A DNA stretch of 64,000 nt, from the NCBI RefSeq assembly GCF_022133705.1, contig NZ_JAKNHJ010000009.1, positions 36,748 to 100,747 on the forward strand, read 5' to 3'. Source of the DNA: Varibaculum cambriense (GTDB lineage Bacteria > Actinomycetota > Actinomycetes > Actinomycetales > Actinomycetaceae). Below are positions 1 to 64,000 of this stretch, piece after piece; position 1 is the stretch's first letter, and the number at the start of each line of letters is the position of its first letter. A model generated the notes under the pieces. That model made no database searches, was not told the origin of the DNA, and saw nothing but the letters and a program-made list of their open reading frames with translations. Made by a program: the position numbers and the translations under genes.

Positions 1-1
1 A

Positions 2-382
2 AATTGGGATGATTGCCTTCCAAACGGGGATTACCAGATACCGCCTAGAACAAGATGCGAGAAGTACCCAATCAGCGACATTGTGCCCTGCGATATAGAA
101 CACTTGCGAATCCAAGGTAACCGTTGGACTCAGGCCGGAAGATTAACCGAATTTGTTTTTGTGCTCCAGGTCAGAAACGAAAACACTGGCAGGTGGCAAA
201 CGCACCTTTCGATAGACTGCACCCACTCCAACGCCCACATCCACTACTACAAAGACGGGGAGAGGGATGGGAACCCGCGCGAAACGATTAAGGTCCTTAA
301 CCGGGCAAGGGATGTTCAGGACGCATTGGGAATGGCTATACTAAGAATCAGGCAAGAAATTAATAAATTGGTGGAGGTGTGA
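2..382 (+). CDS. Unknown protein, 5' end outside window
   Basis: The reading frame is open from base 2 without a stop, so the gene probably begins upstream of the window; an internal GTG at 83 is a possible but not compelling start because no Shine-Dalgarno precedes it. The visible part is about 126 residues and ends with a helix-like segment. It has a central stretch rich in His, Asn and Tyr and resembles no family I can name with confidence; a small DUF7718-like protein is a guess only. Its stop overlaps the GTG start of the next gene by four bases, so the two are probably translationally coupled. Function unknown. Confidence 0.6.
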   Translation, partial: NWDDCLPNGDYQIPPRTRCEKYPISDIVPCDIEHLRIQGNRWTQAGRLTEFVFVLQVRNENTGRWQTHLSIDCTHSNAHIHYYKDGERDGNPRETIKVLNRARDVQDALGMAILRIRQEINKLVEV

Positions 383-774
383 AAGTGAACAAGGAATTGG
401 CAGACTTCGAGAACGAAGTCCTCTACAACGTCATGCTCGGAAACACTACTCCAAAAGTTATTGATTCTAGGGGCCATACCCCGCTTATCGCTTGCCTAGA
501 AAGCGAGACTGTTGGCACCCTGCTGGCTAGAATCGAAAGAGCCGGGGGCTGCGGAACCATCTACGCCCTATCCGAAACCGGCAAAGTAAGGGTAGTAGCC
601 GCGCAAGACAAAGGGGCTAAGGCACCCAGCCTCACCGATCTAGAAGCAAGCACCTTAAGTGAGAACTCCTCTATCGGAATGTTCATCGACTATATCTCCA
701 CCCAAGAAGACGGGGTATATCTTACCGACGCAAAAATGCGTTCTTACGGCACCGCCGAACTGGCCAAGGTCTAA
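379..774 (+). CDS. Unknown 131-residue protein coupled to the upstream gene
   Basis: Starts at GTG 379 inside the stop of the preceding gene (GTGA overlap) with GGTGGAG just upstream acting as ribosome binding site. An ATG-like alternative does not exist nearby; GTG 385 is a second possible start. The protein is soluble, with no signal peptide or membrane segment, and I recognise no motif. Its stop codon overlaps the stop of the convergent broken gene on the minus strand (772-774 against 771-773). The pair with the upstream gene and its position beside a decayed gene suggest an accessory region; this is inference. Confidence 0.6.
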   Translation: MKVNKELADFENEVLYNVMLGNTTPKVIDSRGHTPLIACLESETVGTLLARIERAGGCGTIYALSETGKVRVVAAQDKGAKAPSLTDLEASTLSENSSIGMFIDYISTQEDGVYLTDAKMRSYGTAELAKV

Positions 775-1316
775 TTCCCGCAATTCCAACTGCCGCTTAC
801 CGATCCATCAGCCGTGCGCGTAGCCACAAACGCGCCATTCCAAGGCAGACTTAGGCTCGCCCCCCCATGTCTGCCACCTACCGATATAGAAGCGTTAGTC
901 CCAGAAGCATAGATAGTGAGCGTTCCGTTGCATGATCCAGTAAGGGTGGTACTTGCCCGCCTATCTACTGACGCTGGAGTCGGGGTCCTATGATCTGCCA
1001 CAGCCGGCGGGTTATCTCGGTTAGTTACTGCCTTTGTAGCTTCAACCGCTCATGGTTTTCTCTTGCCTCGCTTCCGCGAATAGGAGCCATTCCCAGAAAC
1101 GAAAAGAGCCAATTGCGTTTCCGGCATTCTCCCCTGACGGTGATTAGCTGGATATGCGTAAAAGTTCACCTCTCCGACCCGCACCTGTTCCCTAATCTCC
1201 GCTACTAAACCGGATCCTGGATTGTCACCGCCTGGAGCGATTGGAACTATTACGCTTAAGGCTAACGCCCCTAGGGCAGCTAGCAGCACCAAGCGTTTCG
1301 ATACTCTTTGCATCAT
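771..1316 (-). pseudogene. Secreted protein gene broken by one in-frame TGA
   Basis: A minus-strand gene starts at ATG 1316 behind a strong AAGGAGGG site. Its first 30 residues form a signal peptide: basic start, then a Leu/Ala/Val core. The frame meets TGA at 1052-1050 (codon 89), and the same frame then stays open to TAG at 771. The full unit would be about 181 residues. The downstream half is a Gly/Ser/Thr-rich segment with two cysteines, typical of a secreted beta-rich domain, and has no ribosome site or export signal of its own apart from a GTG at 1001. A single C-to-T change (CGA to TGA) explains the break. A sequencing error is the other explanation. Family unknown. Confidence 0.6.
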
Positions 1317-1442
1317 CTTGGAAAACCCTCCTTACGTCTATTTAGTGTTTCCACTATGGGTAATGCGTAAATAGGTTTCCAAGAATAAAAGCGCTGGTGG
1401 AAAGGTTTTGAGGTCGGGCGGGAATTGCGCCCAGATACACTT

Positions 1443-1469
1443 GTAGCCCCAGCAAAACGCCGGGGCTAC
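1443..1469. terminator. GC-rich hairpin downstream of the lipoprotein gene
   Basis: GTAGCCCC at 1443-1450 pairs perfectly with GGGGCTAC at 1462-1469 around an 11-base loop. It lies 22 bases after the stop of the minus-strand lipoprotein gene and upstream of the broken secreted-protein gene. No T run follows on either strand, so intrinsic termination is weakly supported; it could instead protect the 3' end. Confidence 0.4.
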
Positions 1470-1491
1470 GAGGTATTAAGCGTTCAGTTTT

Positions 1492-1992
1492 CTAGCAGGG
1501 CCAGGTGTTGCCCTCGCTATCTCCGCATCCGGAAACTTCGAATTGGTTATTTCCCTTGTACGTCCATTTCGAGCTGTCATCTTTGTAGCTTTTGCTTTCC
1601 CCGACTTTCCATTCGCCAGAATTGCCTGCCTTAGCCTTAGTCCCGGAGCGGCGAGGAGCTTGGTACTGCCGCTTAGGCTGAGCTTTCTTCTGGTAGGTGC
1701 GTGACTTGGGCTGAGCTTTCACCGGGGCAGGAGCCTGTGCCTTATTAGCCTTAGCAGGAGCCTCCGCCTCTGCCTTAGCTTTAGCTTCCGCCTCCGCTTT
1801 CGCCCTCGCCGGATGGTCCCGAGCAATCTTCTTATCACGCTCAGCGTTCAAAGCCTGCTTTTCCCTATCCATATCAGAGACAGTCGGCACCTTGTACACC
1901 GGAGCACTCACATTAGCATTACCCGCGCACCCAGCAAGCCCCACCCCCAACGCCACGCTTGCCAGCACTAACATAAGTTTTTGAGTTTTCAT
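1492..1992 (-). CDS. Lipoprotein with Lys/Ala/Glu-rich stalk
   Basis: 166 residues. A lipoprotein signal peptide ends in the lipobox LAGC, placing the lipidated cysteine at residue 22, so the mature protein should be tethered to the outer face of the membrane. Residues about 45-110 are a low-complexity Lys/Ala/Glu/Gln stalk, which may span the cell wall. The last 45 residues are a compact Trp/Gly/Ser-rich segment with two cysteines (CG...WPC) that could form a disulfide. No enzymatic motif is seen. The N-terminal start is set by the signal peptide. Function unknown; membership of small actinobacterial surface lipoproteins is inferred. Confidence 0.75.
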   Translation of the reverse strand: MKTQKLMLVLASVALGVGLAGCAGNANVSAPVYKVPTVSDMDREKQALNAERDKKIARDHPARAKAEAEAKAKAEAEAPAKANKAQAPAPVKAQPKSRTYQKKAQPKRQYQAPRRSGTKAKAGNSGEWKVGESKSYKDDSSKWTYKGNNQFEVSGCGDSEGNTWPC

Positions 1993-2384
1993 TTCTCCAT
2001 TCCTTTCTTGAGCCTAAATGTTTACCTCACCACCTATGTAGGGCGCGGAGACAAAAAGCCTGGCGAGAACCTTATGGCATCATTGTAGTTTTTTAAGAAT
2101 AGGATAATTGGCAAACCACGTTACTAGTTCGAGAAAGACCCCAGGAAAAACGGTCGCGACATGCCGAAATAATGCGATTTACCCATGGTCAAAACCGGTT
2201 AAGACTCCTGGGGGAACCAGTTTCTTTCCTTAGATGCCACCCCTTGTTGCATATACGCAACTCAGGTAGTTTTATTGCATTTATGCAACTCCTGATGTGA
2301 AAAACCCCTGCCAAGCACCCCTAAAGCGCTACTTATCCTCGAGATATGAATTGTTTTTGCGAGTACCACCTAATTTGATGCTTA
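1993..2384. other. Gene-free stretch upstream of the lipoprotein gene
   Basis: This 392-base stretch has no convincing gene; an open frame on plus from 2297 lies antisense to the ACP-like gene and has no ribosome site. It should hold the lipoprotein promoter (minus strand). Its distal part carries the two palindromic sites annotated separately at 2247-2288. Confidence 0.6.
2247..2288. promoter_or_regulatory. Twin palindromic operator-like sites
   Basis: TTGCATATACGCAA (2247-2260) and TTGCATTTATGCAA (2275-2288) are both TTGC-N6-GCAA palindromes. Both are followed by similar sequence (ACTCAGG and ACTCCTG), so they are also direct repeats 28 bases apart. Paired TTGC-N6-GCAA palindromes are the kind of site bound by dimeric winged-helix regulators such as MarR types. 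No regulator gene is adjacent, and the sites sit about 255 bases upstream of the lipoprotein start. Confidence 0.45.
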
Positions 2385-2816
2385 TTACCCGTGATACAGG
2401 CTCACCAGCTGCCCCAGAGTTTCACATTCGGCGATCTGGGTATCGGAACGTTTTTCACCCAGTTCTCCCTCAAGCCGTGCTATCACCGCGTACAGAGACA
2501 GATCGTCGAAATCCAACTGCGCCCTCAACTCCGTCGCCGGCTGCAGATCCGCCTGTTCACTGCCAGTTTCCGCGGCAACGGCCTCTAGCAGAGAAGCTAT
2601 AACCGCTGGTTCACCACTAAAGTTTTCCCAGGCAGGAGGAATATTTCCCGAGGACGCATCCGAATTACTAGCGTTACTTTCCCCAGAAACCGCCTCAGAT
2701 TCCGGGGCAGCACCAGACCCAGTTGTGTCCTCTCCCCCGGTTTCATTCACCGCGCCGCCGGGCAGGTTTTTACCAAAATCGGCGAGCGCCGCTAGCGCAT
2801 CAGCATCTAGCGCCAT
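2385..2816 (-). CDS. Acyl-carrier-like protein without the phosphopantetheine serine
   Basis: 143 residues from ATG 2816, which lies one base after the TGA of the DUF3145 gene, so the two are coupled. An earlier in-frame start would overlap that gene entirely. Residues 1-75 are an acidic Ala/Ser/Glu-rich linker. Residues about 75-143 fit the acyl carrier protein fold: two helices, then the recognition-helix pattern D-x-L followed by a hydrophobic helix ending in ARLE. Where carrier proteins have Asp-Ser-Leu this has Asp104-Asp105-Leu106, so no serine is available for the prosthetic group. A structural or regulatory role is inferred. Similarity is motif-level only. Confidence 0.6.
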   Translation of the reverse strand: MALDADALAALADFGKNLPGGAVNETGGEDTTGSGAAPESEAVSGESNASNSDASSGNIPPAWENFSGEPAVIASLLEAVAAETGSEQADLQPATELRAQLDFDDLSLYAVIARLEGELGEKRSDTQIAECETLGQLVSLYHG

Positions 2817-2817
2817 C

Positions 2818-3315
2818 TCAGCCCACTCGATGTAGCCAGCGCACGGGAGCGCCCGCTCCCGCGTAGCGGAAAGGTTCGAGTTCTTCGTCCCAAGCGGTTC
2901 CCAGCGCCAAATCCAGTAGGCGACGCAATTCTTCTTGACTGCCTTGGGCAAGCGCCGAGCGCACGCGATCTTCCGGGATCACCACATTGCCCACCACATC
3001 GGTTTGGGCATGAAAAATCCCCAAGTCTGGAGTGTATGACCAGCGTCCCCCATTGTTGTTTACGGAGGCGTCCTCGGTAACCTCGAAACGCAAATGTTCC
3101 CATCCGCGCAGTGCGGAGGCTAGTTTAGCACCAGTCCCAGCCCTGCCGACCCAGGAAAGCTCCGAGCGGAACATCCCGGGTTGAGCCGGTTGTTCCGTCC
3201 ACTCTAGGTTGACGCGTTGATCTAGAACTGCTCCAACCGCCCATTCCACGTGACTAGACAGCGCACGAGGGCATGAGTGTACGAAAAGTACACCGCGGGT
3301 GTAATCCTTGTTCAT
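2818..3315 (-). CDS. DUF3145 family protein
   Basis: 165 residues from ATG 3315, chosen because AGGAGAAGCG lies directly upstream. The sequence matches the actinobacterial DUF3145 family: start region RGVLFVHS, the pattern PHVEWAV-like (here SSHVEWAVGAVL), the block AKLASALRGW and the block TPDLGIFH. The family is widespread in actinobacteria and of unknown biochemical role; no catalytic motif is obvious. It is immediately followed by the ACP-like gene with one base between stop and start. Confidence 0.9.
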   Translation of the reverse strand: MNKDYTRGVLFVHSCPRALSSHVEWAVGAVLDQRVNLEWTEQPAQPGMFRSELSWVGRAGTGAKLASALRGWEHLRFEVTEDASVNNNGGRWSYTPDLGIFHAQTDVVGNVVIPEDRVRSALAQGSQEELRRLLDLALGTAWDEELEPFRYAGAGAPVRWLHRVG

Positions 3316-3529
3316 CGCTTCTCCTTTAGTGATCGCAAGGTTCGTCTTCCCCAACGGCCTGTGCACACTACAGAGTGATGACACGCGGTGTCTCAGTTTC
3401 TATTTTGCCCTCGATAGCGATTTTCAACAACCCCAAAAGCCTCTGACCGGCAATTTTGTGACTACTGAGGCCAATGTGGCACCTGTGGTTTACCGATCGA
3501 GAGAAAACACGAGAAGAGGCTTGAGCGAT

Positions 3530-3639
3530 AGCTCGGGGGCTGGGTTTGATCCGAGCAGGTGCGGTGGGCATAAGAATTCGGAAAACGCCGCTACGTTTTC
3601 CGAATTCCTGGGCAGGAGGACAAACCCAGCCCCCGCGCT
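3530..3639 (+). repeat. Two-tier hairpin element, type A copy 1
   Basis: Outer stem: 3530-3548 pairs with 3621-3639, 18 of 19 positions. Inner stem: GAATTCGGAAAACG at 3574-3587 pairs perfectly with 3594-3607 around a six-base loop. The unpaired strands between stems are 3549-3573 (ATCCGAGCAGGTGCGGTGGG then CATAA) and 3608-3620 (CTGGGCAGGAGGA). These two strands recur almost unchanged in the other A copies while both stems change. Confidence 0.8.
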
Positions 3640-3677
3640 AACTAACAGCCACCAGGCTCATAGCACGGGTCGAGGTC

Positions 3678-3696
3678 GGGAAAAGATACGAGAGGG
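3678..3696 (+). repeat. Polypurine linker motif, copy 1
   Basis: GGGAAAAGATACGAGAGGG lies between elements A1 and B1. It recurs with one change (GGGAAAAGATGCGAGAGGG) at 6822-6840 between A2 and B2, and in shortened form before A2 at 6683-6696. It marks the 5' boundary of the type B unit. Confidence 0.65.
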
Positions 3697-3709
3697 GGCT
3701 TGAGCATAA

Positions 3710-3816
3710 GCGTGGAGGCGGATTTATGCCGAGGGGTAGGCTCCGGGCACTAAATCCGTGAAAATGCCAAAGCATTTTCCGGATTTCGGGGCGCGAGGCA
3801 AAATCCGCCTCCGCGC
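3710..3816 (+). repeat. Two-tier hairpin element, type B copy 1
   Basis: Outer stem: GCGTGGAGGCGGATTT at 3710-3725 pairs with 3801-3816, with one G-T pair. Inner stem: 3752-3767 pairs with 3772-3786, with one bulge. The strands between the stems are 3726-3751 (ATGCCGAGGGGTAGGCTCCG then GGCACT) and 3787-3800 (CGGGGCGCGAGGCA), conserved in the second B copy. Architecture parallels type A, but the internal-loop sequence is different. Confidence 0.8.
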
Positions 3817-3839
3817 TCCCCACAACAAGCTTTTACCAG

Positions 3840-4331
3840 CTACAGACCTTTTTCGCGAATCTCTTTAAAGGCTTTCCGACGCGTTAACCGATCGAGGCGA
3901 TCAAGATAAAGATGACCATCTAAGTGGTCACATTCATGCTGAATGCAACGCCCCATAAGCTCTTCGCCTTCGACCACTTTCGGCTTGCCATCCAGGTCAA
4001 TCCCTTCGGCACGCGCATACCAGGCGCGCTGACAGGGGAAGAACAGTCCCGGCACCGACAGGCAACCCTCGTCGCCATCTTGGTATTCGTCTTTTGAAAC
4101 CTCTACCAGACGGGGATTAAGAATATAGTCGACTTCCCCGTCAATGTTCCAGGAGAAAGCCCGCAGCCCCACGCCAATCTGATTAGCGGCCAGCCCGGCA
4201 CGCCCATCGGCATCTACCGTTTCTAGCAAGTCTTCTACCAACTGTTTTATATGTTCATCGATTTCGCCCACCGGTTCACAGGGGGTGCGCAAAATCGGAT
4301 CTCCGATTACTCTGATTTCTCGAAATGCCAT
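3840..4331 (-). CDS. def: Peptide deformylase
   Basis: 163 residues, the usual length. It removes the formyl group from the N-terminal methionine of nascent proteins and is a cytoplasmic metalloenzyme. All three family motifs are present: GLAANQIG (46-53, variant of GxGLAAxQ), EGCLS (88-92) with metal ligand Cys90, and HECDH (132-136) with metal ligands His132 and His136 and catalytic Glu133. The start ATG is three bases after the proS stop, so the two are co-transcribed. Downstream lies the A1/B1 hairpin island. Confidence 0.97.
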
Positions 4332-4334
4332 TTC

Positions 4335-6200
4335 CTATTCCTCCTCGCTGCCCGCTGCCGCCGCAGCCGGAACGATTTTTTCTGCCCGCGCATAGGCTTC
4401 CGCGAGATCCTGGTGCACCTGGTCATTTACATATTGGAAGGCATCTACAACTGCGATTTCACGGCGTTCACCAGTGGCACGACACCGTACTTCCACGGTT
4501 CCTTCTTTCAATCCGCGCCCGATCACTACCAGCCAGGGCATGCCCAGCAGTTCCGCATCCTTGAATTTAACCCCGGCAGAGACTTTCTTGCGGTCATCGA
4601 TCAAAGTATCGATCCCGGCGGCGGTGAGCTGGTCGCCTAGCGTTTGCGCGGCCTCGAAAAGTTCTGTCCCTTTGCCGGTCACCAGTGCATGCACTTGGAA
4701 GGGCGCCACATTAGTTGGCCATTTCAGCCCGACCTCGTCGTGGTATTCCTCGGCGATAGCGGCCATTACCCGGGAAACCCCGATTCCGTAGGATCCCATG
4801 GTTACTACCTGGGATTTCCCGTTTTGATCGAGCACGTTTAGCCCTAGCGCCTCGGAATATTTTGTTCCGAGGGCGAAGATATGCCCGATTTCGATTCCGC
4901 GGGCGGTCTGCAAGGCTCCAGAACCATCGGGAGCCGGATCCCCATCTCGCACTTCCGCAGCTTCAATAAAGCCGTCAGCGCGGAAATCTCTGCCCGCCAC
5001 CAAGTGATAAAGGTGGGTGTCTTCTTTGCCGGCGCCCGCGATCCATTCGGTACCTTCTACTACCCGCGGATCTAGGAGGCAGCGGGGGCTGCCAGAAATG
5101 TTTCCGTCCTCATTAATTTTGCGATCCGGATGGTCTGGCCCGGCGCAGGTAGGCCCAGTAAAGCCCGGTACGATATTGGGGTAGGCGGCCATATCTTCCG
5201 GGGTCGCCATTTCTACGTCTGCCCCCAAGGAGGCTTCGAGGCGCCGCATATCAATTTCGCGATCTCCGGGTACGCCCAGGAGCAGCACTTCCCGTTTACC
5301 ATCGGCATAAGTCGCGGCAACCATGAAGGCTTTCAAAGTGTCAGCTTTAGTCCATGCTCTGCCATCTTCGCGGGGGAAATGCTCGTTCGAGTAATCCACC
5401 AATGCTTCTATAGTGTGTGCACCGGGGGTTTTACGTTCAATCGCGGCGGGAAGTTGCGAATAATCTTGCGGCTCGGGGGCAATAGTGGTCACGGCCTCCA
5501 CATTGGCGGCATACCCGCCCTCGGAGCGCACAAAAGTATCTTCCCCAATAGCACAAGGGAAAATGAACTCTTCAGAGCGCGATCCTCCCATAGCGCCCGC
5601 CATCGCGGAACAAATCACGAAATCTAGCCCTAACCGCGAGTAAATCCGCTGATATGCGCGGCGTTGCTGCTGATAGGATGCCTCTAGCCCCTCGTCGTCA
5701 ATGTTGAAAGAGTAGGCGTCCTTCATAATGAATTCGCGGCCGCGAATCAGACCTGCCCGAGGGCGCGCCTCGTCCCGATATTTTTCTTTGATCTGGTAGA
5801 GGACGACCGGCAGATCTTTATAGGACGAATAAAAGTCTTTCACCAACAGGGTGAACATTTCTTCGTGAGTGGGCGCCAATAGATAGTCAGCGCCTTTGCG
5901 GTCTTGCAGTTTAAACAGGGAGGGCCCGAACTCTTCCCAGCGGTTGGTCGCTTCATAGGGTTCGCGGGGCAACAGCGCGGGGAAAGCTACCTCGAGGGCG
6001 CCGATGCGATCCATTTCTTCGCGTACTACCTGCTCTACGCGCCGAATCGTGCGCAACCCTAGCGGGGTCCACGTATAGATTCCGGGTGCAGCACGGCGAA
6101 TATAACCGGCGCGCACCAGCAGTTTATGGGAATCCACTTCGGCATCTACCGGGTCTTCCCGCAAAGTCCTAACAAAATAAGTCGACATATTGTAAGCCAC
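4335..6200 (-). CDS. proS: Prolyl-tRNA synthetase, bacterial type with editing domain
   Basis: 621 residues. It charges tRNA-Pro with proline. Class II signatures are visible: THEE (111-114), motif 2 around 141-165 (YRDEARPR then GREF-MKDAYSF), and motif 3 with GIGVSR near 475. The segment from about 225 to 405 is the inserted editing domain that hydrolyses mischarged alanyl-tRNA. The C-terminal anticodon-binding domain carries the [11 protein letters not shown] pattern. The start is either GTG 6200 or ATG 6188; neither has a Shine-Dalgarno. A -10-like TAAACT sits seven bases before GTG 6200, so leaderless translation from it is plausible. It forms an operon with def downstream. Confidence 0.96.
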
Positions 6201-6309
6201 GTTCGCCAGTTTAGTAGATGATGCAAAGGAACCTAAACCGCGCCGTTCCGGCAGGAATCAACAATACTTTTTATCCGGATACCGGTGCTAACGCTAGCCA
6301 AAAGTTACG

Positions 6310-6415
6310 CGCGAGCGAGAAGTTTTTCCTCCCGCCCAAAAACTCGCCGATGCCCACGGCATCTGCGAGTTTTACGCCCACCTAACCTGATCGGATAAAA
6401 CTTCTCTCTCGCGCT
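6310..6415 (-). repeat. Two-tier hairpin element, type A copy 3, inverted
   Basis: Outer stem: GCGCGAGCGAGAAGTTTT at 6310-6327 pairs with 6398-6415, 17 of 18. Inner stem: 6340-6355 pairs with 6359-6374, 15 of 16. Read on the minus strand, the internal strands are ATCCGATCAGGTTAGGTGGG then CGTAA, and TGGGCGGGAGGA. These match the A1 and A2 strands closely, although both stems have entirely different sequences. Confidence 0.78.
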
Positions 6416-6533
6416 CGCGGTTACGGCGGTAGCAAGATACGGAACCCCGGGTTGAAGCACCAAGAGCAAACTTGCGTTGACAATTCCTGCAAGGAGCAGC
6501 GCGGGGAAAAATAAAAAGACGGGCGGGTTAAAC

Positions 6534-6660
6534 GGGGAGAGCTTGGTTTTATTCGAGCAGGTTGACTTTATTCAAGTGGTTTCAACTTCAGATACCCGGC
6601 TATTCAAAAGGAAAGCGGTAAGACCCTTGAGCTTAGGAATTCGGTAAACGTCGCTAGGGG
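6534..6660 (+). repeat. Decayed type A hairpin element
   Basis: GCTTGGTTTTATTCGAGCAG near 6550 resembles the outer stem end and left internal strand of A2. AGGAATTCGGTAAACGTCGC near 6637 resembles the A2 inner left stem and loop. The material between is expanded and the right halves of both stems are missing, so it looks like a degenerating copy. Confidence 0.45.
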
Positions 6661-6712
6661 GTTGGGGTTTTCGTAGAGGAGTGGGAAAAGATCGGGCTTA
6701 GGTTGGCATTAA

Positions 6713-6821
6713 GCGGGGAGGATTGGTTTTATCCGAGCGGGCGCGGTGGGCATAAGAATTCGGGAAACGTGGCTACGTTTGCCGAATTCTTGGGCAGGAG
6801 GAAAAAACCAATCCTCCCCGC
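6713..6821 (+). repeat. Two-tier hairpin element, type A copy 2
   Basis: Outer stem: GCGGGGAGGATTGGTTTT at 6713-6730 pairs perfectly with 6804-6821. Inner stem: GAATTCGGGAAACGT at 6756-6770 pairs with 6775-6789, 14 of 15. The left internal strand 6731-6755 differs from A1 at only two of 25 positions, and the right strand TGGGCAGGAGGA is identical. The outer stem shares only its TTT end and some G content with A1. Confidence 0.8.
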
Positions 6822-6840
6822 GGGAAAAGATGCGAGAGGG
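6822..6840 (+). repeat. Polypurine linker motif, copy 2
   Basis: GGGAAAAGATGCGAGAGGG between A2 and B2, matching the linker at 3678-3696 in 18 of 19 positions. A truncated form, GGGAAAAGATCGGG, is at 6683-6696 before A2. Confidence 0.65.
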
Positions 6841-6853
6841 AGAGTGATACTAA

Positions 6854-6961
6854 GCGCGTGGGCAGATTTATGCCGAAGGGTAGGCTCCGGGCGTTAAATC
6901 CGTGAAAATGCCAAGGCATTTTCACGGATTTCGGGGCGCGAGGTAAAATCTGCTCACGCGC
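6854..6961 (+). repeat. Two-tier hairpin element, type B copy 2
   Basis: Outer stem: GCGCGTGGGCAGATTT at 6854-6869 pairs with 6946-6961 with one G-T pair. Inner stem: AAATCCGTGAAAATGCC at 6896-6912 pairs perfectly with 6915-6931 around a two-base loop. The left internal strand 6870-6895 matches B1 in about 23 of 26 positions, and the right strand begins CGGGGCGCGAGG as in B1. The outer stem differs from B1 on both arms. It ends 47 bases before the ispG stop. Confidence 0.8.
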
Positions 6962-7007
6962 GTTACCGGGGTTCCCCGAGTACTTTTCCCACTCCTGCCT
7001 AGAGAAA

Positions 7008-8156
7008 CTAGGCGATTACCTCGACTTCACCGGAGCCTTCTTCTAGACCTAGTAGCTCGGCTTGACGATGCGCCTCCGCAATCAGGGTAGGCACGATTTC
7101 CTCTTCGGGAACCGTCTTAATCACTTCGCCTTTAATAAAGATTTTTCCTTTACCGTTACCGCTGGCTACCCCCAGGTCGGCTTCCCGCGCCTCGCCGGGA
7201 CCGTTCACGATACACCCCATAACCGCAACTCGCAGCGGCACTTTAATCTCGTCCTTCAGCGCATCAGTAACGGCGTTTGCCAACTTGTAAACATCGACTT
7301 GGGCGCGTCCGCAGGAGGGGCAGGAAACAATCTCCAGGGTGCGTTCTTTTAGCCCCATAGATTGCAGGATTTCAATCCCGACTTTTATTTCCTCCACCGG
7401 ATCAGCAGATAGCGACACCCGGATAGTATCCCCGATGCCTTGACGAAGCAGCGCCCCGAAGGCGGTCGCCGATTTGATAGTGCCTTGGAAAGCCGGGCCT
7501 GCCTCGGTTACTCCCAAGTGTAGCGGCCAATCCCCCATTTCACTGAGCAGTTCGTAGGCGCGAATCATAGTCACCGGGTCATGGTGTTTAACCGATATCG
7601 CAAAGTCGTGGAAATCGTATTGCTCGAACAGGCGTGCCTCATTAACCGCGGATTCTGCCAAAGCCTCCGGGGTAGCTTTCCCATGGCGTGCCATTACCCG
7701 CGGATCGAGGGAACCGGCATTAATTCCAATCCGCAGGGCGGTGCCGTGCTGGCGGGCGCATTTGGTGATTTCTTCCACCTGGTCATCGAATTTGCGGATA
7801 TTACCGGGGTTTACCCGCACCCCCGCGCAGCCGCCCTCAATCGCGGCGAACACATATTTGGGTTGGAAATGAATGTCGGCGACTACTGGAATAGTAGATT
7901 TTTGGGCGATTACCGGCAGCGCCTCCGCATCATCTGCGCTGGGGCAGGCTACCCGCACAATATCGCACCCGGCGGCCGTTAACGCCGCTATCTGCTGCAA
8001 GGTGGCACCAATATCGGTGGTTTTGGTGGTACACATGGACTGTACGCTGATTGGGGCATCTCCCCCAATACCTACGTCTCCGCAGCGAATCTTGCGAGTT
8101 TTTTTTCGCGGGAAACCCGCGGGCTTTACTTCCGGCATTCCTAGTTCAACACTCAC
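7008..8156 (-). CDS. ispG: 4-hydroxy-3-methylbut-2-enyl diphosphate synthase
   Basis: 382 residues. It performs the sixth step of the MEP isoprenoid pathway, converting the cyclic diphosphate MEcPP to HMBPP with a 4Fe-4S cluster. The cluster ligands are visible: Cys279 and Cys282 in SCPSCGR, Cys315 in CIVNGPGEA, and the unusual fourth ligand Glu322. The N-terminal TIM-barrel has the family start [11 protein letters not shown] and HYDxHF-like blocks. GTG start at 8156, with AGGA close upstream and CATAAT six bases before the start, which could be a -10 box of a leaderless message. Dxr of the same pathway lies two genes upstream. Confidence 0.97.
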
Positions 8157-8308
8157 GTTCCTATTATGACGCTTTCAGACACTAAAGCCCTAGTTTCTGG
8201 AAAGAATAACGCTTTTACCTGCGCTATTTCCCCGGCCTATTTTACAGTAATCACTGAGGGCGAAAGACCGCCAGTATTAAACGATGACCGCTCCCCATAA
8301 CTCAATAA

Positions 8309-9598
8309 CTAAGGTAAGCGAATGGGGTCAACAATATCCGCCACCATCAGTAGCACGGTCATCGCTATCAACAGTCCTGCCACCACGTAGGTCAACGGCA
8401 CAGCTTTCGCGGCATCAATGGGGCCAGGAGCGGGGCGCGAACGGAGCCGCGCATAGCAGTTCTTGATTCCTTGCCAGCAGGCACCGGCAATATGTCCGCC
8501 ATCTAAGGGCGGCAGCGGAATCAGGTTGAATACAAACAGCGCCATATTTAGGGAAGCTAGCAGGGAAAGTAAGCCTCCGGCGCGACCTGCCAGGGTCACC
8601 TGGGTTGAGGGCGCAGAACCGATCTCTCCCGCGATTCTACCTACTCCCAGGACTGACATGATTCCGGAGCTATCGCGCGGGGTGTCAGTGAAGACTGCAA
8701 CTCCCACCTCCCACACTGCTACCGGCAGTTTCAAGACTACTGCTCCGGTTTGATAGAACATTTGCCACATGGTTTGCCCGTAGGTGGCCAGCCCCGTGCT
8801 TTGACGCACCGAACGCGCATAAAGCCCGGCTTTCCCATCTACCCCGGATAGGTGCAGTTCAATCACTTCCCCGCCGCGCTGGACTGACACGGTGGCATCC
8901 CCATGGGTAGCGTTAGCATATTTTCGCAGGTCTTCCCAGGTGTTAATTTTCTTACCATCCCAGGCGACTAACTTATCTCCCGGTTTAATCCCGGCCTTGG
9001 CTGCCGGGGAGGGTTGGGCTCCCTCCTGGCCGCAATCAACCACCTGTCCTGCTTTCAAGCAAACGGCTTTATCAACAGTGGTAGTGGGGGTGGCAATCCC
9101 AATCCCCAGCATTGCTATCGCCATCAGTACGAACGCTAAAAATAGGTTCATCACTGGCCCGCCGACCATCACCATTAGGCGCTGGGATACCGGCAGGTTG
9201 TAAAAGCCGCGGTGGCGCTGAGTTGAAGGAATCTCGGAAAGCGAGGCGTCGCGGGCTTCTTGCGACCAGGTAGGAACCAAGTTTTCGGCTTCCTCCGGGT
9301 CGAGGGCGCGCGCCTGGCGTACTGAAAGTTTCTTGCCGTCCAGTTTGTAGGCAAACTGATCCGGGTCACCCGGGCCGTACATTCCCAGGATGCGGCAATA
9401 ACCCCCTAGAAGGAAGGCTTTAACTCCGTATTCGGTTTCCCCGCGTTTACGTGAAAACAGGGTGGGACCGAACCCAATCATGAACTGGGGAACTAGCGCC
9501 CCAAATTTTTTAGCCGGTAGCAGGTGCCCACATTCATGCAGACCAATAGAGATAATCAGTCCGATAACCAGAATTATTATTCCCAGCAAAAAAGCCAT
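8309..9598 (-). CDS. rseP: Site-2 membrane metalloprotease (M50B, Rip/RseP type)
   Basis: 429 residues. An intramembrane zinc protease that cuts anti-sigma factors or other membrane proteins after a first site-1 cleavage. HECGH at residues 21-25 gives the zinc-binding His21 and His25 and catalytic Glu22 in the first membrane helix. A PDZ domain spans about 195-255. The third zinc ligand lies in NLIPLPPLDGGH near 365. Several further membrane helices are evident. It sits directly downstream of dxr with nine bases between, as in mycobacteria, where the homologue is Rip1. The substrate is not evident here. Confidence 0.94.
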   Translation of the reverse strand: MAFLLGIIILVIGLIISIGLHECGHLLPAKKFGALVPQFMIGFGPTLFSRKRGETEYGVKAFLLGGYCRILGMYGPGDPDQFAYKLDGKKLSVRQARALDPEEAENLVPTWSQEARDASLSEIPSTQRHRGFYNLPVSQRLMVMVGGPVMNLFLAFVLMAIAMLGIGIATPTTTVDKAVCLKAGQVVDCGQEGAQPSPAAKAGIKPGDKLVAWDGKKINTWEDLRKYANATHGDATVSVQRGGEVIELHLSGVDGKAGLYARSVRQSTGLATYGQTMWQMFYQTGAVVLKLPVAVWEVGVAVFTDTPRDSSGIMSVLGVGRIAGEIGSAPSTQVTLAGRAGGLLSLLASLNMALFVFNLIPLPPLDGGHIAGACWQGIKNCYARLRSRPAPGPIDAAKAVPLTYVVAGLLIAMTVLLMVADIVDPIRLP

Positions 9599-9607
9599 GG
9601 GGATAGC

Positions 9608-10822
9608 CTACCTAGCGTTCATGACAATTTCCTGAGCCTTAGTTTTCGCCCAGGTTTGCGCAGCCATAATTTGCCCTAAATCTGGATTCTCCACCCCGGT
9701 ATGTTCGGACAATACTCGCGCTAGCGAATCCACTATTTGCAGGTAGGGCAAGCTTCCATCCAGGAAGGCATCTACGAATATTTCATTGGCGGCGTTATAA
9801 ACCGCCGGGTGAGAAGCGGAGGCCGCCACTGCTTGGCGCGCCAGTTTTATTGCCGGGAAAGTTTCATGATCTACCGGTTCGAATTGCCACTGCTGGACTT
9901 GAGTAAAATCCAGGGGGGTAACAGTTTTTTCTAGGCGGTTCGGCCAATCCAGTCCCAGGGCGATCGGCAGGCGCATATCGGGCGGGGAGGCCTGCAAAAT
10001 ACTGGCGCCATCAATCCAAGTTACCCCGGAGTGAATAATCGATTGGGGATGAATCACCGGCACAATATCTTCGGGCGTAACATCGAATAAAAGGTGAGCT
10101 TCTATCAGTTCCAAACCCTTGTTTACCAGGGTGGAAGAGTTGATAGTCACCACCGGCCCCATTGACCAAGTGGGGTGATTGAGGGCTTGCTGCGCGCTGA
10201 CCTCAGCTAAATCTGCACGTTTCTTTCCCCGGAAAGGACCGCCAGAGGCAGTAAGGATAATCTGGCTTACTTCACTGTAACCATCCTGGTTTACGCTGGT
10301 TAACCCCTTATGGTGGACACCACTAGCTAAGGCTTGCGCAATCGCCGAATGTTCAGAATCTACCGGTACGATTTGGCCAGGGCGCTGGCAGGCAGCTTTA
10401 ACTAAGGCGCCGCCCACAATCAAAGATTCTTTATTTGCCAGCGCTAAGGTAGCCCCACTATCCAAGGCGGCCAAAGTAGGAGCCAGCCCCACCCCGCCGG
10501 TAATCCCATTGAGGACTACCGCTTGCCGGCTGGCTCTCCTCGCTGCTCGGGCACTAGCATCGTCTCCTGTCAAAATCTCGGCTTGATATTTATTTGCGCC
10601 AGGAAGTTCCGCAGCTAGCGCAGTCACGAATTCCTCGCCCCTATCTAAGGAAATCGCCACAATTTCGGGGCGGAAACGGGCAGCTTGCCGCGCCAGTAAC
10701 GTAAGGTTAGCCCCACCAGCGCTGAGGGCGCGCACACAAAACCGCCCCGGATTTTGAGCGATTACCTCCAGTGCTTGCGTACCGATAGATCCCGTGGATC
10801 CCAAAATGAAAACGTCGCGCAC
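9608..10822 (-). CDS. dxr: 1-deoxy-D-xylulose 5-phosphate reductoisomerase
   Basis: 404 residues. It converts DXP to MEP with NADPH, the committed step of the MEP isoprenoid pathway. The NADPH-binding GSTGSIG (residues 8-14) opens the protein. LANKESLI and the VDSEHSAI metal and substrate loop are present. The HPTWSMGP block and the C-terminal helical domain complete the family layout. Cytoplasmic. It belongs to a run with rseP and ispG. Confidence 0.97.
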   Translation of the reverse strand: MRDVFILGSTGSIGTQALEVIAQNPGRFCVRALSAGGANLTLLARQAARFRPEIVAISLDRGEEFVTALAAELPGANKYQAEILTGDDASARAARRASRQAVVLNGITGGVGLAPTLAALDSGATLALANKESLIVGGALVKAACQRPGQIVPVDSEHSAIAQALASGVHHKGLTSVNQDGYSEVSQIILTASGGPFRGKKRADLAEVSAQQALNHPTWSMGPVVTINSSTLVNKGLELIEAHLLFDVTPEDIVPVIHPQSIIHSGVTWIDGASILQASPPDMRLPIALGLDWPNRLEKTVTPLDFTQVQQWQFEPVDHETFPAIKLARQAVAASASHPAVYNAANEIFVDAFLDGSLPYLQIVDSLARVLSEHTGVENPDLGQIMAAQTWAKTKAQEIVMNAR

Positions 10823-10876
10823 TGCCCCTCCCCGATTCGAAAGATATTTTGCCGGTTATTGCCCGAAGGCAAACAG

Positions 10877-11428
10877 TTATTCCACCGCCAGCAGTACTTC
10901 TACCGCTCGCGAGAGATAGGCATCGACTACGCCCTCTTTATAAGCCTTTTCATTCTTTGCAGTCTTAAAAGTGGCACTGCGAATCTCGGCGGAGGTGATT
11001 CCCTTATCCGAGTCAAAATACTGTGCGAGCCGGTCGAGTAGTTCATCCACCTGGGTGGCGTCATAGCCTTTACCGTTTGGGTGAGCGAAACGTTTGCCCC
11101 GCGGACGGAGCATCCGCGGATAAAGGGTAGTTGCTCGCTGCGCTACCCTTTCCATCCAGGCTTGCGAACCGTTAACTGCTACATTGTCTGCTCGGTCACG
11201 CCGCACGAAAGCGGCTTCCAGACGATCCATAGCCTGGTCGATCGCGGCAGTTTGATATCCGCGACGCACTAGGTCAAAGTGGGCACCCCGCACCTGGGCG
11301 GCCGAGAATTTTTCAGCCGGCACCCCGCCCTCATAGGCTTTGCGAGCATCCGCAAAAAACTCGTCTACCTGGGAGGGGTCGTATCCCCGCGTAAAAAAAC
11401 CGGCCCTAGGAAAGTTGTTCTCGCTCAT
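10877..11428 (-). CDS. DivIVA-domain protein with two tandem motifs
   Basis: 183 residues. Two copies of the DivIVA-type motif are visible, RGYDPSQVDEFF (about 14-25) and KGYDATQVDELL (about 117-128). Each is followed by an Ala- and Arg-rich helical stretch including SAAQVRGAHFDLVRRGY and SAEIRSATF. There is no long coiled coil as in Wag31/DivIVA and no membrane segment. It overlaps the end of rlmN by four bases (ATGA), so it is translated after rlmN. A role in cell-pole or division-site protein placement is suggested by the motif only. Confidence 0.75.
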   Translation of the reverse strand: MSENNFPRAGFFTRGYDPSQVDEFFADARKAYEGGVPAEKFSAAQVRGAHFDLVRRGYQTAAIDQAMDRLEAAFVRRDRADNVAVNGSQAWMERVAQRATTLYPRMLRPRGKRFAHPNGKGYDATQVDELLDRLAQYFDSDKGITSAEIRSATFKTAKNEKAYKEGVVDAYLSRAVEVLLAVE

Positions 11429-12750
11429 TTGCCAGTCCTCTCCTTCCGAGATTTAGTTGCCAATTGACCACACGCTCCGTCAATATCTTGTCCCCGAGTA
11501 TCGCGGATAGTGGTGGTGATACCTTTACGTTCCAGAGTATCTACAAATTCTGCTTGCGCGTGGGATTCACTCGCCGTCCAGATAGATCCGGGGGTGGGAT
11601 TTAACGGAATCGGGTTCACATGCGCCCAGCCGTGCCCGCGAGCATTCAGCAAATCTGCGAGCAGTCCCGCTCTCCACGCCTGGTCGTTCATGTTCTTGAT
11701 CAGGGCGTATTCGATGGAGACCCGCCGGCCGGTAGCTTTAAAATAATCGTAAGCAGCGTCTAGCAGTTCGCTAACCTGGAAGCGAGAATTTATTGGAATT
11801 AGCTCATCACGCAATTCGTCATCGGGAGCGTGCAGGGAAATCGCCAAGGTGACCGGGATTTTCTCTTCCGTTAGCTTCTTGATTCCGGGCACCAGCCCCA
11901 CAGTAGAAACCGTGATTCCCCGCGCGGACATTCCGAACCCTTCCGGGGGCTCGGCAATCAAGCGGCGAATCGCGCCCAGCACTGCCCGATAGTTAACCAT
12001 GGGCTCTCCCATCCCCATGAACACCACGTTGGAGAGGTTGCAGGGATCTCCGCCTAGTTCGCCCTCCTGACACACCTTACGTGCCAGGCGCACCTGTTCT
12101 ACGATTTCAGCGGTTGAAAGGTTACGGGTCAGCCCCATTTGTCCGGTGGCGCAAAAGGGGCAAGCCATTCCGCATCCCACTTCGCAAGAAATACAGAGGG
12201 TAGCGCGGGAGGGATAGCGCATTAGTACCGACTCTACTTCGGCGCCATCAAATAGTCGCCACAGGTATTTGTGAGTCATTCCCTGATCACCGCTACGCTC
12301 CACGACTTGCTGAACTAGCTGCGGAAATGCCAGCTCCGCGAGTTTCTCCCGCCCGGTAGCGGGCAGATCAGACATTTGGCGCGGATCGGTAGTTAGGTGC
12401 GTGAAATAGTGACGGGATAATTGGTCGGCTCTAAAGGGCGGAAAACCGGCCTCTTTTAGCATTTGTTTGCGTCCCGCCAGATCAAAATCGGCCAAATGCG
12501 CCGGAGGTTTAGTCCGTTTAGTTGCTTGGAAACGCAGCACGGGGCGCGCATCCGGGGTGCTAGCTCCCTCAGGGGCCTGGTCGGTGGGCATTACTTGCCA
12601 GGGATCGCGCCGCGGTTTGGCTCGGCGCATCAACTCTTTATCGCTCGTGGAGCCGCTAGCCTTATCAGCGAAGCGTCCGCCCTTCAAAGATGCCCGGGAT
12701 CCGTCCTTTTGTCGCTTTTGAGCCGATCCTGGTTGCGCTAGCTTTGCCAT
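11425..12750 (-). CDS. rlmN: 23S rRNA and tRNA adenine-C2 methyltransferase
   Basis: 441 residues. A radical SAM enzyme that methylates C2 of A2503 in 23S rRNA and A37 in some tRNAs. The 4Fe-4S cluster ligands are Cys193, Cys197 and Cys200 (CGMACPFC). The C-terminal DTRGxDIDGACGQ block holds the second methyl-carrying cysteine near residue 431. The catalytic part begins near residue 90. The first 80 residues are a basic, disordered extension that is longer than usual for the family, so a later start cannot be excluded. Cytoplasmic. Confidence 0.93.
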   Translation of the reverse strand: MAKLAQPGSAQKRQKDGSRASLKGGRFADKASGSTSDKELMRRAKPRRDPWQVMPTDQAPEGASTPDARPVLRFQATKRTKPPAHLADFDLAGRKQMLKEAGFPPFRADQLSRHYFTHLTTDPRQMSDLPATGREKLAELAFPQLVQQVVERSGDQGMTHKYLWRLFDGAEVESVLMRYPSRATLCISCEVGCGMACPFCATGQMGLTRNLSTAEIVEQVRLARKVCQEGELGGDPCNLSNVVFMGMGEPMVNYRAVLGAIRRLIAEPPEGFGMSARGITVSTVGLVPGIKKLTEEKIPVTLAISLHAPDDELRDELIPINSRFQVSELLDAAYDYFKATGRRVSIEYALIKNMNDQAWRAGLLADLLNARGHGWAHVNPIPLNPTPGSIWTASESHAQAEFVDTLERKGITTTIRDTRGQDIDGACGQLATKSRKERTGK

Positions 12751-12767
12751 TTAGAGTTTGCCATCCT

Positions 12768-13658
12768 TTAAAAGATACCCAAGGACACCAGGAAAAAGAG
12801 GGGCACGGTGATGAGTAGCGAGTCCAGGCGATCCATCACTCCGCCATGACCAGGTAGTAAATTACCCATGTCTTTAAGTTGCAGATCCCGCTTTATTAAG
12901 GACTCTCCTAAATCTCCGCAGGTAGCAACCATGGGAGTGAGAATCCCTAGCACTGCGATTGCCCAAACCTGAGTTCCGGTCGCCCAAACCGCAACTGCGG
13001 CGGCGAGTGTACACATCACTACGGAACCGGCGAACCCTTCCCAAGATTTTGCGGGCGAAACCGCCGGAGCCAGAGGGTGCTTACCTTTAAGTACCCCCGC
13101 CGCGTAGCCACCAATGTCATTACATATGGTGATCACAATCCACACTATTATCGGAGCGGGGTGATGGGGATTATGCAGCATAATGACCACAAAAGATGCC
13201 AAGAAAGGCAAATAGATGGCAACAAAACCGGTCACTAAGAGGTCGCGAGTCGCAAACTTGGAAGGGCCGGAACTCAAGCGCCAGATAGCACAAGCTATCA
13301 AAGTAGCTAGTAGCGCCGCCCATACCCCCTCCGGTCCTAAGAGATAGGCGCAGACCAGCATCCCGATACTGCCCACCACCAGGGGTGGTAAACACAGTTT
13401 TACCCTAATCCGAGATACGGCTCGCGCCATCTCAAATTCGGCCATCACCGCCACCACCATGATGAACACCAAAAAACATACCGGTGGTGCCAGGAGCAAG
13501 GCTAACACCAAGGCACCCAGGCCTACCCCCACCGCAATCGAGGCCGGTAGGTTGCGACCTGCCCGCGACTTTTTCGGTTTTGCGAGCGCATTCTTGGTAG
13601 GTTCTGGGTTCATCAAAGAGACAGATCCCTCGCCTTGGATCGGGGGACGGTGGTTCAA
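12768..13658 (-). CDS. cdsA: Phosphatidate cytidylyltransferase
   Basis: 296 residues. Makes CDP-diacylglycerol from phosphatidate and CTP at the membrane, feeding phospholipid synthesis. Multiple membrane helices are clear, and the family signature is at the C-terminal side: SPAKSWEG, then LKDMGNLLPGHGGVMDRLDS. The longest start is TTG 13658, directly after the frr TAG and preceded by GGAGA at good spacing, which suggests coupling to frr. ATG 13613 is the alternative and would give 281 residues. Either way the N-terminus is a basic cytoplasmic tail. Confidence 0.93.
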   Translation of the reverse strand: MNHRPPIQGEGSVSLMNPEPTKNALAKPKKSRAGRNLPASIAVGVGLGALVLALLLAPPVCFLVFIMVVAVMAEFEMARAVSRIRVKLCLPPLVVGSIGMLVCAYLLGPEGVWAALLATLIACAIWRLSSGPSKFATRDLLVTGFVAIYLPFLASFVVIMLHNPHHPAPIIVWIVITICNDIGGYAAGVLKGKHPLAPAVSPAKSWEGFAGSVVMCTLAAAVAVWATGTQVWAIAVLGILTPMVATCGDLGESLIKRDLQLKDMGNLLPGHGGVMDRLDSLLITVPLFFLVSLGIF

Positions 13659-14216
13659 CTATATCTCCATTAGTTCTTTTTCTTTGGCTTCTAACAGAGC
13701 ATCCATCGTGTCCACCTGTTTCTTCGTCAAAGCCTCGATTTCTTTTTCTGCACGCGTTACTTCGTCCTCGCCGGCATCGCCATCTTTCTTTAGCTTGCCC
13801 AGCTGATCCAGGGCTTTACGGCGAATACCGCGAATAGATACGCGACCTTCCTCGGCTTTTTGTCCCGCAAGTTTTACGTAGTCGCGGCGACGTTCCTCGG
13901 TTAGTTCCGGCAAGGTTACCCGAATATGGTTTCCCTCGTCAGTGGGGTTTACCCCCAGGTCGCTGTCCCGAACCGCCTTGATGACATCGTTAGTGGAGGA
14001 CTTGTCATAGGGGGAAATCAGCACGGTGCGCGGCTCCGGGATATTGATGGTAGCTAGTTGCTGCAAAGGCGTGGGCGCCCCATAGTATTCCACCATAATC
14101 GGGTTAAACATGGCAGCGTTGGCACGCCCGGTGCGAATCGCAGTGAATTCTTCCCGGGAGAACTCGATGGCTTTTTCCATCTTCTCCTCAGCTTCGAGCA
14201 GAATATCGTCAATCAC
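13659..14216 (-). CDS. frr: Ribosome recycling factor
   Basis: 185 residues, the standard length. With EF-G it splits the post-termination ribosome. Recognisable blocks are GRANAAMFNPIMVEYYGAPTP-like near 29-50, TINIPEPRT, DLGVNPTDEGNHIRVTLPELTEERR and the C-terminal helix pair. Cytoplasmic. It lies four bases after pyrH and directly before cdsA, in the classic pyrH-frr-cdsA order. Confidence 0.97.
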   Translation of the reverse strand: MIDDILLEAEEKMEKAIEFSREEFTAIRTGRANAAMFNPIMVEYYGAPTPLQQLATINIPEPRTVLISPYDKSSTNDVIKAVRDSDLGVNPTDEGNHIRVTLPELTEERRRDYVKLAGQKAEEGRVSIRGIRRKALDQLGKLKKDGDAGEDEVTRAEKEIEALTKKQVDTMDALLEAKEKELMEI

Positions 14217-14220
14217 TTGG

Positions 14221-14955
14221 TTACTCCTTGTCAGCAGAAACTAATGTACCGATTGTCTCACCTAACAGCGCCGAAGTAACGTTGCCGGGCTCAGACATTC
14301 CAAATACCCGAGTATTTAGTTTGTTATCCATACAGAGACTGAAAGCAGTGGCATCCATAACCTTCAGTTCCTTCTGGAGAGCTTCTTGATAGGTTAAATG
14401 ATCAAATCGGGTAGCGGTGGGGTCAGTCTTCGGGTCTGCACTATAAACCCCATCAACGCCGTTTTTACCTACCAATAGCTCTTGGCAATGGGTTTCGAGG
14501 GCGCGCTGGGCACTTACCGTGTCGGTAGAGAAGAACGGTAGGCCGGATCCGGCACCGAAGATTACTACCCGACCTTTCTCCATATGGCGTACCGCTTTTA
14601 AGGGGATATAGGGTTCGGCGATTTGTCCCATAGTGATGGCGGTCTGTACCCGGGTAGTTACCCCTGCCTGTTCTAAGAGATCCTGCAAGGCCAGGGAATT
14701 CATTACCGTTCCTAGCATTCCCATATAGTCGGCGCGTGCTCGATCGAGGCCGCGCTGGGAAAGCTCGGCGCCCCGGAAAAAGTTTCCGCCCCCAACTACC
14801 ACTGCGACCTGGACTCCTTGTTCAACGGCCGCCCCAATCTGGTGAGCTACCGAATTGATTACGTCGAGATCCATGCCAACTTGGCCGCCCCCAAAGACTT
14901 CGCCGGACACTTTCAGCATCACTCTGCGTTGTTTATTTCCGACTTCTTGGTTCAC
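14221..14955 (-). CDS. pyrH: UMP kinase
   Basis: 244 residues. Phosphorylates UMP to UDP, is hexameric, and belongs to the amino-acid kinase fold. The N-terminal block [14 protein letters not shown] and the glycine loop [13 protein letters not shown] are diagnostic. GTVMNSLAL and [13 protein letters not shown] form the nucleotide site. The first residues before RRVMLK are variable and the start ATG is supported by length. It heads the pyrH-frr-cdsA-rlmN run after the tsf terminator. Confidence 0.97.
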
Positions 14956-15098
14956 CCTTATCCCCTTAATATTGTTGTTTCCTTGAGGGCAATATGCCTG
15001 TTACTACCTTAACCCGAAGCGTTAAAGCTGGGGTGCTTCTCCCTTGCAATCTTGCTATTTACTGGAGGCAAATCCCCAATTAACTGTCTCGATATAAA

Positions 15099-15131
15099 GA
15101 TGTGGCCTCAGGATTTCCCTGAGGCCACATC
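15099..15131 (-). terminator. Intrinsic terminator after tsf
   Basis: GATGTGGCCTCAGG (15099-15112) pairs perfectly over 14 bases with 15118-15131 around a five-base loop. On the minus strand it is followed by TTTATATC. It lies ten bases after the tsf stop and separates rpsB-tsf from pyrH. Confidence 0.85.
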
Positions 15132-15140
15132 ACTATTTGC

Positions 15141-15977
15141 TTAAGAACCTACGTGGAAGCGGGCGAAAGCAGTAACTTTCCCACCCGAGGCTTTCACTAT
15201 CTGCCCTACCGACTTCTTCGGATCTTTCGCAAAATCCTGGTCTAGCAGGCAGTTGTCTTTGTAGAACGATCCCATCCGGCCTTCCACGATCTTGTCAACG
15301 ATCTTTTCCGGCTTGCCCTCTTTCAGGGTCATTTCCCGCAGAGTTTCGCGTTCCTTATCCAGTTCCGCCTGGGGAACTTCTTCGCGGTCAATGAAACGGG
15401 GGTCATAAGCGGCGATGTGCAGTGCGATATCGTGCGCCACGTCTGCGCCGGCTTTATCGGTGGCTACCAGTACCCCGACCTGTGCAGGCAGATCCGCGGA
15501 GGAGTAGTGCAGGTAGCTGGTTACGGCCTCGCCATCAATCCGGGTTACCTTACCCAAAACAATGTTTTCAGAGAAGAGGGCGCCGATTTCCTCTACCTTT
15601 TCTTTAACGGTGCCTTCGCCACATTTTGCTTCCAGCAGTTCCTCGCGAGTGCTTACCCCGCTGTCAACCAGCGCTTGCATGATTTCTTCGGCGGCCTCCA
15701 CGAACTTGGGGGACTTGCCCACAAAGTCAGTTTCGGAGTTCAGCTCTACCATTACGCCGGCCTGTCCGTCCGCGGTGTCCAGCACTTTCGCCATCACCAG
15801 ACCATTCGCAGTGGAACGATCTTCTCGCTTAGCCAGGGATTTCTTACCCGCTAAACGGATCGCCTTTACCGCTGCTTCCTTGTCGCCGTTTGCCTCTTCC
15901 AGTGCCTTCTTAACTTCCATCAGACCGGCGCCGGTCAGTTCGCGCAGTTCCTTAATGTCTTGCATCGAAATAGCCAT
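15141..15977 (-). CDS. tsf: Elongation factor Ts
   Basis: 278 residues. Nucleotide exchange factor for EF-Tu. The N-terminal UBA-like helix pair (KELRELTGAGLMEVKKAL) is followed by the core with GVMVELNSETDFV, the contact region with EF-Tu. The C-terminal block has the DQDFAKDPKKSVGQ pattern. Cytoplasmic. It follows rpsB by 34 bases and ends at a strong terminator, forming the classic rpsB-tsf operon. Confidence 0.97.
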   Translation of the reverse strand: MAISMQDIKELRELTGAGLMEVKKALEEANGDKEAAVKAIRLAGKKSLAKREDRSTANGLVMAKVLDTADGQAGVMVELNSETDFVGKSPKFVEAAEEIMQALVDSGVSTREELLEAKCGEGTVKEKVEEIGALFSENIVLGKVTRIDGEAVTSYLHYSSADLPAQVGVLVATDKAGADVAHDIALHIAAYDPRFIDREEVPQAELDKERETLREMTLKEGKPEKIVDKIVEGRMGSFYKDNCLLDQDFAKDPKKSVGQIVKASGGKVTAFARFHVGS

Positions 15978-16011
15978 CAGTATGTTCCTCTCGTTAACGA
16001 TCCTTAGCGGA

Positions 16012-16914
16012 TTATTCAGACTTTTCTGCTTCGACGGGGGCTTTTTCCTCTTCCGCGGAAGCGGCGGGCTCTTCGGCTTTCTTTTCTTCGCCCTCTTCGC
16101 TATTTGCGGTACCCTCTAGCAGTTCCCGCTCCCAATCAGCCAAGGGTTCATCACTGGCCGGAGCGGTTTCTTCGCTGGAAGAAGCCTCTTGCTCGCTAGT
16201 TTCTTTCTTAGCTGCCGCCTTTTGCGAGCGAGCAATTAAGCCATCGGCGCAGGCATCGGCAATAATCCGGGTGAGCAGCGCTACCGAGCGGATAGCGTCA
16301 TCATTGCCGGGAATGCCGAACTCGATCTCATCCGGATCACAGTTGGTATCCAAAATCGCTACGATCGGGATGTTCAGCTTGTTGGCTTCTGCTACTGCCA
16401 AGTGCTCTTTATTGGTGTCAACGATCCAAACAGCGGAGGGGATACGCGCCATATCGCGGATACCACCTAGAGTGCGGGAAAGCTTGTCTTTCTCGCGGCT
16501 CATCATCAACAGTTCTTTCTTAGTGCGCCCCGAACCGGCTACATCGTCGAAGTCGATTTGTTCAAGTTCTTTTAGACGCTGCAAACGCTTGTGCACGGTC
16601 CCAAAGTTGGTTAGCATTCCGCCCAACCAACGCTGGTTAACATAGGGCATCCCTACCCGCTCAGCTTGCTCCGCAATGGAGTCTTGTGCTTGCTTCTTGG
16701 TGCCGACAAACAGGATATTTCCCCCGCGCAGCACGGTTTGCCGCACGAAATCGTAGGCGCGATTAATGCCGTCGAGAGACTGCGCCAAATCGATTACATA
16801 AATACCGTTGCGATCAGTCAAGATGAAGGGTTTCATCTTGGGGTTCCAACGCCGGGTTTGATGTCCAAAGTGTACGCCGCTCTTGAGCAGCTCAGACATG
16901 GTTACTACCGCCAT
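16012..16914 (-). CDS. rpsB: 30S ribosomal protein S2
   Basis: 300 residues. Residues 1-225 are S2 proper, with [13 protein letters not shown] near the start, [22 protein letters not shown] and the conserved [11 protein letters not shown] and DTNCDP blocks. Residues about 228-300 are an acidic Glu/Ala-rich tail not found in the Escherichia coli protein; the same kind of tail is on S16 at 29180. A good site, AAAGGAAGTC, precedes the ATG. An unusually long structured leader lies upstream. Confidence 0.97.
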
Positions 16915-17158
16915 GACTTCCTTTCAGTGCGCTAAGGCGCACGTATTTTGGGGCTATCTGCCCCGCTTACGGTTTCCATTCGGTTCCTGGCACGACGTCC
17001 ACTGACACCTGTTTCAGCCACAAGATCATTTTTGGGTTACCCCAAAAAGACCCCACCAAAAACAGGACCGAAGCCAGCGTGACCCAGCTGGGCTGGTAGT
17101 CGTACGCGAAGTCACCTGGCAATCCAGGTGCTAAGAGCTAGCTTAGCGGGAAATCATA
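16915..17158 (-). promoter_or_regulatory. Structured 5' leader and -10 box of rpsB
   Basis: Reading on the minus strand, a -10 box TATGAT (17158-17153) is followed by about 235 bases before the S2 start. Hairpins in the leader include CTTAGC/GCTAAG pairing at 17130-17147, CACCTGG/CCAGGTG at 17113-17130, TTTTTGGG/CCCAAAAA at 17029-17048, and GTGCGC/GCGCAC just before the ribosome site. A length and structure of this kind fit a ribosomal-protein autoregulatory leader. No -35 box is clear. Confidence 0.45.
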
Positions 17159-17331
17159 GCCTACCCCAAGCTGAAAGCGGCACTGAACAGTGTTAACCTG
17201 CTGACAGTTTCCCAGATTGTGCCGGTAGGGTTACTTTTTCTAGTTATCCCCACAGGCACATAGTTATCGCTTTTGCTTACCAAGTTATTTAGGAGTTTCT
17301 CCCAGGGCTTACCGCGTTCAAGCTGGAGGGT

Positions 17332-17877
17332 ATGAAGCGATCTTCTCCCCCACCCCTGCTAATACTAGCGGCGCTATCCGCCATTTGTCTGCTGGCATCT
17401 GCTCCTGCTCCGCCAGTTGCGGTCGCCGTGCGTACCGCGAGTAACGCCCAGCTGGTAGATCTGCGACAACTATCCGGCGAAATTGGGTTCTACCATTGGC
17501 CCAGTCGCTCTCCCGTGAAGATACTACGCCCTTTCACTCCCCCGGCATCTCCCTGGGGCAGCGGGCACCGCGGAGTTGATTTAAACATTCCTGCAGGCAG
17601 TGAGGTTTATAGCGCCCGCGAGGGAACCGTATTTTTTGTGGGAACCATCGCGGGCAGCCCCAGCATCTCAATTAAACATTCAGCGCTGATACGTACCACC
17701 TATACCCCGGTCAAAAGTGATTTAACGGTAGGGACGGCAGTGGCGGCCGGCCAAAAGATTGAAACCCTTCAGGCGGGGCACCCGGGGCTGCATTTTGGGG
17801 CAAAAATTGATGACCATCACTATCTAAATCCCCTCCTGCTAATCTTTGGACCTATCCGACTCCTGCCCGATCCCTAA
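17332..17877 (+). CDS. M23 (LytM)-domain exported protein with altered catalytic histidines
   Basis: 181 residues. A signal peptide or N-terminal anchor covers residues about 8-32. The M23 fold runs from about 75 to 170. Metal ligands are kept: His79 and Asp83 in GHRGVDLN, and His154 in GLHFG. The two histidines that act in catalysis in LytM are not: the first of HxH is Gly152 and the YxH histidine is Pro126 (TTYTPV). The gene is divergent from rpsB. The homologue in the same place in Mycobacterium tuberculosis is Rv2891. A role in binding or regulating wall hydrolysis, rather than cutting peptidoglycan, is inferred. Confidence 0.85.
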   Translation: MKRSSPPPLLILAALSAICLLASAPAPPVAVAVRTASNAQLVDLRQLSGEIGFYHWPSRSPVKILRPFTPPASPWGSGHRGVDLNIPAGSEVYSAREGTVFFVGTIAGSPSISIKHSALIRTTYTPVKSDLTVGTAVAAGQKIETLQAGHPGLHFGAKIDDHHYLNPLLLIFGPIRLLPDP

Positions 17878-17889
17878 AATCAGGAGCTA

Positions 17890-17958
17890 GTATCTGCCCC
17901 GTTTTCCGGGGATAGCTGTACTGGTATCGGCTGCTACCAGGCCGCTGTCTGCAGATAC
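17890..17958. other. Compact three-way junction structure between convergent genes
   Basis: GTATCTGC (17890-17897) pairs perfectly with GCAGATAC (17951-17958). Inside are CCCCG/CGGGG around TTTTC, and GATAGC/GCTGTC (one G-T pair) enclosing CTGGTA/TACCAG. The fold is a closed 69-base three-stem structure, 12 bases after the M23 gene stop. No T run follows, so it is not a standard terminator. Confidence 0.4.
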
Positions 17959-18034
17959 CCAGCCACGAGCTTCTCTGACTAAAAACCGGCATTAACTTCC
18001 CATATACAGGCACCGAACAGCATTTTTAGGCAGT

Positions 18035-18946
18035 TTAGGCACGGGGAAACGCCTGCTGATAGGCACCAATTATGCGATGAGCATCCACATGGGTATAACG
18101 CTGCGTTGTAGACAGCGCAGAGTGTCCTAACATTTCCTGGATTACCCGCAGGTCTGCTCCCCCTTCCAACATATGGGAAGCCATTGAGTGGCGCAGGCCA
18201 TGCGGCCCTAAATCGGGTACTCCCGCCAAGGCACAGGCGCGGTGCAGTCGTCCCCGCACGATCCTTTCCGAAACTGCTCCCCCTTGTGCCCCCAAAAAGA
18301 GGGCGTCACTCGATGCAGACTTTTGGAGCTCTCCCCGCGCCGCTTGCAGGTAAAACCGGAGGGCTTTGGCGGCCTGAGGGCTGAAGGGGACTATTCGCTC
18401 TTTTGAGCCTTTACCCCACAGGCGTACAGTGCGGGCTTCGAAATCAATATCTTCCGGAAGTAGGGCACATATTTCCCCCACCCGCGCCCCGGTTGCATAA
18501 ATCAATTCGAAAATCGCCCAATCACGAGCCATGACCGCATCATTATCTGCTTGGCTTTCGCACCAGGCAAGTAGTTGTTTTGCTTGGTCAATCGACAGCA
18601 AGTGGGGCAGATTTTTCGCAGTTTTCGGGGTACGCAATTGTTTCGCAAAATCCGTTTCCACCACTTGATTCTGTTTCGCCCATTTAGAGAAGGCACGCAA
18701 CGCAGCTATCTTTCGCGCAATGGTGGTATTCGATTGCCCTTCCGCGCGCAGCTGCGCTAACCAGTTCCGCGCCGCCGGTAAGGAGCAGGCAGGCAGAATA
18801 GATTCTTCTTCTTTGATATGGCAATGATCCAGCCATCCGCGCAGATCTGCCAGATACGCTTTTATTGAGGCTTCAGAAAATGCTTTCGCATATTTCAGGT
18901 AGTGACGATAATCTTCAAGTACTTGCCCCCGCTTGGCTGCTCGCAT
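18035..18946 (-). CDS. xerC: Tyrosine recombinase XerC
   Basis: 303 residues from ATG 18946, which follows the dprA stop directly; an upstream in-frame start would lie inside dprA. XerC with XerD resolves chromosome dimers at dif sites. The N-terminal SAM-like DNA-binding domain covers residues 10-95. Catalytic residues are Arg155 (ATGARVGE), Lys182, His249 and Arg252 (HGLRH), His275 (LGHS) and nucleophile Tyr284. Same neighbourhood as in mycobacteria (xerC, dprA, comM). Whether it is XerC rather than XerD rests on that context. Confidence 0.9.
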   Translation of the reverse strand: MRAAKRGQVLEDYRHYLKYAKAFSEASIKAYLADLRGWLDHCHIKEEESILPACSLPAARNWLAQLRAEGQSNTTIARKIAALRAFSKWAKQNQVVETDFAKQLRTPKTAKNLPHLLSIDQAKQLLAWCESQADNDAVMARDWAIFELIYATGARVGEICALLPEDIDFEARTVRLWGKGSKERIVPFSPQAAKALRFYLQAARGELQKSASSDALFLGAQGGAVSERIVRGRLHRACALAGVPDLGPHGLRHSMASHMLEGGADLRVIQEMLGHSALSTTQRYTHVDAHRIIGAYQQAFPRA

Positions 18947-18948
18947 TC

Positions 18949-20118
18949 TTAGACCCCCGCCTTTTTCCATTTACCGGCTACCTGAATCACTCGCCCCTCC
19001 ATTTCCAGGTTACCCATTGCCGCGACAACTTCCCCGATAGCTGCCCCGCTGGCACGCGCAATTGCCTCGATATTGGCGGGGCTGCGTAGCGGAGTAGCAT
19101 CCAGAATCCGCCCGCTCAAAGGATCTAAACCGTCAAGATAACCGCTTTTCACTCGGCCTCTTTCAGTATTTACCGTCCCCAAAGGCGCAATCATTTCTAA
19201 AACGTCCTCTGCACCGCTAATTAGAGTAGCGCCATCCCGAATTATTTGGTTGGAGCCTGCCCATTCGGGTTGATTTATTGGCCCGGGCACTGCCCCTACC
19301 TGACGACCTAGCTCTATGGCATGCCGGGCAGTATTGAGCGCCCCCGACCGAAAACCAGCCTGGATCACTACGGTTGCAGCTGATAGTGCCGCGATTAGGC
19401 GATTTCGATCTAAGAATCGCCAGCGCGTAGGACGCGCCCCAGGCGGGTATTGGCTAAGCAACAGACCGCTGCGAGAAATCTGTTTAAACAGATCACTATT
19501 GGCAGCAGGATAGGGACGATCCAGGCCTCCGGCAAGTAGAGCGATCGTAGGAGCCGAGGCACGCAGGCACGCCTGGTGAATCAGGCAATCCACCCCGTAA
19601 GCACCTCCGGAAACCAAAGTGATCCCTTCGCTAGCGCAGCGCCAAGCAAGTTCGGTGGCGACATCGTGGCCGAGGGCGGAAACTGCACGCGCCCCCACCA
19701 TCGCAACGGTTTTGCCGCAGTCCCGGTTCATTAGAGAAGTATCCCCGATCGCCCACAGCGCCCAGGGGGCATTGCTGACGTTATTAAACGCGGTTGGCCA
19801 ATCGGGATCCCGGCGAGTAACTAACTTAAAACGCCCCTTTGCTAGTAGCTTTTCTAGCGCCGGTAAGTCGAGTACTTCCAGGCGGCTGCGCCACCGGGCA
19901 AAACTCTTATCCCATTTATCAGTGCCGGTGCGCCGCAATAGTTCTACCGGTAGATAAGTGTGCCAGCGCTCGGGATCATCACTGGCCGCGCGCCGGGCAT
20001 TTTTTAACGCGGCAACCGGTCCGAGTTCATTAAGGAGCAAATCGGCGGCCGGATCACCCGCCTCAGTCAGCCGGGACCAACTGGCACAAGCCAGACGGTA
20101 CTGGTAATTATCATCCAT
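18949..20118 (-). CDS. dprA: DNA processing protein DprA
   Basis: 389 residues from ATG 20118, chosen because GAGAGGCAAG precedes it; GTG 20136 is the alternative. DprA loads RecA on single-stranded DNA taken up during transformation. The Rossmann-like domain carries AMVGARAVS and LVSGGAYGVDCLIHQ, close to the family SGGARGID pattern but with Tyr for Arg. The GTRHxxxLGR-like region here reads NTARHAIELGRQVGAVPGP. The C-terminal winged-helix DprA domain spans about 320-385. It overlaps no neighbour and follows comM by 30 bases. Confidence 0.93.
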   Translation of the reverse strand: MDDNYQYRLACASWSRLTEAGDPAADLLLNELGPVAALKNARRAASDDPERWHTYLPVELLRRTGTDKWDKSFARWRSRLEVLDLPALEKLLAKGRFKLVTRRDPDWPTAFNNVSNAPWALWAIGDTSLMNRDCGKTVAMVGARAVSALGHDVATELAWRCASEGITLVSGGAYGVDCLIHQACLRASAPTIALLAGGLDRPYPAANSDLFKQISRSGLLLSQYPPGARPTRWRFLDRNRLIAALSAATVVIQAGFRSGALNTARHAIELGRQVGAVPGPINQPEWAGSNQIIRDGATLISGAEDVLEMIAPLGTVNTERGRVKSGYLDGLDPLSGRILDATPLRSPANIEAIARASGAAIGEVVAAMGNLEMEGRVIQVAGKWKKAGV

Positions 20119-20148
20119 ACTTGCCTCTCTTTCCACGATGCGATCCCG

Positions 20149-21702
20149 CTAATTGGGGCGCTGTGAATTTCTAAGTGAATACGCCAAACCAAAATCTTCT
20201 CGGCTGGGTTTATCGCGTCCTTGTAAATCAGCAACCGTCCAGGCTACCCGGCAAATCCGGTCAGCTCCCCGCATAGAGATCCGTCCCGAACCCACCAGCC
20301 GATCTAAACGTTCTTTCGTGCCCGTATCGAGCGTGTGCTTCAAAACTCGGCTCGGAACCCGCGCATTAAGGGCGACTCCTTGCTCTTTCCAACGCCGCTG
20401 CGCGCGCTGGCGGGCAACTAACACCCGCTCCCGTACTGTTTTGCTGCTTTCTGGAAACTCGGTAGTGGTTAAATCAGCAATCTTGGGGCGCTCTACCCGG
20501 CACTGCAGGTCGATGCGATCCATCAGGGGCCCAGAAAGCTTGGCTAAATAGCGTACTCGCTGATAGGGGGTACATTTACACTCTTCCCCTAGCTGTCCCC
20601 ACATTCCGCAAGGACACGGATTTGCCGCAATCACCAACTGGAAAGCAGCCGGAAAACTGGTTACCGCTCGGGAGCGATGCACCGTGATCTTTGCAGTTTC
20701 TAGAGGCTGCCTTAAAGCATCTAAACTGCGGGATTGAAACTCGGGAGCTTCATCAAGGAAGAGGACGCCGCGATGCGCTAAGGAAATCGCGCCCGGCGCG
20801 GCAATGCCGCTACCTCCTCCGATTAACGCCGGTAGCGTAGCAGAATGATGCGGGGCGATAAAGGGCGGACAACGCATCAGTCCCTGAGCAGGTATGAAAG
20901 TACCCGCTAAGGAGTGAATAGAAGTTACCTCCAGCGCTTCTTCATCATCAAGGGACGGTAAAATCCCCGGTAGGCAACGCGCCAACATGGTTTTACCAGC
21001 CCCGGGAACCCCAATAAAACTCAGGTGGTGACCCCCGGCGGCCGCAATCTCTAATGCTTTTCGAGCAAGAAAAGCTCCCCGTACCTCCTGTAAATCTGGG
21101 GGATCATCTGGGATTGCCTCTGGATACAGATTCGGCCGCGCTGGCGCTGTTGTGGCTCTAATTTGTGCGACCCGCGCCTTCATTTTTCGCATACCCAAGT
21201 AATGTAGCGCCTCTACCAGGTGCGATACTCCGATAATCTCTATTCCCTCAATCAGGGATGCCTCTGCGACCGCCTCGGAGGCCACCATTACTTTTTTGAA
21301 GCCCGCGCGGCGTGCCGCCAAAACCTGCGGCAAGATTCCTTTTACCCGATAGACCCGTCCATCCAGGCCCAGCTCCCCGCAAAACACCATTCCAGCTGCG
21401 CGTTTTTGTACCCCGGCACAGCGCGAAGCCACTACTGCCAGTGCAATCGGTAAATCGAAACCGGAGCCAGTCTTAGGTAATTCCGCGGGTGAAAGATTAA
21501 CCGTTAACCGGGTAGGTTCGAAGCGCAGACCCGTAGAAGCGATCGCGGCCTCCACCCGGGAGCGGGATTCTCTAAGTGAAGCATCCGGTAATCCTACCAG
21601 CGCAAAAGCCGGTAAACCTTGGGTGTGGTGCGCCTCTACTTTAATCAGGTGGCCACTTAATCCCACCATGCCTAGGGCAAAACAAGTTCCGATTTGTGGC
21701 AT
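20149..21702 (-). CDS. comM: Mg-chelatase-like AAA ATPase ComM/YifB
   Basis: 517 residues. A hexameric AAA+ helicase known in other bacteria to help branch migration during integration of transforming DNA. The N-terminal domain is the ChlI-like fold with HLIKVEAH and GFDLPIALAV. Walker A is GVPGAGKTMLA and Walker B is GVLFLDEAPEF. The Cys cluster CPCGMWG...CKC and the C-terminal Mg_chelatase_C domain follow. It sits between yraN and dprA, the conserved competence and recombination trio. Confidence 0.94.
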   Translation of the reverse strand: MPQIGTCFALGMVGLSGHLIKVEAHHTQGLPAFALVGLPDASLRESRSRVEAAIASTGLRFEPTRLTVNLSPAELPKTGSGFDLPIALAVVASRCAGVQKRAAGMVFCGELGLDGRVYRVKGILPQVLAARRAGFKKVMVASEAVAEASLIEGIEIIGVSHLVEALHYLGMRKMKARVAQIRATTAPARPNLYPEAIPDDPPDLQEVRGAFLARKALEIAAAGGHHLSFIGVPGAGKTMLARCLPGILPSLDDEEALEVTSIHSLAGTFIPAQGLMRCPPFIAPHHSATLPALIGGGSGIAAPGAISLAHRGVLFLDEAPEFQSRSLDALRQPLETAKITVHRSRAVTSFPAAFQLVIAANPCPCGMWGQLGEECKCTPYQRVRYLAKLSGPLMDRIDLQCRVERPKIADLTTTEFPESSKTVRERVLVARQRAQRRWKEQGVALNARVPSRVLKHTLDTGTKERLDRLVGSGRISMRGADRICRVAWTVADLQGRDKPSREDFGLAYSLRNSQRPN

Positions 21703-21703
21703 T

Positions 21704-22072
21704 TTAAATCCCCTGACAGTGGGTAACTACCGGCACTTTTCCTCCGGAAGCATCGATCGCAATCATATCGATGCGCACTCCACCCCTTGACCGCACCTGG
21801 GGATGACTGCTGAGCCACAAGCTGACTAACTGGCGCAGGCGGCTATATTTTCCCCGCCCTATTCCCTGCTTCGCACCCCCATATTCGCGGGTAGTCCGGG
21901 TTTTTACTTCCACAAAAACTAGACGGGTAGATTGAGGATCCCGACAGATAATATCGAGTTCCCCAAAGCGACACCGCCAGTTACGCTCGATTATTTGATA
22001 TCCGCTGTCCTTAAGCATGCGGGCGGCAAGCGCTTCCCCGGCCGCACCGATTTCGCGGTTTTTCGTTCCCAT
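21704..22072 (-). CDS. yraN: UPF0102 nuclease-fold protein YraN
   Basis: 122 residues. The family has a PD-(D/E)xK nuclease-like fold, and the key residues are seen: Glu in CRFGELDIICRD (E-x-D) and VFVEVKTRT (E-x-K). The start GAAGEALAARML is the family's typical N-terminal helix. Its biochemical role is unknown. It is one base away from comM and is co-transcribed with it and dprA. Confidence 0.92.
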   Translation of the reverse strand: MGTKNREIGAAGEALAARMLKDSGYQIIERNWRCRFGELDIICRDPQSTRLVFVEVKTRTTREYGGAKQGIGRGKYSRLRQLVSLWLSSHPQVRSRGGVRIDMIAIDASGGKVPVVTHCQGI

Positions 22073-22233
22073 TCCTTAAGGATTACCCGCTAGAATCGGG
22101 AACTAAACTTTTTATTTACCGGTCAAGGAAAACCAATAACTACCTTGCCTGTGGACAAGCACACCTGCCGAGTCAGGCTCTAGCACCCCCGGTTAGGTAC
22201 TTAGGTTGTCGTCTACTAAAATCAGAGCCTAAA

Positions 22234-23790
22234 CTATTCAGCTTGTTCCGGACTGCGTATCAGATAGTCAAAAGCACTCAATGCCGCATTAGCACCGGCA
22301 CCCAAGGCAATCACAATCTGCTTATGGGGGGTATTAGTACAATCCCCAGCCGCGAAAATCCCCGGCGCCGAAGTCGCGCCCCGGTTATCTACCTTGATAT
22401 AGCCATCTTCCAACTCAACAGTTCCCTGCAACCAATCGGTGTTAGGAATCGATCCGATCTGCACAAAAATGCCATCCAACTGCAATTGCTGTGTCTGTCC
22501 CGCGGCGTCACGGTATTCGAGACCGGTTACGCGATGACCATCTCCCAAAACCCTGGTGGCATTGGCAGATTGGATAACTTTAGTATTAGGAAGCCCCCGG
22601 AGTCGATCAACCAGTACCTTATCGGCTTTCAGCTGGTCTGATAGGTCAATCACGGTAACTTCACGAGCTAGAGCCGCTAAATCAATCGCTGCCTCCAGCG
22701 CTGAGTTTCCGCCTCCCATCACCGCTACTTTCCGATCAGCAAATAGCGGAGCATCACAGTGGGGACAGAAAGTAACTCCTCGGTTTAAGTATTGTTCTTC
22801 CCCGGGGATGTCTAGGCGTCTAAAATTGGTTCCTACGCTGATCACTACCGCGCGCGCCCGCAGCAGAGCCCCGCCCTCGGTAGTGACTGGAATTAAGCCG
22901 TCCTCGCCGCGCTCCCCGATTTTTTCTATCCGAATTCCACTGATCTGATCCACCGCGTAATCACGCAGGTTAGCCTGGAAAGTCCCCGCTAACTCTTCCG
23001 GTTGAACGCGCTCGAGAGTAATAAGGTTCTCGATCTGCCCGCTCTCTAGGACTTGACCGCCAATCCGGTCAGCCACCATCCCGACTCGCAACTGTTTGCG
23101 CGCCGCATAAACTGCCGCGGCAGTCCCCCCAGGCCCGCCCCCGACTACGAGCACATCGAAGGGCTCCAGGGCATTCAAGCGTTTGAGTCGCAGCCCGGTC
23201 ATTCCCCGCCCAATCTTGGACACAATCTGCTCGAGGGTTACCCTGCCCTGCAGGAATACTTCCCCATCTTTTATCACTGTGGGCACTGACTGCAGATGGT
23301 GATGTTCGAATTCTTCCCAGAAAGTCCCGCCATCGACAGTGGTGTGTTTAATCAGGGGATTAAGCACCGCCATCGCATTTAAGGCCTGTACCACATCTGG
23401 ACAGTTCATGCAGGAAAGCGAAACGTAGGTGATGAACTCGGTGGGCTCGTCGATCTCTTTAATCGCGGCAATAATATCCGCATCTGCTTTTACCGGATGC
23501 CCGCCTACCTGTAGCAGTGCTAACACAAAGCTGTTGAACTCGGTTCCGGTCGGTACCCCCGCAAATCGTACACTGATATCGGAATCCACGCGCCGGATGG
23601 CAAAGGAAGGTTTGCGCGGATTTTCTTCCCATTTGACCTGGATTAGATCCGATAATCCCGCAATCTGGTGCAAGATTTCGGAAGTCTGCTTGGATTGTTC
23701 ACTGTAGTCCAGCGAGGTAGCCAGTTCAATCGGGTATTTAATCAACCCGATAACTTGTTTTACCTGATCAAGTATCTTTTCTTCTAACAT
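22234..23790 (-). CDS. ahpF: Alkyl hydroperoxide reductase subunit F
   Basis: 518 residues. An NAD(P)H- and FAD-dependent flavoprotein that reduces AhpC. The N-terminal double thioredoxin-like domain (1-200) carries Cys127 and Cys130 (SCMNCP). FAD binding is at VVGGGPGGTAAA near 215. The redox-active CxxC is Cys342 and Cys345 (FCPHCD). The NAD(P)-binding GGGNSALEAA and the C-terminal FAD motif GIFAAGDCTN complete the TrxR-like module. It lies two bases after ahpC in the same operon. Confidence 0.95.
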   Translation of the reverse strand: MLEEKILDQVKQVIGLIKYPIELATSLDYSEQSKQTSEILHQIAGLSDLIQVKWEENPRKPSFAIRRVDSDISVRFAGVPTGTEFNSFVLALLQVGGHPVKADADIIAAIKEIDEPTEFITYVSLSCMNCPDVVQALNAMAVLNPLIKHTTVDGGTFWEEFEHHHLQSVPTVIKDGEVFLQGRVTLEQIVSKIGRGMTGLRLKRLNALEPFDVLVVGGGPGGTAAAVYAARKQLRVGMVADRIGGQVLESGQIENLITLERVQPEELAGTFQANLRDYAVDQISGIRIEKIGERGEDGLIPVTTEGGALLRARAVVISVGTNFRRLDIPGEEQYLNRGVTFCPHCDAPLFADRKVAVMGGGNSALEAAIDLAALAREVTVIDLSDQLKADKVLVDRLRGLPNTKVIQSANATRVLGDGHRVTGLEYRDAAGQTQQLQLDGIFVQIGSIPNTDWLQGTVELEDGYIKVDNRGATSAPGIFAAGDCTNTPHKQIVIALGAGANAALSAFDYLIRSPEQAE

Positions 23791-23792
23791 GT

Positions 23793-24356
23793 TTATAGCT
23801 TCCCGGACAGATCAAAAGTCGGGGTGATGGTACTTTCACCCAAATCCCAATTAGCGGGGCATACTTCATCGGGGTGATCGTAAATATACTGCGCCGCCCG
23901 CACTTTCCGCAGTAGTTCTCCCGCGCTACGCCCGACTGCGTCGGAGGTAGTCTCTACGTATTGAATAATCCCGCTGGGGTCAATCAAGAAAGTACAACGA
24001 TAGGCACACCCAGACTCTTCATCTAAAGCTCCAAAACCCCGAGAAATCTTGCCAGTAGGATCAGCCACCATGGGGAAAGAAATCTTTTGAATCCGTTTTG
24101 AGCTGTTATGCCAGGCTTTATGGGAATGATGCTTATCGGTAGAAACCGAGTAGACCTCCACCCCCATCCGTTGTAGCTGGGCGTAATTGTCCGCCAGATC
24201 CTCTAGTTCGGTGGGGCAAACATAGGAAAAATCTGCCGGATAGAAGAAAACAATCGCCCATTTATCACGATAATCTTCACTGGATACATCGACAAAGGAA
24301 TCATTGTAGAACGCTATCCCGGACCAGTCCGGCGCTACAGCATTAATCTTGGACAC
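23793..24356 (-). CDS. ahpC: Alkyl hydroperoxide reductase subunit C (peroxiredoxin)
   Basis: 187 residues, typical 2-Cys peroxiredoxin. Peroxidatic Cys47 is in DFSYVCPTELED, and resolving Cys166 is in DEVCPANW. The C-terminal tail is the dimer-swapping arm. The start is GTG 24356 with GAGG about seven bases upstream. It reduces hydrogen peroxide, organic peroxides and peroxynitrite, and is recycled by the adjacent AhpF. A separate promoter is expected in the 108 bases upstream. No clear OxyR site was recognised. Confidence 0.96.
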   Translation of the reverse strand: MSKINAVAPDWSGIAFYNDSFVDVSSEDYRDKWAIVFFYPADFSYVCPTELEDLADNYAQLQRMGVEVYSVSTDKHHSHKAWHNSSKRIQKISFPMVADPTGKISRGFGALDEESGCAYRCTFLIDPSGIIQYVETTSDAVGRSAGELLRKVRAAQYIYDHPDEVCPANWDLGESTITPTFDLSGKL

Positions 24357-24464
24357 TGTCAGCCTCTTTCGCCTTTAACCATCATTAGCTGTCTAGTAGT
24401 TCTCTTATATGGTAACAGCCAGCTGCTACCCCGGTTTGGTAAATGCCGAAAGCCGACGAGGATT

Positions 24465-24770
24465 TTAGATAGTTATTTCCGATTCGGGCAGCTTTTCAAC
24501 GTTAATATCTTTGAAAGAGTAAACCTTCACCCGATTAACAAAGCGGGAAGGACGATAAATATCCCACACCCAGGCATCTTGCAAAGTTACCTCGAAGAAA
24601 ACGTCCCCACCATTGCTGTGCATCTGCACATCTACCTGGTTAGCCAGGTAGAAACGGCGATCGGTTTCCACTACGTATTTGAAGATGGAAACCACGTCAC
24701 GGTATTCGCGAAACAGGGCAAGTTCCTGATGATTCTCGTACGCCTCTAGATCTTCAATGCCCAATGTCAT
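24465..24770 (-). CDS. DUF2469 family protein
   Basis: 101 residues. It matches the actinobacterial DUF2469 family, whose members always lie next to rnhB (Rv2901c in Mycobacterium tuberculosis). Diagnostic blocks are the YENHQELALFREYRDVV segment and WDIYRPSRFV with VKVYSFKDINVEKL. The fold and role are unknown. It overlaps the rnhB stop region by four bases (ATGA), so it is translationally coupled to it. Confidence 0.93.
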   Translation of the reverse strand: MTLGIEDLEAYENHQELALFREYRDVVSIFKYVVETDRRFYLANQVDVQMHSNGGDVFFEVTLQDAWVWDIYRPSRFVNRVKVYSFKDINVEKLPESEITI

Positions 24771-25606
24771 CCCTTCTGCGTGCTGAATACTAGCGGAGGC
24801 TGCACCCGTTTTTCCCGGCGGATCCGCCAGGCTCTAGCGAAAGCTGCGGAGGATACCCCCTGCAAATGCCAACTGAGACGATGAGACGAATCAAGTCCCA
24901 ATTGCGCGATTGCCTGCAGATGTTGCGCGGACGCATAGCCCTTGTTTTTTGCCCAACCATATCCGGGATCGGATAGGTCGCTCATTAGTCTATCTCGAGT
25001 CACTTTTGCTAGCACGGAGGCGGCGGCGATAACTACCGATTTACCATCACCTTTCACCACGGTGGTAACTTCCCGCGGGATTTCTGCTTGTGAGGACGCG
25101 CTTACCGCCGATGCCGACTGATCCGCATTAGCGTCCGCAAATAAATCTGTGGGAGCGGACAGATAGTCAAAACTGCCATCTAAAAGCAACAGTCGCGGAG
25201 AAAAGCCCTGTTCCCCCAGAGCTTCTAAGGCGCGAAAGGCGGCTAGCCTCAGAGCGGGGGTTAGTCCTTCTTTATCGATTTCCTCGGCACTGGCCATTCC
25301 GACTGCCCAGGCTGCTGGCCAGGCAGAAAGCTCGTCAAACATGGCTTCTCGCCGCCGGGGCGTTAACTGTTTTGAGTCGGTTAAACCGGCAGGCGGCTCT
25401 CCTTCGGTGCCATCGATGACTGCTATCCCTACCGCGAGTGGGCCGGCGATTGCTCCGCGTCCGACCTCGTCAATACCGCCAACGCAACGCATTTGTAAGG
25501 GAGGGACTGAGGCAAGTGGATCTGGTAAAACCGAGCCCTGCCCATAGCGGTTCTCAGCGTCTTTCAGCAGAGATAATTCTAGGTCGCGGGAAGGTATGGT
25601 TGCCAT
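24767..25606 (-). CDS. rnhB: Ribonuclease HII
   Basis: 279 residues from ATG 25606, which follows the lepB stop by one base; a start at 25639 would overlap lepB. It removes RNA and single ribonucleotides from RNA-DNA hybrids. Active-site acidic residues appear in GIDEVGRGAIAG (Asp and Glu), LLLLDGSFDYL and KVTRDRLM. A segment of about 35 residues rich in Ser and Ala (ADANADQSASAVSASS) is inserted between the third and fourth blocks and is not usual in the family. Cytoplasmic. Confidence 0.94.
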   Translation of the reverse strand: MATIPSRDLELSLLKDAENRYGQGSVLPDPLASVPPLQMRCVGGIDEVGRGAIAGPLAVGIAVIDGTEGEPPAGLTDSKQLTPRRREAMFDELSAWPAAWAVGMASAEEIDKEGLTPALRLAAFRALEALGEQGFSPRLLLLDGSFDYLSAPTDLFADANADQSASAVSASSQAEIPREVTTVVKGDGKSVVIAAASVLAKVTRDRLMSDLSDPGYGWAKNKGYASAQHLQAIAQLGLDSSHRLSWHLQGVSSAAFARAWRIRREKRVQPPLVFSTQKG

Positions 25607-25607
25607 T

Positions 25608-26360
25608 TTAGGGAGCGGGCGGAACTGCCGCGAAGGCATCGGTATTTTTGATTGTCGACAGGTGGTTTAGCGGCCACATAATGGCGAATGCCCGTCCGGT
25701 GACTTGGTCCAGGGAAACGAACCCCTGGGAGGGTTCTTTCATATGGAAACGCGAATCCTCTGAATTGGAACGGTTATCGCCCATCACCCAAAGTTTTCCG
25801 GCCGGGACAGTAACATCGAATTTGATTAATGAGGGGGCGCTGCCAGGGTTGATATACCCGCTTTCGTCTACGCTAACTCCGTTAACTTTCAAGCGCCCAT
25901 TGGTGTCGCAGCATTGCACTCTATCCCCGGGTAGGCCTACGATCCGTTTAACGAGGTGGTTTTGGGAGTCGTCGGGACGCAGACCTACCCAAATCAGTAT
26001 TTTCCCTGGCAGAGAGGGACTCGGGGTGTCCGCATTCCGTTTCAGCCAGTTATCGTCATCTTGGAAAACGATTACGTCCCCGCGGTTAAGTTGCCGGTAG
26101 TCAGGCACTAGTTTGGAAACGATAATGCGGTCATTGATTTGCAGAGTTTGTTCCATCGAAGAGGACGGAATCTGGAAGGCTTGCAGTAAGAAAGCTTTGA
26201 TTATCGCGGAGATAGCTAATGCCACGAACACCATCATTAGGGTCTCTCGCAGCACCAACCACCATTTGGAGGGGGTTTTACGCGCGCGCCGGCCACTTTT
26301 TGGGGCGGGGGAATCTGTTCCCGACATCCCTAAATCGTTTGACTCTCGCGCATCTTTCAT
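25608..26360 (-). CDS. lepB: Type I signal peptidase
   Basis: 250 residues from ATG 26360, preferred over an upstream TTG because GGGAG precedes it at normal spacing. It cuts signal peptides from exported proteins at the outer membrane face. The basic N-terminal tail is followed by one membrane helix at about 35-62. The catalytic Ser is in IPSSSMEQTL. The catalytic Lys is in VKRIVGLPGD. The box MGDNRSNSEDSR is the conserved third motif. Gene order rplS-lepB-rnhB is conserved across actinobacteria. Confidence 0.96.
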   Translation of the reverse strand: MKDARESNDLGMSGTDSPAPKSGRRARKTPSKWWLVLRETLMMVFVALAISAIIKAFLLQAFQIPSSSMEQTLQINDRIIVSKLVPDYRQLNRGDVIVFQDDDNWLKRNADTPSPSLPGKILIWVGLRPDDSQNHLVKRIVGLPGDRVQCCDTNGRLKVNGVSVDESGYINPGSAPSLIKFDVTVPAGKLWVMGDNRSNSEDSRFHMKEPSQGFVSLDQVTGRAFAIMWPLNHLSTIKNTDAFAAVPPAP

Positions 26361-26410
26361 CCGTTTATCTCCCGCCGTCAATCAACATTTCCATCATGCC
26401 ATATATAGCA

Positions 26411-26440
26411 AATCGGCTCTGCCTACAAGCAGAGCCGATT
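26411..26440 (-). terminator. Hairpin after rplS
   Basis: AATCGGCTCTGC (26411-26422) pairs perfectly with GCAGAGCCGATT (26429-26440) around a six-base loop, 15 bases after the rplS stop on the minus strand. The sequence after it (TGCTATATATGG) is only weakly T-rich, so read-through to lepB is possible. Confidence 0.7.
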
Positions 26441-26454
26441 ACTAATTAGCGTTA

Positions 26455-26805
26455 TTAGGAGTCGCGACGCTCTTTAATGCGAGCCGCTTTCCCGTGACGT
26501 TCACGCAGGTAGTAGAGTTTAGCACGCCGCACATCGCCGCGGGTTACTACCTCGAGAGATTCGATAGTCGGCGAGTTTACCGGGAAGGTACGTTCTACCC
26601 CGATCCCGAAACTAACTTTCCGCACGGTGAAAGTAGCGTTCGGCTGGTTCTTACCGTGACGGGCGATTACTACCCCCTGGAATACCTGAATACGAGTGTT
26701 TCCACCTTCGGTGACCCGCACGTTTACTTTTACGGTGTCTCCGGCGCGGAAATCAGGTAGATCCGAGCGCTGGCTCTTCTGATTAATCTCATCGATGATA
26801 TTCAA
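26455..26805 (-). CDS. rplS: 50S ribosomal protein L19
   Basis: 116 residues. The blocks [28 protein letters not shown] and [18 protein letters not shown] identify L19. The start appears to be TTG 26805, with GAGG eight bases upstream; no ATG exists near the conserved N-terminus. The 135 bases before it form hairpins, including GCCGG/CCGGC, which may be an L19 leader structure, but I cannot match it to a known one. A strong hairpin lies after the gene. Confidence 0.96.
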
Positions 26806-26940
26806 TGTAGTTTCCTCATATTGCTTTCGTTCCGCAGGTAACGTCAGCTATCGGGCCGGTCTAGCCGGCGTATCTAGCATTGCCAAGCGGCATTTGCGGC
26901 CCCCTGCGGCAGGTTTCGCAGCCTACTTATGCAACCTTGC

Positions 26941-28332
26941 TTATTGTGCCACGTTTTGTGCCCAAGACGGAACTTGGCGGGTTGTGAAATCCCTAACCGC
27001 TATGACATCTCGGTTTTCAATTCCCCCCACTAGGAAGGTGCGGCGCCCGCATTTGCGGTATCCGTGGTGGCGGTAGAACTTTAAGGCCCGCCGGTTTGAC
27101 TGGTTAGTCCCTAAACCAATCTTGGTTAGATGCGGGAAGCGCTCTTGTAGGTATGCGTGGGTTACTTCGATCATGGCGCCCGCCAGCCCCGAGCCTTGCC
27201 ACTGGCTATCGAGATAGCATTTAGACAGGTAGGCACAGTTTTCACCTACTGCTTTCACCAGGTTTTCTTCGGGTGGCACAAAGCCGGGGTCTCCCACCTG
27301 GGTTAGGGTGTAGCCGGCAGCTTCCCAAGGGGTTTCCTCTTGCGAGGCAGCGGGAGCTACTTCCGCCAAGATAATTACAGTACCCGGATCAGCTAGATAG
27401 GCTTTAAACGCCGCCTCATTTAGTTCTTCTTCTACAAAGCGGCTAATGGCATCTGCGGGTAAATAATCCGGGCAGGCCTGCGGGAATAGCCGCGAAGCTA
27501 GCGTCGAACAGGTGGCAGCCTCACCCAGCTGCGCCCGGCGAAAACGTACCCGCTGGCGATAGGGGGCAGGCAGGAATCCGCTAGCAGCGAGGATTTCGCG
27601 ATCAGATTTTCCGAGGGCGTCGGGCGTTAGCTCCCAGATTAAATCGGGACGCCGCTGGGTAGTTAACATTAGGGACTGCTGACGGCGCCAATTATTTACT
27701 TTCTGGTGATTCCCGCTGAGCAAAACTGCAGGAATATCGAGGCCGCGCCAAGTAGCCGGCTGCGTATAGGCAGGATACTCTAACAAGCCCGACAGTTCAT
27801 AGGATTCTTCCACCAAAGAACTGGGATTGCCCACAAAGCCATCCAGGAGGCGGCAGGTAGCTTCTACCAGGGCAACGGCGGCGACTTCCCCGCCGTTTAG
27901 CACATAGTCACCCAGAGAAAAAGGTAGCACCTTTACGTCCGGTAGCTGCTGGTAGTACTGGCTGACTCGCTGGTCGATGCCTTCATAGCGCCCGCAGGCC
28001 ACCACCAGATGCTCGGTGTTTTCTGCTAAATCGCGCACCTGTCGTTGGGTCAGCGGAATTCCTGCAGGAGTAGGAATCGCCAGCACCGTTTTAGCGGCAC
28101 CTGCCTGGTCAATTACCTGGTCGATGGCTTTGCCCCACACATCGGGTTTCATCACCATCCCCGCGCCCCCGCCCGCGGGGGCGCGGTCCACGCTGCGATG
28201 GACATCTTCGGTCCAGTCCCGCAAATCCCAAACGTGGGTTTGTAAAATCCCGCTGGAGCGGGCTTTGCCCATGAGGGAAACATCTAGGCAATCAAAGAAC
28301 TGGGGAAAAATCGAAATAATATCTATCCGCAT
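26941..28332 (-). CDS. trmD: TrmD tRNA methyltransferase fused to a GNAT acetyltransferase domain
   Basis: 463 residues, nearly twice the usual 240. Residues 1-245 are TrmD, which methylates N1 of G37 in tRNAs: start MRIDIISIFPQFF, the knot motif LVVACGRYEGIDQRV, LGDYVLNGGE, and the C-terminal DLIWELTPDALG region. From about 255 to 455 the chain continues as a GNAT domain: a substrate-binding half, then LSKCYLDSQWQGSGLAGAMI, which is the acetyl-CoA loop (Q/RxxGxG/A), and LGTNQSNRRALKFYRHHGYR, the typical GNAT motif B. The frame is continuous with no stop or start between. The acetyl acceptor is unknown. Confidence 0.9.
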   Translation of the reverse strand: MRIDIISIFPQFFDCLDVSLMGKARSSGILQTHVWDLRDWTEDVHRSVDRAPAGGGAGMVMKPDVWGKAIDQVIDQAGAAKTVLAIPTPAGIPLTQRQVRDLAENTEHLVVACGRYEGIDQRVSQYYQQLPDVKVLPFSLGDYVLNGGEVAAVALVEATCRLLDGFVGNPSSLVEESYELSGLLEYPAYTQPATWRGLDIPAVLLSGNHQKVNNWRRQQSLMLTTQRRPDLIWELTPDALGKSDREILAASGFLPAPYRQRVRFRRAQLGEAATCSTLASRLFPQACPDYLPADAISRFVEEELNEAAFKAYLADPGTVIILAEVAPAASQEETPWEAAGYTLTQVGDPGFVPPEENLVKAVGENCAYLSKCYLDSQWQGSGLAGAMIEVTHAYLQERFPHLTKIGLGTNQSNRRALKFYRHHGYRKCGRRTFLVGGIENRDVIAVRDFTTRQVPSWAQNVAQ

Positions 28333-28352
28333 CTGGGAGCCTTTCCGCTGTC

Positions 28353-28838
28353 TTAAAACAGTCCCGCGGGGGCATCCACGGTAATTACCCGATTTTCCAG
28401 GTCAATTCCGGTTACTAAGGCTTTCACAAAAGGCACTTCCACTGTTTGCCCGGCACCAGTACTCACCTGCAGGCGATCTTGGAATCCCCCGATTTCTAGC
28501 CCGGTGCACTCCCCCAAGGTTTCTCCCTCGGCACTGATTACCGAAAATCCTTCTAGCTGGCTAGGTGAGTATTCCCCTTCGCGAGAGATTTCGGGGGCAA
28601 ATAATTCGGTTCCTCTAATATCTTCGGCGCTCTCCCGGGTATTGATATGGGAAAAAGTTAGGCAGCAGCGGTTTTTTATTTCTCGATAGGAAGCCACCGT
28701 CCATTCTTCCCCGGTCGCGGTAGTAAGAGTTGCCCCCGCTTGGAAACGTTCGGCGGGATAGTCGGTAAAGGGACGCACTAGTACCTCTCCTTTAAGACCG
28801 CGCGCCGGACCTACCTGCCCAACTTTTACCATTTCCAT
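28353..28838 (-). CDS. rimM: Ribosome maturation factor RimM
   Basis: 161 residues from ATG 28838, which has GGGAGAAAAC upstream; a longer frame runs into the upstream terminator hairpin. RimM binds S19 and helps 30S assembly. The N-terminal barrel has VGQVGPARGLKGEVLVRPFTD-like sequence and the FAP motif region; the PRC-barrel domain ends with EVPFVKALVTGIDLENRVI. Located between khpA and trmD as in most actinobacteria. Confidence 0.94.
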   Translation of the reverse strand: MEMVKVGQVGPARGLKGEVLVRPFTDYPAERFQAGATLTTATGEEWTVASYREIKNRCCLTFSHINTRESAEDIRGTELFAPEISREGEYSPSQLEGFSVISAEGETLGECTGLEIGGFQDRLQVSTGAGQTVEVPFVKALVTGIDLENRVITVDAPAGLF

Positions 28839-28883
28839 GTTTTCTCCCTTAGATACATCCCTGAATATACCTGCAGATAAAGC

Positions 28884-28913
28884 GCGAGCCCCATGAATCT
28901 TCATGGGGCTCGC
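28884..28913 (-). terminator. Hairpin between khpA and rimM
   Basis: GCGAGCCCCATGA (28884-28896) pairs perfectly over 13 bases with TCATGGGGCTCGC (28901-28913) around a four-base loop. On the minus strand it is followed by GCTTTATC. It may stop part of the transcription from rpsP-khpA before rimM-trmD. Confidence 0.7.
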
Positions 28914-28928
28914 CTTTAAAAACTGTCT

Positions 28929-29177
28929 CTACCGGCGCGAACGACGATCCGTGTCGACTACATCAACCCGAACCGGGCCGCGAGTGGACAGCGCACCCAT
29001 AACTTTGCGCAGTGCTCGCGCGGTGCGACCTCCCCGGCCGATTACGCGTCCGAGATCTTGCGGATTAACCCGCACTTCTAGCAGCTTGCCGCGCCGCATA
29101 TTGCGTTCATCCACCCGCACATCGTCCGGGTGATCGACAATTCCACTAACTAGATGTTCTAGTGCATCCGCCAACAT
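28929..29177 (-). CDS. khpA: KH-domain RNA-binding protein KhpA
   Basis: 82 residues, a single KH domain with the GxxG loop in GRVIGRGGRTARALRKVM. The family binds RNA, works with KhpB in Gram-positives and affects cell division and small-RNA biology. Only a few residues of basic tail (DTDRRSRR) follow the domain. It lies two bases after rpsP, the conserved rpsP-khpA-rimM-trmD order. Confidence 0.94.
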   Translation of the reverse strand: MLADALEHLVSGIVDHPDDVRVDERNMRRGKLLEVRVNPQDLGRVIGRGGRTARALRKVMGALSTRGPVRVDVVDTDRRSRR

Positions 29178-29179
29178 GT

Positions 29180-29671
29180 TTAGGCTTCCTCACTCTCGGG
29201 AGCAGCTTCTTCAGCTTCTGCGGTTTCTGCAGCTTCCTGTGCTTTAGTTTCTTCGGCTTCTTTAGCTGCTGCTTCTGCCTCAGCCTTAGCTTTTTCTTCG
29301 CTGACTTTAGCTTTGCGTTTTTGTGCCTCGTCCGCGGCGGCCTTCACGTTCTTTTCGCGAGCCTGGTCGGCGGTGAGAGTTTCTTTGGTCTTAATCCAGC
29401 TTTCAACGTTTTCTTTACCGTTGAAACGGGCAATATCCCCCGAAAGTACCAGCAATCGGCGAACTGCGTCCGAGGGCTGTGCCCCTACGCCGAGCCAGTA
29501 CTGGATACGGTCAGACTTGACCTGAATAAAGGACGGTTCTTCGTTGGGGTTGTACTGTCCAACCTCTTCGATTACCCGGCCGTCACGCTTCTTGCGGCTA
29601 TCCACCACTACCACCCGGTACACCGGGTAGTGAATCTTACCAACACGCTTTAAACGAATACGAACTGCCAC
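29180..29671 (-). CDS. rpsP: 30S ribosomal protein S16 with acidic tail
   Basis: 163 residues. Residues 1-85 are S16 (MAVRIRLKRVGKIHYPVYR, then VEEVGxYNP-like VGQYNPNEEP and DRIQYWLGVGAQPSDAV). Residues 115-163 are a low-complexity Ala/Glu/Lys helix ending in an acidic tail, longer than in most bacteria and similar to the S2 tail at 16012. It heads the rpsP-khpA-rimM-trmD-rplS-lepB-rnhB-DUF2469 run. The 289 bases upstream hold no gene; a weak AT-rich hairpin at 29893-29920 may end the inositol phosphatase message. Confidence 0.96.
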   Translation of the reverse strand: MAVRIRLKRVGKIHYPVYRVVVVDSRKKRDGRVIEEVGQYNPNEEPSFIQVKSDRIQYWLGVGAQPSDAVRRLLVLSGDIARFNGKENVESWIKTKETLTADQAREKNVKAAADEAQKRKAKVSEEKAKAEAEAAAKEAEETKAQEAAETAEAEEAAPESEEA

Positions 29672-29960
29672 TTTTGTGGTTTCTCCTGTTCTATTGACTG
29701 TTGAGTGCCCGCCCTTGCCGGTGGGATTCGGCCTGGATCAAGCTCTCGAGACAAGGCCGCCACACAGAGAGGGGGTGTCTTGGCCCGGTACAACTAGCTA
29801 TTCTGCCAGAATTTAGCTGCTAGTTTCCACTTTAAAAGCCGGCGATTAGGCATCTTTGAGCAGTTTCACACCAGTTTTGCTTTGGGAGGCAGAAAACCTA
29901 GTAAAAAGACCCTAGTTTTTGTTTTCCCGGTGCCACGTCCTCGGCGCAGTCGGAACCCTC

Positions 29961-31013
29961 TCATTTAAAAGCACGCAGGAAGTGTTCTACCGCCGCCCGA
30001 GCCGTGAGGGGATCAAGATCGCGGGCACTGGCCACAAAGGCGCCTCGCAAATGCTCCGGATCTTCCCGGTTACGGGCAGTTTCATAGGTATGTACCTGCC
30101 CCCCGGCTACTCGCACTAGATGGATCCCGGCAGCCACATCCCACGGACGCATCGCGGTTCCGAAAGCCACCGCAGTATGTCCTGCCGCCACATGCGCCAG
30201 ATCTAAGGCTCCGGCACCGGGAGAATGCACTGTCGCGTACGCGTTAGCCAGCTTGCCGGCCAATTGCCAAGATTTTTCCACTCGCTGAGGATCTTTATCG
30301 CGGAAGGGGAAATATCCGGTAATGATTCCTTCATTTTCAACCCGGGCACTAGCGGCACGCATCGGGGTGGCGCGCTCCCCCTCGTAGAGGGTTGCCGTAT
30401 GTGCGTCGGCAATAAAAAGCTCGCGTGTATAAGGCACATAAATCACCCCGGCCACCGGTTTCCCGTCTAGTTCTACCCCGATTGAAGTGTTGAAATAGGG
30501 GATCCCGGCGGCGAAGTTGGCAGTCCCATCGATGGGGTCGACAATCCAGCGCACCCGAGATCCCAGATTTTTGACCGTCTCTTTTGCCTGAGCAAGTTCT
30601 GCTGCGCCCACTGCCTCTTTACGCTGAGAGGGCTGGGCTTGTTCCCAGGCGAATTCGTTGGTCAGAACCTGCTTAGACCCCTGGCGACGCGATTGATCCA
30701 GGCTAGCGCGCTGTACCTGCTCTAAAGTTATACTCCCGGCGCCGGCCACTTTTTCTTTATCGAGGACGTGCTCCCCGGTTTCCTCCCCCAAGATCCGGGA
30801 AGAGGGAACCGCTCTGCCCAGCAGATACTGCAACCTAGCTTCTACGTAGCGGTCATGGATAGTGACCGGATCATGAATACCAGCTTTTAAGAACACTTCT
30901 AGAGGGGCACGAAAAACTTTGCGCAGGTAAACCCCTACCTGTTGTGCTCCCTCCCCCGCAATTATCATCAATGCGTGGTCAAGGCTCATTCCCGAAGTGC
31001 TCATAACTTCCAT
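29961..31013 (-). CDS. Inositol-monophosphatase-family phosphatase with a large insertion
   Basis: 350 residues from ATG 31013, chosen for the AAGGG site just upstream. Metal-binding motifs of the Mg-dependent FIG superfamily are present: GEE at 76-78, WIVDPIDGT (DPxDGT at 159-164) and RPWDVAAG near the C-terminus. About 80 residues separate GEE from DPxDGT, where 15-20 is usual, so there is an inserted Gln/Glu/Lys-rich segment of about 60 residues. Substrates in the family include inositol phosphate, PAP and fructose bisphosphate; which applies here cannot be told. It begins 26 bases after the amidohydrolase gene. Confidence 0.85.
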   Translation of the reverse strand: MEVMSTSGMSLDHALMIIAGEGAQQVGVYLRKVFRAPLEVFLKAGIHDPVTIHDRYVEARLQYLLGRAVPSSRILGEETGEHVLDKEKVAGAGSITLEQVQRASLDQSRRQGSKQVLTNEFAWEQAQPSQRKEAVGAAELAQAKETVKNLGSRVRWIVDPIDGTANFAAGIPYFNTSIGVELDGKPVAGVIYVPYTRELFIADAHTATLYEGERATPMRAASARVENEGIITGYFPFRDKDPQRVEKSWQLAGKLANAYATVHSPGAGALDLAHVAAGHTAVAFGTAMRPWDVAAGIHLVRVAGGQVHTYETARNREDPEHLRGAFVASARDLDPLTARAAVEHFLRAFK

Positions 31014-31038
31014 TATTACCCTTTTTAGGCTGTTAGTC

Positions 31039-32157
31039 CTAGCTAACCGCAACTGCGGGGGAAAGCTCTTGCCCGAGTAACGCCACTTTTTCGGGTTTAG
31101 TTGCCCGCGCTAGGTCGCCAGCAGGGTTTGAGGAATAGCGCAGGTAGTCGGCACGCGCTCCCGGTTCAATGGCACCAATCCCCAGATAGTCGCGGGCGCG
31201 CCAGGTAGCAAAATCAATAATCTGGTGAGGGGAAACCCCTCCGCGTTCCCACAGGGAGAGTTCTCGTCCCAACTCTCCATGGGGTTGATATCCGCCAGAA
31301 TCGGTACCGGGCAGCAGCTGCACTCCACTTTGGTGCAGCATTGCAAAATGTTCGCGCCGTCCTTCCCACATTTGCTGCATAGTCGCCGCATACACCGGAT
31401 ATTTCTTCCCCGCTTGGGCTGCGAACTGGTTAAACAGCTCCACCTGCAGCAAAGTGGGGGTAACTGGAATCCCGCGCCGGACACATTCTTGTGCCTGGTC
31501 ACTATCGATCCCACTGCCATGTTCGATACAGTCAATCCCGGCGTCTAGCAGTCCCGCGATCGCTTTATGGGAAAATGCGTGCGCGGTTACCCGCGCTCCC
31601 TCTTGGTGGGCGGCCGCGATCCCCTCTTTCAAGATTTCGGTGGGCCACAGGGGATCCAAATCAGAATCTGCACCATTTGAGCGGTCAATCCAGTCGGCCA
31701 CAATTTTTACCCAGCCGTCACCTTGCTGCACTTGGCTCGCCATCACCTGCGGTAAATCACTCAGATTCTCTACCTCTATCGGTAACAAGCGCATATAACG
31801 TTTAGGACGGGCGATATGGCGTCCGCAGCGAATAATCGGCGGCAGGGCGGGATTCCCCAAAATCCCGGGGGCATATTCCAGGTTTCCGCAGTCGCGAATG
31901 GCTAAAATTCCGCAGCCTCGATCTGCCTCAGCCTGCGCTAACGCTTCTTGTGGGGTAGCTATCTGTCCTACCGCCGCGAACCCAATATGGCAATGCACAT
32001 CGCAAAATCCGGGCAGAAAATAGTCGCCACCAGTGCTGTTATCTTCCCTAAACGCCCCGAAGTGTCCGTCCTCGGTAATCGATAACTGCCCCCGCACCCA
32101 GCGGGGAGCCTTACTAGCTTGCTTACGGTAATAAAAATTTCCGCTCAGCAGCTTCAT
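31039..32157 (-). CDS. Amidohydrolase superfamily metallohydrolase
   Basis: 372 residues. Metal-site residues of the superfamily are visible: HxH in FCDVHCHIG near 52-57, a Lys in WVKIVADW, His in VTAHAFS, His in IDCIEHGSG and Asp in LPGTDSGG. The C-terminal beta-sandwich ends with the usual PGARADYL pattern. It belongs with imidazolonepropionase and prolidase-like proteins; the substrate is unknown. The homologue in the same place in Mycobacterium tuberculosis is Rv2915c. Its ATG overlaps the ffh stop by four bases. Confidence 0.88.
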   Translation of the reverse strand: MKLLSGNFYYRKQASKAPRWVRGQLSITEDGHFGAFREDNSTGGDYFLPGFCDVHCHIGFAAVGQIATPQEALAQAEADRGCGILAIRDCGNLEYAPGILGNPALPPIIRCGRHIARPKRYMRLLPIEVENLSDLPQVMASQVQQGDGWVKIVADWIDRSNGADSDLDPLWPTEILKEGIAAAHQEGARVTAHAFSHKAIAGLLDAGIDCIEHGSGIDSDQAQECVRRGIPVTPTLLQVELFNQFAAQAGKKYPVYAATMQQMWEGRREHFAMLHQSGVQLLPGTDSGGYQPHGELGRELSLWERGGVSPHQIIDFATWRARDYLGIGAIEPGARADYLRYSSNPAGDLARATKPEKVALLGQELSPAVAVS

Positions 32158-33734
32158 CGCTGCCCCAACATCCGTTTCAAGTCATCGGGTAAGTCATCCA
32201 AAGTGGGAGCAGCGGCCGGGGCGGCCGGTTGGGCAGCTCCCATCCCGAAAGCGCTGCCAGCAGCGGGCGCCGGTGCCTCCCCTTTCGTTGCTTGCTGAGC
32301 CTCCCACTGTTTTTGCTTCGCCGGGTTGCCGAACTTGCGGCGATTCTTCTTGCCTGCCTTCCGCTGCTTCTTGGTAGCTCCTCCGCGGCCACCCGGCATC
32401 CCAGGCATAGCGGGCATTCCGGGGATACCGCCTCCATTGGACATGCGTTTCATCATTTTCGAAGCCTGCGTAAACCGCTCTACCAGGCCGTTAATCTCGG
32501 TTACCGTGGTGCCGGAACCGCGCGCAATCCGGGCACGCCGCGAACCATTCAGTAGGGACAAATCGTCGCGTTCTGCCGGGGTCATGGAGTTCACAATGGC
32601 TTCGATCCGGTCAATACTCTTTTCATCGAAGGCATCCAATTGGTCTCGGTACTGATTCATGCCGGGCAGCATTCCCATCAGTTTCTTCATCGACCCCATC
32701 TTGCGGAGCTGTTGCAGCTGCGCCATAAAGTCAGTCAGGGTGAACTGGCCTTTTTGCATCTTGCGAGCCAGCGCCTCGGCCTCTTTTTGGTCATAAGTTT
32801 TTTGCGCTTGCTCAATCAGGGTGAGCATATCGCCCATATCGAGGATGCGTCCGGCCATTCTCTCGGCATGGAAACGCTCAAAATCACCCAGGTTTTCGCC
32901 GGTAGAGGCAAAAAGAATCGGTTGCCCGGTTACTCCGCGCACCGATAGCGCCGCCCCGCCACGCGCGTCACCATCAAGTTTGGAGAGCACCACCCCGGTA
33001 AAGCCCACTCCGTCACGGAAGGCAATCGAGGTTTGCACCGCGTCTTGACCCACCATTGAGTCCAATACGAAGAGGATTTCGTGGGGATTAATGGCGTCAC
33101 GGATATCGCGCGCCTGCCGCATCATTTCCTCGTCAACGCCCAGGCGACCCGCAGTATCGACAATGATTACGTCATAGCCTTCGGTAATCGCCAGGTTTAA
33201 TCCTGAGCGTGCTACCTCGACCGGATCGCCTTGCCCGTCCCCGGATTCGGGAGCGTGAATATCGACTCCTGCCTTCTCAGCGACGATACTTAGCTGGGTA
33301 ACCGCACCGGGACGCTGCAGGTCACAGGCAGCTAGGAGGACGCGTTTGCCTTCTTCTTCGCGCAGCCACTTGCCGAGTTTGCCCGCGAGGGTGGTCTTAC
33401 CGGCACCTTGTAGACCTGCCAGCATAAACACGGAGGGGCCGCGCTTGGCATAACGTAGCTGACGGGTCTCGCCCCCCAGAACCTCAACCAGTTCCTCGTG
33501 AACAATCTTGACTACCTGCTGGCCGGGATTGAGCGCTTTCGAACGCGCTGCCCCATAGGCTTTTTGCCGCACCGCTTTGGTGAACTGGCGGACTACCGGT
33601 AGCGCTACGTCAGCCTCTAATAGGGCGCGCCGAATCTCGGAGACGGTAGCGTCAACATCCGCCTCGGTCAGCAAGCCTTTAGAGCGCAGACGCTTAAAGG
33701 AATCGGCTAGGCGATCAGACAGGCTATTGAACAA
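32154..33734 (-). CDS. ffh: Signal recognition particle protein Ffh
   Basis: 526 residues. The GTPase of SRP, binding signal sequences as they leave the ribosome. N domain 1-90; G domain with Walker A LAGLQGAGKTTLAGKLG, IVDTAGRLGVDEEMM and TKLDGDARGG; then the Met-rich M domain with GMLPGMNQY and GSGTTVTEINGLVERF-type RNA-binding helix. The Gly/Pro/Met and Lys-rich tail to 526 is longer than in model bacteria and low in complexity. Pairs functionally with FtsY, 36 bases upstream. Confidence 0.97.
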   Translation of the reverse strand: MFNSLSDRLADSFKRLRSKGLLTEADVDATVSEIRRALLEADVALPVVRQFTKAVRQKAYGAARSKALNPGQQVVKIVHEELVEVLGGETRQLRYAKRGPSVFMLAGLQGAGKTTLAGKLGKWLREEEGKRVLLAACDLQRPGAVTQLSIVAEKAGVDIHAPESGDGQGDPVEVARSGLNLAITEGYDVIIVDTAGRLGVDEEMMRQARDIRDAINPHEILFVLDSMVGQDAVQTSIAFRDGVGFTGVVLSKLDGDARGGAALSVRGVTGQPILFASTGENLGDFERFHAERMAGRILDMGDMLTLIEQAQKTYDQKEAEALARKMQKGQFTLTDFMAQLQQLRKMGSMKKLMGMLPGMNQYRDQLDAFDEKSIDRIEAIVNSMTPAERDDLSLLNGSRRARIARGSGTTVTEINGLVERFTQASKMMKRMSNGGGIPGMPAMPGMPGGRGGATKKQRKAGKKNRRKFGNPAKQKQWEAQQATKGEAPAPAAGSAFGMGAAQPAAPAAAPTLDDLPDDLKRMLGQR

Positions 33735-33770
33735 AGTGGTTTCCTCCTGGAGATAGTTTCGCCGTCTAGT

Positions 33771-35147
33771 TTACTTCAGCAGCGCGTCTACGAAGTCCTC
33801 GGGCACGAAAGGCGCTAAATCATCTGGCCCTTCTCCCAACCCCACCAGCTTGACCGGCACAGATAGTTCGCGCTGTACGCTAACTACGATTCCGCCCCGA
33901 GCCGTTCCATCGAGCTTGGTAAGTACAATCCCACTGACATCTACCACTTCGGAGAACACTTTCGCCTGTTGCATACCGTTCTGCCCGGTAGTGGCATCTA
34001 GGACCAGCAGAGTTTCGGTGACGGGGGCGCTCTTTTCGATTACCCGTTTGACCTTGCCTAACTCGTCCATCAAGCCGGCTTTGTTTTGCAGACGTCCGGC
34101 AGTATCTACCAGCACCACATCCAGGCCTTTTTCCTTTCCATATTTGACCGCGTCAAAAGCTACCGAGGCGGGGTCGGCGCCCTCTTTATCGGAGCGCACC
34201 ACTTCTACCCCGACCCGGTTTCCCCAGGTTTCTAGCTGGTCAGCGGCGGCCGCCCGGAAAGTATCGGCAGCTCCCAGCACAACTGACTTGTTTTCTGCCA
34301 CCAAAATGCGGGCAATCTTGCCCACGGTAGTGGTTTTCCCAGTGCCATTTACGCCTACGGCGAGAACGATCCCCGGCTTGGTACCATCCGCCTGCTCTAG
34401 ATTTAGGCTGCGATCTAGATCCGGGTTTACCAGTTCGATCAGTTTTGCGCGCAGAATTTCCCGGATCTTCTCCGGATCGGAAGTGCCCAGCACTTTCGCC
34501 TGGGTGCGCAGATCTTCCATCAGTTCATCGGTAGCGGCAATCCCCAAATCCGCCATTAGCAGGGTATCTTCTATTTCTTCCCAATCCTCAGCGCTCAGGT
34601 CTCCGCGACCGAGCACTCCGAGCAGCATTTTGCCGAAGGAACCGGATTTGGCTAGCCGGGAACGCAAGCGCTGCATTCGCCCTTGGGCGGGTTCGGGGGT
34701 TTCGAGGGCGGGCTCAGCGTTTTCCTCTTCCAGCTTGGTCGGTTGAGTTTCCTCCTTCCGTGCCGGAGCTTCGCTCGCTTGCGCGGCTGGCGCTGGTGTC
34801 GCAGCTGCTTCTGCCTGATCAGATAGCTCTTCCGGTTCCATCGCCGATACCGTTACTTCTGCAGTTTCCGCGGCCGCGTCCTCTTCAGCAAGCGTTTGCG
34901 CACTCTCTTCAGCGATAACTGCAGGTTCTTTTGCCTGGTCAGCTCCTTCACTTTCTGGCTCTGCGGTGGCGGTTACCGCTTCCTTCTCACCGGTTTCATC
35001 GGCACTAGCTTCCAGTTGTTTGGCTTTGGAGGCCTCTAGCTGCTTTTTAGCTTTCGCCGAGCGCGCTGCCAGCGCGCCGCCAGTTCCCACTAACGCCAGA
35101 ACTACAACTACAACCACAATCCCGAGGGGTGTAAAAAGAAAATCCAT
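33771..35147 (-). CDS. ftsY: SRP receptor FtsY
   Basis: 458 residues. An N-terminal membrane helix (about 4-27) anchors the protein, followed by an acidic Glu/Ala-rich linker to about 150 and then the NG GTPase domain. GTPase motifs are GVNGTGKTTTVGKIA, DTFRAAAADQL, VLVDTAGRLQNK and TKLDGTARGG. It docks SRP-bound ribosomes at the membrane. An actual membrane helix in FtsY is typical of actinobacteria. It lies between a hypothetical membrane protein and ffh. Confidence 0.97.
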   Translation of the reverse strand: MDFLFTPLGIVVVVVVLALVGTGGALAARSAKAKKQLEASKAKQLEASADETGEKEAVTATAEPESEGADQAKEPAVIAEESAQTLAEEDAAAETAEVTVSAMEPEELSDQAEAAATPAPAAQASEAPARKEETQPTKLEEENAEPALETPEPAQGRMQRLRSRLAKSGSFGKMLLGVLGRGDLSAEDWEEIEDTLLMADLGIAATDELMEDLRTQAKVLGTSDPEKIREILRAKLIELVNPDLDRSLNLEQADGTKPGIVLAVGVNGTGKTTTVGKIARILVAENKSVVLGAADTFRAAAADQLETWGNRVGVEVVRSDKEGADPASVAFDAVKYGKEKGLDVVLVDTAGRLQNKAGLMDELGKVKRVIEKSAPVTETLLVLDATTGQNGMQQAKVFSEVVDVSGIVLTKLDGTARGGIVVSVQRELSVPVKLVGLGEGPDDLAPFVPEDFVDALLK

Positions 35148-35235
35148 GCCTCTATTGTCACCTATTGGCGCGCCCAGGTCATATTAGCCTGGATCCTAAA
35201 GCAGAATCCTGCTATTTAGGCAGGTAGATTGGTAT

Positions 35236-35982
35236 TTATTCTGCGTGTACTCGCTGCCAAGTAATCTTATCTACCTGGAAGCTGTCCTCTGGGGGTAGAT
35301 CATTTTCGTCCTCGGGGGTCTCACTTTCAACAGGATCCGGAGTGAACTGGCGTGCCCAGCGACGTAGAGGTTTGGCAGACTCGGAGCTATCCTGCTCCGA
35401 TTTTGCGCTCTCCGAAGCTTGATTAGTTGCCGCTGACTCCGCCTGCTGTTGAGTATCAAGGGGCGAGATTGCTGCTGTCCCGCTAGGAACTACCGGGAGA
35501 TAACTGGTGGCATCTTCGGGATCTTTCGTAACCGAAACCTCTACATTTTTAGGGAGGCGACGCCGCCGCGCGGGAGCGAAAGTGGGAGGTAGCTGCCCGC
35601 CAGGAACCTCATCAACTTCCGGTAAGTTCGCCGCTCCATTTGCCCGCGAGGATTCCCTCTCTGCGCGGCGCGCGCGAATCGCGCCCACTTCTTCTCCCCA
35701 CATTTGCTCGGCGGCACTGCGTAAACTCTCGACTTCGGCGAGGGGATTTGCCGAATCACCGGGGGAAGCCTCGGCTAACAACGTATCTAAGCGAACCCGC
35801 TCCCCGTTATGTTCACCCCGGGAGCGATAGTCGTTTTCTTGCCAGGAGTCGGCGGACTCGCGTATCCAATTGCGAATCCCCCCACCGGGGCGACGGGTAC
35901 GAACCATTACCGCTACCACCAGCACTCCGATCAACACAGCGATGCCAATGCCTACGAATAGCAAGATCAACGGTTCAGTCAC
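35236..35982 (-). CDS. Unknown membrane-anchored protein
   Basis: 248 residues. One membrane helix (about 5-28) is followed by a basic patch and a long polar region rich in Glu, Ser, Ala and Pro, probably disordered and cytoplasmic. No domain is recognised. The C-terminal block DSFQVDKITWQRVHAE is more ordered and could be a docking motif. It lies between smc and ftsY with no overlap. Because it is embedded in a housekeeping region it is likely real and chromosomal; function unknown. Confidence 0.65.
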   Translation of the reverse strand: MTEPLILLFVGIGIAVLIGVLVVAVMVRTRRPGGGIRNWIRESADSWQENDYRSRGEHNGERVRLDTLLAEASPGDSANPLAEVESLRSAAEQMWGEEVGAIRARRAERESSRANGAANLPEVDEVPGGQLPPTFAPARRRRLPKNVEVSVTKDPEDATSYLPVVPSGTAAISPLDTQQQAESAATNQASESAKSEQDSSESAKPLRRWARQFTPDPVESETPEDENDLPPEDSFQVDKITWQRVHAE

Positions 35983-36065
35983 GTTTCTATTATGCCCAGA
36001 GTTAAAGAATTTACCGATCTTAGCTCTTGACCGATACCAAACTGTTACCAGATTTGGGTGTGATT

Positions 36066-39000
36066 TTAGCTATCTCCTGGCGCTACCCGTTGGGAAATCA
36101 CCCGAGAAACCCCATCACGCATAGTAACCCCGTAGAGTACATCCGCCACTTCCATCGTTCGTTTCTGGTGCGTAATGATGATCATTTGGCTTACTTCTCG
36201 CAACTGTTTAAACAGTTCCAACATCCGCGACAGATTCAAATCATCAAGGGCAGCTTCTACCTCATCCAAAATATAGAAGGGCGAAGGGCGCGCCTTGAAA
36301 ATCGCGATTAAAAATGCCAGCGCCGCCAGGGAACGCTCCCCACCAGACAGCAGCGACAGGCGCTGCACATTCTTTCCGGCCGGTCGGGCGTTAACCTCTA
36401 CTCCGGTAGTGAGCATATCGCTACTATCAGTCAGCTTCAGCGAACCGGTCCCGCCGGGGAACAGCCGCGCAAATACCTCGGTAAATTCTCGGGAAATATC
36501 CGTAAACGCCTGCTCAAAGGCTTCTTTTACCCGGTTATCAACTTCCCGTACCACTACCAGCAAGTCAGCTTTGGAGGTACGCAGATCTTTGAGCTGTCCC
36601 ATTAAGAACTCGAAACGTTTTTCGAGGGCGCTGTGTTCCTCCAGTGCCAAGGGATTTACTTTTCCCAGCCGCGAGATCGCGCGATTAGCTTTTTCTAGCA
36701 ACGCGCTCTGCTCGGCGCGATCATAGGGACGCCAAAGTCCCTCATCTTGCTCAAGGGAACTTTCGCGGCCTTGCTCCGTCTCCCTCTGCTCGGTGTCGGT
36801 ATTTGGCGCCTCCTCGCTCTCGTTTTCGCCTCGTTCCGCTTCCTCTGTTTGTGAGGCAGTGGCGGCTGTTTCTTGCGCATTGGCTGCTTTGCGCGCCAGC
36901 AAATCCGGGTCGGGAACCAGCTGCTGCGGACCGAAGCTAGCGATCAACTCTTCCTCAGACAAGGCATAGCGTTCTTGGGCTTGCTGGGTTAGTTGTTCCG
37001 CGCGCACTCGATACTCTGCCGCTGCCACCTCATCGCGGCGGGAAAGATCGTTTAATTCGGTTAGTTCTTTATTCAAGCGATCAATTTCCGTGCGTAACTG
37101 CTGCGCTGCCGCCGAGGACGCTTCGCGGGCAGCATCTGCGCTCTCCCGCCAAGTTTTCGCCACTTGTGCCACCTGCGCTCCCTGGCGGGCAAAAATCTCA
37201 CACCAAGAGGCTACCTGCAACATCCTTTGCGCATCTTGGGCGTGTTTGATTTCCCGCTGCTTGGCGGCAGCCAGGCGCAACTGAAAACGCTCCAAAGACT
37301 TAACCTCTCCCTGGAAGCGTTCCCGCAAATTAGTGGTGATCTGGGTGGCTGCCGCCAAAGCCAAATGGGTTTCTGCCTCTTTTTCCCGTGCCGCCAAATC
37401 TGCGGCGCGCGCCTGTTCTAAATCCTGCTCTGCTTCCTGTAAAGGAGCTAAATCTTCACTACCAGCAAAGTCACTGCAGGCTTTTTCGGCAACCGCAACC
37501 TTTTGAGCGCAGGTATCCACATCCGCCTGTGCTTGCTCGACTTCACTGGCAGACCGTTGAGCTTCACTCTCGGCTCCCCTGACTGCCGCTTCCCGAAGCG
37601 CCCGTTTTTGGGCGTGTGCAGCTGCCTGAGCATCAGCTGCCCGCAGGGTTTTCAATGCCTGGGCGCTAGCTGCCGCCGCTTGTGAAAGCTGTTGGGTGCT
37701 CGCCTGTACCTGCGCGCGGGCTTCCTCCGTCTGTTCGCGGGCATGCGCAGCAGCCTGACGCGCGAGACGGAGCTGACGCTCGACCTGGATGCGGTTAACC
37801 CCGCCACTGCCGGTGCTTCCTAAATACGCACTGATAACTGTGCCATCTGCTATCCCCACCCGCGCCTGAGGGAGCTTTCCCAGCAGGGCGCGCGCCGCCG
37901 CTAAATCCGGTGCCAAATAGCTATCTGCCAGGATTACTTTTAACGCCGGATGCAGAGCGCGCGGCGCTTCCACTGCCGCCAAAGCGGGTATCACACCCGC
38001 TATTTCCACGCTTTGCCCCTGGCCAACAGGGATCCGCTCTTGGATTCCACCATCCCCAAGCACCCAGCTCACAATCCCGGTGCTGTCTTTGACGGCTCCC
38101 AATCCGGCGTCTACTTGAGAAGCCTCCACTACTAGGGCGGCGCCGCTTGTTCCCAGTAAGGCCGCAATTGCCTTTTCCCAGCGATCAGAAACACTAATCA
38201 ACGAGGCTAGCTCGCCTTGCGGTTGAGCCGCCTGGGCAAAAGCATTTTGCGCTTGGCTAGAAGAGGCCGCCAAGACTTGACGAAGACTAGTTTCACTTTC
38301 GGCTGCCGCCACCGCTTTAGCTTCACTTTCCCGCAGTTGGTCACGCGCTTTTTCCAGTTGGCTGCGCACCGCTTCTTCTGCCTGCGCCAACTCGCGATAT
38401 CGGCTAGCCGCATCTGCCCCTGCATCAACCGTGTCCTCGCGGTGAGCCGCTTGTTCTTTCCGCGCCGCCGACAGTTTTTCCCGCGCCGCCTCCGCCGTCT
38501 TCTCCGCTCTTTTCAGCCGTGATTCCGCCGCCTCTAAACGGGCTTTAGCGGTTTCTAATTCTCGTTCCAGGCGGGCACTCTTTTGGGTTTTCTGCTGCGC
38601 TTCCTGCCGCAATTCCTGAGTGATGCGGGTTAGCTCCCCAACTTTTCGGGTAGTTTCTTCCCGCGCCGCCTGCGCCGCATCACCCTGTTTGCGCCGCGCC
38701 AAAGCTTCCTCATCTTTAGCGGCCAATTCGCTTTGCAGCCGCGCTAAATGTTTTTGACGCTCTGCCACGCTAGGACCAGAGGGAACCGGTTCTGGTTTTG
38801 ACAGGGAAGCGGCTCGTTCCTCAGCTAACGCTCCCAATGCCCGTAGGCGTTCGGTTAGGGTGGTCAGTTGCTGCCACAGGTTCGCTGCTCGCCCTGCTAA
38901 ATCACTTTGCTGCGCATCGGCGTTTAGTTGTTCTAGTTTTTCGCGCTGTTTTGCTAGATTTCCAGCTAAATCTTCGCGCTGCAGCGTCAGAGTTTGCTCG

Positions 39001-39740
39001 CTTTCCTGGTAGCGAGCCAGCTGCGAGCGCAGCTGCTGCAGATCATCAGCCAGGATCCGGCATCCGGCGTCGCGCGCCTGCGCCTGCAAAACCGCGGCTC
39101 GCCGGGCAGTTTTCGCTTGCCGGGCTAATGGCCCGAGTTGTTTTTGGATCTCTTGCGTTAAATCCGAAAGCCTAGAAAGCTTGTCTTCCAAGCCTTCAAG
39201 TTTACGTAGTGCCCGTTCTTTACGCCGCTGGTGTTTGAGTACCCCCGCAGCCTCTTCAATCAACGCCCGCCGCTGAGAGGGATCCGCCGATAGCACCTGG
39301 TCGAGTTTGCCCTGCCCGATAATCACGTGCATATTGCGTCCCATACCGGTATCCGATAGCAGCTCTTGGATATCTAACAACCGGCAGGCAGTGCCATTAA
39401 TCGCATACTCGGAGCCGCCCTGGCGAAACAAGGTGCGGGAAATAGTAACTTCCGAATAATCAATCGGCAGTTCCCCATTAGTGTTATCAATGGTGAGTGC
39501 CACTTCTGCCCGCCCGAGGGAAGCGCGGGAACTGGTGCCCGCAAAAATAACATCCGTCATGGATCCGCCGCGCAGATTCTTGGCACCTTGCTCGCCCATC
39601 ACCCAGGCGAGGGCATCAACAATATTAGATTTGCCAGAACCGTTGGGGCCGACTACACAGATAATTCCCGGAGTGAACTGCAAAGTAGTGGCGCTGGCGA
39701 AAGATTTAAATCCGCGCAGCGTCAACGACTTTACATACAT
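36066..39740 (-). CDS. smc: Chromosome segregation ATPase SMC
   Basis: 1224 residues. Walker A GPNGSGKSNIVDALAWVMG lies near residue 32. Coiled-coil arms run about 170-500 and 690-1010, very rich in Ala, Glu, Gln and Arg. The hinge lies in about 510-670 (SDRWEKAIAALLG and GVNRIQVERQL). The C-terminal signature LSGGERSLAALAF and Walker B PSPFYILDEVEAALDD close the protein. A Glu-rich low-complexity insert near 970-1010 precedes the C-terminal head. SMC with ScpA/B compacts and separates chromosomes. Thirteen bases after ndk. Confidence 0.97.
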   Translation of the reverse strand: MYVKSLTLRGFKSFASATTLQFTPGIICVVGPNGSGKSNIVDALAWVMGEQGAKNLRGGSMTDVIFAGTSSRASLGRAEVALTIDNTNGELPIDYSEVTISRTLFRQGGSEYAINGTACRLLDIQELLSDTGMGRNMHVIIGQGKLDQVLSADPSQRRALIEEAAGVLKHQRRKERALRKLEGLEDKLSRLSDLTQEIQKQLGPLARQAKTARRAAVLQAQARDAGCRILADDLQQLRSQLARYQESEQTLTLQREDLAGNLAKQREKLEQLNADAQQSDLAGRAANLWQQLTTLTERLRALGALAEERAASLSKPEPVPSGPSVAERQKHLARLQSELAAKDEEALARRKQGDAAQAAREETTRKVGELTRITQELRQEAQQKTQKSARLERELETAKARLEAAESRLKRAEKTAEAAREKLSAARKEQAAHREDTVDAGADAASRYRELAQAEEAVRSQLEKARDQLRESEAKAVAAAESETSLRQVLAASSSQAQNAFAQAAQPQGELASLISVSDRWEKAIAALLGTSGAALVVEASQVDAGLGAVKDSTGIVSWVLGDGGIQERIPVGQGQSVEIAGVIPALAAVEAPRALHPALKVILADSYLAPDLAAARALLGKLPQARVGIADGTVISAYLGSTGSGGVNRIQVERQLRLARQAAAHAREQTEEARAQVQASTQQLSQAAAASAQALKTLRAADAQAAAHAQKRALREAAVRGAESEAQRSASEVEQAQADVDTCAQKVAVAEKACSDFAGSEDLAPLQEAEQDLEQARAADLAAREKEAETHLALAAATQITTNLRERFQGEVKSLERFQLRLAAAKQREIKHAQDAQRMLQVASWCEIFARQGAQVAQVAKTWRESADAAREASSAAAQQLRTEIDRLNKELTELNDLSRRDEVAAAEYRVRAEQLTQQAQERYALSEEELIASFGPQQLVPDPDLLARKAANAQETAATASQTEEAERGENESEEAPNTDTEQRETEQGRESSLEQDEGLWRPYDRAEQSALLEKANRAISRLGKVNPLALEEHSALEKRFEFLMGQLKDLRTSKADLLVVVREVDNRVKEAFEQAFTDISREFTEVFARLFPGGTGSLKLTDSSDMLTTGVEVNARPAGKNVQRLSLLSGGERSLAALAFLIAIFKARPSPFYILDEVEAALDDLNLSRMLELFKQLREVSQMIIITHQKRTMEVADVLYGVTMRDGVSRVISQRVAPGDS

Positions 39741-39753
39741 CTATCTGCTCCCG

Positions 39754-40203
39754 CTATTTAGCGGCTTCCGGGAACCAAATTTTAATCTCGCGGGCAGCGG
39801 AGGCAATTGAATCCGATGCGTGCACCAGGTTCTGGATCTGCCCACTGTCATAGTCACGTCCGAAATCTCCGCGAATAGTTCCCGGCGCTGCCTCTGTGGG
39901 GTTAGTGGTTCCCACCAGGGAACGCACCCCTTCTACTACCCGAGTGCCCTCGATGACTGCCGCTACAATCTTCCCAGACTGCATAAAGTCAACCATGGAT
40001 TCAAAGAAATGCTTACCACGATGCTCTTCGTAGTGATCCTGCAGTTCATCATCGGTAGCTTCTGCCACCCGCAACGCTACGATGGCGTAACCTTTTTGCT
40101 CAATGCGCGCCAAAATTTTTCCGACCAATCCGCGCCGATAGCCATCGGGTTTAACCAGCATCAAGGTGTATTCCTTATTCGGATCCAGTTTCAGTTCGCT
40201 CAT
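39754..40203 (-). CDS. ndk: Nucleoside diphosphate kinase
   Basis: 149 residues from ATG 40203, chosen because AAAGGTGG precedes it; GTG 40212 is possible. It balances nucleoside triphosphates through a phospho-histidine. The block LMLVKPDGYRRGLVGKILARIE, the VRSLVGTTNPTEAAPGTIRGDFG segment and the active-site NLVHASDS (catalytic His) are all present. Slightly longer than usual at the C-terminus. Cytoplasmic. Confidence 0.97.
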   Translation of the reverse strand: MSELKLDPNKEYTLMLVKPDGYRRGLVGKILARIEQKGYAIVALRVAEATDDELQDHYEEHRGKHFFESMVDFMQSGKIVAAVIEGTRVVEGVRSLVGTTNPTEAAPGTIRGDFGRDYDSGQIQNLVHASDSIASAAREIKIWFPEAAK

Positions 40204-40244
40204 TGCCGCCACCTTTCTTCTTTTCCCGTTCTTTTCCCCGGGAT

Positions 40245-41075
40245 TTACTTTTCTAAGGATACCGGCAAAGGGCCGACTCCAATTCGTTTTATCAACTCTG
40301 CTGATGCTGTGTGATCGAGCGCTTCGCCAGGCTGTCCTGCTGCTTGCGGTTCTGCCTGCTGCCTGGTTGCTATTTCCTGAGACTCAGGCGCGTTAGGGGC
40401 GCTAAGTTCTGCTTCTACCGCGTCAAGAGCTCGGCGAGATTCCGCCCCCTCGGCAGCAATCCGCAGTTCCGCTCCCGGTTGTACTTTTAACCCCATCAAG
40501 GCCAGCACGCTGCCCGCGTCGATATCATTAATGGTCACCTGAGCATCAAATCCGGTAGCGATCCTCGCTAGTCGCGCAGCCGGACGCGCCGAAAGCGGCT
40601 CGGCACCCCCATACACCACGGTTCGTGGGGCGAGCGGATCCATGGCGGGAGCAGGCGGTAAAATATCGGCAGCGTCCTCGTCGGGGAAAAACTGGGCAGC
40701 CGCGCTGATTGAGCGCAATACTTCTGCCAGGTCAGCGCCTTGAGCAGCAGCTACTGCCCCCGCGGCGGTTCCTTCTATCAGCGGGCCGCGTCCTAGCCGC
40801 AAAGATCGCTCCCCTAGATCGGTGATTACTTGCTGGCATGCCAGGCGGGCGGCTCCAAAATCTGCCATCAGGATAATCGCGTCCTGTTCTGCCATTTTTT
40901 CCATTAGCTCCGACACCTTGGTAGTCACGATTTGTGAGGCCGTGCCCAGGCCTTCATCGTGGCACCCGCAGGGTTCAACAATAACCTCTGGAGCTAGCGT
41001 GGCTACCACTTCACATACTCCGCGCGCCAAGGTTTGCGATTGCGAAACGATAATAAAGGCGGTTTTCGGACGCAT
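40245..41075 (-). CDS. DhaM-like EIIA-HPr protein lacking both phospho-histidines
   Basis: 276 residues. Residues 1-140 match the mannose-class EIIA domain of DhaM (AFIIVSQSQTLARG, ILMADFGAARLAC, GPLIEGTAAGAVAAAQGADL). Residues about 150-225 match HPr (LSARPAARLA, then GSVLALMGLKV). In DhaM the EIIA phosphate acceptor is His in VSHS; here codon 12 is CAA, giving Gln. In HPr the acceptor is His in LHARPA; here Ser162 (TCG). Both acceptors are therefore lost while surrounding motifs are kept. It lies downstream of ptsH. A regulatory or scaffold role is inferred. No DhaK or DhaL gene is present here. Confidence 0.8.
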   Translation of the reverse strand: MRPKTAFIIVSQSQTLARGVCEVVATLAPEVIVEPCGCHDEGLGTASQIVTTKVSELMEKMAEQDAIILMADFGAARLACQQVITDLGERSLRLGRGPLIEGTAAGAVAAAQGADLAEVLRSISAAAQFFPDEDAADILPPAPAMDPLAPRTVVYGGAEPLSARPAARLARIATGFDAQVTINDIDAGSVLALMGLKVQPGAELRIAAEGAESRRALDAVEAELSAPNAPESQEIATRQQAEPQAAGQPGEALDHTASAELIKRIGVGPLPVSLEK

Positions 41076-41215
41076 GGTACTTCCTCCCAGGTACAGGTAT
41101 CTCCTCTAGGTTATCGCGCGGGGGGTGCGACTTAAACCTTAGATGGCTTCTCGCTCTCGCCAGTGACTATTGCTGAAATGATAACCGCTCAATCGGATGC
41201 CCCAAACGCCTGAGG

Positions 41216-41476
41216 TTAGGAGGCGTCCAGATCTTTGGCGACTAGCTCGGCAATCGCCGTTACTGCCTGCGGGTTTTCGCTCTCTACAGTAACTTCTGCC
41301 CCGTATTCAGCGCCTAAGGTCATGATTAGCATCATCGAAGAGGCAGTTACTGGTGCCCCTCCAGCGGTCGCAATAGTGATTTCTTCAGCGAATTCGCCAG
41401 CTTTGTCTGCGATAATCGCGGCGGGACGCACATGTAATCCCACCGGCGATCCCACTTTTACCGTCATTGAAGCCAT
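41216..41476 (-). CDS. ptsH: Phosphocarrier protein HPr
   Basis: 86 residues, standard length. The phosphorylated histidine is in GLHVRPAA near residue 15. The regulatory-serine region reads ASSMMLIMTLGA. HPr carries phosphate from enzyme I to the EIIA domain of sugar transporters. It lies 36 bases after the fructose-type EIIABC gene, with the EI gene divergent just beyond, so the complete PTS relay is coded here. Confidence 0.95.
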   Translation of the reverse strand: MASMTVKVGSPVGLHVRPAAIIADKAGEFAEEITIATAGGAPVTASSMMLIMTLGAEYGAEVTVESENPQAVTAIAELVAKDLDAS

Positions 41477-41512
41477 TATTTCTGCTTTCCTTAATCTATC
41501 TGCCGTTTAAAT

Positions 41513-43600
41513 CTATGCTTTGGCTGCTGCCGGTTTTTTGCGATTTACCTTGGCGAAGGTGATGGCCGCTGCACCCACTGCCACCCCTGCTAGCAGGGCG
41601 ATAATCGCTCCCAACACATTGGTGTAGGCAAATAACACAAAGATTCCCCCATGGGGAGCGCGACAACCAACTCCTAGCGCCATTGCCAGGGCACCGGTTA
41701 CCGCCCCGCCTGCCATCATTGAGGGAATTACCCGCAACGGATCAGTAGCGGCAAAGGGGATCGCGCCCTCGGAAATGAAAGAGAGTCCCAACAGCCAGGC
41801 AGCTTTGCCGCTATGTTGTTCTGCCGGTGAATATAGTTTCGGCCTTACCGTAGAGGACAGCGCCATAGCTAAGGGCGGCACCATTCCGGCCAGCATCGCT
41901 GCCGCCATAAACTGATACGCTCCATCGGTTCCTTGAGACAATCCGGCAGTTGCTACCAGGTAGGCGGCCTTATTGACCGGTCCTCCCAGATCGAAGCACA
42001 TCATTAGACCGATTACTATCCCGAGGACGATCGCGGAGGAGCCGGCCAAAGAGTTCAGCCAGTGCTGTAGTCCGCTCATCAAAGCTGCCAGCGGACCTCC
42101 CAACAGTAGCAGCATTATCAGTCCAGTTAATAGTGTTGTTAGTAACGGAATAATCGCCACCGGCATTAGCCCCGCTAACCAACGCGGACACTCCACAGCA
42201 GACAGCCAGTTAGCAATAATTCCGGCCAGGATTCCAGTTACCAGCCCTCCGATGAAACCGGCTCCTATCGCTATGGAAATCGCCCCGCCAATAAAGCCAG
42301 GAGCGATCCCGGGGCGGCCGGCTAAACCGAAGGAGATATATCCCGAAAGCGCCGGCACCAGGAAACTCATTCCAGTTTGACCTATAAAAACCAGCAGCGC
42401 CCCCAGGTATAGTGCCAGGCCGGAGCGGTTGGTATGCATTTGTGCTTCCCCGAAAGGGCCAGAATCTGGCAACTTCCACAAAGAGAAATTTAGGGAAATA
42501 TCTTGTGCCGGGTCGGAAACATCGTAGCCTCCCAGCAAGAATCCCAAAGCAATTAACAGGCCGCCAGCAGCCACGAAGGGAATCATATAGGAAACCCCCG
42601 CCATTACCGCCTTTTGGATTCGTTCTCCCCAATGGGGGATTTGGGCTTTCCTCGCCGGGAGCGTCGCGGATATGGGCACGCCCTGCCGAGCTTTATTTTT
42701 CGCCATCGCCTCCCGAATTAATCTTTCGGGATCATTAATAGCTGCTTTAACCCCCACATCCACTACTGGCAGCTGGGAAAAGCGCTGCGGGGACTGCACG
42801 CTCACGTCATGGGCGAAAATCGCTCCTGCTGCTCCGGCTATCAGAGCGGGATCTAGCTGGTTAAAATTTCCCGATCCTTGCGCCTCTACATGCACTGTAA
42901 TCCCTAGTTCTTTGCCTTTATTGATCAGCGCATCTGCCGCCATATAGGTGTGAGCGATCCCAGTGGGACAAGACGTCACCGCCACCAGATATTCACCCTG
43001 GTCACCGGTTTTCTTTCCTTGCGGCACGGGGCCTGCCGATTCTATTGAAGAGGGCGAATTCGCGGCAGTCGGGGCAGGAGATACTGGTGTAGCCTTAGCT
43101 GTTGCCACTTGTTCGCGCTGAGTGACGGTAGCTATCGGAGAGACGGAGGGTGCTACTGTCGCCATTATTATTTGCGCTGCCTTTTCCGCAGAATCCACAG
43201 AACGTAAGGCAAAAAGGAAATCCTTATCTACCAGTTTGTGCGCTAACTTTTTCAGTAGTGTCAAATGATCTTGTCCTTGCCCTTCGCCAGCGACAATCAT
43301 AAAGATCAAATCAGCCGGGCCATCTTTTGCTCCAAAAGCTACCGGCTCTTTTAACCGAGCAAAGGCGAGAGATACCGTGTTAACCGCTTGGCAGCGGCAG
43401 TGCGGAATCGCAATTCCACCAGGCATTCCGGTCGCGGACTTAGCTTCCCGAGCCAATAGGTCAGCGATCAAGGCACTCTTCTCAGCGCGTCCGCTAGCAG
43501 CAATCTTAACTGCCAGCGCTCTAATTACGCTGGTTTTGTCGGTTCCCAGGGGTTCGTCTAGACTCGCCAACTCCGGGATTATCAACCTCTCGTCTTCCAT
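41513..43600 (-). CDS. fruA: PTS fructose-type transporter, EIIABC fused
   Basis: 695 residues. EIIA (1-150) has the active His in GGIAIPHCRC. A Pro/Ser/Ala linker follows at about 155-195. EIIB (200-300) has the active Cys in VAVTSCPTGIAHTYMAA. EIIC (330-690) is a multi-helix membrane domain with GGLLIALGFLLGG, SFISEGAIPFA and GAPHGG-like CRAPHGGIFV motifs of the fructose class. It imports and phosphorylates fructose or a related sugar. No 1-phosphofructokinase or DeoR-type regulator gene is adjacent, which is unusual for a fructose operon. Confidence 0.93.
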   Translation of the reverse strand: MEDERLIIPELASLDEPLGTDKTSVIRALAVKIAASGRAEKSALIADLLAREAKSATGMPGGIAIPHCRCQAVNTVSLAFARLKEPVAFGAKDGPADLIFMIVAGEGQGQDHLTLLKKLAHKLVDKDFLFALRSVDSAEKAAQIIMATVAPSVSPIATVTQREQVATAKATPVSPAPTAANSPSSIESAGPVPQGKKTGDQGEYLVAVTSCPTGIAHTYMAADALINKGKELGITVHVEAQGSGNFNQLDPALIAGAAGAIFAHDVSVQSPQRFSQLPVVDVGVKAAINDPERLIREAMAKNKARQGVPISATLPARKAQIPHWGERIQKAVMAGVSYMIPFVAAGGLLIALGFLLGGYDVSDPAQDISLNFSLWKLPDSGPFGEAQMHTNRSGLALYLGALLVFIGQTGMSFLVPALSGYISFGLAGRPGIAPGFIGGAISIAIGAGFIGGLVTGILAGIIANWLSAVECPRWLAGLMPVAIIPLLTTLLTGLIMLLLLGGPLAALMSGLQHWLNSLAGSSAIVLGIVIGLMMCFDLGGPVNKAAYLVATAGLSQGTDGAYQFMAAAMLAGMVPPLAMALSSTVRPKLYSPAEQHSGKAAWLLGLSFISEGAIPFAATDPLRVIPSMMAGGAVTGALAMALGVGCRAPHGGIFVLFAYTNVLGAIIALLAGVAVGAAAITFAKVNRKKPAAAKA

Positions 43601-43749
43601 GGTTCTCCTATTAAGTTAGGCAACTTCAAAGGCTCAGCCTGCTAATTCTATTTAATAGTTCCCCCAACAGTTAAGTATTTTTGCGGCCTTTTGGTTTTTA
43701 GGCTTTTATGGGCTGTTTCCACATCAGCGTGGCAGTTTCGGTGATTCTC

Positions 43750-43777
43750 TTGTTAAATGCATCCAGACGTGTAACAC
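43750..43777 (+). promoter_or_regulatory. Candidate promoter of ptsI
   Basis: TTGTTA at 43750-43755 and TAACAC at 43772-43777 are separated by 16 bases and lie about 35 bases before the proposed start. The intergenic stretch 43601-43811 also serves the divergent fruA gene. The -10 box overlaps GTGTAACAC, a short inverted repeat that could be a regulator site. Confidence 0.4.
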
Positions 43778-43811
43778 TGTGATCGTTATGAGGCCTGGGC
43801 GAGGAGAGAAG

Positions 43812-45482
43812 TTGTCCGCAGCAGATACAATATATGGAACTCCGGTAGTTAATGGTCTAGCCTACGGGCAGGTCGCCTGGGTAAGCCATTTTGAGATCCC
43901 CAACTTACCTGCCTCTAAAATCCCGCTAGCTCAGCGTAAAGCTGAGGTCGATCGCTACCTTAAAGCTGCTAACACAGTATCCGAACGCCTGCTGACGCGC
44001 GCAAAATCCACAGTCGGCACCGCGTCGGATATTTTAGCAGCTCAAGCTGAACTCTCCCGCGACCCTGGGTTCAAGAAGATGGTGGTTCAGTCAATCAATA
44101 AAGGCACCCCCGCCCCAAGCGCCGTGATCACTACCACCGACATGTTTTGCGCCATGTTTGAAAAAGCCGGCAGGTTAATGGCAGAACGTACCACTGACTT
44201 AAACGATCTGTGCATGCGGGTAGTAGCAGAATTACTGGGGGAACCAGAACCGGGAATACCCCATCTTGGCGAGCCCTCGGTACTCTTCGCCGATGATCTT
44301 GCACCTGCTGACACCGCGGGACTTAATCCGGAAAAAATCTTGGCTTTAGTTACGGAACAGGGCGGTCCTACCTCTCATACTTCAATTATTGCCCGCCAAC
44401 TGGGGATCCCCTGTATTGTGGCGGTGCGCAGACTCCACCAGATTCCCCAGGGAGAGCAAGTATTTGTAGACGCCTCTCTGGGATCGATTACTACCGGCGC
44501 CAACCCGGAGGAAGCCCGCCAAAAAGTAGCAGCTAACCTGCGCTCACGTGCCGAGATCCGCCACTGGCAAGGTCCCGCCCGCCTTGCCAGTGGCGAGGAG
44601 GTAGAGCTACTCGCCAATGTGCAAGACGGTCCAGGTGCCCAGAAAGCAGCTGAAGCTTATGCGCAGGGAGTAGGACTTTTCCGCACCGAACTTTGTTTCC
44701 TGGATTCCACGAAAGAGCCTACTTGCGCCGAGCAGGCAGAGAAGTATTCGCGAGTGTTTGCAGCTTTCCCAGATCAGAAAGTAGTTACCCGCACTTTGGA
44801 TGCCGGATCGGATAAACCGATTTCTTGGGCCACTTTAGAGGAGGAAGCTAACCCTGCTCTGGGAGTGCGGGGACTGCGCACTACCGGGATCGATGAAGAC
44901 CTCTTTACCCGACAATTAGATGCAATCGCACAGGCATCACGTGGTCATCAAGGAAAAAACTGGGTGATGGTGCCGATGGTCTCTACCTTGTCGGAGGCAA
45001 AATGGGTGGCGAAGCTGATTCGAGAGCGGGGACTTACTGCCGGAATTATGGTGGAAGTTCCGGCAGCCGCGATCATGATTGACCAGTTCCTAGCGGAAGT
45101 TGATTTCGTTTCTATCGGCACCAATGACCTTAGCCAGTATGTGATGGCTGCCGATAGGATGAACGCTAATCTGGCAACCTACACTGATCCGTGGCAACCG
45201 GCAGTTTTGACGTTGATTTCCCGCGTAGCTGCCACCGGGGTACGCCTGCAAAAACCGGTAGGGGTATGCGGGGAGGCGGCGGCTGACCCTATTTTGGCGT
45301 GCGTACTCATAGGGATGGGGGTCACCTCCCTATCGATGGCGACTTCGGCCATTCCCTCAGTGGGCTCCCAATTGGGACAGGTTACGAAAGAGCAATGCGA
45401 GCGTGCCGCCCAGGACATTTTAACGGCACAAGATAGTGGGGATGCCCGGAACATTGCCCGCCGCGCCCTCGGGATTAACTAA
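43812..45482 (+). CDS. ptsI: PTS enzyme I (phosphoenolpyruvate-protein phosphotransferase)
   Basis: 556 residues from TTG 43812, chosen because GAGGAGAG lies four bases upstream and the conserved GTPVVNGLAYG begins soon after; GTG 43779 is a longer alternative without a site. It takes phosphate from PEP and passes it to HPr. The phospho-histidine is in GGPTSHTSIIARQLG. The TIM-barrel part has GVGLFRTELCFLD, VPMVSTLSEA, VSIGTNDLSQYVMAADR and the catalytic Cys of VGVCGEAAADP. Divergent from fruA-ptsH. Confidence 0.94.
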   Translation: MSAADTIYGTPVVNGLAYGQVAWVSHFEIPNLPASKIPLAQRKAEVDRYLKAANTVSERLLTRAKSTVGTASDILAAQAELSRDPGFKKMVVQSINKGTPAPSAVITTTDMFCAMFEKAGRLMAERTTDLNDLCMRVVAELLGEPEPGIPHLGEPSVLFADDLAPADTAGLNPEKILALVTEQGGPTSHTSIIARQLGIPCIVAVRRLHQIPQGEQVFVDASLGSITTGANPEEARQKVAANLRSRAEIRHWQGPARLASGEEVELLANVQDGPGAQKAAEAYAQGVGLFRTELCFLDSTKEPTCAEQAEKYSRVFAAFPDQKVVTRTLDAGSDKPISWATLEEEANPALGVRGLRTTGIDEDLFTRQLDAIAQASRGHQGKNWVMVPMVSTLSEAKWVAKLIRERGLTAGIMVEVPAAAIMIDQFLAEVDFVSIGTNDLSQYVMAADRMNANLATYTDPWQPAVLTLISRVAATGVRLQKPVGVCGEAAADPILACVLIGMGVTSLSMATSAIPSVGSQLGQVTKEQCERAAQDILTAQDSGDARNIARRALGIN

Positions 45483-45561
45483 TAGCTGCTGCCAAAACGC
45501 TACTGGCCACGTTAACTCCTAATAGCCCCAATAAAACGGCCGGAATCTGAAGCTAAAAAAC

Positions 45562-45590
45562 TTGCGCCCCGGCTCTTCACCGGGGCGCAA
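45562..45590. terminator. Bidirectional terminator between ptsI and the FHA gene
   Basis: TTGCGCCCCGG (45562-45572) pairs perfectly with CCGGGGCGCAA (45580-45590) around a seven-base loop. On the minus strand it is followed by TTTTTTAG, on the plus strand by CTAACTTATTTTTAG. It serves both convergent genes. Confidence 0.9.
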
Positions 45591-45639
45591 CTAACTTATT
45601 TTTAGTGCTTATATTTTTCGAACCAGGATCTTAACCGGT

Positions 45640-46365
45640 TTAATATCCGGCAGGCGCGGTGCCGATAGAAAGGTATTGCCCCTCCCCCAGATCGACAATA
45701 TCGCCTGCTTGCAGCTGTACCGGTTGCGCCGGTTCAATCGGGTAGATTTGTCCACCGCGACGCAAACGAGTGCCATTTACCGATTCCAAATCCTTTAGGG
45801 AGGGATTTCCGCCCTCGTCTATATAGAGCAAACAGTGGGTACGGGAAATCTGTTTAGCAGGACTGGGCACGGTCATAGTTTGAGCTTGCGGATAGGTGGA
45901 AGTAGCCGCATCAGGGCGGCGCCCCACCACAATCGCGTCCTCTAAAATCATGGACTGTCCCTGCCCGGAAGTAACCGTATAGCGGGGAGCTGGCTGGTAA
46001 GCCTCCTGCCCGCCATATTGAGCTTGCATCCCGTATTGCCCCTGTCCATAGCCTGCTTGCCCGTATGGTTGTTGATATTGTCCCGGTTCATATCCGCCTT
46101 GCTGATAGCCAGGTTGATCATATTCGCTCTGCGGGAAGGCCGGACTGCCCTGGGGAGGATAACCCGGATACTGGGGAGCCGAGGGCTGCTCGCCATAGGG
46201 ATTAGAGTAGGCAGCATTAGCCTGCTGACCATAGGGGTCGGGGGTGCTTGGTTCCGGCACCCCGGATTCTGTCTGGGGCGCTCCATAAATCCCGCTGGGC
46301 GGCACATAACCTGCATTCGCTGCACCCGACTGGTTCGGGTAGTACTGGTAGGGGTCGTTATCCAT
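45640..46365 (-). CDS. FHA-domain protein with Tyr/Gln/Pro-rich N-terminus
   Basis: 241 residues from ATG 46365, which follows GGAGGTAAATCA. Residues 1-130 are low-complexity, rich in Gln, Tyr, Pro and Gly. Residues 140-235 are a forkhead-associated domain: IVVGRRPDA, SRTHCLLYID and NGTRLRRGG mark the phosphothreonine-binding face. It lies 38 bases after the Ser/Thr kinase gene, so it is very likely a substrate or reader of that kinase. No second domain is seen, so any output must go through partners. Cytoplasmic. Confidence 0.88.
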   Translation of the reverse strand: MDNDPYQYYPNQSGAANAGYVPPSGIYGAPQTESGVPEPSTPDPYGQQANAAYSNPYGEQPSAPQYPGYPPQGSPAFPQSEYDQPGYQQGGYEPGQYQQPYGQAGYGQGQYGMQAQYGGQEAYQPAPRYTVTSGQGQSMILEDAIVVGRRPDAATSTYPQAQTMTVPSPAKQISRTHCLLYIDEGGNPSLKDLESVNGTRLRRGGQIYPIEPAQPVQLQAGDIVDLGEGQYLSIGTAPAGY

Positions 46366-46403
46366 TGATTTACCTCCATTACCAACCGGCAATTTTCCGC
46401 TCT

Positions 46404-47855
46404 CTATTGGCACCAGTCTACCCCAGGAGAGGTTTTTCCATCTAAGCTAACCGCAAAAACCTTTACGCACCATTTACTCCCCTGGGGGTGGAGAGTTATT
46501 TTCGGTTCGCTAACCGTATGACTGCCCGCGTCCTTACCATCTTGGATTACCTGCACCTGGTAGGAGGCCGGACTATCGCCTGCGCCTGGTTTCCACGTCA
46601 AGGTGATTTGTCCATCGGCGACAGGTTTTCCTTCCAGCACGGTGACCGGGGATATTTCGGAAACAATTCCGTCCTCCGCCGAGGCAGTTATTAAGGGTTC
46701 TGCAGAGCTGGACGCAGTTTTAACCGCACTGGTATCCGCTTTGAAATAGTAGGAAACCCCGACGGCAGTTCCCGCTATCAGCACCAGCGCGCCAATAAGT
46801 GCCAGCAGAATCCGGCGCCACCCCAGGCGGGAGGCAGGTAATAGGGAACGGGACAGCGCCGCGCTCGAGTGGCTGCCCACAATCAAAGGACTATCTGCCT
46901 GCCCCGACTCTTTTCCCGGCGTGGATTCTTGGGAGGAGGAGGCGTCCTTGAGGCGGGTAGCATCCGGATCAGTAGTAGCGAGCGACAATGTTGGGTTATC
47001 GCTGGCAATATCCATACTGGTCAGCGGGAGAGACAGCCCGCGTTGTAGTTCTTGGAGCGCCGCACCAAATTGCGCGGCACTTTCGGGACGCTCAGCCGGA
47101 TCACCCTGCAATGCCCAGGCTAGAATCTCGCGCAAAGGAGAGATCAACTGGGGGGCATCCAGGGGCGCAGCCGAATGTAAAACCCGCTGAGTTAGAGCCG
47201 CTACCGAGTTATCGCCTCCGGGAATCTCGAAAGGGCTGTAACCGGTAACAAGCGAATGCATAGTGGCTGCCAGGGAATAAATATCACTGGTGGCAGCGGC
47301 CAAAGAGTTCTCATCGTGTTGTTCGGGAGGCGCCCAGGGCACCGACAGCCCTAAAACATCCCGGTGAGCTAGGGGTTTTCCCAGCGGCAAGGCTAAACCA
47401 AAATCTGATAACACCGGGGTGGAAAACTCTGAAATCAGGACATTTGCCGGTTTCACGTCCCGGTGCGCGAGCCCGGCTCGATGCACCGTTTCTAAGGCTC
47501 CGGCCAAGCGAATAGTAGTATCTAAGGACTGTGCAAGTGAAAGCGGCTGGCGGCGCACTCGCTGCGACAAATTTGCCACCGGGCAGTACTGCAACACTAA
47601 ATAGGGACGCCCATCTGGAAGCTTCCCGGTTTGAAATAAAGACAGGATCGCCGGGTGAGCACAGGTAGCAGCCAGAGCATCGGCCTCGGTAGTGAAGACT
47701 TGGCGTCCTTCCCTACTGCCTAGTTCCCGCAGGACTTTGACTGCTACCTGGCGTTCGGGACGTTTTTGTTTATAGAGATAAACGTCGGCAAATCCGCCCC
47801 TACCCAGCAATGATTGCACGCTAAATCCCGGGATTTTAGGGGGTGTGTGGGTCAT
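46404..47855 (-). CDS. Membrane Ser/Thr protein kinase with extracellular FnIII-like domain
   Basis: 483 residues from ATG 47855; three ATG codons in a row occur here and the third is best spaced from GGAAAGGGG. Kinase domain 10-265: GRGGFADV glycine loop, Lys40 in VAVK, catalytic Asp133 in HRDVKPAN, Asp151 in DFG. A juxtamembrane Ser/Thr-rich segment is followed by one membrane helix (LLALIGALVLIAGTAVGVSYYF), then about 90 residues resembling a fibronectin type III fold. There are no PASTA repeats, unlike PknB. The gene overlaps the transglutaminase-like gene by 20 bases and precedes the FHA gene. Confidence 0.9.
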   Translation of the reverse strand: MTHTPPKIPGFSVQSLLGRGGFADVYLYKQKRPERQVAVKVLRELGSREGRQVFTTEADALAATCAHPAILSLFQTGKLPDGRPYLVLQYCPVANLSQRVRRQPLSLAQSLDTTIRLAGALETVHRAGLAHRDVKPANVLISEFSTPVLSDFGLALPLGKPLAHRDVLGLSVPWAPPEQHDENSLAAATSDIYSLAATMHSLVTGYSPFEIPGGDNSVAALTQRVLHSAAPLDAPQLISPLREILAWALQGDPAERPESAAQFGAALQELQRGLSLPLTSMDIASDNPTLSLATTDPDATRLKDASSSQESTPGKESGQADSPLIVGSHSSAALSRSLLPASRLGWRRILLALIGALVLIAGTAVGVSYYFKADTSAVKTASSSAEPLITASAEDGIVSEISPVTVLEGKPVADGQITLTWKPGAGDSPASYQVQVIQDGKDAGSHTVSEPKITLHPQGSKWCVKVFAVSLDGKTSPGVDWCQ

Positions 47856-50418
47856 CATCATCCCCTTTCCGTAACCGAGTTTCCTCCGCATTCTGGGGCG
47901 AGGACGCCCGGCGGGTATAGTCTAGCGCCTGCGCAGGCCACGCTGGAGGCTCCGGGGGCCGGGAAGCCGGCAGCCGGGGAGGCTGCGGCAAGCCAACTTT
48001 ACCGAGGCGAGTGGCTTCCGAAAATGCGTCTCCTGCCGCCGGGGCTGGGGTAGTTTCTTCGCTACTGCCGGGCGCCAAGGGAGTACGCAACTGCTGATAT
48101 TCCTGTTCAGTCAGCCCCAAAGATAGGCTCGGTAGCGAAACCTCCTTGCGGGGAGTTAACACTTTCTCCACCCCGGGGATTTTCCCTAGCTTTTTAGCAA
48201 AACTACTGCGAATAAACCGGTAATAAAGCGAGGACGGCCGAATTGCCGCCACCAGCGCTTTCCCTCTCCCAGCTGCCGTTTTCCAGCTGTCGGTAAGGTT
48301 TTTAACTAGCTGCCACGCCCAATCGGAATCAATTTCGCTATCGCTGCTAGGACTGTAATCCAAGTAATCAGCGATCCCGGCCAGCTCTCGCGCCCCTGAC
48401 TGCGGCTTCGCCTGGCTGATAGTCCCCAAATAGCTATCGATTATCCAGGCGGCTTCTTGCCGAGTAGCTCCCGCGGGGAGCCTAATTCCGCGATCTCGGA
48501 AACGATCAACTATTTCTTCCCAAGCTCCTTTCAAACGATCTTGGGGTTCTTTAGCCCGCCGCCTCCTGCGGGAGCGACACCACTTAGCTAAGAGAGTTAG
48601 CAAGATGGGAGAAAGCAATAGCAGCAGCCAACCACCATATTTGGCCACTTGCACCAGCGCTGCCAGAAATTGCATTCCCGTGGAATGATTATCGGCATGC
48701 GCTTGTTTTTCCACATGCGGTAACACCGGTGGAGTAGCCGGTGGAGGCGGGGGCTGCAACACCTGGGGTTTGGGAACCGATTTGGGTTGCGGCTGATCGG
48801 TACGAGGTACGCGATCGCGCGGAGGCGTAGGGTCAAAGGGGACCCACCCGACCTCTTTAAATTTCACTTCCACCCAGGCGTGAACGTTATCCCCTTTAAG
48901 TTTCAGGTTCCCGCCCGCCTTTTTATCACCCGGATAGGCTCCCAGCACCACTCGCGCCGGAGCCCCAAAAGCGCGCACCATCAAGGCCATAGCTACCGCG
49001 TATTGTTCATCATCACCGATCAGTTCTTGCCCCTGGAAAAACTGGCTCATCCGGGCGGCGCGATGCCCAGGGCGAGAAAGACCATCGGAACCATCGGAAA
49101 AGAAACCTTGCCCTGATAAGTAGGACTCTACATTGCGCACCTTTTGCAAGGGACTGGTCGCCCGGGCAGTTAACTGGTTGTTAAGTTCCGTAATTTCTAC
49201 CGGTAACGCTTCATCTTTGCCTTGCGGAATGGGATCAAACTCTAGGCCAGACATCCTCGCATCGCTAGGAATACGCTCCTTTGCGAAACTTACCCGATAG
49301 GAAAGCCCCTCAGGGTTAGCGGTAAAAGCCGAGCGCAGAGAGGTAGAATAGTAAACCACCGGTTTGGGCTGGGTTGCGAATTTTAGTGATTGTGCATTAC
49401 CTAGCAGCGGAACCCAAGGTTGGTCATAGTTGACCAGTTTAACTTCGGCTTTACTGTCAGCGGACACCCCTTTATCTAGAATCGAATCCACCTGCACGAA
49501 CTGCGCATTTAACTGGGGATCAATTTTGAAAACGGTACCGTCATAGGCATTCATAGTGGCAAAACGCATCCTAGTACCCGCCGGATAGTTTTTTACTTCC
49601 GCAATAGTTTTGTCTTTCCAGTCGCGGGAAAGATGCCTAAAAGAGGCTAACGGGGAAATAAAATCTTCTAGTTCCACCGGGGGGAGGACGTGGCTGCGCA
49701 ACACTTCCCGGTTTCCCCGCTCGGTAACCCCCGCTAAAGATGCCGAAGCTAGAGAAATAATTAGGGTAACTGCCACCATCGCCAGCGGACGGATAAAGCG
49801 ATTTTTCTTGCTCGCTCCCGCCAGGTTCACTGCCCGCCTTCGCGCCTTGGCCGCGGCCTCGCTAACCAGCCCGCACCACAGCAATGCGAGGAAGAAATAG
49901 GCGGCTCCCGCCCAACGAGCTACCGGGACTAACTGGGACCCCCAGGCGATCGCTACCACTAGACAAATAGTGGCAGGTATTAATGCTACCCAAGGTCGAC
50001 GCGAAGCTGCGGCTAACCCCGCCAAAAGCGCGGTAATGAGACAGATTAAGAAAGGTAACACCGCGGCTCCTCCGGCTGCGCTTAGCGGCAAGGGAGCCGT
50101 AAGAGTATCTCGCCAGCAGGTCACCGCGGAAGTAACTAGCACTTGCAGCCCCGATAGGGTGGGATAAAACTTTCGCCCCAAGGGGTCGGTAGCCGCCAAA
50201 GTGGGGCCAAACAGTAAAAATACCCCTAACATCAAGATTAAAGTGGAGAATACCCCCAGGCACCAACGGCGACTAACCAGCGCAACTAGGCAGCCTAAAA
50301 CCGCTCCGCTACCGGCAGCTATTAGCCCGATAAAACCCAAGAACGGTAAAGAAAACAGGTAACACGGAACGATTAGGAGCAGCAGGGAGCTCAGACCTAC
50401 CAGCTGGGATCTTTTCAC
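47836..50418 (-). CDS. TgpA-type membrane protein with transglutaminase-like domain lacking Cys
   Basis: 860 residues. The N-terminal part has about six membrane helices (1-215), as in DUF3488/TgpA proteins, followed by an extracellular transglutaminase-like core at about 420-520, a Pro-rich linker, another helix near 600 and a cytoplasmic tail. The active-site Cys position reads GDDEQYA, with Asp470 instead of Cys; the His (NVHAWVEV) and Asp (PFDPTP) of the triad remain. It starts inside the DUF58 stop (ATGA overlap). In known systems TgpA, DUF58 and MoxR occur together. The exact function is unknown. Confidence 0.88.
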   Translation of the reverse strand: MKRSQLVGLSSLLLLIVPCYLFSLPFLGFIGLIAAGSGAVLGCLVALVSRRWCLGVFSTLILMLGVFLLFGPTLAATDPLGRKFYPTLSGLQVLVTSAVTCWRDTLTAPLPLSAAGGAAVLPFLICLITALLAGLAAASRRPWVALIPATICLVVAIAWGSQLVPVARWAGAAYFFLALLWCGLVSEAAAKARRRAVNLAGASKKNRFIRPLAMVAVTLIISLASASLAGVTERGNREVLRSHVLPPVELEDFISPLASFRHLSRDWKDKTIAEVKNYPAGTRMRFATMNAYDGTVFKIDPQLNAQFVQVDSILDKGVSADSKAEVKLVNYDQPWVPLLGNAQSLKFATQPKPVVYYSTSLRSAFTANPEGLSYRVSFAKERIPSDARMSGLEFDPIPQGKDEALPVEITELNNQLTARATSPLQKVRNVESYLSGQGFFSDGSDGLSRPGHRAARMSQFFQGQELIGDDEQYAVAMALMVRAFGAPARVVLGAYPGDKKAGGNLKLKGDNVHAWVEVKFKEVGWVPFDPTPPRDRVPRTDQPQPKSVPKPQVLQPPPPPATPPVLPHVEKQAHADNHSTGMQFLAALVQVAKYGGWLLLLLSPILLTLLAKWCRSRRRRRAKEPQDRLKGAWEEIVDRFRDRGIRLPAGATRQEAAWIIDSYLGTISQAKPQSGARELAGIADYLDYSPSSDSEIDSDWAWQLVKNLTDSWKTAAGRGKALVAAIRPSSLYYRFIRSSFAKKLGKIPGVEKVLTPRKEVSLPSLSLGLTEQEYQQLRTPLAPGSSEETTPAPAAGDAFSEATRLGKVGLPQPPRLPASRPPEPPAWPAQALDYTRRASSPQNAEETRLRKGDDDDPHTP

Positions 50419-51665
50419 GTTAGACTCACCCCATTTAATGCCCGTGGTAGCTGTGAGAGCTCCCCAATATTTAACAGTCTGCGGGAGGTGGCTCCCCGGC
50501 GAGTAAAGGTAGCGCCGGCATCAGCTCGGATACCGGTAGTAGCCATATCGACTGCCGGTAGCAAACAGATTTGTTGCATCCGACGCATAGTTACTCCCGG
50601 CCCGGTGATCAAGGAACACACCGAGGCTTGCGCTTCATGGGCTAGCGCCCAACGCACCAAGTGGCGATAGTCTTGAGCGCCCTCAACGAGTTGCACTTCA
50701 GTTAGGAAATCTAGGACGGTGCGAGCAGTTGCCGCTTTCAATACGGTTTTTCCCGCATAAAGGGTCAGGGGCTGTCCATTGGAAAGGGAGGAAACTGCCA
50801 GAGAAGCCGCCGCCTCTACCGCTAATTCAAAGTCTGCTTCCCCATAGTTTTCGCGATTCAAATCCAGCACAATCAGATGGTGGGAGCGGCGGGTCTCTAG
50901 GTATTGTCGCATCATTAACTGGCCGGTGTGGGCAGACATTTTCCAGTGAATATGCCTACGGTCATCCCCGCTTTCATAGGGACGCAAGGCATGAAATATC
51001 GCATCGGAACTGGTTATTACCTGCGAGCTTGCCCCTTCCATATCTCGGGAATAGCCACTTAGTGTCCCCAGAGCGGAAGTGAAGTTGGGATATACATAAA
51101 CGTCTTGAGATTCCGGCCAGGATCGCACCCGGCGAATCAAACCTAAAATATCTTCTCGCACTGTACGGGGCGGGCCGACCACAATCTTTTCACGCCGTCT
51201 CGTTTGTAATTGAAACTCCCGGGTGAAACTCTTGCCAGAACGCAAACTAGGTACCGCTATATCGGCTTGTTCTGTTCCCAATGGCAGTTCTATTTTCAGG
51301 CCGCGCACCCGGCGGCGCCCCTGGTTAGTCGCTACCGCGCGCCCTAGCAGCTCTTGTCCTTTGCGGAGCCGGTCTTGCTCTACCGTTACCCGCAAAGCCA
51401 GCTCGCCCCCGCCCCAGGTCTGCGCTATCGCCGCCAGCAGTGCTAATAATGCAGCAAACATTATCGCCGCAGCTTCCGCCCAATCCCAAGCCCAGTAGGC
51501 ACCCAGGCTAGCTAATCCTCCCGATAGAACTAGCCACCCCAAAGCGGTAAGCGGAATTTTGCGCACGGCGGTAAGAGGAACCCGCGAGCGCGCCTGTTTC
51601 CAGGCTTTATTTCCGCTTTTCAGCGCATCTTTTAACGCGGTAGTGGTGGTTTCGGAAACTTTCAT
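50415..51665 (-). CDS. DUF58 domain protein
   Basis: 416 residues. Two N-terminal membrane helices (about 38-85) lead into a cytoplasmic region. The DUF58 signature is ALRPYESGDDRRHIHWKMSAHTGQLMMRQY-like near 225-255, followed by a von Willebrand A-like fold. Family members always pair with MoxR ATPases and are proposed to be their targets, possibly chaperoned metal-binding proteins. It overlaps the TgpA-like gene by four bases and follows moxR by four. Confidence 0.9.
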   Translation of the reverse strand: MKVSETTTTALKDALKSGNKAWKQARSRVPLTAVRKIPLTALGWLVLSGGLASLGAYWAWDWAEAAAIMFAALLALLAAIAQTWGGGELALRVTVEQDRLRKGQELLGRAVATNQGRRRVRGLKIELPLGTEQADIAVPSLRSGKSFTREFQLQTRRREKIVVGPPRTVREDILGLIRRVRSWPESQDVYVYPNFTSALGTLSGYSRDMEGASSQVITSSDAIFHALRPYESGDDRRHIHWKMSAHTGQLMMRQYLETRRSHHLIVLDLNRENYGEADFELAVEAAASLAVSSLSNGQPLTLYAGKTVLKAATARTVLDFLTEVQLVEGAQDYRHLVRWALAHEAQASVCSLITGPGVTMRRMQQICLLPAVDMATTGIRADAGATFTRRGATSRRLLNIGELSQLPRALNGVSLT

Positions 51666-51669
51666 TATT

Positions 51670-52638
51670 TTAGGCCTGCGAATCCACTGGCGCAGGTACC
51701 TCGTTCAGCGCCCTCTCAACTACGCTTTGTGCGGTAGCTCCTTCGAAGAGGGCGTCGGAGTCCATAATAATTCGGTGCGCCCAAACCGGTACTGCCAGCG
51801 TCTTGATATCATCGGGCAACACATAGTGGCGCCCTTGGGAAGCGGCCCACACTTTGGCCATCCGCATCATCCCGATTGTCGCCCGGGTCGAAACCCCCAA
51901 ATTCACCGCATCATCTAAGCGGGTAGCTTCCGCGAGTTGCTGCACATACCGGGTAATCTGCCCATCTACGTAATTTCGCAGTCCTAGTTGTTCCCAGGTA
52001 GCGATTTCCTCAGATTCAACTACCGGTTTTAGATCTTTAGATAGATCCGGCTGGGCAGCACCGGAAAGGATTTTGATCGCGGTTTCCTGGTCGGGATAGC
52101 CTAGGGAAATCTTAATCAGGAAGCGGTCTAGCTGAGCTTCGGGAAGCTTATAGGTGCCTGCCTGCTCTACCGGGTTTTGGGTGGCGATTACCAGGAATGG
52201 CGATTCCACCGGGTGCACCACTCCGTCTACGCTGACTTGCCGCTCTTCCATCACCTCTAGCAGGGCAGATTGGGTTTTGGGACTGGCCCGGTTGATTTCG
52301 TCGGCGAGGACGATATTGGCGAAAATCGGTCCGGCATGGAAATCCCATGCTTTAGTTTTCTGGTCATAGACGGTTACCCCGGTTATATCAGTGGGCAACA
52401 TATCGGGAGTGAACTGGATGCGAGAATGGGTAGCATCGACAGAGGCGGCGAGGGCGCGCGCCAGGGCGGTTTTCCCAGTTCCGGGCGCATCCTCTAGCAG
52501 GACATGTCCGCCTGCTAGGAAAGCTGCTAACACTAGGCGCACCTGGTGCCCTTTGCCGAGTATCGCCTGATCAACATTTTCGGCTATCTGCGCGAAACGG
52601 GTAGCAAACTCAGCGGCTTCGGCCGGTTTCAGGATCAT
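51670..52638 (-). CDS. moxR: MoxR-family AAA+ ATPase
   Basis: 322 residues. Walker A is [15 protein letters not shown] near 56-70 and Walker B is [14 protein letters not shown]. The sensor region [22 protein letters not shown] is diagnostic for MoxR. These chaperone-like ATPases help mature or assemble protein complexes together with vWA/DUF58 partners. Its start overlaps the stop of the giant surface-protein gene (ATGA), tying all five genes into one translation-coupled unit. Confidence 0.94.
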
Positions 52639-55600
52639 ATTGCGATCTCCTTTTCGGTTTCCCGGGCAGGTAAATCTTGCCCGACAAGACTAGTTTTTAG
52701 GTATTTATTGCCTCCGAGATTTCCTCCGAGGGCGTTTAGCGGCAACTGGGAATCTGCATACCGCCAGCAATCGCCACCTGTGGTTGGGAACACTGGCAGC
52801 TCTATTAGGGGTGTCAGGTGCGGCCAGAGCGGCTTTGAGACCGGCATCAACGGGGTGAGCTGGTACCAATTTTGCAGGTAGGACACTGATTCTATCGGAT
52901 CATTATCACCGGGGTCTGCACTACCGGGATCGGGGGTAGCCTGCAGGGTCGCCACCTCCACATTGTTTCTACTCAGCCGAGTTCCTTCCGGAACTAACTT
53001 CAGATCTGCCGTAATTGTCCAGGTCTGCCCCGGTTTCAAATCTTTGAGCATAATCACCCAGCCAGATTCGTCAACCATCTGGGTTTGATACTGATAGTCT
53101 GCCAGAGCTGATCCTCCGGATTCTTTCCCCGATACCGAAAGCTCCAAGGAGCTGCTATCCCAGGTATCCAAGCCGGAAACGTCTACTTCTATTACCGTTC
53201 CGGTCTGGGTTCTACTGCTTTCCAGCTCTCTCATATCGGTAATTTGGGGACTCTTTTGTGCTCCGAGATTTGCACTTAGCGGCTTATAGGGACCTTTGTT
53301 ATATTTAAAATCGCAGTTGTATTCGACTTTCAGCCCGGTTCGTGCCCGCGGATCAGTAAATTGGAAAGTTCCATCGTCTGCTACTGGGTTTCCCGCTACC
53401 CTGGTGGGTCTACAGCTTCCGTCATCTCCGACAGGGGTATTCACCCCATTTAAATACACTCTGGCAAGTTTTGATCCCGCGCGCTCTAAAGTAGCACTAA
53501 CTACACTTTCGTTGAAGGAAGCAAAAGTTTCGAATCGGCCAGTACCCGCCGGCCCCGCCTTGGTGTTGACCGCGATAACGGTGAAAGCGTGTTCTCCGCC
53601 AGTAAGGTCTTTAACCTCTAACTTGGTGCCTTTAACTTCCTGGGGACTGCCTCCCGCGACCGTAACCACATAGTGATCAATGGGAGAACCTCCATTAGTA
53701 CTGGGCGCTTCCCAGGTTAGGGTCGCGGTTCCAGCTGTCTTGCCGATGGCGCCTTGCAGGTTTGTGGGGGCACCAGGAGTAACCTCTACCTCTATCGCCG
53801 GAGACGCCCCCGAGGGCTTAGAATCTCCCACTCGGTTGGTGGCAACTACGGTAAAGCTATGAGATTTCCCCGGTTCCAAGCCCGGAAAATCTACTAGTGT
53901 TGCCCGGGAAGTAACCGTTTTCCCAGAAACCGAATCAGTAACTTTGTAACTAGTAATAGGAGTGCCGTTAGCGGCAGGGGCGATCCAGCTAATGGTGGCG
54001 GTAGTGGACTCGCTGATGGTGGCGCTGACTGCCGTAGGAGCATCGGGCACAGACAAAACCCGGATCCGGGCGGTACCGGTTACCTGACGATCTGGATCAC
54101 CACTGGCATCTTGCAAAGTAAAGGAAACCACCAAGTCTCCTTTAAAACTTGCGGCCGGGATAACTTCCAGGTGAGTTCCAGACGCAGAAGCCTGTCCGGC
54201 TCCTTGCACTATGCTCGGTGACCCCACGGTTTTCAAGGGTCTTCCAGGATACGGGTTCGTAGCATAGCGACTTAAATCAATACTGACGCTCTTGCCGGAT
54301 TCGCCCTCTAAATCAATCGCGGTTACCTGGATCAAAGGACGAGTGGAGCTGACTACCCGCACCGGGATTTTCCCGATAGTAGGCCCAGAGCCGTCCTCTA
54401 CCGTGACTTCTATATAGCCGGCATCTCCCTTAGCTTTGCCCGCTTCGGCTGAAACTGAAAGCTGGCTGCCCCGCAAAGATGCCTGAATACCTACGGGAAG
54501 CGCTCCCAGGCGGTAGCGCATTTTTGCGGGGTCGTCCCCATCTTCGTCGCTAACCATATCCGCCAAGTTGACAGTAACCGCGTCGTCACCAGCAGCTACT
54601 TCTATGCGCGTAGGGGTAAAAACTGGCGGGCGATTACTGGAGGGTTTGACCTCGATAGGCAAAGTTAAAGAGGCACTCAGTGCGGAGGAATCGTTGGATT
54701 TGCCGTCACTGACCTGCATTACCAGGGAAGTTTTCCCGAAAAACTCAGGGTTAATACTTACTTGGAAGGAATCGTCTCCGGACATTTTGACTCCGCCTGT
54801 AAACCCGGCACCCAAGGTGATGGCTTTGGCGGAATGAATATGCGGGGTGCGTGCCTTGCGAGTAATCACATAAGACGCTAAATCAACAGTTAAGGTCTCG
54901 CCGGATTTAGCTTTTACGGGGATAGTGTCGGGATCGATATAGGGTTTTTGTTCGGAAACTCCGGGGACATTAACTATAGCGTTAGCGCTTAACCCGTCCT
55001 GGTCAGTGACAGTATAGAGCACCAATTGACGCTGCGAGGGCGCGGGAATCACTAGCTTTTTGCCCTTGACGGTCACTCCATTTTGCTGACAACTAACCGT
55101 CAGCGCAGCTCCATCCCCGTCAGGGTCAATATCATTGGCGAGGACGTCCACTTCGATAGGCTCGCCCACTTTTCTTCCTGCTTCTTTCGCGGTAACGAGG
55201 TCATCGGCGGCCTCGGGGGCTTGCAAAGGGGCAAAGGGGTCTACTTGCACGGTAGCAATGGAGGTATCCTGTCCGCCGCGTCCATCATCGATGGAATATT
55301 CAATCCCGTAAGAATCAGCTTTCTTGGGGGTGGTCAACACTACCGCGTTTTCGCGAGCAGCCACTTGCAGACTGTCCCCCGGACTTTGTAGCGATGCGGC
55401 AATCAGGCTAACCCCGTCACCATCAGGGTCGGTATCGTTAGCGGTTACTGCCACCGCTAGGGGACGGTTCGGCCGTACTCGCACCTGGTCCGGGTTAGCC
55501 TGTGGATTTTGGTTAAGTTTGGCGGCGGGAGCTACCCCTACTTGCACCCGGGCGGTTCCTTGTTTACCGAAGCGATCTTCGACGATATAGGTGAAAGTAT

Positions 55601-58529
55601 CGGTTCCGATTTTCCCTGATATTGGCTGATAGTTGAGCCAACTGGAGCCAATATCAACTATCCCCATCTTGGGGGCATCGGCAATCCCCACTAGGGATAC
55701 TGAGTCTCCATCGGGATCGATATTGGTCAGCTCTACTGGAATCCGGACGGCTTGCCCCGAAATTGCCCGCCCGGTGACTACTCGCGGTTCAGGGGCAGAG
55801 TTATCGGAGGCATTTGCCGGTTTTATTTCTACACTAACCCGCGCACTAGCTTGGTTCTGATTGGTGTCCCTCACCGTATAGGTGGCGTTATATTTTCCGG
55901 CTTTTTTCGCCAGGAAACGTACCTGGTTTCCGGTGACGAAGAACTTTCCGGCTTCCGGTGGAGTGGAGGTGGTTAGTTTCGGGTCGACTTTTAGGGTCAA
56001 TCCCACCGGGGAGCGGTCATTGGCCAGCACATCTACGGTGGCCACATCCCCTACTCTCCCTTTGGCCTCATCTGGTTTCGCGGTGGGGGGCGTAGTTGCC
56101 GACTGAGTGGTTACCGGAATAACCGTAACTACCCCTTCGGCGCTTTCATGCCCATTCGACACCTGGTATTTTAAAGTTTCGGCTTTGGTGAGTCCGCGCG
56201 GAGCCGTAATGTTTAACAGCGAATGATCCATCACGGTTGCCCGCAGTGGCGAGGACGCCCCCACGGTGACCGCCTGGGTGACCAGCACTTCTCCCGCTGG
56301 ATCGGAATCGTTGGCGAGCACATCGGTTAATACCTGCCCGCCTACCGGCAGTACCGCCATATCATCTTCTACCACCGGTTTTCCGCGTTTTCCAGAGGAG
56401 GCGACGTCAACTCGAATAACTCCGGTGGCGGTAGCTGGCCCATCGGAGACCGTATAGGTCAAGTAGTAGATTCCTTCTTGATCCGAACGGAAGGAGAGCG
56501 TTCCGCCCGCCAAATCCGGAGTCACTTGCGGCCCGGTTTGTTCAATATTTACCCCTGCCAGGGTTAAGGGGTCGCCATTGGCATCGGTGTCATTAGCCAG
56601 GGGTCGAATAGTGATGGTGGTTCCGGCTCTAGCGAACGCGATATCTCCGTTAGCTTCCGGAGGCACGTTTCCAGCGGCACGTACATCCACTATCACGCGC
56701 CCTGGAATTTCTTGCCGCCCATCGGAGACCAGTACTTTTACTTCTTTTTTCCCCACCCCACTGGCCTGGTTGCGGATTACCAAGGTGCCTTCTTGCCGGT
56801 ATTCCACCTGGTTATCTCCGTTAGAGGAAGCACCCGACAAAAATACCGGGTCTCCATCGGGATCCGAAAATGCCGGGAGCGCGTTGTACTCGATTTGCTT
56901 TCCGGATTCGACTACTACCGTGGGTACCCGTTTTTGAACTGGCGCGGAGTTTTTTGGCTCCGGGGTGACATTCACGGTTACATTGGCGGTATCGACACCT
57001 CCGCGACCATCCTTCGCCTGGTAGGTAAATTTAATAGTTCCGGAGGCGGCGGCTGGCAGTTCTATGCGCAGCGCTGCTCCTGAGCGTACGGGTTTTACTT
57101 CACCTTGGCTTACCTGTCCTAGCACTTCGGCGGTTAGTAAATCTCCATCGGTATCAGAATCGTTTTCCAATACCGGTATCGTAGTTATTTTCCCTGGTCG
57201 CGCCCCAAAACTATCGTCACGTGCCACCGGCGGGGTGTTTTCTTTTTGCCGATCTTTTTGCGCTATCTGTTCGGTTATCTGGGGAGAATCTTCTCGTTCT
57301 TCCTCTTTTTTCAACATGGTAGAGATCTCGTCCCAGTTATCTACCAGTTCCATGTTTTTGTCAGCTAACCATACTGCCCCATCGGTGGTGTCATTTAGCA
57401 CCACTAGATCACGGTTCTTGCGAAACACCGGGGTCTTGGCGGTTTTCAGTCGCTCGAGTTCTTGGGTGGGGCGATAAACCTTTCCAGCGCATTCACGCAC
57501 AAATTTTCCGCTCCCCGCCCAGGCTCCATACACGCACTGAGCTTTTACTGCTGGCCTAGCTGGTTTACCCGCGCTGCCTCCGGAAGGAATCTCCCGGGTA
57601 GATCCGCTATTTAGATCCACTTTTATCAATTTGTCTTGGTCTGCCAGCAGTGCGTAGGGCTTTGCCGGCCCGGATTCTTGCAGCGCCAACTGAGAACCGG
57701 CCACTTTTATTCTTTTTCCACTGGGCAGGAAAAGTACCCCTTGGGAACTATCGAAGGCTACTGCTTGTTTGCCAATTCCTGCCACTTGTAACTGCGCATT
57801 AACTGGAATTTGCGGTATTTCTATCCGTTCATCTTTCCAGAGTTTTCCCTCTTTGGTAACGGTGACTAGTTCTTTGGTGGTTGGGGAAGCCAGGAAGAAC
57901 GCTCCAGAGTCCCCGCCTGCTAACTGGGCTCCCCGCAGGGATCGCACGGTAGCCTTAGCTCGAGTGCGCTCTTGGGACAATATGTCTTCGCCGCTCCAAA
58001 GTAGGCCGGCTTCCGGGTCTAGGATCGCCAAGTTTGTCCCCGATTGGGCTATCTGCTCACCTTTATCCAGGGAAGAGGAAGTCTCCAGACGCACCTTCTT
58101 AGGGTCAATTTTGGCGACTTCGCTGGCGGCCTGGTTCTGGAAATTTACATTTTCGCCCGCCTGAGTGACGTCAAAATCTCCCGCTTTGGATCGCACCGCC
58201 CCATCCAGGGTGCGCGCCGGAAAGTTCAAGTGTCCCACTAGATGCTGGGATTGATTGGTTACCCAAATTCCGCCATCATTTAAATCCACCTGCGCCCGAG
58301 TAATACCGGGGTGCTGCCAGGCAAGATAGACAAGTACTAGGCTGAGCACAGTTACTACCGCCAGGGATACTTTACGCATCCGTGCCCGCACTTGCGCGTT
58401 CTTTTGCCTACGCGCGCGAAAACTGGAGTACCCGGTGGTACTGATTTGTCGGACACTCGAGTCACTGTGGCCGCCCTGCTCACGGGAAGTTCCTCGTAAG
58501 CCTGAAAGGCTTCTGCCCGCTCTGGCCAC
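52635..58529 (-). CDS. Giant membrane-anchored surface protein with Ig-like and FnIII repeats
   Basis: 1964 residues. A basic cytoplasmic start is followed by one membrane helix (about 52-70) with no signal cleavage site, so the rest is outside. Residues about 75-400 look like beta-propeller-type strands. From about 430 to 1560 come some eleven cadherin/Big_9-like repeats, recognised by recurring ANDxDPDGD and Pro-rich joints. Two fibronectin type III domains follow ([10 protein letters not shown] and [10 protein letters not shown]). No sortase motif is present. The start GTG 58529 follows AGAGGG; a start at 58379 would shorten only the basic tail. Adhesin or wall-anchored scaffold role inferred from repeats. 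Confidence 0.88.
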
Positions 58530-58847
58530 GCCTCGCCCTCTTTCTATTACCGGCTTGCCAGGCGAGCCGCTGTGCCTGCAACCATAGTCGGCGCACCAGC
58601 TGTCGCTTACTGACGAAGCAACTTACCTGCAAGTGAATATCCATTAATGATTGTACTAAATTCGCGGGCGCTTGCGCCGCTGGTATCCAATTTTTAGGTG
58701 GCGCTATCAGTCTCCGCTTGTCTTTTCTCTTGACTGCCTGAGAAAGACTAAGACACCTGATATTTAGGACATCGCAGACCGTAATATAGGTGCTAGTGGT
58801 TATTTTTAGCGGTTGTATTCCCCACCTCATCAACATAAAATGAAACC
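58530..58847. other. Divergent intergenic stretch between two surface-protein genes
   Basis: 318 bases with no supported gene. It must hold the minus-strand promoter of the giant surface protein and, at its right end, the plus-strand promoter of the sortase-anchored protein (annotated separately). The minus-strand frame reaching 58836 is the antisense continuation and has no start signal. Confidence 0.6.
58813..58841 (+). promoter_or_regulatory. Promoter placing transcription start on the ATG
   Basis: -35 box TTGTAT (58813-58818), 17-base spacer, -10 box TAAAAT (58836-58841). The ATG is at 58848, seven bases after the -10 box, where transcription would begin. No Shine-Dalgarno is present, so the message is predicted to be leaderless. 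Confidence 0.6.
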
Positions 58848-61424
58848 ATGCTAATGAAGAAAAAAGTTTCCTCCGTTTTTCAGTTCCTAGCTACTCTCGC
58901 CACCCTTGCAGTGATTGTGGCGCTAGGGTCAACCAATCCGGCAGCAGCCGAAGACGTAACCACCTGGGACGACCTGGTAGCTAAAGCCAATTCCCTCACT
59001 TCCGGGCAGCATGAGCTGACGGTTACCGGGAACCTCACCTTGGATGAGCAGGCAAAACCACTGGTAGTTTCCGAGGGCGCAGAGCTAACCCTTAAGGGGG
59101 CGGGCACAATAACCGGCTCTAACTTACCGGCAGTGGAAGTTAAATCCGGCGGGAAACTGAACCTGGCGGGCCCCTCCTTCATCAAAACGCAGTTCACGGT
59201 AAACGGAGACCTAAACTTTAGCGCCGGTTCTATTCACGATTCCGACCCTGCCGGCCCGGTCATCTTTGTTAATGGTGGCACTTTCACCATGAGTGACACC
59301 GCCGACTTCTCTAAGAACACCACTCCAGAAAAGAAGGTAGCTAACGCTACTACTCCCGAAGGTGTCGATATCCAAAAACTAGCCCCCATCACCGTCTATA
59401 ACGGGACGGCCACTATCAATGGTGGAACCATTAAGGCAAATCAAGGCCTCCAGAAAGGCGGAGCTCTGGGAGTTTGGGGTAGTAAAGAAAAACCTGCCTA
59501 CCTAATCATTAAGGACGGCGAATTTGCTGAGAACAGCGTTCAGCATTCAAGACTTAACGGCTTTGGCGGTGCCTTCTTTAGTGAAAACGCCAATGTGAAC
59601 ATCTCCGGCGGAAATATCCATCACAACTTCACCGAGCGCGGAGGCGCGCTATTTGCCGCAAACAGTACACTGACGGTGAATGGTGTAAACCTACATGATA
59701 ATCAGGCTAGCCACGAATACGGCGGTCAAGGCGGCGCCCTTTATTTAGATAGATCCAAGACTCAGATTTCGGGCGGTACTTTCAAAAACAACAGTGCTTT
59801 AGGAAATGATTATTCTTTCCATGCGAACGGTCCGGGCGGAGCTATCTACGCAGATGGAGGCAACATTACCATCAATGGCGGATCGTTCACCGGCAATACT
59901 GCGGGTTCCTCCGGAGGCGCTATCGCCTTTGGTGGTAAAGCGGAAGCGACAATTAACGCCGCTTATTTCTCGGAGAACAAATCCGCAGGCTTTTACGGTG
60001 GTGGTGCCATCTACAACGATAGTTCCACAAAACTAACAATTAATAATGCGTTGGTTAGAAATAATTCCTTTAAGAATTTGATACTTATCGGAGCTGGAAA
60101 TCACCCACCCAGTGTCCAAGGTGGCGGGGTTTGGAATTGCCCTACTGGCCACACCACCTTGAACATCACTCAGGGAGCAGCTCTTTTCGAAAATAGGACA
60201 GCCGATGTGGAGAAGAGCAAGGAGTACAAGGGAGCCGGTGACGACTTTGCCAGCGTCACTGAGCATTCTGCTGGCGAGCCTCCGGAGGGGAAACCCGTTT
60301 CCATTAGCCCTCGGATGCTAGGAGGCGGGCAGCGCCTCTGGTATCAGGATGGATCTATTTATGGAAAACACCTCGACTGGGATCCTCCACGCGAGCCTCG
60401 CTATAAAGATAGCGGCGAGGGCAAACTCATGCCTTATGACACGGCGATCAATGAAAACAAAGCTTTCAAGTCGGTTCCCAGTGAAGATTCTAAGAAACTC
60501 GCTGAGAAACTCGCCCGAGTAGTGATCGAAAATAATACTGCTACTGGTGTAGGCATCAGTGGCGGAGGGATAGCCAATAATGGTCAGCTGTTCTTCGGCA
60601 CCTCAGACAGGTGGAAACTCCAGGTCAAGAAGGCATGGGAAGGCGATGACCCACAGCAGCGTCCCACGAAGATTAACCTTGATATTTTGGTTGGCGGTTT
60701 CCAGGTTGACCAGGTAGAACTGAGCAAAGAAAACAACTGGACAGCCGCGGTCGAAAACTTCCCCGATCCCGATACCCTGATTGATGCCAAGACCGGGAAG
60801 AAACTACCGATCACCTTCAGAGAACATGACGGAAACGGCAAACAGCTAGATGGCTACCAGTTGGCAGTAACCGATGAGTCCAAAGACGAAGCCACCAATA
60901 CCTACACAGTCTCGGTAGTCAACAAAATGACCACCGAGGTGGAAGTAACCAAGAAGTGGGCAAACCCGGATGGCACTTGCGCCGCGGCCACCCAAATCGA
61001 GGTAAAGCTGCTAGCAAACGGGCAGGACACTGGGAAGAAACTACTGCTAACTGCCGCTAACTCTTGGGAAGGCAAATTCACCGACCTGCCAAAGTATATT
61101 GACGGTAAACTCGCTGAATACACCATTTCCGAGGTAGAGGTAAAAGGATACCGCAGTGAAATTATGGGAGATGCTACCGGAGGGTTCTTGATTACTAACA
61201 AGTGTACGGTTCCGCCCTCGGACATCACTCCCCCGCCTCCATCGCAAACTACCCCACCTAGCACCACTACCCCGCCTCCACCAGGAGACACCCCTCCGCC
61301 CCCGCACAGCAAGACTCCCCCGCTGCCTCCTACCGGCTCTGAAATCAGCGTCGCCTTGGGGCTAGGGATCTTGGCGCTAGCAAGCGGAGTAGTCATGATG
61401 CGCCGCCGCGTCGCCAAGCAATAA
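58848..61424 (+). CDS. Sortase-anchored surface protein: beta-helix plus Cna_B domains
   Basis: 858 residues. Signal peptide 1-35 (ending AAAED). Residues about 40-590 are Gly/Asn-rich repeats of the GGAxxA-NxS-xxxGGxF type, as in right-handed parallel beta-helices of the pectate-lyase or Pmp class. Two Cna_B-type domains follow (about 588-690 with VKKAWEGDD and 695-790 with VEVTKKWANPDG), then a Pro/Thr-rich wall-spanning segment. The sorting signal is LPPTG at 826-830, a hydrophobic helix and MRRRVAKQ. It is expected to be linked to the wall by sortase. Adhesion is inferred. No sortase gene lies nearby. Confidence 0.92.
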   Translation: MLMKKKVSSVFQFLATLATLAVIVALGSTNPAAAEDVTTWDDLVAKANSLTSGQHELTVTGNLTLDEQAKPLVVSEGAELTLKGAGTITGSNLPAVEVKSGGKLNLAGPSFIKTQFTVNGDLNFSAGSIHDSDPAGPVIFVNGGTFTMSDTADFSKNTTPEKKVANATTPEGVDIQKLAPITVYNGTATINGGTIKANQGLQKGGALGVWGSKEKPAYLIIKDGEFAENSVQHSRLNGFGGAFFSENANVNISGGNIHHNFTERGGALFAANSTLTVNGVNLHDNQASHEYGGQGGALYLDRSKTQISGGTFKNNSALGNDYSFHANGPGGAIYADGGNITINGGSFTGNTAGSSGGAIAFGGKAEATINAAYFSENKSAGFYGGGAIYNDSSTKLTINNALVRNNSFKNLILIGAGNHPPSVQGGGVWNCPTGHTTLNITQGAALFENRTADVEKSKEYKGAGDDFASVTEHSAGEPPEGKPVSISPRMLGGGQRLWYQDGSIYGKHLDWDPPREPRYKDSGEGKLMPYDTAINENKAFKSVPSEDSKKLAEKLARVVIENNTATGVGISGGGIANNGQLFFGTSDRWKLQVKKAWEGDDPQQRPTKINLDILVGGFQVDQVELSKENNWTAAVENFPDPDTLIDAKTGKKLPITFREHDGNGKQLDGYQLAVTDESKDEATNTYTVSVVNKMTTEVEVTKKWANPDGTCAAATQIEVKLLANGQDTGKKLLLTAANSWEGKFTDLPKYIDGKLAEYTISEVEVKGYRSEIMGDATGGFLITNKCTVPPSDITPPPPSQTTPPSTTTPPPPGDTPPPPHSKTPPLPPTGSEISVALGLGILALASGVVMMRRRVAKQ

Positions 61425-61506
61425 ATAGACACGCGGATACGGTAAGTCATTTAGGTCTTAGCCTTCACCGGTAAAGACCCCTAAAGTGACTCCCGCACTC
61501 TCGCAA

Positions 61507-61549
61507 AAGTAGCGGCTATCTAAGGGAAATCCCTAGGTAGCCGCTACTT
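61507..61549 (+). terminator. Terminator of the sortase-anchored protein gene
   Basis: AAGTAGCGGCTA (61507-61518) pairs perfectly with TAGCCGCTACTT (61538-61549), with a smaller imperfect hairpin in the loop, followed by AGTTTTCTTCC. It lies 83 bases after the stop. Confidence 0.8.
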
Positions 61550-61657
61550 AGTTTTCTTCCCGGACTGAATTTAACCGTTACCGGTACTACCGGGTATCAC
61601 TGGGGCTGGTCAAGTTTAGTCACTTTCACCGGCACTTTAATCGCCCTCCCCAGGCGA

Positions 61658-62905
61658 CTAAACGCTCCACAGTGTCGAGATAGGCATTGCCCACAGCCCC
61701 GGTCCCATCGGTAGGGATTCTTTTCCGGCATACAGCAGGATTCCACAGCGAAACTTATTACCGGCTAACTTTTGTAAGTGACGCAATCCAGAAAAATCTT
61801 TGCCCTGCAAACTGACTGCCGCCTTGACCTCTACCCCTACTACCTCGCGACTGCGTGACTCCATAACCAAATCGACCTCTTTCCCGGTAGAGTCCCGGAA
61901 GTGGAACAAGTTAAAAGGTACCGCTGACCACTCTCGTTGTTTCAAAAGTTCAGTGGCTACGAAAGATTCCAGTAGCCCACCGGTAAAGGAACTGGAAATC
62001 TGCATTTCTAGAGACTCGGCATCTACCCCTACCGAGCTGGCAGCCATCGCAGGATCTTGCAGGAAAACTTTTGGCTTCGAAATCACTCGCCTGGTTAGAT
62101 TAGTACCCCAAGCTGGTAATACATCAATCAAGAACACGTCCTTTAAAGCATTAAGATACCCGGGAAGGCTGCGCTCTGGAATGTTCAGCTCCCTGCCAAC
62201 GTGCGCCGCAACAAATTCTGAGGATCCCTGCGAGGCAATTTTTCTCAGCAAGAGGCGCAGTCGATCCGGATACTGAATCCCGTACAATTCGGTAGCATCC
62301 TTGGTTAATACCCGTTCCACATACGCTTGAACCCAGCGGTCACGCCGCCGAGGAGTAGCCTCGGCGATTTCGGGGAAAGAGGATTCGGTAACCAGGCTTA
62401 AATAGTCACCGCGTTCCAGGTCGGACGCTGGTATTAGAGGGTGCGAATTCCAGGCATTTGCCGCAAAATCTTCTTTAAAACCCACGCGTTCTCCCCGGCT
62501 AAAACCGCGTAAAAGTAGAGTTTCCGCCCGCCCTGCTAGCGATTCCTCCGCTCCTTTCAGATTCATCAGGTTTGAAGACCCGGTGATAATGAACCGTCCA
62601 GGCCGACGATTTTCATCAACTGCTGCCTTGATTGCACGAAAAAGTGCTGGCACTCGTTGGATTTCGTCGATTGCCACGGTTCCTTCCGGGAACTGGCGCA
62701 CAAAACCGTCAGGATCCGCCTGTGCGGCCTGTAAGGTCGCGGCGTTATCCAAGTTGAGTAAGCGATGACTCCGATTTTGTAGCAGTTGAGTTACTAGGGT
62801 GCTCTTGCCCACCTGGCGAGCACCCGATACTGTCAGCACTGGAGTGTCACTTAAAATTTCTTCAGCTAACACTCTTGCATTTCGTGGAATCATATCGGCA
62901 ACCAT
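61658..62905 (-). CDS. AAA ATPase with DUF4143 C-terminal domain
   Basis: 415 residues. Walker A is GARQVGKSTLV (28-38) and Walker B is TVAIDEIQRVP. The sensor segment FIITGSSN and GRAETLLLRGFS are typical of the AAA_14 family. The C-terminal DUF4143 half ends with a PD-(D/E)xK-like core, KEVDLVMES then VGVEVKAAV. Such proteins are scattered accessory genes of unknown function, sometimes linked to defence or toxin-antitoxin loci. ATG 62905 has no ribosome site, but TAAAAT lies six bases before it, so leaderless expression is likely. A repeat array lies just upstream. Confidence 0.9.
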   Translation of the reverse strand: MVADMIPRNARVLAEEILSDTPVLTVSGARQVGKSTLVTQLLQNRSHRLLNLDNAATLQAAQADPDGFVRQFPEGTVAIDEIQRVPALFRAIKAAVDENRRPGRFIITGSSNLMNLKGAEESLAGRAETLLLRGFSRGERVGFKEDFAANAWNSHPLIPASDLERGDYLSLVTESSFPEIAEATPRRRDRWVQAYVERVLTKDATELYGIQYPDRLRLLLRKIASQGSSEFVAAHVGRELNIPERSLPGYLNALKDVFLIDVLPAWGTNLTRRVISKPKVFLQDPAMAASSVGVDAESLEMQISSSFTGGLLESFVATELLKQREWSAVPFNLFHFRDSTGKEVDLVMESRSREVVGVEVKAAVSLQGKDFSGLRHLQKLAGNKFRCGILLYAGKESLPMGPGLWAMPISTLWSV

Positions 62906-62947
62906 GAAACGATTTTAGCACGTTATTGAGATTTAGACGGCATTTCA

Positions 62948-63027
62948 TTGCGGTTTTACAGTCAATCCGTTGCGGTTTTGCAGTGTATCTGTTGCGGTTT
63001 TACAGGGCAGCCACTGCGGTTCTACAA
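62948..63027. repeat. Four 14-bp direct repeats with a 22-bp period
   Basis: TTGCGGTTTTACAG occurs at 62948, TTGCGGTTTTGCAG at 62970, TTGCGGTTTTACAG at 62992 and a weaker CTGCGGTTCTACAA at 63014. The eight-base spacers are unrelated in sequence. A 22-base period is about two turns of DNA, so proteins bound at each repeat would lie on one face. The array starts about 43 bases upstream of the DUF4143 ATPase start, next to a -10 box without a -35 box. Confidence 0.75.
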
Positions 63028-63044
63028 CGGGCGCAAATATCCCT

Positions 63045-63107
63045 TCGCCCTCCCCAGGCAACTAAAGCACCATTTAATCCGCCTCTTAGTCTCGCGCGGG
63101 AGGGCGA
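63045..63107. repeat. Inverted repeat with a partner copy beside the ATPase stop
   Basis: TCGCCCTCCC at 63045 and GGGAGGGCGA ending near 63107 are inverted copies, with AACTAA and TTAGT further inside. The left arm with its extension, TCGCCCTCCCCAGGCAACTA, recurs with one change at 61641-61662 across the ATPase stop codon. The two copies thus flank the DUF4143 gene in direct orientation. Confidence 0.5.
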
Positions 63108-63290
63108 TTTTGCACCTGGAGGGCGACAACGTCACCCTCACACTACCGCTGCCACCAGCACGGAAAGATTTGGAAAAACGCTACCCAATCCGGAAAGCCG
63201 CGAGGAACAAAGCAAGAGCCTCTAACCCCCGGGCGATAAGCCCTGGTTGGCATCGACAGCGCACTTATCTGAGGGGACTTGATACATGTG

Positions 63291-63566
63291 TTACGCGATC
63301 CTCGACCGGTAGTAGGATTGGGCTCCCTGTCTGCTCATTCCGAGCAGTCCACCGATTGCTTGCCAGGTCATTCCGGCTTGCCGGGCTTTAGCGACTGCTT
63401 GGGTGAGTTCCATTTCGGCTCGTTCTTTACGGTCTCTAGCTACCTGGATATCGCGAAAGGCGTCAGCGTCCCAGATTCCCTTGGCAGATTTCATGGTTTC
63501 TTCCGGGGCGGTTTGAGTGAACTTGGCGGCGTATTCTTCGTCGGTGAGTTTAGTGTCGGTAATCAT
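63291..63566 (-). CDS. Antitoxin-like helix-turn-helix protein
   Basis: 91 residues from ATG 63566, with AAGGAG directly upstream. Residues about 60-90 form a helix-turn-helix (MTWQAIGGLLGMSRQGAQSYYR) like those of sigma-factor region 4 or small repressors. The N-terminal half is acidic and helical (DEEYAAKFT, ERAEMELTQAV). It lies nine bases after the end of the broken toxin-like frame, the usual toxin-first arrangement. It likely binds its own promoter and, before decay of the toxin, neutralised it; this is inference from context. Confidence 0.7.
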   Translation of the reverse strand: MITDTKLTDEEYAAKFTQTAPEETMKSAKGIWDADAFRDIQVARDRKERAEMELTQAVAKARQAGMTWQAIGGLLGMSRQGAQSYYRSRIA

Positions 63567-63575
63567 GAGTGCTCC

Positions 63576-63785
63576 TTACTGAAAGAATTTGGTTCTAGCG
63601 GTCATGGCGTGAAAGCAGTCTCCGTCCCGGTTGGTAAGGACTTCGATTATGTGTCCATCGGGGGTAGGGCCCAGAAACAGGGTTACTCCCTAGTCAAGGT
63701 CGAGGATGCGCCAGGCGTTGCGGATAGCGTGGGTGATTTCGGCTTGCGTGTATCCATGTTTGAAAGCACTCGCCTTAAACCTCAC
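63576..63785 (-). pseudogene. Toxin-like gene broken by an in-frame amber codon
   Basis: The frame begins at GTG 63785 and would code 69 residues to TAA 63576, but TAG occurs at 63692-63690 (codon 32). Before it the frame reads KHGYTQAEITHAIRNAW...DLD, after it GVTLFLGPTPDGHIIEVLTN and FHAMTARTKFF. This pattern (HGxS/T-x-E helix, then three strands, then HAM-x-R-xKF) resembles small BrnT-like toxins of actinobacterial toxin-antitoxin pairs; the assignment is from memory of the pattern. One change, CAG to TAG, explains the break. The antitoxin-like gene follows at once. Confidence 0.6.
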
Positions 63786-63791
63786 AAAGCA

Positions 63792-63820
63792 AGTTTACTT
63801 GACAAGCTCGCGTGCGTCAA
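63792..63820 (-). promoter_or_regulatory. Promoter of the toxin-antitoxin-like pair, leaderless
   Basis: On the minus strand: TTGACG (63820-63815), 17-base spacer, TAAACT (63797-63792), then six bases to GTG 63785. Spacing and boxes are close to consensus. Transcription should begin on or next to the GTG, so no ribosome site is needed, and none is present. The spacer contains CTTGTCAAG, a nine-base near-palindrome and a possible operator for the antitoxin. Confidence 0.6.
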
Positions 63821-64000
63821 GAAATCTGGGCTAAGTAACATATTTTGTGTCTTTATTTTGGTGTTTTTGCTGGTGGTATTGCGTAATTTGGGGTTTGGTT
63901 AGCTTTTTGGGCTTATTTTGCGACCATGAAGCGTCCCAGGTTTTGTTCCGCTTCTTATGTGGGTGCTAGTTGTTTAGAGTGGGTTTGATTGTATCGGGTT

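Follow-up and report, generated by a model that had tools for sequence, protein, structure and literature searches.

A candidate REP/BIME-like mosaic of structured intergenic elements in Varibaculum

What keeps the internal loop of a repeated hairpin nearly constant while its stems are free to change? The question is raised by the window analyzed here, a stretch of 64,000 nucleotides from Varibaculum cambriense (contig NZ_JAKNHJ010000009.1), in which a first-pass annotation had noticed three intact copies of a hairpin termed type A. All three copies are present (A1 to A3 below), and they lie among relatives, halves and fragments. R1 denotes the type A covariance model, of 112 positions, and R2 the type C model.

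3529..3641, + strand: type A copy A1, with outer stem, fixed loop and inner stem (R1 119.4 bits; fold -68.1 kcal/mol, z -7.4)
3549..3573, + strand: left conserved strand of A1, ATCCGA..GG..GGTGGGCATAA (sequence; per-position conservation in 166 copies)
3610..3620, + strand: right conserved strand of A1, GGGCAGGAGGA (per-position conservation in 166 copies)
3684..3704, + strand: type C left half immediately 5' of B1 (pattern listing; R2 match weak at 14.0 bits, E 0.27)
3707..3819, + strand: type B copy B1 (R1 61.6 bits; fold; BLAST matches in 6/6 Varibaculum genomes)
6306..6416, - strand: inverted type A copy A3, which has another inner stem (R1 89.3 bits; fold)
6327..6337, - strand: right conserved strand of A3 (sequence)
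6372..6396, - strand: left conserved strand of A3 (sequence)
6541..6562, + strand: degenerate left part of a type A copy (repeat family D4, 86%)
6635..6654, + strand: fragment resembling a type A inner stem (inverted repeat I7)
6677..6996, + strand: type C frame around A2 and B2, arms 6677-6690 and 6983-6996, 14/14 complementary (inverted repeat I15)
6711..6824, + strand: type A copy A2 (R1 107.2 bits; fold z -8.7)
6731..6755, + strand: left conserved strand of A2 (sequence; per-position conservation)
6792..6802, + strand: right conserved strand of A2 (sequence)
about 6822-6838, + strand: second type C left half, inside the frame (pattern listing)
6851..6964, + strand: type B copy B2, nested within the type C frame (R1 60.3 bits)

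Variable stems around a near-fixed loop

Each element has three parts: a long outer stem that differs between sites, an internal loop that is almost constant, and an inner hairpin that can be exchanged. The stems are held by pairing and the loops by sequence: between random copies the 16-nt arms are.717 and.709 alike, and the loops.836 and.904. The inner hairpin takes 144 distinct sequences in 209 copies; A1 and A2 carry the commonest version in the family, and the strongly different one is that of A3. Measured against 200 shuffles, the three type A copies fold with z-scores of -6.4 to -10.1 on both strands, and none of the shuffles folds equally well. Within 6670-7003, the minimum-energy fold (z -11.4) closes the type C frame, which receives no R2 score.

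The first-pass annotation had described the loop as fixed and unpaired. Near-invariant it is, but part of it pairs (TCC with GGA, a T-G wobble, and perhaps GC with GC, with a bulged A). As the alignments read, the loop opens on a bulged A, three paired positions and GA dinucleotides that face each other. In type A, fixed G tracts come next, and over 166 copies these belong to the most constant letters of the loop. A kink-turn was considered, and the order of the strands gave no obvious fit.

That the stems change in compensating fashion, as had been proposed from the three copies, holds strongly for both of them. Among 60 type A copies, both partners vary and pairing is kept at 25 of 31 base pairs, giving 263 covarying cells against 76.7 +- 8.2 in shuffled alignments and at most 86 in slid ones; in type C 15 of 19 pairs covary (124 cells against 46.4 +- 5.6 shuffled), all of these being counts that ignore the kinship of copies. 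Constraint in place is also seen between species. Across 166 one-to-one cross-species pairs, taken with no filter on the arms, identity is.87 and.92 in the loops,.85 and.82 in the arms, and.82 in the inner stem, all above the.60-.63 of the flanks. These results suggest that a folded molecule is under selection close to gene ends.

The covariance model and genome search that had been suggested returned many hits: dozens of further copies in all 6 Varibaculum genomes, including 66 family matches at 50 bits or more in the genome of the window itself, a recurrence that excludes chance. Types A and B form one superfamily, as the type A model recovers both B copies and A/B hybrids exist, while type C is a second family of the same design that is likewise restricted to the genus. 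Of 113 genomes outside Varibaculum one was matched (G094), in the inner stem only (model positions 44-88), and this match, together with two of 18.9 and 18.5 bits, is put down to chance. Two further candidates, one of 24 bases in G016 (L007) and one in Rariglobus (L105), were dropped as they had no covariance-model match, and one pattern match (L116, +) is not an element. A viral match (L227) reads like a copy from the genus (L080) and gives no sign of phage origin; the plasmid sequences searched yielded no matches. An Rfam scan of the 64 kb window found no known family at gathering score, and permissive scans gave matches only far below the gathering scores. The literature searched, in which few subscription journals were covered, contained no description of these repeats.

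Gene ends and the folding strand

None of the 209 copies lies within a gene, as judged by simple gene calls made for this analysis. Counted per ortholog group, the elements occupy 44 convergent, 40 tandem and 6 divergent gaps, against 54, 178 and 52 background gaps, and convergent gene ends are thus favored as sites. Neighboring elements point outward in 51 cases, in tandem in 22 and inward in 1. Where an element lies no more than 80 nt from a stop codon, the strand expected in the mRNA is the complement for 42 groups and the ATCCGA strand for 12, and type C behaves alike (complement 13, AAAAGAT strand 2). Elements that stand alone have no preferred orientation (convergent gaps 6 to 4; tandem gaps 8 antisense and 10 sense). 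A smaller copy set, now superseded (convergent 44, tandem 56, divergent 10), had shown a bias in tandem gaps of 38 antisense to 18 sense, which disappears once ortholog groups are collapsed (21 to 19).

The stems also carry a signature of strand. Written on the ATCCGA strand, their mismatches comprise 124 G-T against 33 A-C, divided between outer stems (62 to 18, with 206 of 209 copies counted) and inner stems (62 to 15, or 45 to 13 over the 144 distinct inner sequences). Of 166 copies, 152 have T and 14 have C at left position 23, opposite a base that is always G, and one pair of type C is T-G in 36 of 43 copies and T-A in the other 7. The excess is smaller at orthologous sites (22 G-T and 11 A-C columns), and the outer arms of type C show no clear bias (22 to 17, with 35 of 54 copies counted). 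Because wobble pairs are favored on the ATCCGA strand, this is probably the strand that folds. The first-pass annotation had offered a folded RNA or a cruciform; a wobble bias on one strand points to RNA or single-stranded DNA, and a double-stranded cruciform fits it less well.

Classic terminators are rare where elements stand. In the first 60 nt, a crude detector, positive in 57 of 865 shuffled windows as well, found one at 2 of 64 element-facing convergent ends and at 17 of 109 others (Fisher p.011), replacing a less matched count (16/163 element-facing, 44/131 other, 25/131 shuffled). A T tract follows the stem in 0 of 209 copies on the ATCCGA strand and 6 of 209 on the other strand (background 16/627), and the element, its stem having no T tract, is no classic terminator itself.

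Competing readings of the mosaic

The reading we favor, at a probability of roughly 0.4, is that types A/B and C make up a REP/BIME-like mosaic specific to the genus, built of structured intergenic elements at 3' ends that probably act as RNA, with the RNA role and any partner inferred. The ATCCGA strand of type A and the AAAAGAT strand of type C would fold as RNA when transcription proceeds toward the adjoining gene's 3' end. A shared factor, or a compact fold of its own, would keep the loop fixed; judging from its letters, the loop may contain a G-quadruplex. The hairpin could then serve as that transcript's last 3' boundary, either because polymerase stops there or because the trimmed end is protected, and this boundary would keep read-through out of the neighbor as antisense. 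A bolder form of the idea, which we consider improbable, would make this an RNA boundary system working genome-wide: families that differ in sequence but share the bulged A, the three pairs and the facing GA dinucleotides would stand back to back with their active strands toward the flanking genes, each stopping or trimming RNA that enters its neighbor as antisense, with outer stems kept by site and inner hairpins exchanged like cassettes. Because the outward layout is strict over all three types of element and a small motif is shared, a common partner or mechanism can be tested directly in this culturable genus.

Somewhat likelier than this extended version, though still doubtful, is a selfish, REPIN-like hairpin that some enzyme spreads as folded single-stranded DNA, with the loop as recognition site, the outward pair as mobile unit, and conservation at orthologous sites mostly a matter of slow turnover. 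Folded single-stranded DNA would give the same strand bias, and the dozens of copies, outward doublets as in REPINs and BIMEs, nested and half copies, exchange of cores between copies, and a site filled in one genome and empty in another (a composite insert, G000 against G003) all suit such an element. Yet the filled site has by eye no obvious target duplication, 165 of 209 copies fall in ortholog groups common to several genomes (most sites examined occur in more than one species), and locus-specific arms are kept above flank level. REP transposases, which we take to belong to PF01797, have no counterpart in the 6 Varibaculum genomes, where this IS200/REP-type Y1 family was absent (5 of 14 control genomes were positive); the only other enzyme sought was the integron integrase. 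An insertion-sequence end, named in the first-pass annotation as an outcome that would undo its proposal, likewise shows no relation within the one transposase family covered, PF01797. Nor do the elements have the conserved terminal inverted repeats of MITEs, their arms being less alike than their loops.

The adjoining gene's mRNA might instead carry the complement, whose hairpin would protect or end that mRNA and leave the wobble bias a mutational by-product. The 42 to 12 groups close behind stop codons and the rarity of classic terminators at such ends (2/64) speak for this, but the common G-T pairs would become A-C mismatches on that strand, as would the near-fixed T-G of the loop, and lone elements lack the preference; we think it unlikely. 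Slightly less probable again is a DNA-level element at convergent ends, for example one that binds a nucleoid protein or a topoisomerase, a role that has been proposed for BIMEs. Enrichment between convergent genes and the mosaic of opposite orientations agree with it, but a double-stranded site would have no need for stems that covary and favor wobble pairs on one of the strands. Least credible of all, and hardly to be entertained, is a neutral origin, in which template switching during replication (quasi-palindrome correction) copies one arm from the other and produces paired changes free of selection. Rearrangement does occur, as the repeat islands hold nested and hybrid copies and some arms are mismatched (L010, L029), but such a process predicts neither an excess of G-T over A-C nor loops conserved above their flanks.

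Comparison with known systems

Integron attC sites are imperfect palindromes recognized as folded single strands, with structure and unpaired bases conserved above sequence. The Varibaculum element is likewise an imperfect palindrome whose structure is conserved more than its sequence. Integron integrase (TIGR02249) was found above its curated cut-off in 0 of 6 Varibaculum and 0 of 14 control genomes, and sub-threshold tyrosine recombinases occur in all of both sets. Bidirectional terminators at convergent gene ends place a strong hairpin behind stop codons, as this element does, but the element differs in its missing T tract, its outward instead of inward layout and its fixed loop.

Cozzuto et al. 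2008 (PMC2267715) set up stem-loop repeat families in 40 genomes with HMMs and the clustering of sequences. As repeated intergenic families with a common predicted fold they are of the same general kind, though the stems in Varibaculum are largely free and its loop fixed; Varibaculum is absent from the parts of that paper considered here.

The closest resemblance is to REP, BIME and REPIN repeats. The first-pass annotation had set the element apart from them by its fixed loop and variable stems. That contrast is partly wrong: pairing-keeping stem changes, G-T pairs, opposite-orientation dimers and convergent 3'-end placement are all described for REPs too (PMC3733652). PMC3733652 and PMC2817692 also present BIMEs and REPs as extragenic, high-copy, palindromic and preferring convergent and unidirectional gaps. 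The Varibaculum copies share every one of these traits, and alternate in orientation within intergenic mosaics as BIMEs do. Placement resembles that of REP/BIME repeats, while size, tags and REP transposase do not fit. A REP is a palindrome of 20-40 bp, against about 110 nt here, and lacks the long near-fixed loop between two variable stems and the exchangeable inner hairpin. No GTAG or CGTC tag sits at a fixed place (single-position maximum 7/209): GTAG occurs on the 5' side in 21 of 209 copies (chance about 19.5), CTAC on the 3' side, other strand, in 32, CGTC in 4 and GACG in 13. In 91 of 209 copies CTAC is also found within the inner hairpin, where it belongs to the commonest loop. Overall, this is an unusually clean high-copy bacterial repeat whose folding, and not its stem sequence, appears to be selected, with compensating changes at orthologous sites. 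Such changes help to separate function from mere spreading, which is an old question for REP-like repeats.

Covarying stems around a near-invariant loop

The window (positions 36748-100747 of contig C73 in genome G000) carries the following elements, of which types A and B are an outer stem, a near-fixed internal loop and an inner stem:

3529-3641, plus strand: type A copy A1
6711-6824, plus strand: type A copy A2
6306-6416, minus strand: type A copy A3
3707-3819, plus strand: type B copy B1
6851-6964, plus strand: type B copy B2
6677-6996, plus strand: type C frame, larger, enclosing A2 and B2, its 14-nt arms pairing without mismatch

The sequence, the repeat listing and matches to R1, the covariance model of type A, confirm the three type A copies as real, and fold prediction confirms that they fold strongly. 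Both type B copies adjoin type A copies and are picked up by R1.

The first-pass annotation held that the stems change in compensating fashion, and the covariation bears this out. In the 60-copy alignment behind R1, 93.0% of pairing cells pair (80.0 when shuffled), and changes on both sides occur in 25 of 31 pairs, with 263 covarying cells against 76.7 ± 8.2 in shuffled alignments and at most 86 when the partner is slid by 1-3 columns, kinship between copies being ignored throughout. Kinship is likewise ignored for the outer arms of 124 rows (2 later dropped), which pair at 16.5 of 18 positions with their own partner and at 13.2 with swapped partners. Across 51 groups of orthologous arms in acceptable and equal register, two differing Watson-Crick pairs occur in 31 pair columns; 22 columns include G-T, 11 A-C and 20 other mismatches.

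The internal loop that the same annotation called invariant is nearly so, and the structure itself is established. In 166 standard-loop copies the letters of TCCGA, the G tracts and GGGC.GGAGG reach 98.8-100% conservation while linker positions vary, a contrast that could be inflated, as most copies were gathered by a motif pattern that names the fixed letters and leaves the linkers free. As a check, this pattern was set against 32 full-length model matches in 461.8 kb; the 3 that it missed are all of type B. In a second check, on 26 copies that BLAST with A1 had turned up first, taken with an anchor that selects the commonest subtype, left-strand variation is confined to positions 8, 9 and 12, the other 22 of 25 being invariant. 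Type B and hybrids have GCC/GGC in place of the closing TCC/GGA. In our reading by eye, the alignments of all three types (A, B and C) have in common a bulged A, three pairs and GA dinucleotides that face each other.

A family of one genus

BLAST with type A finds 22-28 matching pieces per genome, echoes of the inner palindrome included, in all six Varibaculum genomes, and matched 1 of 53 genomes outside the genus, over 24 bases only. With a threshold of E 1e-3, R1 gives at least 91 matches in the window's own genome, G000: at least 52 are type A, scoring 68 bits or more; at least 14 lie at 50-62 bits, among them both type B copies of the window, a partial match and two of 171 nt; and at least 25 fall under 36 bits, for the most part the inner hairpin seen from the opposite strand. 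Matches of 171-175 nt (G000:C13:10709-10879, G000:C8:50906-51076 and G000:C19:7392-7566, all in this genome) are elements that contain some 60 nt of inserted sequence, possibly a further nesting. Another Varibaculum genome, G003, has at least 50 matches at E 1e-6, at least 42 of them above 74 bits. Outside the genus R1 matched 1 of 113 genomes at E 0.01, within the inner stem only, in a search that scored 31 candidates per genome under stricter filters and that weak relatives could escape.

Scanning one genome per species with a pattern returned 50 stretches, 49 of them in V. cambriense, V. vaginae and a record named Tissierella sp. Marseille-P2918; the model gives no support to the 50th, in a Rariglobus assembly. 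The Tissierella record (FQLW contigs among loci L061-L110) carries Varibaculum repeats and was assigned to the window's genus, Varibaculum of the Actinomycetaceae; its name appears to be a misnomer.

Type C is present in 6 of 119 genomes, every one of the genus. Its outer stem covaries in 15 of 19 pairs (124 cells, compared with 46.4 ± 5.6), and the 54 copies divide among three inner modules:

Inner modules of type C
Module 1: 28-36 nt, short hairpin, 43 of 54 copies
Module 2: 93-98 nt, 7 of 54 copies
Module 3: 132-150 nt, nested A/B-type hairpin, 4 of 54 copies, the window's among them

A long form, seen at L018:1321-1470, L028:1619-1771, L222:1321-1473 and in nine other rows, has a conserved module some 90-100 nt long where the short inner hairpin would be; its motifs include AGTCGGAAAC or AATCGGATACGT, and Rfam gave no match within the module at five loci, three forms among them.

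Constraint in place and layout

Fifty groups with both flanks common between genomes hold 165 of the 209 copies. Over 166 one-to-one cross-genome pairs, taken without an arm filter, loops average.872/.919 identity, arms.846/.816, inner stems.822 and flanks.60-.63, against.836/.904,.717/.709 and.766 for loops, arms and inner stems of random copies; a filtered 130-pair set gives higher identities, but its filter selects similar arms. Loops are thus fixed across the family, and the arms, specific to each site, are better conserved than the flanks, an argument for constraint acting there. Of 96 orthologous pairs whose arms are similar, 17 have a different inner part (identity under.75), A1 and its G003 counterpart among them, and nested and half copies are present; sites therefore persist while inner modules are exchanged.

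None of the 209 copies lies inside a gene called by a simple codon-usage caller, and 197 sit between two called genes. By the same caller, with one gap per ortholog group, 44 are convergent, 40 tandem and 6 divergent (background 54, 178 and 52). Neighbouring elements point outward in 51 cases, tandem in 22 and inward in 1 with ortholog groups collapsed (78, 24 and 1 uncollapsed). In 35 of 44 convergent groups the element is closer to the gene it points at; lone elements have no preference for the nearer gene (6/10).

Many type A copies (L009, L016, L018, L024, L029, L060, L104, L108) are preceded by a recurring 5' flank such as GGTACCAGCGAGCG or GATGCCTGTGAGCG, partly because some of these copies are orthologous; the flank is possibly a further module. 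In five of six genomes a type A copy also lies about 300 bases or less from a gene for a 320-aa tyrosine recombinase, presumably of Xer type, probably at one orthologous site:

G000:C3:5569
G001:C4:61266
G002:C6:3857
G003:C1:1256932
G004:C4:192342

Probable folding strand and comparison with known repeats

Strand-symmetric mutation is expected to yield G-T and A-C mismatches equally. The outer 12 pairs hold 62 G-T, 18 A-C and 52 other mismatches (206 of 209 copies, those past the pairing floor), and the inner stems 62, 15 and 50 (209 copies); these come from related copies, so independent events are fewer than the counts. Distinct inner sequences alone give 45 to 13, and longer stems, counted earlier in 122 copies, yielded 101/41 and 28/8. 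The loop contributes a T-G pair in 152 of 166 copies and C-G in the remaining 14. The excess of G-T is in keeping with a fold of the ATCCGA strand (the one that reads ATCCGA in the left half of the loop), as RNA or single-stranded DNA.

This strand may act as RNA, and the element would then serve as a 3' boundary. A classic terminator occurs at 2 of 64 convergent ends facing an element versus 17 of 109 others (57 of 865 shuffled windows), and a T tract follows the stem in 0 of 209 copies on the ATCCGA strand and 6 of 209 on the other (background 16 of 627). The outward layout is the opposite of that expected from ordinary terminators behind their own genes; it fits either a REPIN-like doublet or elements acting on RNA that comes in from the opposite side. 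Layout and pairing habits match those described for REPs and BIMEs (PMC3733652, PMC2817692), whereas the Varibaculum elements differ from REPs in the three features tested, namely REP size, REP tag and REP transposase. We therefore place them as REP/BIME-like elements that stand outside REP membership.
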